Below the pieces are notes generated by a model, which saw only the letters and a list, made by a program, of their open reading frames with translations, did no database searches and was not told the DNA's origin. The position numbers and the translations under genes were made by a program. Source: Apostichopus japonicus (taxonomy: Eukaryota; Echinodermata; Holothuroidea; Aspidochirotida; Stichopodidae). From it: 64,000 bases of DNA. The stretch spans positions 23,893,341-23,957,340 of the forward strand of contig NC_092575.1 in assembly GCF_037975245.1 (NCBI RefSeq). The letters run 5' to 3'. The number at the start of each line of letters is the position of its first letter. Position 1 is the stretch's first letter. Positions 1 through 64,000 of this stretch are shown piece by piece.

Positions 1-1168
1 AACTACGTGCGGCAAAGCCCCGTTTCTAGACTGCCTAACAATCAGTTTACAACTGCAGTGTTTAACCGTACTTAAATATCACGGTAGGCTACAATGTGCT
101 TCAAATTTTCTCAGGTACCTTGCAAAACAACCCCCCTGTCTAACACCTGTTTGTTAACATTTTTGGCATGGTTCCAAAAAAACTTTTCATGGAGTAAACT
201 TTTTTGGCTCCACTCTAGAATTAATTAGGTCAGTCAGTAAAGGATCCGTAAAGTTATGCGAAATATTATCTTAGACGTTCAAGGAAAGACTAGGTAAATA
301 TCCCCGTTAAGGTAAGTAAAACACACCTCAAGCCAACCGACTCCTCCGCATGAACAAAACAATCTATTCCCCATGATACACGAGGCACAGTCTATACCAT
401 ACAGACATACTGAAGCACGATATCAAGGCCCCAATAGCTACAGTATGGCCATCTTTATGAAAGTAAACCTTGTAATTCCATGTTTTAGGCCACCAGGCGT
501 GATTAACGTAATGCTAAATATTGTTTCCATGTCCTTGTAGAAATCGTCAACTTCGCAAAATACAGTTAGTTGTGTTTTTGTTGTTACGTGAGATCCGTAA
601 CCGACGAAGTGGTTAGGCTATTTACTATACACTTAACTATGGTAGGATATTATTTTCTTTTTTTGTGGAAATTCTCGAAAATACTTTCTTTCTCCCGCTT
701 TACACCAGATGTGGTTCTGGTTTATTCATAAATGGGTGTACTAGAGCCTTGTTTACATGACACTTGTTGCATTTAGGACGATATGCCAGTTTCGCGTGAA
801 TTTTTCGAAAGTATTTTGCTCGATCTTTCGTAAAATTAGAAAGGTTTACCAACTTACTTTTCGTACACAATTGGTAATTTCTCTACTGATTTTCAGAGTT
901 TTGTTCTCTATACAGTCAATGTTGTAAAGAACGGGTTTTTACGAAGTTCAAAAGTCAGTAAATGAAGTTGATAAAATATTTCTTTTCAACTTTCTTAACC
1001 ATGGAATGCTAGAATAACATTTACACATTAAACGGAGAATTTTTTTTCTACATCTATTTCAAATTTCTTTCACAAGAAATTATCGTCATTTGTTCAATCC
1101 TCAAAAAATATCGTCTTGAAAAAAAATTATCGCGATAATAATAATTTTCGATATATCGCCCAACCCTA
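1..1168 (+). mobile_element. hAT-like DNA transposon, 3' part (5' end outside window)
   Basis: The right end reads TATATCGCCCAACCCTA near 1152-1168, a terminus typical of hAT-superfamily elements (the other end would read TAGGGTTGGGCGATA). Its partner end is not in the window, so the element starts upstream. Positions 11-190 and 584-925 are closely similar to 3128-3330 and 3335-3680 inside the next hAT element, which shows this interior is transposon sequence. No transposase reading frame is visible, so it is non-autonomous or decayed. The assignment rests on one terminus plus the shared interior. Confidence 0.5.
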
Positions 1169-2314
1169 AGGCCTACTCTATTTAATTGAAGAATCTATTA
1201 ATGTAGGCCTGATGCTATAGTTGTGCGTCTGTAATCTAGCCTAGCCAGGACTGTGATGTGTGCTTTTCGTTTGTATGACTAAAGTAGGACTAGTAGTATG
1301 AGGCGTAAAATAAACAAGTGTAATGACAGGTTTTCAGCTAGTTTTCGTTGCATTTCAGGTGTGGAGATAAACGTAAATGTCATTATCTAACGCATACTCT
1401 AATTCATTACCTGATATCCATTTTGTTCCTCGTATGCCTGTCAAAATCTGACATTCTGAGTCGCTTCGTTTGTTCGCAACGAGCACAGTGTGCAAAGTGT
1501 GCATTGTGTGTGGTGTTTTTCGTGTTTCGCGCAACTGGTAACGACAACTGGACCTATTTTAATGGTAGCATACGCCCATTAAAATCCCCATTGACTTACA
1601 CACTAAATCTCAAAAGTAATGCCTTCTCTAAGCCTAGATAGAAGTTTTCACTTGCTAAGCGCTACCCATCACTGGATAGCTGACAAGTTGGCCTTTCATG
1701 GCACCATCAATTTTCCATACCATGACCGTGAAAATTTTTTGCTATGAGACCCGGAACTTTTCATCACTCGTAAACAAACCTCTTTACTCGGCCGTAAACA
1801 ATCTTCGTCCGCTGCTCCTGAGAGGGCTAAACTGGTCTAAAATTGCCTCAATTTTACCCAATTTTTTAACCACATGTGCTTCTGTTCATGCTCTTTAACA
1901 TCCAAGCCACAAAAAAAGCTCATCCTAATTGATAACATAGCAAAAAAGTTGTTCTCCTGCTCCTAATTGGCACTTTTCCTGAAATAGGAGAACATTTGCC
2001 GCGGATTGATATAGACGCTAATAGGAGTATGCCACCTGATGCCCATGGTTTGCGTGTGACGTCACAAATCGCCAGTTGGCCAAACTCTCTCTATATACGG
2101 CTCTCTATATACGGCTCTGTGGGGCGAGCGTTGTTATGATGGGGCTTGGATATTTTCCAAGTCAGGCCAAACAAAGTAATTATTTATAAGTAATACTTGG
2201 CTAGTAATAGTTTAAATAAGTTAGGCCTACATTACATTTGATTTACAGCCCAGCCTATATACCGGCTATGTGATCTACTTCTATTATTTAAGTAGATACT
2301 GCCTGTGAATAATA
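1169..2314. other. Intergenic, no recognised feature
   Basis: Short open frames occur (for example 1348-1641 and 1698-1898) but have no recognisable domain and no splice context I trust. A short duplicated CTCTATATACGG occurs near 2087-2114. I see nothing else. Confidence 0.5.
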
Positions 2315-2322
2315 GTTTAGAG

Positions 2323-4141
2323 TAGTGTTGCGCCGATAATCGTTTTCAATATCGGTATCGGCCGATATTTGCAATATCTGCAGCATATCGGTATCGGTAA
2401 AATTTTGCCTAATTGCCGATAACAGCAAGCCGATATTGAACTTTTTTTTTCACAGCAGAGCTACTTATTTATACTTGCAATGATTTGTTAATCTGCCCAA
2501 GACGATCCATTTCTTTAGCGTCAGTTAAACTCTTATTCATTTTCGATTAATATCCATGGAAACCTGACCCTCCGTAACCTCTAAAACACGTCTACGGCGC
2601 GCGAATATAACCAATGACCTTCGTGAACCTTGGCCTACACATAGCATTAGTGCAGCATGTATACACTATACTGTACTAACCATTCATTTTCTCAAAGGCC
2701 TCCGTGAAAACCTTGAACATGATGGATGCATAACTGCACTTTTAATTTTCCGCGAACACACTGCCAATATCCCGCCGGTGTTCGCCCAGCGAACACGCCG
2801 AGCACGCGAGCATAAAGGCGTAGTGTCCAGGGGCCCGCCTTAGGGCCTTGGTGGGGTCATGGGGTAGAACCCCTTGTGGGGATCCTGGGGGATAAAGCCC
2901 CGAAAAATTGGCTTTTTTTTTGCGTGTCTGGCGATAAAAAAAAAATCGCAGTTGAGTATGCAAAATAATTTTCTTATTTAAATTGTCACGAAACAGATGA
3001 AAATTTTAAAATGACAAGTTAGAGTAGCTATATTATGTTATAAAATGAAAAGAGATTTAATCTGTCTTTCAATCTTTAAAAAGTGCAACTTACAAATCTT
3101 CCGATATTATGAAACAAACAACGTTCAGCAAAGCCCTGTCTCTAGACTGCCTAACAATGAATAGCGTGCACAATGCGTACATTTTTACAACTGCGGTGTT
3201 TAACCCTATACCCAACTACCGCCGTACATGTGCTGCGAATTTTCCCAGGTACCTTCCCAAACACACTGTAAGCTCATCCCCTGTGTAACACCTGTTTGTT
3301 AACATTTTTTGGCAAGTTGCCAGGGAACTTTTCAGTTACGTGAGATCCGTAACCGCCGAGGTGGTTAGGCTATTTGCTATACAATTAACTATGGTAGGAT
3401 ATTATTTTTTCCGTATTTTTGGAAATTCTAGAAAATACTTTCTTTTTTCCCCCGCTTAAAAACAGATGTGGTCTTACGGTATATTCATAAATGGATGCAC
3501 TAGAGCCTTGTTTACATGACATTAGTTACATTTAGTACGATATGCCAGTTTTGCGTGAATTTTTCGAAAGTGTTTTGTTCGATCTTTCGTAATATTTGAA
3601 AGGTGTACCACCTTACTTTCCGTACACAATTGGTCATTTCTCTACTGATTTTCAGTTGTTTTCTTCTCTATACGGTCAAGTGAATAAGTTGTACATTGAG
3701 TATAAACTCAATAAATTATCATTTTTACATTGTGATCGACAGTTCGTAACCTAATTAAGATGCAATTTTGCAAGCATACGTTAACACTATAGCTACTTGT
3801 AAGTCTTTACGATGTTAAGGCTCACATTTACTGCGTCCATTTTATTATCGCGTGCAGCGCTGCAGTGAAAAAGATTCTGGTTGGATTTCAATTATAATTC
3901 TCTTTTTCAAAATCAGGAAAAAAGTCATTCTTTTCAACTTAGGACAAAAGGAAAACAAAACACCATATTTTGTTGTTTACTTGAAGATTTATTTGTGAAT
4001 GTATGCATGACTAAAAGTACGATTTTGCCTTTATTTTGTCTGTTAAAAAATATCGGTATCGGTATCGGTATCGGACCGATATTGGGATGATAATATCGGA
4101 TATCGGCTAAAACCGATATTGGTAATATCGGCGCAACACTA
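2323..4141. mobile_element. Non-autonomous hAT transposon with perfect 8-bp TSD
   Basis: The ends are exact 16-bp terminal inverted repeats (TAGTGTTGCGCCGATA at 2323 and its complement ending at 4141). The flanking 8-bp target duplication GTTTAGAG is perfect (2315-2322 and 4142-4149). TIR start YAGNG and an 8-bp duplication define the hAT superfamily. Subterminal regions are rich in short ATCGG / CCGAT motifs in both orientations (2345-2430 and 4047-4130), as expected for transposase-binding sites. The 1.8-kb interior has no transposase frame; 3128-3680 is shared with the hAT-like element at the window start. Confidence 0.88.
3128..3680 (+). repeat. Interior segment duplicated from 11-925 with a 390-bp deletion
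   Basis: This block matches 11-190 and then 584-925 at high identity in direct orientation. The intervening stretch of about 390 bp is missing here; the join lies near 3334. Both blocks contain CTAGACTGCCTAACAAT and later GTGAGATCCGTAACCG. It shows two hAT-like elements with different termini carrying the same interior. Confidence 0.75.
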
Positions 4142-4394
4142 GTTTAGAGACCCAAGGATAAGAAGGAACCCTAACTACGAAACCCTATCCATGTTATATC
4201 ATGAAGTAACACCGAGTTATTTCAAGCCTTTTTTTCGATAAATGTTCAACATATGTCAGTAGGGCCTGCTAGCTACCATAACTTCATAACGTTAATTGTA
4301 CTTGCAGTCATAGGCTATCTAACTGACTGTAAGGACTCATTTGAGTCTGAACTATTATACAAATAATGAATTAGGCCGTCTTCCATGTAGACCG

Positions 4395-5440
4395 GCAGCC
4401 CAGAGCACTTTGATCAAACGAACGAGGTACCAATATCTGAGTATTGGAACATTTGTGGAAAAACCCAGTATATCCAAAAGTGGACGTCTGCCGTGGTCGC
4501 TCTGCTGCATGTGGCCCCTGGGGCCGGTTAAAGGGGGCCAAAAAATGCATCTGATCAAACGAACGAGGTACCACTTGAAACCAATGTCAACTTAATGCAT
4601 GAATGCCACATAGTACTGAATGGCCCATGACAGACAAATTTTCTGCTGCAAAGGGCCCGCCAGACGCCCCAAAAGGGCCCCTAAAAATGCATCTGATCAA
4701 ACGAACGAGGTACCACTTGAAACCAATGTCAACTTAATGCATGAATGCCACAAAGTAATGAATGGCCCATGCCAGACAAATTTTCTGCTGCTAAGGGCCC
4801 GCCAGACGCCCCCAAATATGGCCCAAATGCCCATTATCGTAGCATTGACCCAGATTAAATATGCAAGGTACCACTCAAAACCGGTTTGGAATGTTCGGGT
4901 TGACCTTACAGACTATGGAAATAATCATGCCAGACAAATTTTCTGCTACAAAGGGCCCGCCAGACGCCCCAAAAGGGCCCCTTAAAATGAATTTGATCAA
5001 ACGAACGAGGTACCACTTGAAACCAATGTCAACTTAATGCATGAATGCCACAAAGTACTGAATGGCCTATGCCAGACAAATTTTCTGCTGCTAAGGGCCC
5101 ACCAGACGCCCCCAAATATGGCCCAAAATGCCCATTATCGTAGCATTGACCCAGATTAAATATGCAAGATACCACTCAAAACCGGTTTGGATCCACACAA
5201 AAACAATATTAAATGCAAAGGTACTTTCCACAGAGTAAAGAACTGCCAATGCAAGACAAATTTTCTTCTGCATAGGTCCCACCAGATAGAAAGAATAGGT
5301 GGCCCAATGTGGCCCTATATATGGGTCTAAAGAATTGGATATATGTGCCTTGTAACATGACATTTCAAGCTCATGATTATATTGTTTCCAGCATAAATTG
5401 GAGTTACTGTACACAAGACCAGTGTTTTATCTTATTTAGC
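4395..5440 (+). repeat. Left arm of foldback 1, tandem 142-190 bp units
   Basis: CAGACAAATTTTCTGC-type motifs recur at about 4631, 4773, 4930, 5072 and 5255. Two unit types alternate: one with GATCAAACGAACGAGGTACC, one with CCCATTATCGTAGCATTGAC. The frames that cross this arm on both strands are repeat-derived and not credible genes. Confidence 0.85.
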
Positions 5441-5557
5441 TATTCGCTGCTCTAAGCAAAGTAAAGATAACACTTTCACCTAAGCCTCTAAATATTTTGG
5501 GATTTGCTGGCCTGGGCAAAAATTACAGTTCCCCACTTTATAATTCTAACACTCTGA

Positions 5558-5791
5558 GGAAGAGTCTTGCCTGGCTTGGATCCACAGAACTACGGTTGGA
5601 AGAGCAAGAATGGGTGCTACAGCCCTGACTGGTTTGAGGGACCGGCTCTCCCAGATCATCTATTCCAAGAGGGGGAACTGAGCGAAGATTTTCAAAGTAG
5701 CCGACCAGACGTGGCTTCCGAGTTTGATGGCGATGATTCAAGTACTGAACCATCTTGGAGTGATGACTCCGACAATGAAACATTGATTTGA
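5558..5791 (+). pseudogene. Short acidic ORF captured in foldback 1
   Basis: The frame opens after a stop at 5555-5557 and runs to a TGA at 5789-5791, about 77 codons, without an ATG near its beginning. It encodes an aromatic, cysteine-containing part (NYGWKSKNGCYSPDWFEGPA) followed by a strongly acidic, serine-rich tail ending SDDSDNETLI. Composition differs from the surrounding AT-rich repeat DNA and looks like protein-coding sequence. It may be the last exon of a host gene or of a transposon protein. I do not recognise the family with certainty and propose no function. Confidence 0.3.
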
Positions 5792-6347
5792 GCTTCCATT
5801 GTCTTTTTAGAATCAAGTTCATGGGAATACTTAATTTTCATAAACTTAGAGATCTGTCTGAATGGCAAATGCAGTGTCTTTTTACAATGCACACACTCCA
5901 GTGTTTAATCACTGTCAAGAGACATGAATTCTCAGTTCTTATACTTCGAACCTAACATGTGTCATATTCAGAGTAATCACATAATGATCTTTTGTTACTA
6001 TCTTTGCCAATTATGATTTTAGTTCATTTTAAACTAGCAAGATGACTTTCTTCAAAGGTAAAAGATCCCTTCATAGATGAAAACAAAAACCCTCATCTAG
6101 CATTCATATTTCTGAAAAATGGATGCCACATCTATTTGTTGGACTTGTTACAAGCTATTCGAATTGAATTAGTGTAATGATGGAAGTTCTAAAAGACCAA
6201 GATGGAGTAATATACGCCAATTACTCATTTTATATTTTGCATCAGGGAATGGAGTCATACGTGGTGATATCAGTATTTGTTTGTTCAATCTTAGCATTTT
6301 AAGTCCTTTAAAGAGTGTACCTAGCATAAAGGTACATATACATTTCT

Positions 6348-6440
6348 ATGCTTCAATTATGTATCTTTTAAAAACCATATTGGACAGTTTCAACTTGAAA
6401 CTGTCCAATATGGTTTTTAAAAGATACATAATTGAAGCAT
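6348..6440. repeat. Perfect 93-bp palindrome (46-bp arms, 1-nt centre)
   Basis: Left arm 6348-6393 and right arm 6395-6440 are exact reverse complements around a single C at 6394. The arm begins ATGCTTCAATTATGTATC. It lies in the unique interior of foldback 1, not in its arms. Confidence 0.95.
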
Positions 6441-7009
6441 TACTTTCAACCCAAACCTTTATCGTTAAGTACACGTTATAAAGCATTTTCACCATTGTTT
6501 GATAATTGTTTCTTTGTCTGAGCTTAAGAAACAAAACAATCTCTTTTGTTCGACTACATGTATGTCTTAAGATGACACTTAAGCGTTCTTTCTCAAGATT
6601 TTAAACTTTGTAGATTTACAATGCTAACGTAAACACAGTGTTTTAAGATACAAAATGATTTTTGGTTTCTTATTTACAATACATAAACTGATTTTAATCT
6701 GCTCCAGTGTTTCCAGCGAAACAAAGTAACTGTCAAGTTAAACACTGCTCACGATACAAAGTACTGACTGGATAAAAGGAAAAAGAATAGATAAAAGGAA
6801 CAAGAATGGATTTGAGAATGCATTATAACTGTCAGGATCTCCCTCAAAGACTGAGTTCGCGTCATTTTTGTTTTGCTCAATGAAATGTTCAGTAATTGAT
6901 ACACCTACTAGTATACTAATCTCATTATTCCATTGGCCTATGTAGCGGGAAGGCATTTGAATAATTCAGGATGTTCTTGATTGTTATAGATTGGTTTCTT
7001 GTGGCATCT

Positions 7010-7768
7010 TAACTATTTAAACTGCATATTTCTTTTACATGTGGAGGGCCTTTTGCAGAAGAAAATTTGTATTGCATTGGCATTTCTTTACTCTGTGGAA
7101 TGTTACAAATGTCATGTCACAAGGCACATATATTCTGCATCAATATACAATCCATTAGGCCCATATAGGGCCGCATTGGGCAACCTATTCTTTCTATCCG
7201 GTGGGACCTATGCAGAAGAAAATTTGTCTTGCATTGGCAGTTCTTTAATCTGTGGAAAGTACCTTTGCATTTGATATTGGTTTTTTGTGGTACCAACTAT
7301 GATTGATCATAGCCCATTTGGGGGCCATTTTTTTAGTGTGTCTGTTGGCCCCTTTGTAGCAGAAAATTTGTCTGGCATGATTATTTGCATAGTCTGTAAG
7401 ATCAACCCGAACATTCTAAACCGGTTTTGAGTAGTACCTTGCATATTTAATCTTGGTCAATGCTACGATAATGGGCATTTGGGCCATATTTAGGGGCGTC
7501 TGGAGGGCCCTTAGCAGCAGAAAATTTGTCTGTCATGGGCCATTCAGTACTATGTGGCATTCATGCATTAAGTTGACATTTGTTTCAAGTGGTACCTCGT
7601 TCGTTTGATCAGATGCATTTTTTGGCCCCCTTTAACCGGCCCCATGGGCCACATGCAGCAGAGCGACCACGGCAGACGTCCACTTTTGGATATACTGGGT
7701 TTTTCCACAAATGTTCCAATACTCAGATATTGGTACCTCGTTCGTTTGATCAAAGTGCTCTGGGCTGC
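7010..7768 (-). repeat. Right arm of foldback 1 (inverted copy of left arm)
   Basis: Read on the minus strand this reproduces the left arm, including the block with the CCACGGCAGACGTCC-type sequence (7662-7682) that matches 4480-4497 inverted. The right arm is about 0.3 kb shorter than the left, so units have been lost or gained. Confidence 0.85.
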
Positions 7769-8974
7769 TTGCTTTTCGCTTCCTTTGCTCAATTTTTTAG
7801 GGGAATGGTGTTACTGTAGCTTAAAATGCGGAGAATAATCACGAGATTAATAATTTGCTATGCCAACAACATGATTGTTGCACATTACTCTAAAAATGCA
7901 GTAGAACTGTAGTATTTTAATTGATTATGGGACATGCCTGATTTTGGGCAACTGACCAATCATAGGGCTGCTTCTCGTGACCTTTTGACCCGGCCCGAAC
8001 TTATTTTGTTTACATCTACTGTAGCTAGCCTAGATCACGCACTGTCTGCATATAGAGCCTGTAGCCCATCCATTGCTCCATCTATCGGAGATGGCAGTCC
8101 AAATGATCAGAAACGTTTTGACAAAGGCAAGAATAGAATAACTGTAGACGCCAAATAAAGTCATAAAATATATGTGTACAATTGTATGATATTGTAGGCA
8201 AATGAGGTCGAAATTTCTGTTGGTTAAGTACGTAGACCTACACTGCAAAGTTGTAACGCCTAACGCCGGTTGGGATTGCGATATTGCATTAGCCTACATA
8301 TATCTGCCTGACCAAAGTCTTCGTTGACGTTAGACTTAGCAAACAATATAGGCTATGCCTCTGCTTGGCCTAGTTTATGATGTCCTTATAGTACGGACGA
8401 TTTAACGCTGGTACATACAATGTTGTTTATTCCTAGATTTCTAATCGAGGAATTGCTGCAATGAGCAGGGTTGACTTTCGTATCAATTTGTATTGGCGTA
8501 GGCCTACGCCTTATGTTAGTTGTTGCTCCTATTTAGTTTTAACATAATAAATAATCAGAACCATCCTTGGCATGGGCCTACTTAGCTGATGGTGACGTTA
8601 GATCGTAGATGGTATAATTGCTCAGACTAACCCTAATGATTAGCCTACTGGCAAAGATGCTAGACTTATCCTTTTGCCAAATTTGCTTGATTTTTAATTG
8701 TAATTACTGTAACTGTACATTAGATGCAATAGGGCTAGGCTCTGCACAAGTCAATAAGAAGCAAAGACGTTTTGATAAAAAAAAAACCAAGGTTTTGCAA
8801 AGTACCATAACACTAGGATCTGTTCAAGTGGATTGCACTTGGCCTAGCCTCTATCCCATGGACCAGGAAAGCAGCCACTGTGCCTCACTACTCCATATCG
8901 ACTAGCTATGGTTATGAATGCGTGACCTAGTAAAGTTCCAGCTTTTTGTTTTATTTTGCTATTTTCTCTAACAG
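7769..8974. other. Intergenic, no recognised feature
   Basis: Short frames at 7934-8158 and 8618-8905 lack domains or convincing splice signals. Nothing further is supported. Confidence 0.45.
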
Positions 8975-10521
8975 TTTGATGATGACTTCTCACAAATGTG
9001 CAGTCCATTGTGCTGGGAAGATTGGGCCATTAACAATGTTCACCCCAATCAGTTGGTCTAAAGTTATTGCCAGTGCTGAGGAATGGTGCAAATTATCTGG
9101 CCCACATGTGATGTTGCTCACAAAGTTCTATCCACCTGCAAAGAACAGCCTGACAGCTTTGAGGACATCTTCTACCATCGTGATTGCTATGCAGCTTTTA
9201 CCAACAAAACAGATATTATCAGAGCAAAGAAACGACAGATGAAATTACCTCAACATAAAGCAGTTGAAGGTAAGAAGTTTGTCAAAATGCATTTTATTAT
9301 GAGGTAAAGGTATTCTGTATTGATCCCAAATATGCCTCATTTTCAAATATGGTAACTTTGGGTCAAAACCCTTTAACTATTTTATTACCACCCTGGGGCA
9401 AATTTACCTCACCAGGACATTCAGTCATCTTGTGTGCTCATGTAGTATGTCTAAGAACAAATTGGAAAGTAAAGACCCACAGGGAGCGATTTTTTGAAAA
9501 CTTGTAGTTCTAAATTATAGCATGCTTTAATTTGGGGCTAATACAGGCTACCTTTAAACAGTAATGAAATACAGAAAAATGTTAAATGAACACAAACAAA
9601 TTGTTTTAATGATGTGATGTAACACTTCTTAGATCAATTCACTTGTTGGAACTTTAAAAGCTCATTTCCCTTGCATACAATGTAATTTTACTGCTTGAAT
9701 TTACATTGGTATGTGAGTACGTGGTTAATAAGTACTGCAGATTTCTAGAAGATTTAGTGTGAGCAAAAAGGTATTTAGATATCCTGTCTTGAAGGTAGTT
9801 GCCTCTAAGGCATGATTTTGTTAAATGAGTTTATCTGACTACACATGAAATTGGGAATTGAAGAATTGTTAGAAAACCTGCAGTGCAGTTTGATATGAAT
9901 TTTGAAAACATTAGGTGAAATGAAGGAAGATAAGACCATTAGACATCTTGTTATCATTTATGAATTTTAAAATGAGGCTAGTTTGTTATGAATAGCAACA
10001 AAAAAGGATGTTCAATCATCATTTTAGCTTTAATCTGTTAGCAGAAAGGCATAATTTGAAATTGATAAAGATCAGTTGTATGTTTTCTAAATTGAGTGAG
10101 GCTTCACTGTGCTATGTGTCATGCTGTCATTTCTAAGACAAAAATAAATTTCTGTGCAACAAATAGTCAGTGTCTTTTGGGCCCACATAAAATGTGAGAA
10201 AAGCTGTCAGTCACAGACATCTCTGAAAAGGAATTGTTCCAATTCAACATAGGAATGTTATACACAAAAAACATATCAACCCAACAAAGCAACTGTATGT
10301 CACTTTCAGATAGAGGAGGTATCCTGAGGGATTTTAATTGTTTTACATTTTTTAATTTGATTTCAGATCTAGATACCTCTATTGAAGAAGATCACCAAAC
10401 AGACATTGATGAACCTCTCGAAAAACAACTCCAATCATCAAAGTTGGCTTCTTCCTCATCAAGGTCACAGAATGTGCTACCAGAGGAGTGTATAATCTAT
10501 AATATGAAGGAAGGCCTTTAG
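8975..10521 (+). pseudogene. Two-exon Cys/His-rich protein gene remnant, frameshifted
   Basis: Exon 1 follows a polypyrimidine-AG acceptor (CTCTAACAG at 8966-8974) and ends at a consensus donor (GAAG/GTAAG at 9269/9270). It encodes a Cys-x3-Cys start, a FTPISW segment, EEWCKLSG and then, after a one-base frame change between about 9105 and 9118, CDVAHKV and HRDCYAAFTNKTDIIRAKKR. Exon 2 follows TTTGATTTCAG (acceptor at 10366) and encodes an acidic then serine-rich stretch ending LPEECIIYNMKEGL and a stop at 10519-10521. The phases agree: exon 1 ends with one base and exon 2 supplies two, giving an uninterrupted junction. Cys-pair plus H-x2-CY proteins of this look occur as multicopy, often transposon-borne uncharacterised genes in marine invertebrates (recalled, not searched). 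CIIY where CIIC would be expected, with the frameshift, suggests decay. Confidence 0.5.
9304..9557. mobile_element. MITE-like repeat in the intron of the 8975-10521 remnant
   Basis: The left edge (GTAAAGGTATTCTGTATTG) and right edge (CTAATACAGGCTACCTTTAA) are approximate inverted repeats. Both are similar to the compact element at 29324-29430. It appears to be a longer or interrupted member of the same family. Confidence 0.45.
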
Positions 10522-12162
10522 CAAATCCAACTAACTAGCAATTATAATTTATTTCCAGAGTCATCATCAAATTGCTTAAAAAAGTATCATCTATTTGCAA
10601 GTACCCCATGTTTTTGTTGCTTTCAAATGTGAAATATAACTACATAAGTAAAACAAGTGTGAAAAATTAGTGGGGATATACATTGGAGTACATACAGAAA
10701 TGCACATTGATGAAAAATATTAATTCTAATAAAAAACCAACTTCCCACTTCGTTTGACCTAAAGTACATACAGTTGATGTGTTTTAGCTGCCAGTTGGTC
10801 ATCATATCTGTCGACCTCTATTTATCTAGGCTATATGTCACTGTTTTCAGCCACATGTGCTTTCGATGCGGACAGTGACATAAGTATTACAGGGCATGTG
10901 ACGTTTGTTCATCAACTCAGCTGGATCAGATTGTGAGACTTGTGAATCAGTCTTCGCTCCTGTTCTGAATCGTTTGGTTCGGTAGTAGCTGGCTCCGATC
11001 ATTGTGGTCGTACTTGTATCTGTTTTGTATTCGTCTTTTATACACTATTGTATGTATAGTTATAGGACTCTACTTCGGTATTGAGACCTCGTTTGTGACC
11101 ATTTTTGTGTTTAAGTGCATGATTTCTACCTATTATTGAGGGCTTCGTGCCGATGTATTGTTTGTATCGTGGCTGATTATAGTAATAGATTGCAAAATCT
11201 CAGCGCTCCTTCTTTACTCTTTAATCTATGTGTTATATTCTTTGCATGTAATAGCGGGGTTCAAGGCTCATCGTTAGTAACACATGTCCATCGAAGCCGC
11301 ATTTGTTTCCATACCACCACCAGTCCTCAATAGGGAATATTCAGGCACCAACCCCACCCCCCCCCCAATACCCCAAATCTTAGAGTGAGTTAACGCTACA
11401 ATATGCCCTATAATTTATACAGAAAGCTGAAGCCAGTGTATCATGAATTTCTGACCACCAGAAATCTATTTATACCACAGAAACCAAAGAAAAGTTGTTA
11501 TGAAACTGGTCTCAATCAAGAATAATACATTCCTTTCAAGGTTCGAGGTTAGAGCTCAAGTAGATATAGAGATATCACAGCTAAAGTTCCTTCTGGTCAA
11601 TCCTCAAAAACAACAAAATGTTTGGTTACCTTGGCAACAGCAATACTTTCTGAAGTCATCATAATAGCATTGAATATTCTATGATACCATATTTCACATG
11701 TGTATGTAACTTTCAGTCATAAATTATTACATACAACCTCTGTGTTGTTTCTTAAACAGGTCGGATGATTTTCATAAAAAGTCTAATCAACGAGTAAAGG
11801 GCGCCCTCTATTTGGTTTTCTGTTAATTGTTCCCCCAGTCAGCATCGGACAAATTTCAAATTTGGTGGGCTTTTTGTTCTCCAGAAGACCCTTCATATGG
11901 ATTGTTTTATATTGCTCTACTCTTCCACCCTGGCTATAAAAAAAACTTCCAAATTCATCATAGCCATATATGGGCAGCTAGCCGCCATTTTGGTTCTTGG
12001 CACAGCCGTGTGCACATTTTGTCGCTGCCAACAAACAGAAAACCAAACCTTATATCAAATTGTACTCATTTTCACTCAAATCAAGTATTCCCTAAAAAAA
12101 TGAGCAAAATCCAAAAACTAAGCACTTTTTTGGCACATGGAAGACGGCCTAAATGGTTATGA
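10522..12162. other. Intergenic, no recognised feature
   Basis: A 111-codon frame at 11827-12162 has no recognisable domain. A C-rich tract lies at 11345-11366. No RNA gene or transposon end was recognised. Confidence 0.4.
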
Positions 12163-12242
12163 GTGCAATAGTGCAAATATTTCATGAGTTGAAATGAAAC
12201 AAATTACATCTTTCAACGAATGAAATATTTGCACTATTGCAC
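12163..12242. repeat. 80-nt hairpin resembling a miRNA precursor or tiny MITE
   Basis: Arms 12163-12185 and 12220-12242 are exact 23-bp complements. A symmetrical 2x2 GA/GA internal loop follows, then a 7-bp stem (12188-12194 with 12211-12217) and a 16-nt loop. Weaker pairing continues outward (AATGGTT near 12152 with AACCATT near 12249). This is pre-miRNA-sized, but the outer pairing also fits a short palindromic MITE. Structure is certain; function is not. Confidence 0.6.
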
Positions 12243-12755
12243 GAATAGAAACCATTCATTATTTGTTTTATACAACACCTTCAAAATTGGAGTATTAAGA
12301 TGGGTAAAATGCACTCATGCAACAGATTGTTTTGAACAGACAGGTTTCTCTGCTCTCTGACCATTGAAAAAAAGTGCTACCAAAAAAAGTATAACCCATG
12401 GTTCTATTTCATATGAGTGGAATAAAGCGGATTTTGCATGCAATCAACGAGCAATTGACCAATCAAATGACCATAATACAATTAGTTGATGTATAAAGCA
12501 GCATATCCCAATTATAGGTCATGCACTAGCCTTACTTGCAAAGTGCAACAGCTAGGCCTTTAGAGCCATATGACTCACCCAGGTCTTTTTTATACTCTAG
12601 GCCTAGGTCCTATGTGGAGTAAGACTAGGACTAATCGCCAAGGCGAGGCATATGCATCTGGACTTGGGTACCGATATTCATAGACTTTGATGCAAGTTCA
12701 TAGATGTTCAGGAAGGGGAACCCCTTTGGTTGGAGTGTCTTAATTCTCACAACCA
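12243..12755. other. Intergenic, no recognised feature
   Basis: Apart from the outermost pairing of the adjacent hairpin I see no gene, transposon end or structured repeat here. Confidence 0.45.
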
Positions 12756-12778
12756 CACTGAAAACTTAAATTGGTTCA

Positions 12779-13145
12779 CCGACTAACATAACGTTAGTCC
12801 ATCTGGTGCCTCTCCCGACTAACATAGCCTTGGTCAGTTGCTATACCGACTAATTTATTCCTTAGTCAGTTGGATTTCTTAGTCGGTCATCTTAGTCCGT
12901 CAGCTTAGTCGATCAACAATTTCTTAGTCGGTAAATGTATATTAGTCAGTTACATTAGTTGGTGACATTAGTCGGTCCTTACCGACTAATTTATATGAGC
13001 CACCGACTAGTTTATAGCAGGTTTTACATTAGTCAGGATGGTGCCTCTCCCGACTAACCTTTCTTAGTCCGTATCGACTAACTAGTTGCACCGACTAGAT
13101 TCACTGAAAGAATTAAACCCGACTAGTTTCACTGACTAGCATCAC
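12779..13145. repeat. Left subterminal cluster, about 22 CGACTAA/TTAGTCG motifs
   Basis: Imperfect copies of ACCGACTAAT or its complement recur about 22 times by eye, irregularly spaced and in both orientations. CACTGAAAGAA occurs at about 13100 and 13133. This is not a simple tandem satellite, because the spacing varies while the core motif is kept. Confidence 0.85.
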
Positions 13146-13770
13146 TGAAAGAAAAGAGAGAAGAAGAAACACAAATAATGTGTACGTTGGCAGTATTTAT
13201 TTCTGATAAAACTTCTGATGTCTACAAAAGGCTGACTTTCGACAGATAGAGAAGAAATCACTGTAAATAAAATCTGAAAATCTGATTTTTTTTCCAACAA
13301 AGTTAAGACAAGTTAATGGATCAAACATGAATCGCAAAAGTATAGCACTGCACAATAATGCAAAGTTGAATCTTGGGCAAGGGTTCCTCATGACTTTCCT
13401 TTTAAAGTGGTACCCCAAATCGACACCAGTTAAGTCTTCACGAACAAAGAGTGTTTCTCTTAACTACAAATGGCCTCCCACTTGTCTTCAGGAAGCCAAA
13501 ATCTGCACCATTATTGACCTGTGAACAGAAAATATGATATACATGTAAGCACAGATACAGATATAGCACATGATAACTCACATTATCATAAACATACATT
13601 TACATTAAAATTTTATAACATATTGGGAGGTATACATTTAAATCTAGGTCCCTCAAATTATAAGCCAGGAATAGCAGCTTTACCAAATTATTATTAGCTT
13701 TGCACAGCATAACACCAAGTTATTTCTCAAAGCTTAATAATTATGTTAATCATGCTAATAATGATCCCAA
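13146..13770. other. Interval between subterminal cluster and foldback 2
   Basis: It holds only the weak minus-strand exon candidate at 13438-13518. Otherwise AT-rich with no recognised feature. Confidence 0.4.
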
Positions 13771-15656
13771 TAGACCGGGATCCCAGAGGGTTTGGTTAGC
13801 TGGGAAGGTAACCAATTGCCTTGTACATCACAATGTTCACAGTGCATTCCTGTATATGAAACCAGACGACTGGCAAACCGACTGTGGTGGGTGTGGCTGG
13901 GAGAGCAATTTTAAAGTCACCTGATAGCTAACCTAGATCAGTTTTCATGGTAACACATCAAAGTAAGTACAATATGTCAGGTATGGCCCCAAGAGCAACA
14001 AATGGCCATTGCCAGTAATTATTGGTGGTGGGGTACCCCTGCCAGTGATCTATAATTGACCCCTCAAGGCTGACCGAGGTCAGCTCATGAGGTAACCACT
14101 TGAAACCTACTGGAAAATGTTGGTTAGGGCTTCAGATACAACTGATGGGCATTGCCAGTAATTTTTATTGGTGGGGTACCCCTGCCAGTAGACTCCCAAA
14201 ATGCCCATGCCCCAATGACCTAGATGAGCTCATGATGTAACCAGTTGAAAACTACTGGAAAATGGTATCACTCCATATGTAAGGGATGGGAATTTCCAGT
14301 AATTTATATTGGGGGGGGGGGGTACCCCTGCCAGTAGACCCCCAAAATGCCCATTCCCTCATTGACCTAGGTCAGCTCATGAGATAACCAGTTGAAAAAT
14401 TACTGGAAAATGATAGGTATCACTTCATATGTAAGGGATGGGCATTTCCAGTCATTTACATTGGTGGGGTAACCCTGCCAGTAGACCCCCAAAATGCCCA
14501 TCCCCCATTGACCTAGATTAGCTCATGAGGTAACCAGTTGAAAACTACTGTAAAATGATTGGCAGGACTCTATATATATGTAAGGGATGGGCATTTCCAG
14601 TAATTTATATTAGTGGGGTACCCCTGCCAGTAGACCCCCAAAATGCCCCCCCCCCCTCATTGATCTAGGTCAGCTCATGATTTAACCAGTTGAAAACTAC
14701 TGGAAAATTATTAACAGGATTCTATATGTAAGGGATGGGCGGACTCTGGCAGTGGTGGCCCACCAATATAAAATACTGGAAATGCCCATCCTTACATATG
14801 AAGTGATACCTATCATTTTCCTGTAGGTTTCAACTGGTCAAATCATGAGCTCACCTAGGTCAATGAGGGGATGGGCATATTGGGGGTCTACTGGCAGGGG
14901 TACCCCACCAATAAAAATTACTGGCAATGCCCATCCCTTGTATCTGAAGTCCTAACCAACATTTTCCAGTAGGTTTCAAGTGGTTACCTCATGAGCTGAC
15001 CTAGGTCAGCCGTGAGGGGTCAATTATAGATCACTGGCAGGGGTACCCCACCACCAATAATTACTGGCAATGGCCATTTGTTGCTCTTGGGGCCATACCT
15101 GACACATTGTTCTTACTTTGATGTGGTTACCATGAAAGCTGCTCTAGGTTAGCTATTAGGTGACTTTAAAATTGCTCTCCCAGCCACATCCACCACAGTC
15201 GGTTTGCCAGTCGTCAGGTTTCATATACAGGAATGCATTGTGAACATTGTGATGTACCAGGCAATTGGTTACCTTCCCAGCTAACCAAACCCTCTGGACT
15301 CCCGCTCTACAGATCAGTGAAAATTTGACCAAACTTATGAAGCTTGCACGTAAATGATAAACTAGACTGTTTTTTTTTAAAACAGGTTATGAAAAGTATC
15401 TTAAATATCATTAAACAGTTGGGTACAATAGTTAAACTCACTCTTCCATCTTTTTTCTCTATGGTACTTGTTCCTTTGCTTTTTGGACTCTTGGATAAAC
15501 TCTTTTGTTCTGCGAAGGGTACCAATATATCATCTTAAAACATGTCTTTAAGCCATATATAACACAGTTCTCCTCTTCTGTTGTTGCCTCCACACTGGTG
15601 TCGTACATCACAGGAAAGCTCACCCTTGACTTAGATATTTGGCTTTTCAATTCCTG
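13438..15656 (-). pseudogene. Candidate two-exon coding remnant, unknown family
   Basis: On the minus strand, a polypyrimidine-AG acceptor (CTTTTTTCCAG) precedes a first segment 15656 to 15442. It encodes QELKSQISKSRVSFPVMYDT, an acidic TTEEEN patch and, after a frame change near 15530, a lysine/serine-rich end finishing EKKDGR at a GTGAGT donor. A second segment, 13518 to 13438, follows TTCTGTTCACAG and continues in phase 0 as VNNGADFGFLKTSGRPFVVK to a TGA. Foldback 2 sits in the intervening intron. The splice signals are good but the segments are short, the family is unrecognised and one frameshift is needed, so this could be chance. Confidence 0.25.
13771..15309. mobile_element. Foldback transposon 2 (1.5 kb)
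   Basis: The outer 160 bp at each end are inverted copies (left includes CAGAGGGTTTGGTTAGCTGG at 13791; right is the complement near 15280-15300). The arms continue as about 140-bp units with GGTACCCCTGCCAGTAGACC and TTGACCTAGGTCAGCTCATG, direct in 14000-14720 and inverted in 14760-15060. The switch in orientation lies near 14735-14755. No ORF belongs to it and I found no clear target duplication. Confidence 0.8.
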
Positions 15657-16942
15657 CTGGAAAAAAGAAACAGCAGAGTATTCATCATTTGAAAAAAAAA
15701 ATAAATAAAGTTGTCACCACAAAGTTATGTGAGATTTGCTTCCACTATAGTCTCAAAAAACAATCCCAAAGTTTGAAGCAGACTGTATAAAGCTGAAAAT
15801 TTGAACGAGAGTGTCATCACCATTGCAACCAGAATCAAATGCCCAGAATACAGAGATAATAAAACATGGGCTAAATCTTTGTTTGTTTTTATGATCTTTA
15901 AAAATATAAAATTTTAGAAACAGAAATGCACTGAGCCAACTTATTTATAGGCCTAATCGTTTTTAGTTGTTATTTTGCTTGCTCACATAACAAGCCTGTT
16001 TAGACCTAGGCTAGAGGAGAATCAGTACTTTGTTACACTAAGTTTGTCTACGGTCGTTTTGATTTAGTCTTACTAGTAGTACTAAAGTATATAATGGACC
16101 GGCGAAGACTAGAGAATACCCAGAGTTTTAGCAACTGCGTTAAACTGTATCATCTGATCTATTATTTACGCCAATGAGTTTCATTCAATCTAGGATCAAA
16201 AAGAGAAAACTAATTAATCTTAACCTTTAAACTTTGCTACTAAACAGATATGCTTGAATTACAAATAAATGTCAAAAAAACATCATAATCTAAGAATCGA
16301 TGCATATACATACACATAAACAGAATAATTTGAATTCGCGCAAGTGAACCCTGCACTACATTGGACAGTAAAAAAACGTGCAATTAGACCAAACTAAACA
16401 TACTAAATTTTCCGTTACTTCTACATAAAATATCAATACAAATACAACAACTTACTCTTTTGGCAGTATACTAAAAGCACATGTTATAATAACTTCAGAC
16501 TATCAAGCTTTCCTGAAAAAAAACGGTTAATACTTCTTACAGTAAGCAAGTCGACCGTGAAGGAATGTCGCAATTGCTTCCTGGGCGTGACCGGAAATTA
16601 AATACTAAAAAATGATAAATGAAAAGGTTAAATAGAACTGAAGCGTGCATCCTGACTGCTCGCAACATATAATACCGTTGACTAGCCAACATAATGTGTT
16701 CAGCCGACTGTGACTGTACGTTTGAAGGTCTAGCCTTGCTTATTCAATATCACAAAGCCTACCCATTTAGATTCACATGGGAAATTACAGGAAATCTTTA
16801 CCAAATGAGTGTAGACTGCAAATAAACTATTGAGCCTTATAGTTCCAGCATTTGTTTGGGAATAAATTAGAAGATTATGTGCCACTGTTCAATCTAGCCC
16901 AATACACACATAACACATTGTTAATTGGTGTTTAGAATGCAC
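15310..16942. other. Interval between foldback 2 and foldback 3
   Basis: Besides the weak minus-strand exon candidate at 15442-15656, this AT-rich stretch shows no recognised gene, RNA or repeat. Confidence 0.4.
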
Positions 16943-17129
16943 ACTTTAGTGACCGGTGTGAAGTTAGATACTTATTCCCCGTTCCTCGTTCGATATTCGC
17001 GAATGAGTAACTGCTACCTATTCAGTTACGTATTCGACAATGGTATCGACGTAACACCTCTGGCAAGGCAAAAGCTTTCTTACAAGATGATCAACATTTG
17101 GTCGTGGTAAGAGGTTCATCTATTGGTCA

Positions 17130-18990
17130 TATACTCTAATGAATATTTAGAAGGATACCATAATGCATCTTTTCCGGTCCGAATAGTTCTTGACCAACTA
17201 AAATGACCACTACTTCATCAGTTTCTAAATTAATGTAACGGGACCTGAAAAAAATCACTATAGGCCCTTATCAAGACTAGCACGCCTTGGACCACCTAAC
17301 CAATGGGTCATAGGAATTCTCAACACATTGTAGAAGGATACCATAATGCGTCTTGACCGGTCCAAAGCGTGCTTGACCAATTAAAATGACCACTAAATCA
17401 ACAATTTTTTAAATAAATGTAACAGGAACTGAAATAAAAAACATTTGGGCCCTAATCAAAACCAGCACGCCTTGGACCACCCAACCAATGGTTAACATGA
17501 ACTCTTAAGTCATTGTAGAAGGGTACCATAATGCGTCTTGCCCGGTCCAAAGCGTGCTTGACCAATTTAAATGACCATTAAATCATTACTTTTTTAATGA
17601 CTGAAAAGGGACCACGAAAAAGCTTTGGGCCCTAATCCATGCAGCACGCCTTGGATCACCAAACCGATGGTTAACATGAACTCTAAGGACATTGTAGAAG
17701 GGTACCATAATGCGTCTTGCCCGGTCCAAAGCGTGCTTGACCAATTAAAATGACCACTAAATAATTACTTCTTTATTGAGTGTAACGGGACCACAAAAAA
17801 GCTTTGGGCCCTAATCCATGCAGCACGCCTTGGACCACCAAACCGATGGCTAACATGAACTCTAGGGACATTGTAGAAGGGTACCATAATGCGTCTTGCC
17901 CGGTCCAAAGCGTGCTTGACCAATTAAAATGACCACTAAATAATTACTTCTTTATTGAGTGTAACGGGACCACAAAAAAGCTTTGGGCCCTAATCCATGC
18001 AGCACGCCTTGGACCACCAAACCGATGGCTAACATGAACTCTAGGGACATTGTAGAAGGGTACCATAATGCGTCTTGCCCGGTCCAAAGCGTGCTTGACC
18101 AATTTAAATGACCACTAAATCATTACTACATCATCGAGTGTAACGGGACCACGAAAAAGCTTTGGGCCCTCATCCATGCAACACGCCTTGGACCACCTAA
18201 CCAATCGGTAACATGTACTCTAAAGACATTGTAGAAGAGTACCATAATGCGTCTTGCCCGGTCCAAAGCGTGCTTGACCAATTTAAATGACCATTAAATC
18301 ATTACTTCTTTATTGATTGTAACGGGACCACAAAAAAAGCTTTGGGCCTTAATCAATGCAGCACGCTTTGAACCACCAAACCGATGGTTAACATGAACTC
18401 TAAGGACATTGTAGAAGGGTACCATAATGCGTCTTGCCCGGTCCAAAGCGTGCTTGACCAATTAAAATGACCACTAAATAATTACTTCTTTATTGAGTGT
18501 AACGGGACCAATAAAAAGCTTTGGGCCCCAATCCATGCAGCACGACTTGGACCACCAAACCGATGGTTAACATGAACTCTAGGGACATTGTAGAAGGGTA
18601 CCATAATGCGTCTTGCCCGGTCCAAAGCGTGCTTGACCAATTTAAATGACCACTAAATCATTACTACATCATCGAGTGTAACGGGACCACGAAAAAGCTT
18701 TGGGCCCTCATCCATGCAACACGCCTTGGACCACCAAACCGATGGTTAACATGAACTCTAAGGACATTGTAGAAGGGTACCATGATGCGTCTTGCCCGGT
18801 CCAAAGAGTGCTTGACCAATTTAAATGACCACTAAATCATTACTTCGTTAATGAATGTTAATGGACCTGCAAATATGTTTAGGCCCTTGTGAAGACCAGC
18901 ACGCCTCGGACCACTCAACCAATTGGTCTTATGAATTCTAAGGACATTGTTGAAGAGTTCCATAATGCGTCTTACCCGGTCCAAAGAGTA
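17130..18990 (+). repeat. Left arm array, 179-bp unit, about 11 copies
   Basis: The marker ACCATAATGCGTCTTGCCCG recurs with spacing of 179-180 bp from about 17524 to 18778, with more diverged copies at 17157, 17340 and 18958. Outer and inner edge units are the most diverged and central ones nearly identical, the pattern expected from unequal exchange. Confidence 0.95.
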
Positions 18991-18999
18991 TTTGACCAA

Positions 19000-19902
19000 T
19001 ACAAACGACTAATGCACAATCATTATCCAGTAGATTCATCAATATCTTCTTTTTTGAATTTCAACTCTACGTCTGTACCAGTGTGGTGATACAAAACAAA
19101 AGCAACACCTTTGGCTCGCAAGTTTAATGCTTATTGGTGCTTTACAATCATCAGCATACAAAGTTTCCTTCCCATTCCGGAGAAACACACGCGCACTCTT
19201 CTTCTTTTTTTTTGGGGGGGGGGGCCTTAGCGCAACTACATTTTCAGAATGAAGTGATATCTGTAGACTGGCAACGAACTGAAAACGTTTTTGTTTTAAT
19301 TATTCGTTTATAGAACTTAATTTTATTTCTTTTATTCATTTCACCCGTCAACCCTTCACATATTTACAGATTTAAAGAACAAAGAAGTGTTCTTGCCTCT
19401 CTTCTTGAAAGTGGTTTTGAACGCTTTAACCCCCTTCGTAGACTCTGAAAGATTCCACTGCTACATTCTAGAGCTGACCATGGAGCTATAAACAGACAAT
19501 CAGTCATCTCGGGTCAAGCGGAGATAAACTGACTTTAATAGTTTATTTAGCAAAATAGTCTTCAAGTGAAATAGGTCTACCCAGACATATATTTTATGCC
19601 GAAATCCCTTTCTGATTTATTTATGATCTCCATTAGCCATAGTTGGTAATGAACCATCCAAGTTACCCTATAGTGCCATTCTATGCATTTTGATTTTATC
19701 GTGTTCCCATGCATGTGCTTGTTCTTTCTCTTAGCGATTTTTCAATAGAAAGTTTCTCTTGGAGTGTAGAAGGCAGATCCACCATAAGAAGTCTCACTGG
19801 GTTTATTCCAACTAAACATAGACCAGAGTTAGTGTGATTTTTTAGTTGGTTTCCTTTCATTCAGTTCTACCTAATTATTAATTATAACGTCCATAATCTA
19901 GC
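19000..19902. other. Central unique part of foldback 3, left of the hAT insertion
   Basis: AT-rich DNA with a G tract at about 19215-19225; no credible coding sequence or transposon end. Confidence 0.4.
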
Positions 19903-21211
19903 CAGGGACGTCGCTAGAGGGGGGTGTGGGGTGTCTCATCCCCCCCCCCTCCAATCTTGGTAAAACTGACGAAAGTTGGATAATTTTTGTGCGACAGTCG
20001 GAATTTCCGACTGTCGCACTCGAATTTTTCCGACTGGCGCACTCGAATTTTCAAATATTCTTGTAGTGACCTAAAATTTTCGGTCAAAATTGACCTTGAA
20101 TCAGTCATATTTGCTACGATTTCCTTGTCACAATGAGAAATTGTATCTCGCGATCTTTATACTCCACCATACAAAATTTCGTATGATTTTGAATACTCTA
20201 AAAAAAATGCCTAATAGAACTTCTGCACAACATATACTATTAAAACGCTCAATGCTAATCTACGGAAGCTTAAAAATGCCATCAACATAAGAAAACCTTT
20301 GCCCCATAAGGTGAAATTTTTCTGTAAATTGTTTAGATAACAAGATAAAATGTTATCAAAAAAACAGAAAAATGTTGCATTGCTTACTTGCTTTAAATGA
20401 GTAATTGAACAATTTTGTGAAAAATGTTTAATTGAAAACTAATCAAATCTCGTCAATTAGTCATTTTTTGCTGCAAAATGTTCATTTGTTTACTTCATTC
20501 CATAAGAACAATTGAAAAACTTTTCTCAGAAATGTTTAATTGACAACTTATCTTATCTCGTCAATTGGACATTTTTGGCAAAATGTTCAATTGTTCACTT
20601 CATTCCAATTGAGCAATTGAAAAATTTTCTGCAAAATGTTTAATTGACAACTTATCGTATAACGTCAACTCAACATTTTTCTACAAAATGTTTAATTGTT
20701 CACATCATTCCAAATGCTCAGTTGGAATGAAGTGAACAATGTTTTTTTTTATTCATGTGAGTGATAAATAGCCCCACCCCCACCCCCAAGAAAATAATAT
20801 TAAGCCCGCTAGAAAAAAGCACTGTATTTTTGGGTAATTCACTATGTCGTCGAATATAATTTTCGAAAAAAAGTTTCCCCTTTGTTACATTAACATAGCT
20901 TTTTTTAGTCAGTAGTCTATGTAGCTTATCAAGCAGATAACTTGTACTCAGTTGCTTACTCGCTTAACCAGAGTGATTGATAAGTTTGTAAAGTGAGGGC
21001 CAGTGGTACAAATGTACCGAGAAAAGTTTGGAACAAAAGTGCAGTCGCGAAAGATAGGGTGTCTGACTGACACTGACCGTATCGTTGACGAGTATAGTGC
21101 GGGGGGGGGGGGGGGTACAAGGCAGCAGTCGGAATTTTCTGGCTCCAAAACCCATCCAGTTGGAATTTCAGCCACTAAACCCCCAATCATCATGCATTAG
21201 CTACGTCCCTG
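19903..21211. mobile_element. hAT-like element nested in foldback 3
   Basis: The ends are CAGGGACGTCGCTAG at 19903 and GCTACGTCCCTG finishing at 21211. The 8-bp flanks AATCTAGC (19895-19902) and TATCTAGC (21212-21219) match at 7 of 8 positions. G and C tracts just inside the ends and the CAGGG start fit the hAT group that recurs further right in the window. A short GTGCGACAGTCGGAA / TTCCGACTGTCGCAC palindrome lies at 19989-20018. No transposase is present. Confidence 0.75.
20398..20711 (+). repeat. Three tandem units of about 105 bp inside the nested hAT
   Basis: Units end in ACTTCATTCC-type sequence at 20501, 20606 and 20711 and share AATGTTTAATTGACAACTTA. An inverted piece of the unit end (GGAATGAAGTGAACAAT) follows at 20724-20740, making a local hairpin. 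Confidence 0.8.
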
Positions 21212-21219
21212 TATCTAGC

Positions 21220-22490
21220 TATACAAATTTTACACAATACACAAAACACATTCAATCCATTAGCAGAAGTGCTAGATTTTAGGTCAATTTCGCGTTTGTT
21301 AATTTAAGTCAAAAATACACTTTCTAATCACTTACAATTGTATTTAATGTATTAATTCTTCGGTAAATATCAATTAGGCTATATGCTGAGTCAATTATGG
21401 AAGTATAGAAGTCAAGAGAAATATTACATGCTTAATATCCACCCCCCACCCCTCCCCATTTATTCTCTGATTGGATTGAAATGTACTTGCAGAAGAAAAA
21501 TTTTCATGCCAAATTACTTTAATCTGGTAGAATTGATACACTTTTACCAATCTATGTGCAAAGATGTTCCATACACTATTACTCAATACTTCATAAGATA
21601 AATTTGAAGGAGCGGAATAAAGGACCATGCGTTCTGATTGTAATTGAATGATTCATTCAGGATGTTTCCTAGAAGTTTTCTCTCGTAAAAGAGCGCTTGA
21701 ACATTAGGCTCGAACTAATTGATACCGATGTACGAGCTGACTGCCTACCGTCATTTAACGTCCATGGAATACCTTTAAAAGGCTGAGAGTTCATATTTAT
21801 CATAGCGTGATTGCTCCCTTGCGTAGAACCATTAAAATTGATAGATAACTGAAATAATCTGCAGCATGTTGACAGTTTAACTGCTTTTTTGCATTTGTAT
21901 TCCCAAATGAATGAAATATCGGCATATCTTTCCTTCTACGAATGTCTCTGACCCGCGTTAGGAGAGTTAAAGTGATATTGTTCAATGTTTGAACGTTACT
22001 GCATGTACCATTAATTCATGGTACTTGGTAGGCCTATATAGGGGATGGTTTATTTCTTTGATTGTTTCTCCGGCTGTAAGCTTCATAAGCTTTATTGGGC
22101 TATCATGACAGTGCAAGCCTGCTACAAGCCTGCTGCAGCCTTGCTACGGCCTTGCTACAACCATAGAAAGATGCTGTCGCTTTATGCCATCCTGTTCAAA
22201 TATCTGCCACATTGCAATTTTTCCCTTTTGATTAGGCTGAAATTTCGTAAGTGATTTGAGTAAGTTAAAGTGTTCTATGCTAACATATCGATGAATTCGG
22301 AAGTCATTTAGAGGCTTTTTTAAATTGTAAAAACTTTCCGACAGAATTTGGCCATGTATATAGACATTCTGCCATTAATTGGAATGCACTTAAAACGAGT
22401 TCTCTCTTTTTCATTCCTTGAGGGTCCAAAGTGCAATTTGTAATGCTACCGGTTGACACTAAACGCACGATACATAACATATGAGATGGA
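21220..22490. other. Central unique part of foldback 3, right of the hAT insertion
   Basis: Short frames only (for example 21383-21601 and 22045-22254) with no recognisable domain. Nothing else seen. Confidence 0.4.
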
Positions 22491-22499
22491 CACTCATTT

Positions 22500-25470
22500 A
22501 AGAAGTGATGATGTAGTGGTCATTTAAATTGGTCAAGCACACTTTGGACCTGGCAAGACGTATTATGGTACTCTTCTACACTGTCTTAAAAAATCATATG
22601 ACCCATCGGTTAGGTGGTCCAAGGCGTTCTGGTCTGGATTAGGGCCCAAAGCTTTTTCGTGGTCCCTTTTCACTCAATAAAGAAGCAATGATTTAGTGGT
22701 CATTTAAATTGGTCAAGCACGCTTTGGACCGGGCAAGACGCATTATGGTACCCTTCTACAATGTCCTTAGAGTTCATGTTAACCATCGGTTTGGTGGTCC
22801 AAAGCGTGCTGCATGGATTAGGGCCCAAAGCTTTTTCGTGGTCCGGTTACACTCGATGATGAAGTAATGATTTAATGGTCAGTTTAATTGGTCAAGCACG
22901 CTTTGGACCGGGCAAGACGCATTATGGTACTCTTCTACAATGTCCTTAGAGTTCATGTTAACCATCGGTTTGGTGGTCCAAAGCGTGCTGCATGGATTAG
23001 GGCCCAAAGCTTTTTCGTGGTCCCGTTACACTCGATGATGAAGTAATGATTTAATGGTCAGTTTAATTGGTCAAGCACGCTTTGGACCGGGCAAGACGCA
23101 TTATGGTACTCTTCTACAATGTCCTTAGAGTTCATGTTAACCATCGGTTTGGTGGTCCAAAGCGTGCTGCATGGATTAGGGCCCAAAGCTTTTTCGTGGT
23201 CCGGTTACACTCGATGATGAAGTAATGATTTAATGGTCAGTTTAATTGGTCAAGCACGCTTTGGACCGGGCAAGACGCATTATGGTACTCTTCTACAATG
23301 TCCTTAGAGTTCATGTTAACCATCGGTTTGGTGGTCCAAAGCGTGCTGCATGGATTAGGGCCCAAAGCTTTTTCGTGGTCCCGTTACACTCGATGATGAA
23401 GTAATGATTTAATGGTCAGTTTAATTGGTCAAGCACGCTTTGGACCGGGCAAGACGCATTATGGTACTCTTCTACAATGTCCTTAGAGTTCATGTTAACC
23501 ATCGGTTTGGTGGTCCAAAGCGTGCTGCATGGATTAGGGCCCAAAGCTTTTTCGTGGTCCCGTTACACTCGATGATGAAGTAATGATTTAATGGTCAGTT
23601 TAATTGGTCAAGCACGCTTTGGACCGGGCAAGACGCATTATGGTACCCTTCTACAATGTCCCTAGAGTTCATGTTAACCATCGGTTTGGTGGTCCAAGGC
23701 GTGCTGCATGGATTAGGGCCCAAAGCTTTTTTGTGGTCCCGTTACACTCAATAAAGAAGTAATTATTTAGTGGTCATTTTAATTGGTCAAGCACGCTTTG
23801 GACCGGGCAAGACGCATTATGGTACCCTTCTACAATGTCCTTAGAGTTCATGTTAACCATCGGTTTGGTGGTCCAAGGCGTGCTGCATGGATTAGGGCCC
23901 AAAGCTTTTTCGTGGTCCCGTTACACTCGATGATGAAGTAATGATTTAATGGTCAGTTTAATTGGTCAAGCACGCTTTGGACCGGGCAAGACGCATTATG
24001 GTACTCTTCTACAATGTCCTTAGAGTTCATGTTAACCATCGGTTTGGTGGTCCAAAGCGTGCTGCATGGATTAGGGCCCAAAGCTTTTTCGTGGTCCCGT
24101 TACACTCGATGATGAAGTAATGTTTTCATGGTCAGTTTAATTGCTCAAGCACGCTTTGGACCGGGCAATACGCATTATGGTACTCTTCTACAATGTCCTT
24201 AGAGTTCATGTTAACCATCGGTTTGGTGGTCCAAAGCGTGCTGCATGGATTAGGGCCCAAAGCTTTTTCGTAGTCCCGTTACACTCGATTATGAAGTAAT
24301 GATTTAATGGTCATTTAAATTGGTCAAGCACGCTTTGGACCGGGCAAGACGCATTATGGTACTCTTCTACAATGTCCTTAGAGTTCATGTTAACCATCGG
24401 TTTGGTGGTCCAAGGCGTGCTGCATGGATTAGGGCCCAAAGCTTTTTCGTGGTCCGGTTACACTCGATGATGAAGTAATGATTTAATGGTCAGTTTAATT
24501 GGTCAAGCACGCTTTGGACCGGGCAAGACGCATTATGGTACTCTTCTACAATGTCCTTAGAGTTCATGTTAACCATCGGTTTGGTGGTCCAAAGCGTGCT
24601 GCATGGATTAGGGCCCAAAGCTTTTTCATGGTCCAATTACACTCATTAAAGAAGTAATGATTTAGTGGTCATTTAAATTGGTCAAGCACGCTTTGGACCG
24701 GGCAATACGCATTATGGTACTCTTCTACAATGTCCTTAGAGTACATGATACCCATTGGTTAGGTGGTCCAAGGCGTGCTGCTTGGATTAGGGCCCAAAGC
24801 TTTTTCGTGGTCCCGTTTCACTCATTAAAGAAGTAATGATTTAATGGTCATTTCAATTGGTCAAGCACTCTTTGGACCGGGCAAGACGCATTATGGTACT
24901 CTTCTACAATGTCCTTAGAGTTAATGTTACCCATTGGTTAGGTGGTCCAAGGCGTGCTGCATGGATTAGGGCCCAAAGCTTTTTCGTGGTCCCGTTACAC
25001 TCATTGAAGAAGTAATGATTTAATGGTCATTTAAATTGGTCAAGCACTCTCTGGACCGGGCAAGACGCATTATGTTACCCTTCTACAAGGTCCTCAGACT
25101 TCCCATGACCCATTGGTTGGGCGGTCCAAGGCGTGCTGGATTTGATTAGGGCCCAAATGTTTTTATTTCAGTTCCCGTTACATTTATTTAAAAAAAATGT
25201 TGATTTAATGGTCATTTTAATTGGTCAAGCACTCTTTGGACCGGGCAAGACGCATTATGGTATCCTTCTACAATGTGTTAAGAATTAATATGACCCATTG
25301 GTAAGGTGGTCCAAGGCGTGCTAGTCTTGATTAGGGCCTAAAGTATTTTTTTTACATTAATTTAAGAGCTGATGAAGTACTGGTCATTTTAGTTGGTCAA
25401 AAACTATTTGGACCGGGCAAGATGCATTATGGTACCCTTCTACATAGTTATTAGAGTTCATATGACCCAT
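22500..25470 (-). repeat. Right arm array, inverted 179-bp unit, about 17 copies
   Basis: The marker ATTATGGTAC recurs about every 179 bp from near 22563 to near 25430. Units between about 22.8 and 24.3 kb are almost identical, whereas those beyond 24.6 kb and the innermost one are diverged. Each unit holds both AGCACGCTTTGGACC and its complement, for instance at 22895-22909 and 22975-22989. Confidence 0.95.
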
Positions 25471-25656
25471 GGGCCATAGATAAACCTCTTTCCACGACCA
25501 TATGTTGAACATCTTGTAAGAAAGCTTTTGTCTTGCCAGAGGTGTTACGTCGATACCATTGTTGAATACGTAACTGAATAGGTAGCAGTTACTCATTCGC
25601 GAATGTCGAACGAGGAACGGGGAATAAGTATCTAACTTCACACCGGTACTTTAGTG

Positions 25657-25996
25657 TTGAGAATGCACTGCAGTACCCAGTAGAAGCCTATAGGCTACTC
25701 ACTGTCATTGCACTTGTGTATTGCGAAACGCCAACGTGACAACGGTAGCGTTACACTAACCATAATACAGTACTAGTGCCAGTGGCCTAACAATTAACTT
25801 TAATTTTACCTTCTAGTTAAAGGAATAACAGGTAGGCCGATGATGCAGTTAATACCTCCATTCTTCTAAAGACCTTCTTGGGTGATTTACGGTTGAAAGT
25901 TGCTTAGAGTGATCGTATGAAACTATGCCAAGCCCAGCAAGCTGCCGTTGCCTCTCGGTTTCCAAATTGAAGTGAATCGAATTGGGTTAAAATACA
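25657..25996. other. Flank between foldback 3 and right subterminal cluster
   Basis: No recognised gene or repeat. Confidence 0.4.
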
Positions 25997-26235
25997 TTAG
26001 TCCGTCGACACCGACTAAGCTACGATTATGGCGTAAATCGGGTGTCCGTATCGTTCTTAGTCCATGGGTTAAAATACCTTAGTCCGTCGCCACCGACTAA
26101 GCTGCGATTATATTTTCCTTAGTCAGTGTAAACTAACTAAGAAGCAGCGATGAAACGAAGATTTTTGCTAGTCCGGGTGCATTGACTAACGTTAAAGACT
26201 AATTTAACGTTAGTCCGTGGCAATATTGACTAGTT
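25997..26235. repeat. Right subterminal cluster, about 12 CGACTAA/TTAGTCCG motifs
   Basis: TTAGTCCGTCG, ACCGACTAAGC and variants occur about 12 times in both orientations. Part is a direct duplication (around 25990-26030 and 26065-26110). The motif is the same as at 12779-13145, which is the main reason for pairing the two clusters. Confidence 0.8.
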
Positions 26236-26248
26236 TATTTTTTCAGTG

Positions 26249-29200
26249 CAGGAAAGCGGCTAGAGCCTACTGTAGACAGATTGTGGCCAATCGCAAAGTA
26301 TCTTCCCTGATTGTTAAATTAATACGAACTTGTGCAACATTTGCATTGCTCAAACCAATAAAAGAGCTGGTGAAGTCTGAAGGAAAAGATTGGATTGTAT
26401 TTTGATTATTTTCAGGTTTTACATCATTCAATTTGAAAAGAAAATGAAAGCCAGAACCTATATTGACATTGAATGAACACGATGCCAGTATGTTAGGATA
26501 GGCCTTCTATATCTGGAAAACCAGATTAGCCAGTTTTCTTCAGCTAGGTCTGCATTAAGTAAAAGACCTATTCTTAAACTAGTTCCAGTGCAGTACGACT
26601 GGTCTGTTCCAGCCTGATGGATTTGTGAGCAGAAGCAGAATTTGAAGCACTGCAGTCAACTTCTTGTCCAATCACTATTCATCATTATTTCTGAATCCAT
26701 TGCATGACTACCTCAACTATTGTGTCCTGTTTATTTTGTGTATCAAATCAATGACAGTTAATCATACTTAAGCTCTGTGTATATCTGAGAAATAAAATGA
26801 CCCCAAAATATTTTTCCTTCTGTACCCACAAAACATACAGTTAACTTACATCAAAGGAAGCTTATGGTATCCTAGGCTTCCTATATAAGATTTTAGTGTT
26901 TCCAAAACATTTTAACATTGTGAGTACTGAAAAAGTAAAAGAAATGACTATTGATTTAAAAAAAAAAATGTCATTATAGATGGGTAGCAGGTGGAACATG
27001 TAAAATGTACCTAGGTCTTCAACATACGTTTGGAGGAATGTTTTATAATGCTATGATTTGTGGAATTTGGAGATACGTGATTCCTTAACCTAAATTTCAA
27101 ATGACACAAAATATAGGGTGCAGTGTATGTCTCTTGGGATATCTGGCATGATAACCTAGCTAAAGCTGACACAATGTCCTGCAAGTACTGTCATTTTATC
27201 AAGTTCTTTAAACTTGTTCAACAATTGAGCACCGTTGTTTTAAAAGTTGAATTTATTTTGTTCCCTTTTTCATTTACATTTATTGAAGAGTTTAAACACC
27301 TCACCAGAAGCGAGAGGCTTCAGAGATTTGGAGAGAGATGGAGGACCTCAGGATTAGAGGGCGCTGTTTAGAGCCAGGGCCAGAAGCCTCCCAATCCCCA
27401 GAGACCAAAAATGGAGGAAGAAAGAATGGACGCGGACCACAAAGAAAATACTATCAATGGTAAATATTCATGCTTTCAATATGCCACAAAATTCTCGATT
27501 TTAAAATGAGAAATCTTATCCCATTGCCATAAACTACTGATTTGTACTTCAAACTGTGTTTGCTTTATAAATAAAATGTGTCCAAGGTATAGTGTCAGCA
27601 GCTGTAGCACTGTTAGCTGTACTACCATTGCACTCCCTATAAAAACTTTATCAGTACATCCCTGTACTGTGTCCAATGCACCAAAAATGTTTGGTGATAA
27701 TGTGATAATTCAAAGTTAGCCAATCAAGTTCCAAAATATTGTTGTTTCATTTCACATTACCATTTTACCTATAATACAGTACCCTTAAAAAAATCTGTAT
27801 AAGCAATGCAACTGTGTCACGTAATATGTAATATTTGTGGCTTGTACAGTTGTATGATAACTTCACGTATTTAACACCTCGGCAAGAATGTGGGATACAA
27901 TACATTCAACTTGCAGAGGAAAATATTGCATCTTGTTACATATAATGTCAGACAGGTCTATTTACATACTGTACAGGACATATAATATAAATATACGGTC
28001 AGATAAGAATTCAAGATAATATCCACTTAGTTCATTGGCTTTGTTTATATATCAACGTACTCAACAAGCATCATACAGCCCATTGGCCAGCGTTTCTCCA
28101 CATTATAATTACGCATAGTTGTAACATGTTTACAGGATACTTTTTAATCTGAGCTCTGCTTCCTGATCAAAAGGAAAGGAAATTATGGTACTTATTAGTC
28201 ATGCAAGTATGCCAAATGTATTTCATGGAAGTCTTACCAAGGAAACTTTGGTGGGCTCATCCTACGGTATTAAGCATTTTTGCCTTTTACTTTCCCTTTT
28301 ATATTACTTGCAATGTTTGTGCAGTAATTCCTCAAGTTTTTGATCTCATGTGATGTAAAATAAATTGAACATTATCAGATATCAATTATTTTATTGAACT
28401 ACAGATTGACAAACTAAAAGAAATGATACCAACGACTGAGGGATATTTGGTCCTGAGTGCCGGAAGTGAGATTATGTCCTACGGAACATCAAAGGAACAA
28501 TGTTCCTTAACGAGTACCCATGGACTGGCCACAGAGTCATTCAGAGCCTTCCTTAATCGTTAGTGATACATTGAGAAAGCATTTGGGGTAGCGACAAAGT
28601 CCATCACTCACAATATTTGAAGGCTTGATAAGAGTACAGATGGACCAAGGTACACTATTGATATTGAACAAGGAAGAAAATTCAATTTGCAGTGTTGGCA
28701 TGTACACATGGAATTATACCAAATATATTTGGTATCATGTTATGCCACCGAATATAAATATTAAATGCAGTGAAATCCAAAAGTCCACCTATTTGTACAT
28801 AGTTATTCAGTTTGAAAGGACAGTCTTGGATCAATTTTTTGCTTTAAATGTTGAATTTGCATGATTTTTAAACATGATTTTGTTCCAAACCATTCACTTT
28901 GGAATATGTTGGAATCTGGGTCATATTGCCAGTATGATAATGATATCATTTCATTAGTGCAGAAGTATTTTTCAATATGAATCCATTTATAGGTTTTAAT
29001 TACTGATACCGGAAGTTTTCTTCTAGCTTTAATTGAACAGACTAAAGAATGAAGGATTCCAAAACCATTCATTTTTGTGACAAGTTGTAATGCATTTAAA
29101 ATATTTTACTCAAGACTACAAAGGAAAAAGTTATTGCATTGAGTTCCACTTAGTATGTAACAATAGGTAGTCCAGTCAACTTAGTTAACAAGCAACCCCT

Positions 29201-29323
29201 CCAGCCCCCCTCCCTTGCCATTTGACCCCACAGTATTGAAATGTAACCTGTACTTGAGAAGTTTTCCTTATTTTATGACTTGTTTGGTCTATAGCAAATT
29301 TAATGTTATGCTTTGTGCAAGCC
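26249..29323. other. Low-repeat intergenic or intronic DNA
   Basis: Open pieces with possible splice signals occur: one ending at a GTAAAT donor at 27459 and one after a CTACAG acceptor (28405-28563, 52 codons and a stop). Their phases do not join and they show no known domain, so no gene is called. No transposon ends were recognised. Confidence 0.4.
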
Positions 29324-29430
29324 TTAAAGGTATGCTGCAATTGGCCCCAAATGTGCTAGACTTTCAAATATGGTCACCTTTAGTCAAAATTCCTTAACTA
29401 TAATTTGGGGCCAATACAAACTACCTTTAA
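29324..29430. mobile_element. 107-bp MITE bounded by TTAA
   Basis: The edges are inverted repeats of about 28 bp (AAAGGTATGCTGCAATTGG and, inverted, AAAGGTAGTTTGTATTGG, both running into CCCCAAAT). TTAA lies at 29324-29327 and 29427-29430. A longer relative is at 9304-9557. TTAA borders are seen in piggyBac-type elements, but the TIR alone does not settle the superfamily. Confidence 0.6.
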
Positions 29431-29705
29431 CTTTATTCAAAAACACAATACTGCTTATAATACTTGGGAATTGTGCCATAAAATATTACTTTGTTAGTAG
29501 TAAAATTTAAACCACAAACCTCGCTATGAACTGGAGTTGTATGTCCTTACATTAACCTCTGTCCTTGGTCACATATATAATTTCACAATTATTGAACTTA
29601 ATGAGAAGGGTTGCTGCCTGACATGCATGTATTGTGTGGATGTGTTTCGAGAGAACTTAATTTTCATTAGTGACCTCGCAGCTGTTTCCTCAAACTACTT
29701 CTACA
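29431..29705. other. Short spacer, nothing recognised
   Basis: No supported feature between the MITE and the next hAT-like element. Confidence 0.4.
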
Positions 29706-30931
29706 CAGGGGCGTCGTGCGAAAATAAATTTTGGGGGGCCCGTGAGCAGGTGATGACTATCTAAGCGGAGCGCCACCACAGGTTGGCGCGCAGCGTACAA
29801 GAAAATTTGTCGTCTGGCAGACCCCTCAGATTGCAGGAAACGGCACTGCCCGTGCCTTAAAGCAGTAAGCAACACCCCTAAAATTGATAAAAATTTCCGG
29901 CAATTTTTTATTTTGGGAAATATTCTCGAAGGAAGTGATCGCCATTTATTCCTCAGTTTACCAATTCCTCGTCTCCCAGAAGCGCCCAAAATTTAAGAAA
30001 TCGAAACATTTTTGTGTTGGCTGATCCATGATCGCCGCCCATATGCATGCCCGTGAGAAGTGGTGACTGGGTGAAGAAAAGCTACAGTATGCCGTTTGAA
30101 AACATGGGCAAAAAAAGCGAAAGTAGCGAAACCTAAGGTAAAACGTGCGATAACGAAGTGATTATTTTCCAGGTTAATTGTGACTGTATTTGTAATGATT
30201 ATTATTATTTTTTTTTTCGAAACTACCTTTTCGAACATGAGGAAAATTTATCCTGGTGGACCTTTTAGCGAACTGATTGCATTACTTAAGAAGAAGTTCA
30301 CATGGAGTCCCATAATCTCTGTTCACTACATTTATCTTAACTTTCCGAACTTTGTTACAGGCTTAGAAAACAATTAAAAATTTGCCATTTTTTTCATAGA
30401 AAATTGACTGACTTTGGCAAATGTAACGGGTTGCACTTACTCTGGGACTACGTATATATAATATTGTTCAACGATGGCAGCGTTGATGGCACATTTGGTT
30501 CATTATTTATCAACCAGTAATTATTTAACTGTTTCGATTGACTGAATATCAACAATTAACAACCATTGACCAAGCAGTCAACAGAAGCCCCATTTCTCGT
30601 AGGCCCTACAAGAAATTCAGTTGCTGATACTGTTCTCATGCAACGTCGCTGGGTTAGGTTCCAAAATGAGTCAATGGCAGTCTGCTTGCACGCTTCCGAG
30701 CGGTCGGACAAGCATATTCAAAGGCAATGGCATTACTAATCCCGATATGTTGTCTTTGAGGTGTACGTGTGGAAAATCCGCAACGACCATCAAAGAGCAA
30801 TTGACTATTTAGTCTACTTTTCGATTTCGAAAACACTTTTTTTTAAATTATGACAAATATTTTAGGACACCTTTGACAAAATTTGGGCGGGGGGCCTGTG
30901 CCCCCGGGCCCCAATGGGCACGACGCCACTG
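29706..30931. mobile_element. hAT-like element, 1.2 kb
   Basis: The left end CAGGGGCGTCGTGCG and right end GGGCACGACGCCACTG (finishing at 30931) are inverted repeats. Subterminal G- and C-runs match the other small hAT elements here, and the shared GC-rich 43-bp motif is present in reverse at 29756-29798. No clear 8-bp target duplication is visible, so it may be old or end-trimmed. No transposase frame was seen. Confidence 0.7.
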
Positions 30932-30933
30932 CT

Positions 30934-31166
30934 AAGTTGCTTTATCCTCCAAACTTTACAAAGTCCTCAAGATATGAAGTAGAATGACTACATGGCTCAT
31001 CACTTATCTCTGGTTAGAGTTACCGAAGCCTTCATGTACAAATGACACTTACTTGATTGTTCTTACCTTGCTACATCCTCCTAATTCCAATTGCCTCTAG
31101 TGTGGTATGACTGCGTGGCTCATAGCTTACCTCTGATTAGAGTTCCCGAAGCCTTCATGTACATAT
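30934..31166 (+). repeat. Tandem duplication of about 120 bp
   Basis: The block ending GAAGCCTTCATGTACA at about 31042 is repeated ending at about 31164. The copies are moderately diverged, including GGCTCATCACTTA and GGCTCATAGCTTA. Confidence 0.75.
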
Positions 31167-31169
31167 GGC

Positions 31170-31245
31170 TAGGGATGCACCGGATCCAAATTTTTGGATC
31201 CGGCCGGAACCGGATTTTGCCGGATAGTACATGAAATCCAGTCGG
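31170..31245 (+). mobile_element. hAT terminus fragment
   Basis: TAGGGATGCACCGGATCC followed by repeated GGATCCGG / CCGGAACC motifs is a typical hAT end. The opposite end is absent; sequence passes straight into the TA microsatellite. Probably a truncated copy or one disrupted by microsatellite growth. Confidence 0.5.
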
Positions 31246-31457
<212 letters not shown>

Positions 31458-31713
31458 TTTTCAATTATATATATTCATTTGCCTTTGTCGTTTACCTCCA
31501 TTTCATTAACATAAAGTCTGTTCAAAGTATCTCTTTCGCGATCCGGCTTTAGGAATCACAAATGATTTCGAGTTAGTTAGCATCATGTTTGATCCATAGA
31601 ATAGGGCAAATATGTCACCAAAACAGAACTAGTATTGTTCGATACAGGTGACTAACGCCTACAGTGGAATTACGACCTTCTTTACCGGTTTCGAACCTCT
31701 GGACATACAATCA

Positions 31714-31784
31714 GCGTCCATAGCCTAGTGTTTAGGGTGTCCGCATATAAAGCAGGAGCCCGGGTTCGAATCCCGGTGGAGGTT
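31714..31784 (+). tRNA. tRNA-like sequence, probably tRNA-derived SINE head or tRNA pseudogene
   Basis: An A-box-like TAGCCTAGTGTTTAGGG and a B-box GGGTTCGAATCC lie at tRNA-like spacing. Acceptor ends GCGTCCA and TGGAGGT pair at 6 of 7 positions, counting one G-T. The T-arm is a perfect 5-bp stem with a 7-nt loop. The D-stem has a mismatch and the anticodon stem a bulge, so a functional tRNA is unlikely. A TTTTTT run (31789-31794) could end pol III transcription. Confidence 0.5.
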
Positions 31785-31831
31785 GGAAGTTTTTTCACTG
31801 TTCTGGATTTTCCAGATCATGGCGTTTCAAT

Positions 31832-31873
<42 letters not shown>

Positions 31874-31878
31874 TTAGT

Positions 31879-32824
31879 TATGGTGGCATTTTGTACAGTG
31901 TCTGTATCCATCTGCAAATGTGCTTTCCTATCTCAAAAATGATAAAGGATAAAAAAGTGTCGAATATATGATACTTTGTGGCTTATATGCCAAAGTGTAT
32001 AAATAAAAGAACACGCGAGTGTGTAAATGGAGGTGGTGGGGGGGGGGGGTCGTAGACTTTGTGTCATTTTAGACCACTTTAGAATTGATCCGAAGAATGG
32101 TTTAGGAAGGTTGTTTACTGGTAAGAAGCTTGTTTTCCAAGTGTCAAAAACCTTAGGGCTCTCCTTTAAAACAATGTACAATGGTCATGATATGGCAAAT
32201 TGAAGATGACATGAATGTTCCACATGTCAGATATCTAATGAGGGGGTTGGGGTTTACCTAGTAAGAACTTCTACACTGGGGCTCTATAGAAATTGTTACT
32301 TTGACGATTTAGTGTGTAAGTCTATGAGGCATTTCCTTGGACTACATGCTGTACCTTTATACGGTAGGTTTACCGTACAATGTACTGCGCGCTAAAGGGA
32401 GCTGATGTGGCGTATTTTGCTGTAAAAGTTAATATCGTTTCTGATTCATGTAGCCAATATGTGGTTACTGTGCTACAGCTAGTGCCAGTGTGTATTAAGG
32501 TGTGTTTGGGTGCGTGTGTGTGTGGGGGGGTGGGGGGTTCTAAGTAAGGATAGCAGATATGCGCAAACAACACATATGGAGATCCGCAATACTACATGTA
32601 TGCACAAAACATACACATCTGGGTTACCATCTCCCCTCCTTCAACTCTACTTAGAAAATTCACAGCTGCTGTATTAAAGTATAGTTGCAGAAAGATGAAA
32701 AAAACCTTAATTGCGTGCAATCGTGCAGTAGACACTCTTTGATATTATAGAGCGTATTTTCAACCATCCCAGAAAGAAGCGACATTATATGCTCAATAAT
32801 CTGTTTAAAAACGACTAAATTACT
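31879..32824 (+). repeat. Segmental duplication, copy 1
   Basis: It matches 35749-36517 in direct orientation with high identity, for example GGCTTATATGCCAAAGTGTA and CGCGCTAAAGGGAGCTGATG in both. It contains about 183 bp (32129-32311) missing from copy 2. A TA microsatellite sits at its left edge (31837-31870) and a hairpin at its right edge. No gene is recognised in it. Confidence 0.9.
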
Positions 32825-32863
32825 AAATTATTATATTGGCTTAGCCTAATATAATAATTTAGT
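32822..32863. repeat. Hairpin at the right edge of the duplication
   Basis: ACTAAATTATTATATT pairs with its complement, then GGCT with AGCC around a single T, with one bulged base. Copy 2 lacks it. Confidence 0.85.
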
Positions 32864-33599
32864 GAAAAATTGAACACATTTAATAAATTTTATGTAATGT
32901 ATTACATAAGTCCGATAATATTCCACAATAAATAATAATATTAGGCATGAAACAAAAGAGGTGCACAGGACGAAAAAAATATGAAAGACAACAAGCTTTA
33001 CTTTATTGAAGAAGTTCGTGTGTAGCAGGCTTTGTTCACTGTGGTTTTTAACGACATAAGTCCAGTGAGATAATTCAGGTATAGGCTAACTAATTGTGTA
33101 TGAAGACTGATATATAGCTCGTCTTAAAATACAACGAAAGCAAAGGAGCGAATTGAAGCTACAACATGAGGTCGCATGTTGTAGCCTGTATAGTATTTAA
33201 TTTGTGTGTAAAATATTGAACTTCGTGAATTGACAGGGCTTTACTTTTGAATAGTTGCGGACTTGCCTGCTGCATGCGTTTTAGTGGTACATGTACTCCA
33301 TTCAATCGTCCCCTTTAAGGGAGGAAATGTTTACACAATCGATAACAATCAGTCAATTTCTCACCGTAGAGAACTTTCATTTTATGAAAATTAATATACC
33401 TTGAACACGTATAATCTTGCTAGTTACAAAGCGTTACGTCACAGAAACATTTCCACAGCCTGAGAAGGGTAGGTGGAGGGGTAGGTTAGGTGGAGGGGTA
33501 GGAAGGGACTTGGGTAACTTCCTTTTTCAAAACTGTGAATACATAGTGATCCGCGTTGGCGATCGTTGTTTTGTATTAGGTTATCAGGGAAAGTAATTC
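32864..33599. other. Intergenic, no recognised feature
   Basis: A small G-rich local duplication (GGTAGGTGGAGGGGTAGG) occurs at 33468-33502. Nothing else. Confidence 0.4.
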
Positions 33600-33965
33600 A
33601 CTGTGATCTGAAATATTCGTAGAAATGTTAAAACCGTACTTAGTTAACGATTTAATCGACAACGAACAGAATAACCAGATAATTGTTAGCATAACCGAGG
33701 GCAATACGAGTAACCGGTTTCTATGCTAGGATTAACAGTAAAATATTGAAGAAAAAACGACAACGATTAGCATAACCGATAGGTATAAACAAAATAACCT
33801 ATCAGCAATCCGGGTAAATGGTGACTGTGCTAGGATAAACCGAAACGATCAGAAAAACCGGATAACTATCAGAATAACCGATAACCGTTGGAATAACCGA
33901 CATCCATGAGAACTTATAACCGATGATAACGGTCTGAGAATAACCGACAAGTTATCTTACTATCC
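33600..33965. repeat. Cluster of degenerate ATAACCGATAAC motifs
   Basis: AACCG occurs at least 11 times, usually as AATAACCGA or GATAACCG, with irregular spacing and no fixed period. It ends near 33962 (CTTACTATCCGAC). Confidence 0.65.
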
Positions 33966-35748
33966 GACATACTTCAATTCAAACGACGTATAGTTTAATA
34001 TCTACGTTGATAAGTCTTAATGACGCCGCATTGAGCAACTTTTGTTTGATTCTGCGCTATATAAGACTAATTATCATTATTATTATTATTCAATACTGTC
34101 TAAAATTAATTGCCTCCACCGGTGATGTTCAATTTGAATTTCATTTTTACATTTATAAGTGTTCGCTTTGGCTTCCATTGATGCTGGAAACCAAATACAT
34201 TTGTAATTAAGCACCGTTATCCAAAACAAAATATTACTGAAACTTCGAGTTTCATATTTCTGAATTTGAAGCAGTAATCGATAAGGCTTTATTTGTGTGT
34301 GTCTGTCAAGTGGATCTACTTGTATATAAAACTAATTTCCTCTTCTTAGAAACAAGATACTTAAATTAGTTCCCGACCAATCTTTAGCTTTTATTGTAAT
34401 GTAGATCTATGCATGAAATACATAAATGTTCATTTATTTCTTCTAATGTGACGATATTAAAGTTCGTGTAGCATCAAGTTTCACTAAACGAAACAAAAAA
34501 ATATTATAAAAAGAACAACAAAAAAACATAAAAGCGGATGACATTTTCGCTTTCACTTCGAATCCATAGAAAGAAAGTAAAATAACGTATAAGGACAAAG
34601 TTGTTTGCCTGTATAGCTTAGAAGCAAAGGGTGTGGGTTGGATATAACACAGCTATATGATACGTGAAGTTAATGACAGGTGGGGTGCATAGGCCTATAG
34701 TTGGGATATAGGAAGGGTTCATATACATGTATCGTGTCTTTAAAGGTACTTAGTCCTATGGTGAAGTTCGTATTGGTACAGTGGTCAGAGTTGGATCCAG
34801 ACGAGGCTAGGAGGGGGGGGGGGGTGTTGATCCCGGGGATCATGTATAGTCAATGGTCAGATATAATGCTAGCTATGTGATGAATATTCAGTGAATGTAT
34901 ATGTTATCTTCTAACATCTATTCCGCATATTTCGTTAGAATGAAATCCACCTTATTTTTTTTCTAAACATCTGGAATCCTCTTTCGAGATAAATTTTATG
35001 ATGACGTCAGTTTCGCCGTTATGCCCTAAATGATAAATGCTGATGAACTTATCGGCTTATAAATGTTATAATGATTGTCAAAGTTGTAATTAAATACTTA
35101 TTGACAACAACAAGGACTATACCACTGGATGAAATCCAATAGCATATTTTCTTGACAGGTTTTGTAACGCAATATTAATATTGAAATCATAAACGTCTTA
35201 TGTTTTCATATGCTAATTTTTTTTTTTTTGGGGGGGGGGAGGCGTGTCGCAGTTTGTGGCGCTGACTTAATAGGCTGTGTTAGACAATAAGAAGAGACCC
35301 TGCATTCATTTTAATTGCTAAAACCACCCAAAATGGATGAATACATTTTTAGCAAACAAAAATGGTCCATAAAATGCATTATGCTTTAATTTTAAATATT
35401 TTCTTTTAGTATTAAATTATATTTTAATCATATACATAGCACTGTAAGCTACTTACCATACAAGGCTTGTAGAGTATATGGTAAAAAGTATGGCCTAAAA
35501 ACAGGAACATCCGGGACATTCAAAGTCATGTGATACATTGAATCGATACTGTCTTTACACTTTCCATCAGTTGATATGTTCAAGAAATAATCTATAGTTC
35601 TCCAAGCAAACATTATCTTGAAAAAAATGCGTCTTTATTAAATTATATTCAAGTTGTTTACTATTTTAGGTTTACGTTTATTCAATTATGGTAAAGCATA
35701 CAGTCATGGTATTATGGTTGATATTTAAAGAATATATATATATATATA
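33966..35748. other. Intergenic, no recognised gene
   Basis: It contains G-rich tracts (34812-34825 and 35228-35242), an ATT microsatellite at 34074-34091 and a TA tract at 35731-35752 that borders copy 2 of the duplication. No credible coding sequence. Confidence 0.4.
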
Positions 35749-36517
35749 TATGGTGGCATTTTTTGTACAGAGTCTGCAAATGCGTTCTCCTATCTCAAAA
35801 ATGATAATAAAAAAAAAAGTGTGGAATAGGAAAACATCTTTTTCGAGAAGTTGTCAAACAGGATTTGATACTTTGTGGCTTATATGCCAAAGTGTATAAG
35901 TAAAAGAACACGCGAGTGTGTAAATGGAGGTGTGGGTGGGGAGAGGGGGTCGTAGACTTTGTGTCATTTAGAACACTTTAGAAATGATCCAAAGAGTGGT
36001 TTAGGAAGGTTGTTTACTGGTAAGAAGTGCGTAAGTCAAGGAGGCATTTCGATGAACTTTACCTTTATACGGTAGGTTTACCGTAGAATATACTGCGCGC
36101 TAAAGGGAGCTGATGTGGCGTATATTGCTGTAAAAGTTAGTATCATTTCTGATTCATGTAGCCAATATGTGGTTACTATGCTACTGCTAGGGTCAGTGTG
36201 TTTGCGTGCGTGTGTGTGTGTCGAGGGGGGTATCTACGGATAGCAGATATGCGCAAACAACACATATGGAGATCCGCAATACTACATGTATGCACAAAAC
36301 ATACAAATATGGGTTACAATCTCCCATCCTTAAACTCTACATAGAAAATCCCAGCTGCCGTATTAAAGTATAACTGCAGGAAGATGATAAAAAAAAACCT
36401 TGATTGAGTGCAATCGTGCAGTAGACACTCGTTGATATTATAGAGCGTATTTTCAACCATCCCAGAAGGAAGCGACATTATATGCTCAATAATCTGTTTA
36501 AAAACGACTAAAGTACT
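35749..36517 (+). repeat. Segmental duplication, copy 2
   Basis: Direct copy of 31879-32824 with a deletion of about 183 bp near 36029 and about 35 extra bases near 35828-35865. Its left edge also abuts a TA tract. Confidence 0.9.
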
Positions 36518-38912
36518 GAAATAATTCCACGCTACAATTAGTTTCTGGTAATAATGCAACTAGAGATATTGTGATGATGGCGTTAATGTCTTATTATATA
36601 CATTACCTTGCTAAGACGGAGAGACGCTTTTGTCAATGTAAGTATACATCATTGGGTTTTGAATCACGCGACGTGCAGACAAGTCTCATATTGCTATTAA
36701 CATCTATATTTGATGATGCAGCTATACATTGATGGAGATATAGGCCAACGATAGAAGACACTACTATACATTAAAGATTGCATTATCTTGATCAATGAAA
36801 CGGAAATAAAGGAATAAAGGATCAAACAGATATACTATTCATAGCGATCGCTTTGTTGCAGTGATACCAATGTATATATGTATATCTTCTATAACAGTGA
36901 TTACGAAGCCGTGTGTTTTACAACTAAAACCAGCGACTACGTTGTGCAATAATCTTCGTATACGACGAATTGATAGCCGTGTCTGCTATATACGCCTAGA
37001 GGCTAGACGCTATACACTTGGAGGGAACCTGTGGGGCTATAGTGAGCGGGGGAGGGGGAGGGTGTGAGGGGGGTGCGTGGATGGGCGGCATCCGGAGGGG
37101 GAATAGTTAAATGTACCGAAGTGTTTATGACATATGTCAACTAAAGTATCAGGTATCAGACCATTGTCAGGGGCGGATCAAGGATTTAAATAGAAGAGTG
37201 TGGCCCTGGGATTAATGAAACCGATTCCCGTTTAGGGGAGTTCCCAGAAAAATGACATTTTTAACCTGTGTGAGATGATCCCTTCTGAGGTCTATCCATG
37301 CATAATTAATTACGCCTATAAAAGGTTTACATTAAACATTTTGCCTATAATTACTGGGTTGGTAGAGGTGTGTGTGGTGGGGAATGGGGAGTGAGGGGGG
37401 GGGGGTTACATCATCACTCTAGAGTTTTAATTTAATTTATGTTTAATTAATGGGTGTGCCAAGGGCTTGATACAAACTGATGTCAGTTATATTTTAATTA
37501 TATTTTATATTAACCACACATTGTCTGGTTCATTTTTTTGTAACATTTTCGCAAATTAAAGGGATACAGTGATGTCGTATGATTTAAGGAACATGCGATT
37601 AATAGAAAATGTAAAATGGTGGATTTCCGAATATTATTAACCAATGACTGATAACGTAACACAATGTAAGGTTGGTTGAAGAAAAGAGAAATAAACTTAA
37701 ATATAATATAATCAGCAAAATAAAACATAAAATAAATAAATGAGATGACAATAAATGTATTATCGTTATATCATAAAATCATATGTAATTATGTAACTGA
37801 CAACTCTGGCAAGTTATACATTGTATTATATTTACTGTACCCTGTAATGTTATACTTTACTTTCTTTCCAAATAGAGTTCTTTGCTTCAACAAACAATTG
37901 TTAAATCACCATTATTATAAAAAAAAATGTCAGGCCTAAATTAATCACATCATTGGCCAGGAATGATATGGTTATTTATACATCAACAAGACACTGCGGT
38001 CTCTTTAAAGCTTTTATATAATCTCAGAGATATATTCCGGTGGCTATAGTTAACTGTTTTACAGAATTGCTGGAAATTTTTTGGTATGTTTAGGTCAAAA
38101 AGCACATCCTCATATCATTTCGTGTGACGTAGACACGATGTTTGTTTTCCGAATTTGGTGATATTTTATGATGCATCAGACAACAGGAGCGTAGAGTGAC
38201 GTCATCATGACGATTAAGTAAACATGTGAGGGATAAGATATTGAGATATGACACTTTTAACTAACTCTGATGGGAAACACGTTCTCTTTAAAGATATTTG
38301 TCACATTTCTTGCCACTGGAACATTCCTTTAAGGTTTTTTTTGTGTACCTTACGACATCTGACTCCTTTCTATATATCTTAACTTAAATGACAATAGTCG
38401 ACCCCTTCCCATTCTCCCACCCTTGACCCCATTCCCCGCACCCTCGGCCTCCCCTTCCCTCACCCTCAACCCACATCCGATCCAGTCAAGTAAAACGAGT
38501 GCAAATATTTAGTGCGAGCAGTAAAACGTAAATTTCTTCTTGTCAGTAAAAGAGTGTATATAAATAATTGTTGGAGTACACAGCATGCCAATACCAAAAT
38601 TATGCACCCATTCTTAAGGTAAGCCAGTTTCTTTTAGAGCTAATAGCATAGGCCTTTAATTGTCCGGTAATTGAAAGGCTAGTCTAGGCGATTAATTCTT
38701 TTAGACTGACAAATGAAGGTCTACTTCAAGACTTCCGATTGAAACTTGCATCGGATTGCTACATATATATAGCGTTCACAAGACATTACGAATTGGAATT
38801 CTCACATTTTGTACCACAAGTGAACTTGGAGCAAACAGGTGTGATGTCATACAAATGCTTTTTTTATGCTCTGTATTGTTCTGACCAACTGTAAAGGGTT
38901 TCTAAATATATA
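36518..38912. other. Intergenic, no recognised gene
   Basis: It holds a strongly G-rich tract (37045-37105) able to form G-quadruplexes and a C-rich tract (38400-38475). A possible hAT start is at 37168. No coding sequence is supported. Confidence 0.4.
37168..37205 (+). mobile_element. Possible hAT left end
   Basis: CAGGGGCGGATCAAGGATTT matches the type of terminus used by other small hAT elements here, but no matching right end is visible nearby. Confidence 0.35.
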
Positions 38913-39592
38913 ACTATATGGGGATGTGATGTTGACCATAAGGATGACACTATATGTGGAGGTGAAGTTGACTATAAGGATGACACTATATGGGGATGTG
39001 ATGTTGACTATAAAGATGTCACTATATGGGGATGTGAAGTCGACTATAAGGATGTCACTATATGTGGAGGTGAAGTTGACTATAAGGATGACACTATATG
39101 GGGATGTGATGTTGACTATAAGGATGTCACAATATGGGGATGTGATGTTGACTATAAGGATGTCACTATATGTGGATGTGAAGTTGACTATAAGGATGAC
39201 ACTATCTGTGGAGGTGAAGTTGACTATAAGGATGTCACTATATGTGGATGTGAAGTTGACTATAAGGATGACACTATATGTGGAGGTGAAGTTGACTATA
39301 AGGATAACACTATATGTGGAGGTGAAGTTGACTATAAGGATGACACTATATGTGGAGGTGAAGTTGACTATAAGGATGACACTATATGTGGAGGTGAAGT
39401 TGACTATAAAGATGTTACTATATGGGGATGTGATGTTGACTATAAGGATGTCACTATATTTGGATGTGAAGTTGACTATAAGGATGTCACTATATGGGGA
39501 TGTGATGTTGACTATAAGGATGTCCCGATATGGGGAATTGGGGATGTTATGTTGACTATAAGGATGTCCCGATATGGGGATGTTATGTTGAC
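38913..39592 (+). repeat. 36-bp minisatellite, about 19 copies
   Basis: The unit is AGTTGACTATAAGGATGACA plus CTATATGTGGAGGTGA. Two variants alternate (GGGGATGTGATG and GTGGAGGTGAAG). Because 36 is a multiple of three and the unit lacks an in-frame stop, a 209-codon frame from a GTG at 38926 stays open. It would encode a 12-residue repeat such as LTIRMTLYVEVK. There is no ATG-led start outside the repeat, signal peptide or splice context, so I regard it as non-coding satellite. Confidence 0.92.
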
Positions 39593-42104
39593 AACTATAT
39601 TACTAACTGTACGTGTATTCATATGAAAGACGCACTCCTATTTTGACGTGGAGGGAAATTGGATGAAATTTTTAAAGAAATAAAAAAAGGGTAAATAAAA
39701 TTTGTCAGTGGGCATGACGTCACAACTAATAGCTCAAGTTTACAGTTGGTACAAAACGTGTGAACTTCAAATGTTGCTACCTTAAATACCCCGTAGGTAG
39801 GAATTGAATAATAAACTTCACCAGTGAGATGCTGATAGAAACCGTTAACTCTTTCATCAAATCAATTCTCACCTGGAATATACTTGTAAAGTATGGTTGC
39901 ATCAGTGCGTAACAACTATTTGTGTTGAATTAAGAAACAAAAAAAAACAGTCTGTTGCTTTCTGATCTATACCATTGGTATTTTGATTACAGCAGAAGTA
40001 ACCGATTAAAACGAAAAAGTTGACGCACCCCCCCCCCGACCCCAACCATCTTCAAATTTCATACCTTATCTACCTGTGGTCAACCGTGATATATTACATA
40101 AATGTGATGCGTGCCTGAAATTTCCGCAATAACGACAAATGATTCTTTACTTCTACTAATTTCTTTCCTTAAATTTGTAGAATTTATATATATTGATATT
40201 TCAGTATAACTTTCAATTACAACATTATATCCTCTGTCACATCTCTTTCATAAATTTAAAATACAATTACACTAACATGTTTGGAAAATTTCTTTACCCA
40301 AATGTCATTTTTGTCACGATTTATCCAATATTAATCATAAATGAAAATAAACAAAGATTCTTCGGCGATGACCAGGATGAAAAGTAAAATAAAATTTAAA
40401 AATTGCACTTTAAAAATATGCACCGTACCTTCGAAATATAACATATAAACACTGGTCATTTCTCAAAATAATTATGAAAAGAGATAAAAATATTTCGCAA
40501 GATTGTGCACATATTATATACGTTTCTGGCCCTAATTTGGAAGAAGTCTTTGAATCCATTTTTGCCAAAACTTTATTTATTTTTTTTTGCAAGAAGAGGT
40601 TTTCTTAAGCATTTAACCCAAGTGAAATTTGAAGCAGGCCATTATATAAGAATTTCCACGTTCGCCAAAATCAGAAATACCCTGTCTGAAGCACCAACGA
40701 TTGGTATCTTAAGTTCAATAACACTTTTCTCAAGCTTTCTCAACGATCTAACCAAGCCTACTGATTATCAGACTAAGACCCCCCCCCAGCCCTCCCTTAC
40801 CCTTGATTCCCCCCCCTCCTAAGTGAACCTTACTAGGCGAATAGCTCGTGAATTTGATTCAAGCCTCAATATTTCGTTTTCCGGATACTTTTTTAACTCT
40901 CCATTATTAATCACAGTACAAAGTTATATGTGAACATTTTTCATTATTTTTTTTTCGGTTGATGTCGCTAATTTTTTTTGTTGTTCGATATTATACTTGA
41001 CCGATAGAACATTACTGTTGAGGAATGTTTGTATTCATATTTTAGCATTAAAAAGGTATGATCAAAATTAACACCAAAATATTCTTTTATCTGTCACGTA
41101 TTGGAGTTCCTCTACAGTAACTTATTGAGAACTTGTCTAAATACGGAAAATATTCAATATAAAGAGTATCACGTTTCCCACGATAGTTGATGTTAAAATA
41201 AGCTTATTAAGTTCAACAAGCATGCTGTAGGGGCGTAACAATATGCGGCTTAAGAGGTCCATTGACTAAGGGCCCCCAAAATGGCCGGAGGCTCCCAATG
41301 GTTGTTTCCGATAGTTTGACCCAACGGATCATCACTGTCAAATATGACAAATTTTACATCGATGGTTTTATGTTAGTTTAAATGACGTTATAGTGAAGGG
41401 CTCAAGATGTCACTCTTGTTTAGCAGTGGTCGTGGAATGCCTTGCTAAGCCACTGTTGAAACCACAGACAAGACTGACCAAATAGACCACAGTTTAATCA
41501 TTTGATTCGAGCATCCATTCGGTGAACATGCGACCAGAGGAATGGAATGGGTGTCGGAGGGGGATATACCAAACCCCTTCAACCGAATGTATAATAGGCC
41601 ATATAGAAAGTTATATGCTTACGAGTAACACATTTTGTTAAAAAAATATGTAATTTACGCATTTTAAATTCGAATGTACCTTGCATATTATGTGCCTTCT
41701 GATTGGTTATATTGTTAGAGATAATACAAAACCGGATACGAATGATAAAACACATGTCATACAATATATGATTATATGCTTAATGCTCTTAGTGTATACA
41801 CAATATTTCTAAAATAGTATTGCGCGTTTTTTAATAGTCCTTAACAAATCCGTCAGACTTTCTTTTGTGCGATGTTCAATAAAATCAAATAAATATAATT
41901 CGACAAAGACTTCCCCATGTGCTATTACCTTTACTCCAAAAATGCTAAAAACTGAAAAATTTCGCCAATAGTTAGCTCGTATAGAAACTTTTTCAAAGTC
42001 ATTCAAAAAAATATTCCTTTTTATTCTACGATTTCTCCATCTTGTAAGAACATGACGTTATTTGCATATTACTCTCACTTTAAATTACACAAAATATGCA
42101 AAAA
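39593..42104. other. Intergenic, downstream of the receptor gene
   Basis: AT-rich, with small C-rich tracts near 40028 and 40780-40818. A possible eroded transposon end (TAGGGGCGTAACAATATGCG) lies at 41229. No coding sequence is supported. Confidence 0.4.
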
Positions 42105-42110
42105 TTTATT
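42105..42110 (-). promoter_or_regulatory. Candidate polyadenylation signal of the receptor gene
   Basis: TTTATT on the plus strand is AATAAA on the minus strand, about 156 bases beyond the stop codon. A second TTTATT lies at 42019-42024. In AT-rich DNA such hexamers are frequent. Confidence 0.3.
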
Positions 42111-42265
42111 ATTAGTATTGGGTCACATTAAAATGGAGGTTATATTTCAGACTCATGTGTAACCCCATACAAGTGTTTTTGGTCTTTTGCTAACATATCT
42201 AGTACAATACTATAATATTTCATTGACGTTGAGAGTACGCTACGTTTAGCGCCCTCATTTACCAC

Positions 42266-43438
42266 CTACGATTGACCGTCTAGAAGTCTATGTTGACAAT
42301 GCGGCGGCAAAGATTTGCTTCTATCGATCAGTCTTTTCATCGCGATCGGAGACGCCAAGGGCGGCGTTACCGTCGTCGCCGTCATCGTGGTATTGTGCCC
42401 GAGGCCATTTCTATTTTGTACCGAATGTGACGGAACTTGGAATGATTCCTCCTCGAAGGTATGGCTACTCGCCGTACATCCGACATCTTGTAATATATTG
42501 CAGAGTGTAAAACGAAGAATGAGCTTCCTAAACGTTCTCCTGTATTCACGATTACTAAATGCGTAGATGAATGGATTCATCGCTGAATTAGCGTGTGATA
42601 AGGTAATTGCCGGTAAGAATAAATAATAAGGTGGCACTACCTTCACGATGACGCTTATTGCATTCAAGAGGTGTAGTGGCAGCCAACACAGCGCAAAGAT
42701 TAATATCACAATAGCTAAGATCTTGGCTGCTCTGGCCTCTTTGAACGTTAGTTCGGCTAACCGTTTGCTAGTGTCATTCTCACTACCGACGACCAGTTGT
42801 GATATCGCTTTCACTTGTTTCTGAACCTCTTGGAATATTTGATGGTAGACAAAACTAATGATGATTAAAGGTGGTAAAACTGTACCAAAAAAGTTAAAAT
42901 ACACCATATAGTTCATATCCATGACTTTCATAAATTCACATTGTACGACATCAGTTGGATCTTTATGCCAACCGAATAAGGGCACCATACCAATGAAGAA
43001 GGCTAGCACCCAGGTTGAAAGGATGATTAATAGCGCCCTCCTTCCTGTCGCTACACGTCGGTAACGTAAAGGTTTCGTCACTGCGAAGTAACGGTCCAGA
43101 GCGATCGCTACGAGGCAGAAAATAGAACTCTGTGTCAGAAAGACCACAAACGAATTCATGAATAAACACAAGTGGAATCGGTTGTGCGGTTGTTTAGCAT
43201 TAACTAGTAACGCAAATGGTATTGCAAAGAGTCCCACCATCATGTCTGCTATTGCTAAAGACACGATGAAATAGTTCGTTACATTCCGAAGTCTTCGGTT
43301 ATAATGGACGGCCCAACAAACTAAAAGATTCCCAAGAACCGCTGCGACAGCGATTGGTATTTCTAAAGCCAGACCCAAAATGACATAAACGTCGTTTCCA
43401 CCTTCGTCAGAAGCGTTGTCGTCGCTTTCATTTCCCAT
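42266..43438 (-). CDS. Adenosine receptor-like class A GPCR (A2-like)
   Basis: A 390-residue seven-helix receptor of the plasma membrane, expected to bind extracellular adenosine and signal through G proteins. Landmarks: N-glycosylation sequons at N3 and N8; helix 1 GN (36-37); helix 2 LAIAD (61-65); C91, likely disulphide-bonded to C167 of loop 2; LTQSS in helix 3 (101-105); DRY (115-117); W143 in helix 4; MNYMVYFNFF entering helix 5 (175-184); CWLPLHLLN with W252, H256 and N259 in helix 6; LSHAN and NPFIY (288-292) in helix 7; cysteines 313 and 321 as possible palmitoylation sites. F169 and N259 match the ligand-contacting Phe and Asn of human receptors. KEARAAK before helix 6 resembles A2 subtypes, whereas loop 2 CEF resembles A1. 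The glutamate after that Phe is Met170 here. The coding region is intronless, while human ADORA genes have one intron in it. The ATG has a strong context (AACATGG). It is the only intact gene in the window. Confidence 0.96.
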   Translation of the reverse strand: MGNESDDNASDEGGNDVYVILGLALEIPIAVAAVLGNLLVCWAVHYNRRLRNVTNYFIVSLAIADMMVGLFAIPFALLVNAKQPHNRFHLCLFMNSFVVFLTQSSIFCLVAIALDRYFAVTKPLRYRRVATGRRALLIILSTWVLAFFIGMVPLFGWHKDPTDVVQCEFMKVMDMNYMVYFNFFGTVLPPLIIISFVYHQIFQEVQKQVKAISQLVVGSENDTSKRLAELTFKEARAAKILAIVILIFALCWLPLHLLNAISVIVKVVPPYYLFLPAITLSHANSAMNPFIYAFSNREYRRTFRKLILRFTLCNILQDVGCTASSHTFEEESFQVPSHSVQNRNGLGHNTTMTATTVTPPLASPIAMKRLIDRSKSLPPHCQHRLLDGQS

Positions 43439-45336
43439 GTTTTAGGAAGAAACGACTGGTGTAATAAAACTAATTACAAAATTGTCTCCTTCACAAGTAG
43501 ATGAACGATATTTTTTTCTCAAAACAGCATAAAGGAAGCGGCGAGAAATGTGATAAAAATCTGTCATCCAGATGCTTTGACCAAGTTATTACCGCATCAA
43601 ATATATAACACTGCAGATGATAATAATATCAAGAGCGATACTGGTCGGAGCTCTGACATCTCTCTCCATTGCTTATTGTAGTTAAGAGTTCGTCTATATA
43701 ATAATAATAATGATAATAATTATAAGAAGAAGACTCTTGCGTTCTTATTTCTTGTCTATCTCGACGGATTGAGAATAAAACCATCTTTCCCACCAGTAAA
43801 TATATGACATCATTATTTGAAGGAAAATCTGACTAGATAGTTTTATACCTTAATGATTGATATGGCGATAAATAGCTCCTTTTCATAGTACAAAGACTGT
43901 CCTGGCGACAGATGGCAAGCGTACGATTCATCCAATCAACGTCGCTAATCGTTTGACCGTGTTAAACTGCATATAGATGTATCTCTCTATAATAGTACAT
44001 GTAATCCCAATACAGGAAATTCAAATGTCCTCGTATTCTTATTGAATTTGTGGTTTTTTTAATTTTTAATGGCTTTGCCAGTGATAAAATATATGCTGTA
44101 ATATATCTTTTTAACGACTTTAAGTTTCTTCTTAGAGTTGTTTTTCCAGAGTATCATCCACGATATTTTAGCCAAAATTGTGGGTTTTACTGAATAATGT
44201 CAAATATCAGTCAAATAATGCGGGTACTGCGTGATCTAAAGTTAAACACGATATCAGGATGCAGTAATAAAGGTCTGCTGTAGAAATCACGAAGCTAATG
44301 TAAAAGCCCTCCAAGAATGATACACATTTTCTCCGTTGTATTTCCGTGTTTTTGCCTTCCTTTGAGTGCGTGTGTGTGTGAAATACAGAAAGTCGTATGT
44401 TACATCATAGCCTATAGGCTAACAGTCATACAAATGGTAATAGCACTCACATTGAAATCAGTGACATAAACGTGTTTATCGGTTAAGCCTCGCTGGAAAT
44501 TCTTTCCCCTGTAGTACAAAGATCCACAATGAAATATGTCATTCCTAAAGTTGACATATTCGATATTTTTATGTGATTAAAATCCGTAGATGAGTACACT
44601 CAGAAAAAAAAAATCATTAAAAAATGATTATTTTCAAGTCCAAATAGACGAAGAAGCCTCTAGCGATCCATATAAGCCTTCATTCATATTTCTATTGCTC
44701 GATCCTTGCTTTCTGTTTTGTTTTCCATTTCTTTGTGTTATTTCGGTTTTCATTTATTCACGAAATCGATACGAGAGTCCTATTCATCCATACGAGATGT
44801 AACTTTCCTTTCAAAAAATATATTATTATCCCTTCTTCTTCTTCTTCTTCTTTTTCTCCAATTTTAATCCAAATTTTTTGGGGGGATATTTTCGCTTAAA
44901 TTCCGTATCGAAAATTAATTTTTAGAAGAACACAACGGCACGATGAAAGCGAAAAACGTTATAAATTTCCTTCGGATATCACATTTAAAATGTCCTTTTC
45001 CCCCTTTATCTTGTCAACGCTCTGATGCCGTAGAGGGAGAGAGATGAGAGGCAGAGAAAGATGAAGATGGAGGGGAGGTGGATAGAGATGAAGAGATCAC
45101 AGTCATCATCTCAATCAACTGCCAAAAACTCAAGTGATCCTGTCTGTCTGCTTGTGAGTCTCTTATATGAACTATGATAACGCTATCACGAAAAAGAGTT
45201 GAAAGTATTACGCCTGCATGATGGTCACGTGGTTAGTTTCCTCCAGGAGGTGATGCGAGTAATAACAGAGCAGCGCCAGTCGAAGAGATCAGAGAATATC
45301 ATATGTAGAGGGAGAGACAGGAGACACGCCTGAAAT
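43439..45336. other. Region upstream of the receptor gene
   Basis: It would contain the 5' untranslated region and promoter, but I could not pick out a TATA box or start site with confidence. An ATA-rich stretch lies at 43700-43730 and a purine-rich tract at 45030-45100. No other gene is seen. Confidence 0.4.
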
Positions 45337-46165
45337 ATATATATATATTTATTTATATGTATATTTATATATATTAGACTGTACAGGGAGATATCAATGG
45401 CTTTATTATGGTAATATAAGAAGTGAGTGTCGTCGTGACAACATCACGCAATTATAGCTTTTGCATATGTCGATGAGAATCTTCGCTTATGCGAGATGAG
45501 TAGAAAAACAAAACATGTCACGAATATCTGTAACAGGAAAAGAAAGGAGAAATACAATTGTTTATATTATCTTAAAACGGAAACGAAACAGAATTTGATG
45601 ATCTGAAGCAGCGAAATTGCAGGTATCTTTTACTTCCTTGTTTTGTTTAGTTCCAAAATTGTTTGTGGGCAATTTTTTTTTTTTGGGGGGGGGATGGGGG
45701 GGGGCTTTTCCTTCAAACTAATTTGGACATAGTCACCATGAATGGCTGCCGTTAGGATGATACAATGGATGAAGTCACTGCCTAGATTCACGTCATTTCT
45801 GCCATCTGTTACCAAACATTGTTCTCACTTTCGTCAGGCAAATATACTCTTTTTTTTTTAAAAGGGGCTTTAAAGGTATATTGAGATACGAAGGTTGATC
45901 AACATAGCCCCAAATTTACGAACTTCGGTTCCACAATAAATGATGAATATCCATTGAATCGATTACCATTTCTTGATGAGAGATAACCAAAGAGGTTACT
46001 TCGATTACCATATATATATAATATATACAACTAGTTGAGACTAGTTGTATATATGTATATATATATACACATATATATACATATATAATTATATGTATAT
46101 ATATATATATATATAATTAATTACATATAATTATATGTATATGTATATATATATATATATCAAGT
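45337..46165. repeat. TA-rich tracts with a small palindrome
   Basis: TA tracts lie at 45337-45375 and 46010-46160. Within the second, ATATACAACTAGT (about 46023-46035) is mirrored after TGAG as ACTAGTTGTATAT, a perfect hairpin. A G tract is at 45685-45703. Between the tracts nothing is recognised. Confidence 0.8.
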
Positions 46166-47785
46166 TTCAAGTTTCAATTTGATATATATGAAAGACATAT
46201 GTATACGCTATATACATATGAAATTGTAGTGAGTTGGAAAGTCAAGAACAGTGGGAAAAAAAAACTCTTTTCAAAGTTCACTTGTCGAACAAAATCATCC
46301 TCGAAGCTACTTTCTGTTCATCGAACATGCAAAGCTTGAACAGATTAAAACGTAATACAAAACGAGGTTCGGGAATCACGGCGGTGTCACACGATGAAGT
46401 GTAAATCAATTTATCTGTCTCCTCTTGCAAGAAGTGACACGAAACTGAAACTGTTCATTTCAAGTTAAACAGTCGTCTGGTACCAATGCTGCAAACTTAC
46501 ATGTTATACATGACACCGTGGTCAAGGCTACAAATTAATTTCCTAAAAGCTCCCGCAGTTTGTAGCCAATTTTCTTGCAATTTCACCAAATCTTTACAAA
46601 ATACAAATCTCAATTTTGTGCATTATGCAGATACATCACAGTTTCCCCCAAGATAGTTATGTTGCCAATTTTTATATATTTTTTTTTGACAATAATAACC
46701 TATAATAATCAGGTAGTTATATTTACGACCACGAATGTGGGAGAACCCCGCAAGGACTTTCGGATTACAACTTACACATTGAGTGGCTTCCAATTCAACA
46801 ATTTCAGTTAAATTTGGGAAAGTATATTACTTATATTTGTGGGGGAGGGATGGGAGGGGTGGAGGAGGTGGCAGGTGGCGATATTTAGATACCTCGTTAT
46901 CAGTTCACCCGTTCAAGAACGTACCTTGATGGTGATCAAATAATGTACCATTTAAAAAAAAAAAAAAGTTGTCAACAGGATGACATTTTGTGTTATTCTT
47001 CTTAATTCTCAACATGTGGTTATAATATCGTTGTGGATGTTACATAGATACAACATATATCCGAAACCAGTAAGAGTTTAACTACTTTCTGCAAACTATT
47101 TTAAAAACAATTGTAAACAAATCCAAATGATATGAAGCATGTGTGGTGGGTATCTCCAAAAATTCATATTATATATAAATCAAACCCATCCTCACCATTA
47201 ATTCAAAATGTTAAAAGAAGATTTTTTAAGTTTTAAGAAGGTCACATAGAATGTCAACGGTAGTCTGATTTATATAGTCTGATGTTAATTATAGTACATT
47301 TCCTGACTGTGACTGTGAAGCACGTTCAGTTAATTTCCATTGTGGAAGGCACAGTTTCGTTTTACGAGGGAATTTCAGACAACAATAGGAAACGACACAT
47401 AGTACCTATATCTGTTTGTACTTTTCTGAGGTCGTTTACTTAGAAATGAAAAGGAAAATCACTTTTCACCCTGCACCGACTCTATGGAATGATAATTGAT
47501 ATTGCCAGCTTTTGCTTTCGTTTCTGTGTGTCCAACTGTTAATGGCAATCCAAGTAATATGAAAACAAACAAGAGTTATCAAGGTCTCGGTTTATTTTAC
47601 ATGTATGTATAGGGTAACAGTAGATGTGTGTCACCGTGACGCTTGGCTTGATATAAATGAAATCTCAGTTTACTTGTGTGTATGTATGCGTGTGTGTGTG
47701 CAAGATTTGAATGACCATGGCGCCATAATCGGTATCCTTATAGAAACATTGGAACGTCTAGTTCAGACTTTATCCCTTAAAAAGG
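46166..47785. other. Intergenic, no recognised feature
   Basis: Short frames only. A G-rich run lies at 46840-46880. No gene or transposon terminus is supported. Confidence 0.4.
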
Positions 47786-47793
47786 GGTAACTC

Positions 47794-48159
47794 CAGTGGC
47801 GTAGGAAGGAACTTTTGAGTGGGGGGGCTGAAGACTGATGGCCGGCCAGGGGAGGGGTCTAAGGGGAGGGGGTGTCCTCCTCCCATTTGGAATTTTTTTG
47901 CATTTCCAGGTGGCCTCAGATGCAATTTGGTGCAATATAGCACACTTCAACACCCACTCCATTTTGTAAAGAATTTTGCATTTTCACCTGGCCTTAGATG
48001 CAATTTGGTGCTTCAAATGAGATTTTTTTCTCATTTGGAAATGAAAAAGGGGTTTTCTGACTTGCGGAGCGGGGGGGGGGGGGCGGAACGATACTTCCGC
48101 CCCCCATATTTTTCACTGGGGGGCTGGCGCCCCCAGCCCCCCCGGTTCCTACGCCCTTG
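47794..48159. mobile_element. Small hAT MITE with perfect 8-bp TSD (366 bp)
   Basis: The ends CAGTGGCGTAGGA and TCCTACGCCCTTG pair at 11 of 13 positions. The flanking duplication GGTAACTC is perfect (47786-47793 and 48160-48167). A related copy in the opposite orientation is at 54197-54503. G and C tracts lie just inside both ends. Open frames over it are non-coding. Confidence 0.9.
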
Positions 48160-48167
48160 GGTAACTC

Positions 48168-48458
48168 AATGGTATTTACTGACGTAACAAATATTGACGC
48201 TGCCTCTACAATCAGTGTTTTGCTAACTGAAATTAAAAAATTGTATGTGTATACGTATACTTCGTATGGAAGAATTATATAATGTCCTATACAAAATAAA
48301 GAAGTGAGATTTAAAGGAGAGATTATCAGGTGAAGAGATGTGGCTGATGAATGATGTCACGAGTAAATAAGGGTATAATTATATGAAGCAACATGATAGA
48401 CATGTGCGTATAGAAGAAACACAGGTAATGATGACGTATTCCAGACCTGGCGGGAGGG
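48168..48458. other. Spacer, nothing recognised
   Basis: No supported feature. Confidence 0.4.
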
Positions 48459-49098
48459 GAAGGGGTGGGGGAAGGGGGAGAGGTCAGGTGTTCGTGTAGG
48501 CTATAAGCAGGCCTGAAGAGAGAAGAATGGGTGGGGGAGGGGGTCAGGTGTTCGTGTAGGCTATAAGCAGGCCTGTCGGAGGAGAATGGGTGGGGGAGGG
48601 GGTCAGGTGTTCGTGTAGGCTATAAGCAGGCCTGTTGGAGGAGAATGGTGGGGGAGGGGCCAGGTGTTCGTGTAGGCTATAAGCAGGCCTGTCGGAGGAG
48701 AATGGGTGGGGGAGGGGGTCAGGTGTTCGTGTAGGCTATAAGCAGGCTTGACGAGAGGGGAAGGGGTGGGGATGGGGCCAGGTGTTCGTGTAGGCTGTAA
48801 GCAGGCCTGTCGGAGGAGAATGGTGGGGGAGGGGGTCAGGCGTTCGTGTAAGCTATAAGCAGGCCTGTCGGAGGAGAATGGTGGGGGAGGGGGTCAGGCG
48901 TTCGTGTAAGCTATAAGCAGGCCTCTCGGAGGAGAATGGGTGGGGGAGGGGGTCAGGCGTTCGTGTAAGCTATAAGCAGGCCTTACGAGAGGAAATGGGT
49001 GGGGGAGGGGGTCAGGCGTTCGTGTAAGCTATAAGCAGGCCTGACGAGAGGAGAATGGGTGGGAATTGGGTGTTTGTGTAGGCTATAAGCAGGCTTGA
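48459..49098 (+). repeat. 59-60 bp G-rich minisatellite, about 11 copies
   Basis: The unit contains GGTCAGGTGTTCGTGTAGGC and TATAAGCAGGCCTGTCGGAG, followed by a GGGTGGGGGAGGG run. Copies start near 48483, 48543, 48602 and so on. The last one or two are diverged. Confidence 0.93.
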
Positions 49099-49242
49099 CG
49101 ACGAGGGTTTCTCATGCCGGGTGATAAAGGCTCCGGGACCCGGGATAATGTAAGGGACCATGGGAATGTAGAGTAAAGAATACTGCATTCTCAACAAAAC
49201 AAGAGAGATTTAATCAGGGATACCAGTTGACATATTTCCCCT

Positions 49243-49315
49243 GGCTATCGGACTATCGGGCTATCGGGCAATCGGGCTATTAGGCTATCGGACTATCGGG
49301 CTATCGGGCGATCCG
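49243..49315 (+). repeat. Short tandem array of GGCTATC-type units
   Basis: CTATCGG followed by A or G plus GCTAT or ACTAT is repeated about eight times with 8-9 base spacing. Confidence 0.85.
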
Positions 49316-50435
49316 ACGCCCCTGTTTCCGTGAACGTGTTGTTTTGGGCTACATCTGATACGTATAAGACGTGATAATGTGAAAGGCCAACATGTTCATT
49401 AACTCAATTTGATATCAGGTCGTATTGGATTTACTGAGTAATCGATTAATCCAATACGGTGTGATTAAACCGATTCAATTAATTCAACACGATTATACAC
49501 GGTATCATTACACCGATGTGTAGTGGTAACATTAAACTGGTTACGTGATATAATGCCTATGTATGATTGAACATTATATAATCTAGGCCGTATGATGATT
49601 AATTAAACGATAGCGCGTTTAATAATACAATGCAGTATATGATTAACCGGTTTAGACCAATGCCCCGGTAGGCTATGATTAACCGGTTTAGATCAATGCG
49701 CCGGTATGATTATGAGGTTAAACTGACCAAGCTAATACGTATGATAAGAGTCCATGCAACATGGTGATTTATAACAATAAACGTAAAAGGAAGTTGGAGG
49801 ATACCGAGCATAGGCTACATGAGTAACTATAGCCTACCTATGATACTATACCGTTAGCCAATTAGCATTTTCTTCCGAATGTAAACACAGACATATGCAT
49901 CAAGGACAGCGCATACCTTTATAAACTAGAAGGAAAGGTGATAAAAGGAGGCATATTTCGTACCAATCAGAAACAGATTGCCTAAAGTATCCGCTTGGTA
50001 ATTCAAATTGTCGCTCAAAAGCCAGAAATGATGAAAGCAAGTCAAATATTTTAAAGACTTTTTTATCCACCCAAAGGTAATTGCTTTTTATCCATTGAAT
50101 TGCAAATCCAACAAAAAGAGGCCATGAAATTACACTGTCACATAATTTCAAATGCAATTCTACCAGAAATGATGTGTATAGGCGTAGGACTATAAGCCAA
50201 AATGGCAGCTCCAGTTTATATAAATGCTCGGTATAAGGTTTAACTTATAACGATAAAATATACACACTCCGTACTTTATAGGCCTACACACAATATGGAA
50301 ATGTAGCATTCTAGTGAGAAACAAGTTAGCATTTCCGTTTCATCACGAACAGTCAGTATCACAAGTGTACATTACACATAACTACTTCACAACAGCTAAC
50401 AATGATAAACGCTCTGCAGCGATTTGCAGATCGCT
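49316..50435. other. Intergenic with a small tandem duplication
   Basis: ATGATTAACCGGTTTAGA plus CCAATGCCCCGGTA occurs twice (about 49638 and 49675). The surrounding 49440-49740 is rich in GATTAA / AACCGG motifs. No gene is supported. Confidence 0.5.
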
Positions 50436-50443
50436 CGCGTCAT

Positions 50444-51099
50444 CAAGGGCGGCGGAACCGGGGGGGGGGGCACAGGGGTCACGTGCCCCCCCCCACTTTT
50501 CCTCAGGTTAAAAATGTGCCCTTTTTCTACATAAAAATTGAGGTGTCTCAAGTTAGCAAGAGGCCAGGGAACCAGAATGAATACTCGGGAAGGGCCGTTT
50601 CCGGCCATCTGAGGGGTTTGTAAAACCAAAATTTTTCTTGTACGCTCCGCGCCAACCGATGGTGGCGCTCCGCTCAGATAGTCGTGCATACAACTTTGCA
50701 AATCCTGGCTACGCCCCTGACTTTTAATGAATTTCTGTGGGTCAAACTCAAAGCTATTTCGAATGGAAAAAATTTGTTAAAATATTAACAAGAAATAAAC
50801 TCTAATTCCGAAGATTCCTACATTAGCAAATAGCATGATTTCACCTCATTTTGTCTCAAAAGAAAACTTGTTCCTTGTTTCCCAATTTGCACATTGGATA
50901 TTGCAGTGAGTATGCATATTTTCCTTGAGGTGGGGGGGGGGGCGTTGATGGAGTGATGTGTATACGCAAATAAGATAATACAATAAGAGTTATAAAGGGT
51001 ACTAAATATAAGGCTGCATCAGTCAAATCGAATTTCTGCAAAGTGCCCTTTGATGTCGGTGCCCCCCTCCCCAGATTAAAAGTGCTTCCGCCGCCCTTG
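50444..51099. mobile_element. hAT element with perfect 8-bp TSD (656 bp)
   Basis: The ends are CAAGGGCGGCGGAA at 50444 and TTCCGCCGCCCTTG finishing at 51099, perfect 14-bp inverted repeats. The flank CGCGTCAT is perfect (50436-50443 and 51100-51107). It contains the shared 43-bp GC-rich motif (50640-50682). An internal TGGCTACGCCCCTG at 50708-50721 looks like the right end of another, overlapping hAT copy. No coding capacity. Confidence 0.9.
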
Positions 51100-51107
51100 C
51101 GCGTCAT

Positions 51108-51397
51108 CTTGCTAAAATCAAACAAATAACTCGCGCAAATGGGGCCTACGTTATAGTAACGTGCCAACGTGATAGAGTGCCTACGTTACAGTAACGAGGT
51201 TTCGACGAACTCCTGATCTTATCTCCGAAATACCTTCAATTTTCAACGTATATCAACACTTCAAAGAAAACATTTGCTCAAATATTTACTTAAAAAAGAA
51301 GGGGGAAATGGCTGTATAGTAAGATTTTGCCTCTGCGGGAGCAGGCATGTAGCCTCTATGAAACTTGATAGGAGGAGGATGGGGACACCAACAGGGG
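51108..51397. other. Spacer with a duplicated CTACGTTA motif
   Basis: CTACGTTA, then A or C, then AGTAACG occurs twice near 51147 and 51181. Nothing else is recognised. Confidence 0.4.
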
Positions 51398-52346
51398 CAT
51401 AGGCGTAGGAGGCGGGGGGCTGGGGGCTGCAGCCCCCCAACCATTTTTTGGGGTGAAAATTCGGGCAATATGCTTAGAATTTTTCGGGCATCTACTGAAA
51501 GAATAATAATTTGCAATGTGTTTTTCAATATTTTGGTGAAAATTCGGGCAATATGCTGAGAATTTTTTCGGGCACCTACTGAAAGAATAATAATTTTCAT
51601 TTTTTTCCCAATTTTTTTTGGTGAAAATTTGGGCAATATGCTGAGAATTTTGCGTGCACCTACCAGTGGCGGAGCGTCCATACAGTCAAAGGGGGCAGAT
51701 GCCCCCCTGACGGACTCAAATGGACTGCTGGCGCCCTTTCAGCTTTTTACCACTTTTTACTTATTCGCGATTATTGACTTTTTTATTGCGCTCTCAAATA
51801 CCTATTGACATTTGACACATTTTGTTGGTGCAATTTTCTGACAAATGGCGATGACACCTATTTATTCTTCGTTTATCTGCAAATTAGCAAGGCCTGGAAA
51901 GGGTCGATCGAGGGAGTAACTTTACTGAAAAAATTTCTGTACGCTCCGCGCCAACCTGTGGTGGCGCTCCGCTTAGATAGTGTCAAAAGCGCCCCTACAG
52001 ACCATTCTCTCCCCCCCCCCCTGACCAATACCCCATAGCTCCGCCACTGGCACCTAGTGAAAGATGAAGAATTTGCAATGTGTTTTTCAATGGTTAAACT
52101 GATATTGTTATTATTATTATCATTATTGTTGTAACGACTTCCCCAATAATTCTAACTAATATGGAAGGGTAATAACACGGAAAATGATTTCATGTTATTG
52201 GCAGGTGATGTAATAACTGATGGATGCCTATATGATATGCACATTAACATGTGGAACGCGCGGAGCGCGCGAAAAAAAAAATTGGTTATATTTTTCGGGC
52301 AAGTCGTTACAGCCCCCCCAAATCAAACGAGGCTCCTACGCCTATG
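51398..52346. mobile_element. hAT element with perfect 8-bp TSD, hosting another hAT
   Basis: The ends are CATAGGCGTAGGAG at 51398 and CTCCTACGCCTATG finishing at 52346, perfect inverted repeats. The flank AACAGGGG is perfect (51390-51397 and 52347-52354). GTGAAAATTCGGGCAATATG-type units of 80-120 bp are repeated between 51454 and 51660. A GC palindrome CGCGCGGAGCGCGCG lies at 52257-52271. A second element is inserted at 51664-52049. Confidence 0.92.
51664..52049. mobile_element. hAT MITE nested inside the 51398-52346 element
   Basis: The ends CAGTGGCGGAGCG and GCTCCGCCACTG are inverted repeats. The flanks GCACCTAC (51656-51663) and GCACCTAG (52050-52057) match at 7 of 8. It contains the 43-bp GC-rich motif at 51939-51981. 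Confidence 0.85.
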
Positions 52347-52354
52347 AACAGGGG

Positions 52355-54188
52355 GGCAGCTACAACGTAAGGAGTGGCAGGATACTGGTCTTCTGAAACT
52401 TGTGAAGTTTTTGTACACATGATGATGAAACACTTGGTGTGTGTGGGGTGGGGGTGGGGGAGGGGGAACACTTGTCTGCAAGGAGGTACGGTACCTTGGG
52501 CCCTGACCTGGCTATGGGTCTGCTGTTGGAGGGGTTGACATACAAATGGAGCCATATAGACAACTTTCTTGAAAAATTTATGCTCAGACAACACATGGAC
52601 TGATAGACACTGGAAATTCATGTTGAGTTCAAACATTTTCGTGAACTTTTTCTTATGGCAATGTTATGTGTACAAATGCTGAAGCGAAGTAAAATAACCT
52701 AAATGGCAACTTTTTATTCTTTTTAATTTAATGGAATAATAATGGAACATTGAACATGAGATGAATTTAATGACGTGTATAAATTGATTATGTAGGTACT
52801 GGGGAAATAGGTCAAACCCCACGCACTTTTGTTCCATATCATATATATCTGCGCAACAAGTTTGGATAGAATTTCCCAAGATAATAATTGCGATCCGTAT
52901 TATCCGATTACTTTGATAAGACGTAGGAAGTCTTTAGATTTGTTAAACAAAGTACACTAATGGTGAAAAGGAAGTAAAACAAGCCGATAAGGAAACCACC
53001 ACCCACCGCGTCGCAGAAAACCCCTGACATATACCTTAAGCACTTCCTTTACGAATGCTTAAGTGTTCTTGTCAGAATTGAATGGTTTGGTATCTTTAAA
53101 GTTTTCCTCAAACTTCGTCCCTTCTTGAAAGAAAATGTGCCCAACTGAACAAACCGGCTTTGAATTCAAGTTCACTAGAATCACTCATGTAAACAAAATT
53201 TAGCTTTAACTTGGAAATATAATGCCCTTTTAGTTTGGAAAACCAAATTTGAGATTTTATCCCACTGCCAAATGTTTTAATTCGAATCGATAAAAAAAAA
53301 GGTTTAGCAAACTTCGCTTGGGGATGTTTCTTGCTTTCACCAATGTTTTCTATATATAGAAAAAATGGTTAAAACAAGAAATGTATAGCGTTGCATATGC
53401 AAATATATGCAAATATTATGCAACGCTATATACGGTACTTATTAACAGGGCTGATTCTTATATCTTCAGGATCCCCATTTTTGAGAAATATTGGATCCCT
53501 CTACTCTTTATGGGAACATTATCGGACTATAATGATGCATCCACACATCTTAATTTGTTGTTTACATGAGTGACATCACGACAAATGATGCATGGTCTGC
53601 AAAATGTTACCTTCTAAGTAGGGCTGTAGGATAGTGGCAAGAATTTGCTGTCTCTTCCTTGAATTAAAAAAAAAAAGCGTCGCCTTTTTTTATTTGCTCT
53701 GCTGCAAGAGAAAATTCTATTCTCTCCAAGTAAAAGTCACGATATTTTACGTCTTAAGATAAAATTAGAATAATGTCTTTTGGTTCTACTGGCTGTATCA
53801 AAGATTTGGTCTGATTTTCCTATCCCTCTGGCAACGCAATTAGGAGAGGCCGAGATTCTACGCAGTTTGAAAAAAATTTAACAATGAATTATTTCGTGCT
53901 GCAACACAATGACAGCTCCAGGTGAGAAAAAAAGTCATTATATTAGACAAAGTTAGATTTGTAGATAAATTAATTGATGTAGGCTCTTAACAGGGGTAAA
54001 AATGAAACATCCGCTAAGAAGTAAAAGCAATAAAGAAAAAGCGAGAATAACTAAGTACATGGGGCCCAGTGACATGTCTAGTATAGCGTTGATACGCGTT
54101 TGAGCATTGATTCTATTATGCAATTTAACCTTTTCTTGAAATGCGCTTTGAGATATGCAACACTGTTTCCTGTATATCGTGTGTAAAA
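52355..54188. other. Intergenic with one notable hairpin
   Basis: G-rich DNA occurs at 52441-52466. Apart from the hairpin at 53384-53430, no gene or transposon end is supported. Confidence 0.4.
53384..53430. promoter_or_regulatory. Hairpin enclosing two ATGCAAAT octamers
   Basis: TATAGCGTTGCATA (53384-53397) is mirrored exactly at 53417-53430. The loop holds direct copies of ATGCAAAT, the POU/Oct octamer, at 53397-53404 and 53407-53414, ten bases apart. No gene is recognised nearby, so regulatory function is unproven. Confidence 0.35.
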
Positions 54189-54196
54189 ATTGTGAT

Positions 54197-54503
54197 CAAG
54201 GGCGTAGGAACGGGGGGGGGGGGCTGGGGGATGCCAGCCCCCCAGTGAAAAATATGGAGGGGTGGAAGTATCATTCCGCCCCCCCCCCCGCTTCGCAAGT
54301 CAGAAAACCCCTTTTTTCATTTCCAAATGAGAAAAAAAATCTCATTTGGTGCACCAAATTGCATCTAAGGCCAGGTGAAAATGCAAAATAATATACAAAA
54401 TGGAGTGGTTGGGTTGAAGTGTGCTATATTGCACCAAATTGCATCTGAGGCCACCTGGAAATGCAAAAAAAAATCCAAAGGGGCGGGGAAACCCCCTCCC
54501 CTT
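54197..54503 (-). mobile_element. End-truncated hAT MITE, inverted relative of 47794-48159
   Basis: It starts CAAGGGCGTAGGAACGGG and then reads as the reverse complement of the 47794 element through GGCCACCTGGAAATGCA. It stops at CCCCCTCCCCTT without the expected CCTACGCCACTG end. The flanks ATTGTGAT and ATTGAGAT match at 7 of 8, which may be a target duplication or chance. Confidence 0.75.
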
Positions 54504-54748
54504 ATTGAGATTGTCAACAATTGACAGACAAAATTCGTCAGTTTCCGAGCATATATAGATAGACGTTCAGCTGGCATATTCCGACCTACCATATCTTATC
54601 TGATGGTTTGGATTATCAAGACACTTCGTTGTCCCCCCCCCCCCCCCATGATCCCAAAATAAAATCGGTATCTGCAAGAAATCACAGTTTTGTTTTGGCA
54701 GTAAGTTGTGATATATTAGCTCTTAAATACAACTGTTCTTAACGAACA

Positions 54749-54979
54749 TATGTATATTGGTAACTTTTATCATTATACTGACACACAAGATGAATAACAC
54801 TTAAAAAAACAAAGACGGACAGAATGTAAACCAGAAATCAATTACGAATTAGCATAATTAGCATAATTATTAGCATAATTGTATATTGGTAACTTGTATC
54901 ATTATACTGGCACAAAAGATGAATAACACTTCCAAACAAAGACGGACAGAAGGTAAACCAGAAATCAATTACGAATTAG
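54749..54979 (+). repeat. Tandem duplication of about 140 bp, interrupted by a hAT element
   Basis: The block TATATTGGTAACTT to ACGAATTAGCAT is repeated (about 54750 and 54889). After the transposon at 54980-56388 a further piece (AATTAGCATAATTAACATAA, then TATATTGGTAAG) resumes at 56391, so the transposon landed in the array. Confidence 0.85.
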
Positions 54980-56388
54980 CATGGGCGGCGATCATGGGGG
55001 ACGGGGGGACATGTCCCCCCAATATTTTAAGTGGGGGATATAGTATCTAATATCCCCCCAATATTTGGTGGCATAGTTTTTTTTTTTTTTGAGCATATTT
55101 TTTATGATATCGCTAGTAATTTCAAAATAGAAAATGCTTAGATGCAACTTACAAGGCCTGGGAAGTGCCATTTCTAGCGATCTGGCAGTCATTTTCGGCA
55201 AAAATTTTCTTTTGCGCTTCGCGCCAACTAATGGTGGCGCTACGCTTAGATAGTTGGCTACAAGCTTCGCCCCTCCCTTGGCAAATCCTTCGCAAGGCGC
55301 CTGTCTAACCGTGTCACAATTTGTTACTATATATGACCAAAAGGAGTTTTTACTTTTTTTTCGACATGAATAGCTGGACCGCGGACGGCATCCGTAATGA
55401 AATTTATAAACCAAATTTCATTACGGATGCGGTCCGTCTAGCTATTCATTTCGGAAAAAAAGTTTAAACTTTATACGGGGGGGGGGACATGCCCCCCCCC
55501 CAATATTCTAGGTGGGGGATAAACGGCAGTATCTAATAGTTACTAATATCCTCCCAATATTTGGTGGCATAATTTTCTTTTTGTGGCTATAAATAGAAAA
55601 TAACACATGCTGCATGAGGTAAATGACTGATCCACATCGATATGGGTTTGCTGGGTTTCCATTTGGCCTGTTTCCTACAAGATTTCTAAACCCAGGTGCG
55701 TAGCCGGGGGGGGGGGGTGGAGAGCGCCCTCCCCTCTTGAGCATATTTTTTTGGGGTATTTTTTTTATGACATCGAAGTTTTATAGTAGCCGTTATAAGA
55801 GGTTTTAATATTTGTACACCAATAAATTAACTGTGTCTGAATTTTCGAAAATTCCTTGACCAACATTCTTCACCATACTTCCCTCTACTTGTGCAATTTT
55901 GACCGGTCCGTGGGGGGTTGAAAGGTTTTTTCTATATTGGTTATCCATAGATGAAATTTTGTGCAACATTATGGGTATGTTTTGAGGTGAATTTTTTATT
56001 CAAATTCTGAACAAATAATGGGCTTAAAACCTTGAAAAGTGGGGCTGACGGGTATTGTGGGGCGTTACGTAGAATTACCTACAAAATCAATGATCCACAG
56101 GAGATGGGATGAGGTCGAACATGATGTGTTACTGGTGACGATCTTGAAAAAAAAGTTATAAATGAAAAATAAAATAATGGGGAAAACTTGGTTCTCATAC
56201 AAAAGTGTACATCTAGTTGGTCATTTTCAAGCCCGAGAAGTGCCATTTCCGGTGATCTGGGGGGCTATCAAAACCAGAAATTTTCTTGTACGCTGAGCGC
56301 CAACCAATGGTGGCGCTCCGCTCAGATAGTAATTCGCCTGCACCCAAGCAAATATCCCCCCAATATTTGAAACAAATCGCCGCCCCTG
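54980..56388. mobile_element. hAT element with perfect 8-bp TSD, internally rearranged
   Basis: The left end is CATGGGCGGCGAT and the right end ATCGCCGCCCCTG; the flank CGAATTAG is perfect (54972-54979 and 56389-56396). The left 100 bp (ACATGTCCCCCCAATATT, AATATTTGGTGGCATA) recurs at about 55487-55572, so a second partial copy of the same family is included. The 43-bp motif occurs twice (55213-55254 and 56288-56330). A long hairpin lies at about 55355-55465. No transposase. Confidence 0.88.
55355..55465. repeat. Inverted repeat with about 50-bp arms
   Basis: GCATCCGTAATGAAATTT is mirrored as AAATTTCATTACGGATGC around a short loop. Pairing extends outward through GAATAGCT and the T-run / A-run to roughly 50 bases with a few mismatches. 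Confidence 0.88.
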
Positions 56389-56396
56389 CGAATTAG

Positions 56397-57224
56397 CATA
56401 ATTAACATAATTATTAGCATAATTTTATATTGGTAAGATTCTATCACAGCGCACATATCCAGACCTATAAGCCTAACCGACTTCGCATATCAGAAGCGGA
56501 ACAAAGGAATATTCTGATGTCATTAATATCTTGTATTACTCTTTGTACTTAGTTAAATTGATTTATAACGTGTAGCAGTTTCGCGACAAGAAGTGTTAAT
56601 GCATACACTGTGTGTAAAGCATATATATATATATAGACCTATACGAGAAAAATGCAGAGAAAATGCTGTATTATTGACTGATTGTTGTGGCGAGGGCGTC
56701 AGATATGAAACTCAACCATAACAACATTGATAGAATCGTTTTGATTAGGCCCAATGATTTCACTTCAGAATTGGAATAAACAAATCAATTAACAAGTAGA
56801 AAACACACTGATTAAATACCCCGGAAGTGATTTAAGGCAATAAAACCAATGTGATAAACAGAATAATCTGGCAAATTTATGTACCCGGAGCTGGCAGCTC
56901 TAAGAAGGTCGACCTTCTTAGATCTACCGTCGAGAATGTATTTTCGTTGTAATTAACAGGTGCAGCTTTAATTATCAAAAACGTTTATATTTCCTATTAC
57001 TTTGCATTGCTCGGGAAGGAAAAGAATAATATAACAACCACAAATACAAATGCATGATTACTTGCCTCTATCTAAGTTTTGGTATTAACCGCAAACAATA
57101 CTTGGAAATGACATCTCAATATAGGCCTATGTATTTGAAATGGCAATAACTGGTTCAATCCTGGTTCAAACTGGTTTTGTAATTAGCATATTGCTAATTA
57201 TTTTTCTTTATTTCTTTTCCTTTC
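56397..57224. other. Intergenic, no recognised feature
   Basis: A short TA tract is at 56621-56634 and a GAAGGTCGACCTTC palindrome at 56904-56917. Nothing else. Confidence 0.4.
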
Positions 57225-57428
57225 TTTTTGTAAGGGGTCAGACTCGAAAAGCTTTGCTTATTCTGACTCCTCTACCCATCATATGTATATATATATACTG
57301 ATTTTTTGCATATCATTTATTATATGTAAGTATATTAATTTACTATTACTCATGTTATAAAATATGAATTAATTAATGATTATGATGATGATGGTACAAA
57401 TAAACTTGAACTTGAACTTGAACTTGAA
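57225..57428 (+). mobile_element. LINE-like 3' tail with ACTTGA repeats
   Basis: A stretch resembling a non-LTR retrotransposon 3' end (GGGGTCAGACTCGAAAAGC, TTCTGACTCCTCTACCC) leads to AATAAACTTGAACTTGAAC, a short hexamer repeat at 57403-57428. Simple-repeat 3' tails are typical of several LINE clades. No reverse transcriptase is present; only the tail remains. Confidence 0.5.
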
Positions 57429-57523
57429 TCCTGAATATATATGCTACAGATAGGTGTGATGAAAACTCCTCAAAATATCCCAGGAAAATCCTGGGCCAAA
57501 TGTTACAACAGGTGGTGGTCAGG

Positions 57524-57628
<105 letters not shown>

Positions 57629-58689
57629 AACGACATCAAACGAATAGTTACTTAAGGAAACGACAGTATAAATGTGATTATAATTATTTATTTTAAGTTT
57701 GATAATCCTTCTAACGAGAGCGTGTTTGTAATACCGGCATTCTAAACCTATTTATTATTCACCAATAGCTGGCTGATAGAGTCACGTACACGTAAGGGAT
57801 TCGGTGTTAGTACAGATAGTTTCCACGTATGGCTTATCATTATTTCATAAAGATCATATATTAAATCGTGCATAAGACAACAGTCATATAAGCCCTTTTG
57901 CATAAAATGATTGATTTTGTTTCTAATCCTAGGTTGTGAGAGTAACACTTACAAGTTATCAAGCGGATGATTAGTAAAATAAAATCATTGAGAAACTCAT
58001 TAATATTCATGCCATTACCATATTTAATAGAACGAAGAGAACGTACATGTAGTCAATTGTTTGGTTAAATTTTTATGGCATGCTGAAAAATTATAAGGAC
58101 AAAATAGCACGGATGTATTTTGAAGTCCAGGAAATTCAGATTTAACCATTTGCTATCATTTAAAATGTCTTTTATATGACCTTGGAAGACTTGTATCAGT
58201 TTCAGTGTAAGGTGGAAAGTTTGAAATCTTTCTATATGTTCTTTATACGTTAGGGGAACTTACTGATGACTCTCAATACTTTCATTAAGAGGGTTGATGA
58301 TATGAATAAGCGGAATATATAATAATTGAATATAGAATATGCATACTTAAATTTCAAATATGTTTACCGAATCAATCTGTCGTCGACTTTATTAGCCTAA
58401 TGTAACGGCTTCAGCACTACACCTATACGAATACCTCCCATGATTGTTCTGATTGTAAACTTTAGCCTAACGTTACAGACGTCACGTAACGTTATAAACA
58501 ATTTACATTACGCCTTTACATTGATAGCTGAAAACATTTCTTCGTTTGTTCATTATAACGACATTAAAGCACTTCAATGATATGTAAACTACAATATTAA
58601 CAGTTCATTCAAAATTTGAGTACAAAGTAATGACATTTGCAGTGAGGTAAAAGAAGCCTGCCGCTATGGCAGCCATAATCAGACTATGA

Positions 58690-58824
<135 letters not shown>

Positions 58825-59042
58825 TAATATGTTATTAAAATGACCTGATACTGGTATGTTTACTTTAATTCTTTCATTTCTTAAAACACAATGTCCAAGG
58901 TAAAACAAAGGTGGAGTAAATGATTTGACCTCCTAGTAGCATTGAAACGCCACACACTGACCACCACCTGTTGTAACTTTGTGATCCAGGAATTTTCATT
59001 GGATATTTTGAAGAGTTTTTCTTCACAACTATCTGTAGTATA

Positions 59043-60480
59043 TATATAGCTTAAAACCCCTCCTTTAGGTTCCCTATACATTATACTGGCAACATGGACC
59101 GTACCGCCCATATATAGCAACTTTGTGTATCAGTTTCCATTTATTCTCTATATATCCTCATAAGAGGTATAAGAGACTTATACATAGAATTAATAAATAA
59201 ATACATGCATAATAAATGATAAATAATCAAAGAAAAAAGGGAACAAAAAGAAGAAGGAAACAAAAAACAAGCAGAAGAACTAATCAAATAAGTTATGCAT
59301 AGTGCCAAGAAAAAACAGAACTGATAGAACTTACGAACATAGATACCAGCCACTGATGGTAAAACAATTTGAACATAACCATAATTATAACTTTAAAATG
59401 TATCCATAATTATTTTACAAAAACTTAATCAGATTGAAAAGGACTTTTTTATTATTATTTTTTTTTTGCTTGAAAAAGATGTTCCGTTTGGATCGATGAG
59501 GGTATTCACCTAAAATGAAGCTTAACTAATAAATTGATTTCCCTTGTAAAAATAAAATAGACACTCGAAAACATAATGTCATTAGTATGAATTGTCGTAC
59601 ATTAAATAGGCTTCGCATGAGCCGTTTTGTTCAGTGTGATTAAAACTTCATCTCTTATGGCAGTGTATTGCATTTTCAACATTGTAACTCTCGTTCATAG
59701 CCTAAACATACATACATTATTATTATCAGACGACAAGTCCTCGTTCTAAATGGAAGCTTTTGCAGATATTGGTTGAAAAAAAAAACTCATTTTACCGCGA
59801 ATATGATTCCTACAAATTGTAGTTATACAGGGAGTCGAAAAATATTTTTCTATGTAGAACCAAATTACTTCGTCTGTCGGTTTAATGCATACACCACATC
59901 AATCATGGTAAAGATAAGACGCTCTTAATTAACAACACGTGGCAATGGATGCTTGCCTCTCAGTTAATGACAAAAAAGCTGTTAAAAATCTCAGTGCTTA
60001 TACATTAAGCTTCTCGTGTGGTAGGTAATTCACGATACCTTATTAACACAGTGGCTTAGACACATCAGCTGCATGTAACCCGTTGCAGAAGGCATGCAGC
60101 ATATGGTATTCTAACCCATTTCCTTATGCCAAGCTAATACGATAGTTTATTATAGCTTTAGTGGATCACGAGGGCTAGGAGGCCAACGCCTTAATTTCTT
60201 CGATAAGTGTTCATGCAGAGAATTAAACAAGGTAGGCCTGATATTGTCGCACCCATTCCTTCTCCCGGAATCGCCATTTAACGTCCCCATCCCATCGGAC
60301 GAGGGAGTACCGCAACATATGTGCACCTTCTTAAATACTGTGGGGTGAGAGGGGGGGCATCCCATTCATAACCACTGTAGTGCAATCCGCAGCCACGGTA
60401 AAATATTAAAGCCACCAAAGACTCGGCTCAACAAAAGTGCAAATACAGTAATTTTGAATAGGACAAGAAAATCTAGTTTC
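59043..60480. other. Intergenic, no recognised feature
   Basis: Short frames only; no gene, RNA or transposon end supported. Confidence 0.4.
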
Positions 60481-60486
60481 TGGCTA

Positions 60487-60552
60487 GGTTTTGAACCGGG
60501 AATCTAGAGGTTATGAGGTGGATACTCATCGCTACATCACGCCCTCACCTCG
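60487..60552 (-). repeat. tRNA-derived SINE head
   Basis: On the minus strand a B-box-like CCGGTTCAAAACC (60487-60499) follows an A-box-like GTGATGTAGCGATGAG (60525-60540) at tRNA-like spacing, preceded by GAGGGC. Stems are not good enough for a functional tRNA. Confidence 0.45.
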
Positions 60553-61860
60553 ATGTAGAACAATTTCTAGGCACGTTAAATGTTAGCTGTTGAAACAGAC
60601 GGGTGGGCGTGTGGAAGGGGCGGGGGGGGGGGGCGGTAGTGGGTTTGCAGGATTGGACTGAAGAATGTGCTCCAATCGAGTTTCAAATCATGGGTGCTCT
60701 TCCCCGTCCCTTCCGGCACTACACGACCCACACCGCAGCTGAAAATTATATCGGTTAACGAAAAGTGTCAATAGCAGAGTGTTAAACTGACCACACGTAA
60801 ACTACATGTGGCGATGGTATGAATCTCGCAGACGTAAACTGAATGTTAAAGGCAGTGTAAACGTAGAGCAAATATACTGTAGCTAACTCAATGTTTATAT
60901 ATAAAGGTTTTATCTCAAATTGCCCTTTATAAGTTGAGTTGTTGATTATGTCATGATATTGTGTAAGGATCTAAGCTAAAAACTGTATATACCTAACCTC
61001 CCATACTTCCGATGTTCAGTTATCGTTGACATATTAAATGGGATTGTAATCTACTCATCCTGGAGTAATCAATTCCTGTTTCGTTTTTTGATACTACCTA
61101 TACCTGCCAAACTTAAACTTTGGAGCTGCTTTGGCCTAGCAAGTACAATGCCATTAGATGTATCACTACAAAATATGTTACGTCCAATTCAAAAGTAATT
61201 GTTCTCTGGTTTATATATCATGGAGAAGATGATTGCCTTATTAACACCATAACCATATTTCCAACAGATTCACTCAAGATATATAGTAGTACAATGATGT
61301 TTCTAGGTAATCGAACCTGACGAGAGGGAGGAGGGGGAAGGAGGGGGGGGGGGGTAAGTGGGGCTACTGCTAAGTGCCCGGGGTCAATTTGGCGGCCCGA
61401 GGAAAATATGGAGGGGTCTGAAAATGGAATATATGAAGAGTGCAAAAAGGGGTCCTGCGGACGTAATTGTCCCTCGGCCCGACTTATAGCTTTAGACGCC
61501 TTCGTAACTAAATAGGGTAAAAAACGGGACGTCATAATTCGGTTCCCGATAGGATATATATATACAAATGTAAGTGATTACTACAGGTAACAAATTAGAA
61601 CTTGTCGGCCATGGGCATCACCAATACCAAGAACGGTACATGTTTAGCCTACTCAGCTTCTATGTTTTCTCAAAATGAAACGACAAAATTCAGCCTGGAA
61701 TCTTTCTATCATTATAAGACTTCAACCGTTGGGCAGCCAATCTTCACGCGACATTATTTCTTTAGAGAACCGTTTTGTACACAGGTTAATATTTCGAGCA
61801 ATGTCATCATGCATGTATGATACAGCCCAATGAATGACGTATCTTGTGGACCGGGAAAAC
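60553..61860. other. Intergenic with G-rich tracts
   Basis: G tracts lie at 60618-60633 and 61326-61354. The stretch 61340-61480 (GGCGGCCCGAGGAAAATATG) looks like eroded transposon sequence, but no ends were found. Confidence 0.35.
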
Positions 61861-61907
61861 CCTATGGTTAGGGTTAACCACTAGGGTTAACCCTAACCCT
61901 AACCCGA
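61861..61907. repeat. Short interstitial telomeric-type repeat, partly palindromic
   Basis: GGTTAGGGTTAACC is followed by CTAGGGTTAACCCTAACCCTAACCC, so TTAGGG units run in both directions around a junction near 61880. Confidence 0.85.
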
Positions 61908-62205
61908 GAAATACTGCATCACATGTAGTATCATACAATACTGTACTTCTTGAGGCAATGCAACTTGCCACATTATAACTTGTCTTGAGAGATGAAAAAA
62001 CTTGAGGTCTTGGTGCGTTGGGTGCACACCTTATGCATATGCATGATGCCCGAATCGTTCTCTATATGGGTACTAGTGGAAAGTATCAGTAAAACTCTCT
62101 TATACGTTTCTTGATTGATTTAGCTATGTAGCTATAGTATCTAACTAAACTAGGCAAAAACTCAACTCAGACCCTCATTGTCATAAATCTAGAGGCATAT
62201 CCAGA

Positions 62206-62410
62206 GGCACCTCAGCTCAGTGGTTAACACCGGTGCCGGTGCCTTTCAATCACAAAGTCCCGAGTTCGAGTCACTCCAAGATCAATGTATGTCGTCTAGT
62301 TACAGCGCTGTTGACAATTGACAATTCATAATCATTGGACGTTAAATATGAATCTAAGAGACTGACTTCGGTCAGTTTGCGGCTTTGGTAAGCCAATGAT
62401 GGCTTCTTTG
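62206..62410 (+). mobile_element. tRNA-derived SINE
   Basis: An A-box-like AGCTCAGTGGTTAAC (62214) and B-box GAGTTCGAGTC (62262) have tRNA-like spacing, with a CCGGTGCCGGTGCC duplication between them. A non-tRNA body (GACTTCGGTCAGTTTGCGGC) continues to about 62410. The right border is uncertain. Confidence 0.6.
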
Positions 62411-63381
62411 CGAGTACCTGCTTGCAGGAGGTTCTAATATATACACATAAAAATCACAAAAAATTCTAATTAGTTTATTTTTGTTGTTTAGCCGTGGCTT
62501 CCATGATAAATGGAGAGATAAAGGTGGTAAAATTACACTACTAACCTTGTTGATGTACAACATCAACAGCCCGTCTAGTTATATCAGATATACTGTTCGT
62601 CTTCAACACCGAGATGCTCGTAACACATTCTTGTCACAGACATAAATGGCGTTACATTCATATATAGAGTTGCTTATACACACACACACTGATACATGCG
62701 TCCCTATGTAAACATCGATGCAAAATCCTTCTATTAATGTACCGTAGGCCTATAATAGCAGGATATTCAGGAAGTGTTAATTCCAAGACAAACGACATAC
62801 ATATACACATACCCTTGGCTTTTTTTTTCTTGCATGACAATCAGTTGTTTTAACCCTGTCGTTTTGACTCAAAGGGGATTTCCTTTCGTGAAAGAATTCT
62901 GAAAAAGGATGACTTGAAAATAGAAGATTCCGCAGAGCCTGTACAACCGAACAATAAAGGACCCTAGATCTTGGCATGTCTTTATTTAGTCTGCTTTTGC
63001 GTTCATTATTATTTCTTTACAAAAAGTGCGAGGCGTCCGTGCATGATGTATACACTCGAATAGCTCGGTGAAAGCTTTTAGAGCATATCCGCTGCAAAAA
63101 ACATCGGAAATCCAACTCGGTATTCATGCCGAAGACGGAAATCGACCATAAATTTATGTTAGAATATTTTGGTTTTGTTATGTATAAATTTTGTGTCGCT
63201 ATGAAATCGCGGTACCTCTTGTACGAATGCATACAATAAATTCTAAAAATGAGCAATAATATTGTTATTATTATTACTTCACCGCTATGACTTTTCTTTA
63301 TCAATATTATTATTGTTAGAATAACATTCTAATCAAAGGTTTAATTATCTTTCTCAAGGTTTGATATAGCTTCTTTCTTTG
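62411..63381. other. Intergenic, no recognised feature
   Basis: Short frames only. A CACACACACA run lies near 62678-62689. Confidence 0.4.
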
Positions 63382-63640
63382 TTGTCATGACAACCACCTA
63401 CTGATACGATCAATTTCTCCAGTTATTCTTAACATATAACAACTTTCTTCTTCAATGTATTATGTAATGTTTTTGATGTATCTCACTTACAAACTGCGGT
63501 CATACTTCTAACACCGACGTAGACGTACATACAGCTAACAAGAGGATATGTAGTCATGGCAACCACCTACTGACATGATCAATTTTAATATTTCTCCAGT
63601 TATTCGCAACATTACAACTTTCTTTCTCTGCATTATGTAT
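63382..63640 (+). repeat. Tandem duplication of about 168 bp
   Basis: GTCATGACAACCACCTACTG (about 63386) and GTCATGGCAACCACCTACTG (about 63553) each lead into ATCAATTT and TTTCTCCAGTTATTC. Confidence 0.8.
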
Positions 63641-64000
63641 TTTTTTGAAATGTCACATCGATAGTAAATGTCAATCATTTTTGTGTTTTCTGTCTGTAAC
63701 GATGTACGACATACTCAGGACTTATAACATGTTATCGGTGTATGCAAAACTATACAGCTAAAGTTTTCAGCCAGTTTTGTTTAATTATTTGAAGAAAGAA
63801 ACCTCACAGGTTACGAAATAAATATATACGTTATTTTTTATGTTATCTCTTATTATTCTGTGAAAGGAAAAGCATATGGAAAGCCTACATGCTCGGTATA
63901 AATATTCATGAGTGCTTGTGTGTCATATTTAGCTAAACGTTCTATATGCTTAAATAGAGATTATTTTGTAGGTAGCATGTAACAAAAATTTACCTTATGT
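63641..64000. other. Window end, no recognised feature
   Basis: AT-rich DNA; nothing supported. Confidence 0.4.

Follow-up and report, generated by a model that had tools for sequence, protein, structure and literature searches.

The locus examined here raises the question of whether two satellite-like arrays that face each other across several kilobases form a mobile element and, if so, what has moved it. The window, meaning the whole stretch of DNA that was analysed, comprises 64,000 nt of Apostichopus japonicus (GCF_037975245.1, NC_092575.1:23,893,341-23,957,340, forward strand). A first-pass annotation had proposed a foldback element at 16952..25647, and our analysis recovers exactly these bounds, together with the inverted termini, the opposed 179-bp arrays and a perfect 9-bp duplication. 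The features, in window coordinates, are as follows:

15058..16951, no strand: host repeat, left part, matched to where the contig C2 locus read ends; may extend further left
16561..16569, minus strand: empty target, one copy of GACATTCCT; the host-repeat copy on contig C2 carries its own foldback element here
16943..16951, plus strand: target duplication, left copy, ACTTTAGTG, 9 bp; single copy in the contig C2 empty site
16952..17132, plus strand: left terminal inverted repeat, 181 bp, starts ACCGGTGTGAAGTTAG
17133..19009, plus strand: left arm, 179-bp units arranged head to tail (about 10.4 copies, TRF)
19010..22489, no strand: centre, about 3.5 kb, without recognisable coding sequence
19903..21211, plus strand: hAT-like insert of 1,309 bp nested in the centre, non-autonomous, with ends CAGGGACGTCGCTAG / TAGCTACGTCCCTG
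22490..25466, minus strand: right arm, 179-bp units facing the other way (about 16.5 copies, TRF)
25467..25647, minus strand: right terminal inverted repeat, 181 bp
25648..25656, plus strand: target duplication, right copy, ACTTTAGTG, 9 bp, exact
25648..26248, no strand: host repeat, right part

Architecture of the window copy

The element is 8,696 bp long and is bounded on the outside by ACCGGTGTGAAGTTAG and its reverse complement. Its left and right 181-bp termini agree at 169/181 positions, element positions 1-2049 match the inverted right end with 90.5% identity (2,059 aligned bases), and TRF calls a 179-bp period over 17133-19000 (10.4 copies) and 22502-25461 (16.5 copies), such that the hallmark of a foldback, long terminal inverted repeats made of tandem repeats, is present. 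When a six-frame translation of 19001-22500 (X at stops) was compared with Pfam we obtained a single match at E 0.7 and nothing better; this search revealed no recognisable gene in the centre of the window copy, which the first-pass annotation had described as approximately 3.5 kb without transposase. The centre is kept in other copies of the family, in both orientations, and pieces of the window copy's centre are 96-100% identical to those of L015, L016 and L017, in support of recent movement. Nested in the window centre is the 1,309-bp element, which we take to be hAT-like from its ends and its 8-bp duplication (AATCTAGC/TATCTAGC, one mismatch). The order of blocks within the centre differs between groups of copies (A-B-C vs A-C-B), and we dropped the idea of an unusual rearrangement by block shuffling as both orders are explained if one hAT-like element inserted twice, at two different places. 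In the first group the AATCTAGC duplication is exact in L012 and differs at one position in L011, L015 and the window copy, and the insertion has lost its left end in L017, while in the second group the CATGCGGC duplication is exact in L009, L010, L014, L023 and L027, and is damaged in L018.

Insertion, dispersal and target duplications

We found that the window copy is embedded in a different high-copy repeat, and that this repeat also occurs intact and empty, the best 40 copies by score (one being the query's own locus) running uninterrupted across the target. Moreover, the window and contig C2 form reciprocal empty sites, each locus being filled where the other is empty. The first-pass annotation had named empty sites without the 9-bp target as an outcome that would count against it, and the empty sites hold the target once. 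With reciprocal and intact empty sites that each carry a single target, insertion with target duplication is therefore established at the level of sequence, as are the empty sites themselves, the dispersal of the family and the variation in arm length described below.

The exact 17-bp terminus occurs 205 times genome-wide and the 30-bp terminus 235 times at up to 2 mismatches, compared with 0 for a reversed-pattern control, so that its recurrence is not due to chance. Neighbouring exact termini less than 20 kb apart are convergent (+-) in 57 cases, with 5 ++, 2 divergent (-+) and 1 --, and the 57 paired copies span 0.65-17.3 kb with a median of 8.3 kb; ten of them exceed 10.6 kb (e.g. C15:5692748-5709563, C16:5221871-5239161 and C19:9377440-9393256). 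From the 205 termini, and from 2,152 cores of the 179-bp unit in the genome (approximately 130 element equivalents), we estimate a family of roughly 100-150 copies. In the 51 copies whose flanks were read, an exact duplication of 9 bp is found in 33 and of 10 bp in 3, 15 have no exact duplication, and none has an exact duplication of 7 or 8 bp. The 9-bp duplications comprise 31 distinct 9-mers with no consensus. An exact duplication is common to 21/30 correctly paired flanks, whereas in the mispaired control an agreement of at least 5 bases was seen in 2/870, both of them 9-base matches that can reflect a swap between two copies with identical flanks. The genome search with the terminus that had been proposed at the outset thus returned the copies with 9-bp duplications that it was meant to find, and a non-autonomous family of large foldbacks at many loci, with unrelated flanks and single-target empty sites, is borne out.

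The mover and the rival readings

These observations suggest that the family is a recently mobile, non-autonomous DNA transposon of the foldback type on which a Mutator-class transposase most likely acts in trans, a reading that we place at a probability of roughly 0.8. This enzyme would recognise ends that start ACCGGTGTGAAG, cut the target with a stagger of 9 bp (in some cases 10 bp) and insert the element there, after which gap repair would produce the target duplication. The satellite arms are part of the element and move along with it. Each arm changes in length independently of the other, by a single 179-bp unit or a few at a time, through what would be unequal exchange or slippage, and the units probably offer the transposase repeated internal (putative) binding sites. 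The class of the transposase, the binding role of the units and the mode of array change are what we infer here, the class because the duplications are 9-10 bp, where a 9-bp mode with some 10-bp cases falls within the 8-11 bp described for MULEs (PMC6446971). The MULE- or FB-type mover initially suggested stays at the level of inference, as no scored MULE, Merlin or Mutator-domain match falls inside the 57 paired copies.

For that search we scored 38 PF10551 (MULE), 11 PF12762 (Merlin) and 111 PF20700 (Mutator-domain) matches, 160 in total, with 51 of 165 PF20700 candidates left unscored. By comparison of match coordinates with the bounds of the 57 copies defined by exact termini, a scope that leaves copies with diverged ends outside, 0/57 paired copies contain a scored MULE, Merlin or Mutator-domain match. 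For four of the 160 matches an exact terminus is found within 13 kb, with the match on its inward side, against an expected 0.12 + 0.04 + 0.36 = 0.52 that assumes independent placement of matches and termini and ignores transposon clustering. One of the four lies outside its paired element: this C16 MULE sits 11.7 kb inward and was set aside, since a partner terminus closes the element at 5.6 kb and the MULE lies 6.2 kb beyond it. The other three adjoin unpaired termini and belong to three different families, namely a broken, ZSWIM1/3-like MULE fragment on C11 (L059, PF10551; 12.2 kb inward), whose one close relative (91%, C17) has 0/205 exact termini within 20 kb, a Merlin match on C8 (C8:17939952; 6.0 kb inward; an 80-aa frame with a stop) and a single PF20700 case on C3 (12.4 kb inward). 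A hidden partner may be among these three, and since they disagree on family we claim none of them as the autonomous partner.

The same mobile element could instead depend on a mover outside the Mutator class (e.g. Merlin, a P/Galileo-like enzyme or a domesticated host transposase), which we consider unlikely. Merlin elements make 8-9 bp duplications and encode an IS1595-type transposase; our 9-bp duplications fit, exact 8-bp duplications occur in 0/51 copies, and PF12762 matches fall inside 0/57 paired copies. The P superfamily makes 8-bp duplications, and neither these nor the 7 bp of Galileo were found as exact duplications in the 51 copies. Such a mover would agree with the 0/57 paired copies holding a Mutator-class match, with the 1/11 Merlin matches that lies near an unpaired terminus, and with the foldback-like long repetitive ends described for Galileo, a P-type element (PMC3573991). 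However, the C8 neighbour is a lone case with a short, interrupted frame, Galileo is described as bounded by 7 bp (PMC3573991), and a 9-bp mode with some 10 bp matches the MULE range (PMC6446971).

Far less probable are two further readings. That long inverted arrays were misassembled is conceivable in that such arrays are difficult to assemble, but many separate copies with differing array lengths and exact duplications on both sides make this very improbable for the family, although array lengths of single copies may still be wrong. Least credible of all is a satellite array that was inverted and later shuffled by recombination. The arms are satellite-like, 13/100 unit cores among those listed are more than 12 kb from any exact terminus, and recombination also acts on the arms, since L011/L012 are two tandem copies whose 9-bp spacer matches the left flank in reverse complement; yet the fixed termini bear 31 different 9-bp duplications, the window and C2 are reciprocally empty, and 82/100 of the listed cores are on the inward side of an exact terminus and oriented as expected.

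Related foldbacks and the 179-bp unit

Long, internally repetitive inverted ends are also found in Drosophila FB/NOF and sea urchin TU, and FB duplications are likewise 9 bp, but the ends of FB and TU consist of short repeats. It is well supported that we have here a new family of a known type, foldback transposons, with a design closest by description to Tetris of Drosophila virilis. Tetris is described as a non-autonomous foldback with an outer domain, opposed arms of variable, approximately 220-bp tandem units, a non-coding middle, 8-10 bp target duplications and no transposase found (PMC4079207), all of which resembles our family with its duplications of about 9 bp. The same description gives Tetris a maximum TIR length of 1,735 bp, three structurally complete copies and units that also occur in long free arrays (PMC4079207), whereas here up to 19 full units make up one arm (approximately 3.4 kb, in L015), 36 copies have exact duplications, and the listed units lie mostly inward of a terminus (82/100). 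A unit of 179 bp, first proposed to be unusual, is not so when set beside the approximately 220 bp of Tetris (PMC4079207) and 210 bp of Galileo (PMC3573991), but the size of the element, together with its unit number, does exceed what is described for either. Tm1 of Meloidogyne (Mutator/Foldback) is similar in its composite, internally repetitive TIRs, its lack of a target consensus and its 8-10 bp, mostly 9-bp, duplications around 45/53 complete elements, and differs in its 13-15 bp tandem units, element lengths of 1,080 and 2,593 bp and a known transposase-coding group (PMC3169594). Galileo shares long TIRs with unit numbers that vary independently at each end, some of its tandem repeats carrying extra transposase binding sites (PMC3573991, PMC3688188), but has 7-bp bounding sequences, a P-type transposase and TIRs to approximately 1.26 kb. 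The MULE-related Rehavkus, compared by description, is alike in its 9-bp duplications and minisatellite, and differs in a transposase that carries a PHD finger and in its TIRs of 26-400 bp (PMC6446971).

Full units per left/right arm in 13 copies number 10/16, 9/8, 3/14, 6/10, 13/12, 1/0, 5/6, 19/10, 10/10, 6/4, 0/4, 13/7 and 15/4. In the close pair of the window and L015 one arm has 10 units in each and the other 16 vs 19, and in the window right arm units 12 and 14 are identical, as are 13 and 15, indicating a two-unit duplication. We ruled out that the unit is a multiplied terminus because the likeness of the 181-bp terminus to it does not exceed that of shuffles (110 and 178 of 500 equally good). 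Somewhat speculatively, and against the odds as we see them, the unit could be a putative transposase-docking module. Each unit holds an inverted 15-mer pair, GGTCCAAAGCGTGCT / AGCACGCCTTGGACC, with 14/15 positions paired in the consensus, and copies with dozens of such sites would have the advantage over shorter copies in competing for a trans-supplied enzyme whose gene has lost these ends. If true, the family would parasitise another transposon, or else a domesticated host transposase, with selection for ever longer satellite arms. The family adds large foldbacks of an animal genome (median as above) and offers a clean example of a transposon with satellite-like ends that was recently mobile. 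Its dozens of copies, its reciprocal empty sites and its close copies only a few units apart make two old questions testable within one genome, namely how foldback arms grow or shrink and whether an element with longer arrays is better at transposing.

Structure and insertion site of the window copy

The foldback element of the window is bounded by outer inverted repeats of 181 bp (169/181 identical), directly inside which lie the arrays of its 179-bp unit in opposed orientation, and both ends are flanked by the exact 9-mer ACTTTAGTG. Its size is ordinary within the family, and none of the six frames of its 3.5-kb centre has a Pfam match stronger than E 0.7.

Features of the window (window positions unless a contig is named)
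C15:23893341-23957340, the window, in a genome of 671.6 Mb and 35 contigs
16952-25647, foldback element: terminal inverted repeats, opposed unit arrays and centre
38913-39536, minisatellite with a 36-bp unit, open in frames on both strands
42266-43441, (-) strand, open 391-aa rhodopsin-type GPCR frame (PF00001, E 8.5e-59)
48474-49100, minisatellite with a 59-bp unit

The first-pass annotation had proposed a mobile element with a 9-bp target, and the empty-site comparison bears this out. When the window flanks were joined with one duplication removed, the resulting 160-bp query matched at 160/160 positions beside another family copy on contig C2 (L035:1030-1189), where the high-copy host repeat is unbroken and the target is present once. 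The C2 copy is likewise inserted in this host repeat; its joined flanks match window 16481-16640 at 96.9%, and its target GACATTCCT is present once in the window, at 16561-16569. Moreover, a 481-bp host-repeat piece spanning the window target gave 376 genomic candidates, and the best 40 of these, the query's own locus included, matched over the full length at 99-100%. This shows that many host-repeat copies are empty; as the 40 are the best-scoring candidates, it gives no estimate of the empty fraction. Together with the reciprocal C2 site, these copies show that the window copy inserted into a repeat that is both young and high in copy number.

Termini and target-site duplications across the family

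The 30-bp terminus, with up to two mismatches, occurs 235 times in the genome, and the reversed control pattern 0 times. Exact 17-bp termini, gathered by extending the 17-bp terminus with each flanking base in turn (31, 60, 43 and 71), number 205. Among neighbours less than 20 kb apart, 57 are convergent (+-), with 5 in ++, 2 in -+ and 1 in -- orientation, and the convergent pairs measure 653-17,291 bp (median 8,339).

Comparison of the flanks of 51 copies, a sample biased to well-kept ends in that 48/51 belong to the 57 exact pairs, gave 33 exact 9-bp duplications, 3 exact 10-bp duplications and 15 copies without an exact one; 9/57 exact pairs, e.g. C20:12287075-12294360, fall outside this sample. 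The first flank set (n=13 copies) held 7, 2 and 4 of these classes, respectively; the second, of 10 pairs with 3 already in the first, added seven new ones (4, 1 and 2); and the third, of 30 pairs, gave 21 exact 9-bp duplications and 9 pairs with none, 2 of which match over 10 bp with one mismatch. Locus L034 holds a 1,257-bp copy with an exact 9-bp duplication. The 33 exact 9-mers comprise 31 different sequences, because two couples of copies have common flanks (L035/36 with L037/38; C16:34544 with C16:34892), and they show no consensus. With mispaired flanks as control, agreement over at least 5 bases arose in 2/870 trials, both of 9 bases, a result that the C16 couple, whose flanks are identical, can explain. 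In at least two duplication-less copies (C8:16329 and C8:39675) the left flank resembles the end of another terminus.

The C16 couple (C16:34544086-34552424 and C16:34892138-34900463; 8,339 vs 8,326 bp) shares identical 12-bp flanks at a distance of 348 kb and is probably a segmental duplication. At L011/L012 (C16:5142569-5157830) two members stand head to tail around a 9-bp spacer that repeats the left flank in reverse-complemented form, a pattern that a flip by recombination between inverted arms would leave. Three direct-orientation termini spaced 4-5 kb (C3:7124859, 7128852 and 7133562, +) may represent half elements repeated in tandem. Seven loci (L019, L020, L022, L024, L025, L026 and L028) have a common outer flank ending TTAGCTTAAACTTTG, with variants in L020 and L024, and their terminus has no partner within the 10 kb read; it is perhaps a captured foldback end multiplied along with another repeat.

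Arms, centre and the 179-bp unit

Arms carry from 0 to 19 full units and are unequal in 12/13 copies. In 215 units of 13 copies, mean divergence is 12.7% in the same arm, 14.1% across arms of one element and 14.5% between elements. The outermost units differ by 6.5% between different elements and 7.8% within the same element, so that outer units are conserved according to position, with turnover among the inner ones. The window copy and its close relative L015 each have 10 units in one arm, and 16 and 19, respectively, in the other; the right arm of the window copy contains a two-unit duplication (12=14, 13=15). Genome-wide, the unit core (up to 3 mismatches) occurs 2,152 times (1,074 forward, 1,078 reverse; control 0), or about 130 element equivalents as scaled by the 13 counted copies. 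Among the matches listed (the first 100, all perfect and from contigs C1-C15), 82 have an exact terminus on their outer side and the expected orientation, another 5 have one nearby in a different arrangement, and the nearest to the other 13 is more than 12 kb away. The unit thus belongs mainly to the element, with some pieces detached; long free arrays may occur beyond the listed matches.

Centres fall into two groups, with pieces 91-100% (window, L011, L012, L015, L016, L017) or 77-89% (L009, L010, L014, L018, L023, L027) identical to the window's. One and the same hAT-like element is found in both groups, but at a different position and with a different 8-bp duplication in each (L016 outside the comparison). 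Two complete copies, L013 and L021, have none of the window-type centre.

The unit consensus contains an inverted pair of a 15-mer (14/15 positions, 84 bp apart), a reverse-complement match equalled or beaten in 2/500 shuffled units. Its two copies are conserved at 0.941 and 0.958 vs a unit mean of 0.894, although the most conserved segments of the unit start at positions 9-24 and overlap the first copy only in part. No resemblance was seen between terminus and unit. In Galileo, the DNA-binding domain of the transposase binds to tandem repeats located inside the long ends (PMC3688188). A transposase-binding role of the 179-bp unit would be plausible.

Candidate transposases and related elements

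Genome profile matches numbered 38 for PF10551 (MULE), 11 for PF12762 (Merlin) and at least 111 for PF20700 (Mutator domain; 51/165 candidates left unscored), and of these 160 none falls between the ends of a paired copy (0/57). Inward of exact termini, four matches were located at distances below 13 kb, which exceeds the ~0.5 expected under independent placement, an expectation that takes no account of transposon clustering. The C16 match is outside its paired element, and the other three adjoin unpaired termini and belong to three families (C11 MULE, C8 Merlin, C3 PF20700), among which there may be a partner. The mover is most likely a Mutator-class enzyme acting in trans, judging by duplication length, because 9-bp duplications with a minority of 10 bp fit the Mutator range (8-11 bp; PMC6446971) and Tetris was assigned to Mutator on the same kind of duplication (PMC4079207). 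The architecture of the family is that of a foldback transposon, nearest to Tetris; here the arms are larger and the copies more numerous. Among the open-literature papers listed, none described such an element from an echinoderm or sea cucumber.

Among the profile matches, open 691-aa PF20700 frames in tandem pairs ~4.4 kb apart (C4:20769497/20773873, C6:9244990/9249370) are candidate intact genes of another family. PF20700 fragments whose matches start at profile position 64 are spaced ~170-230 kb apart close to contig ends (C19:31.25-32.38 Mb, C20:0.25-1.22 Mb). The interval 11.1-25.6 Mb of C17 holds 19/49 MULE and Merlin matches, with none of either elsewhere on C17, and is a transposon-rich region.

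The window contains two further inverted-repeat structures. In the one at 13771-15309 the arms are 93% alike and contain ~150-bp tandem units in opposed orientation; no target duplication was found, and its right end falls within the portion of the host repeat that was matched. That at 4395-7768 has ~142-bp tandem units near its ends, no duplication on search, and outer 280 bp 98% alike. The presence of three such structures in 64 kb suggests a design that is widespread in the genome.
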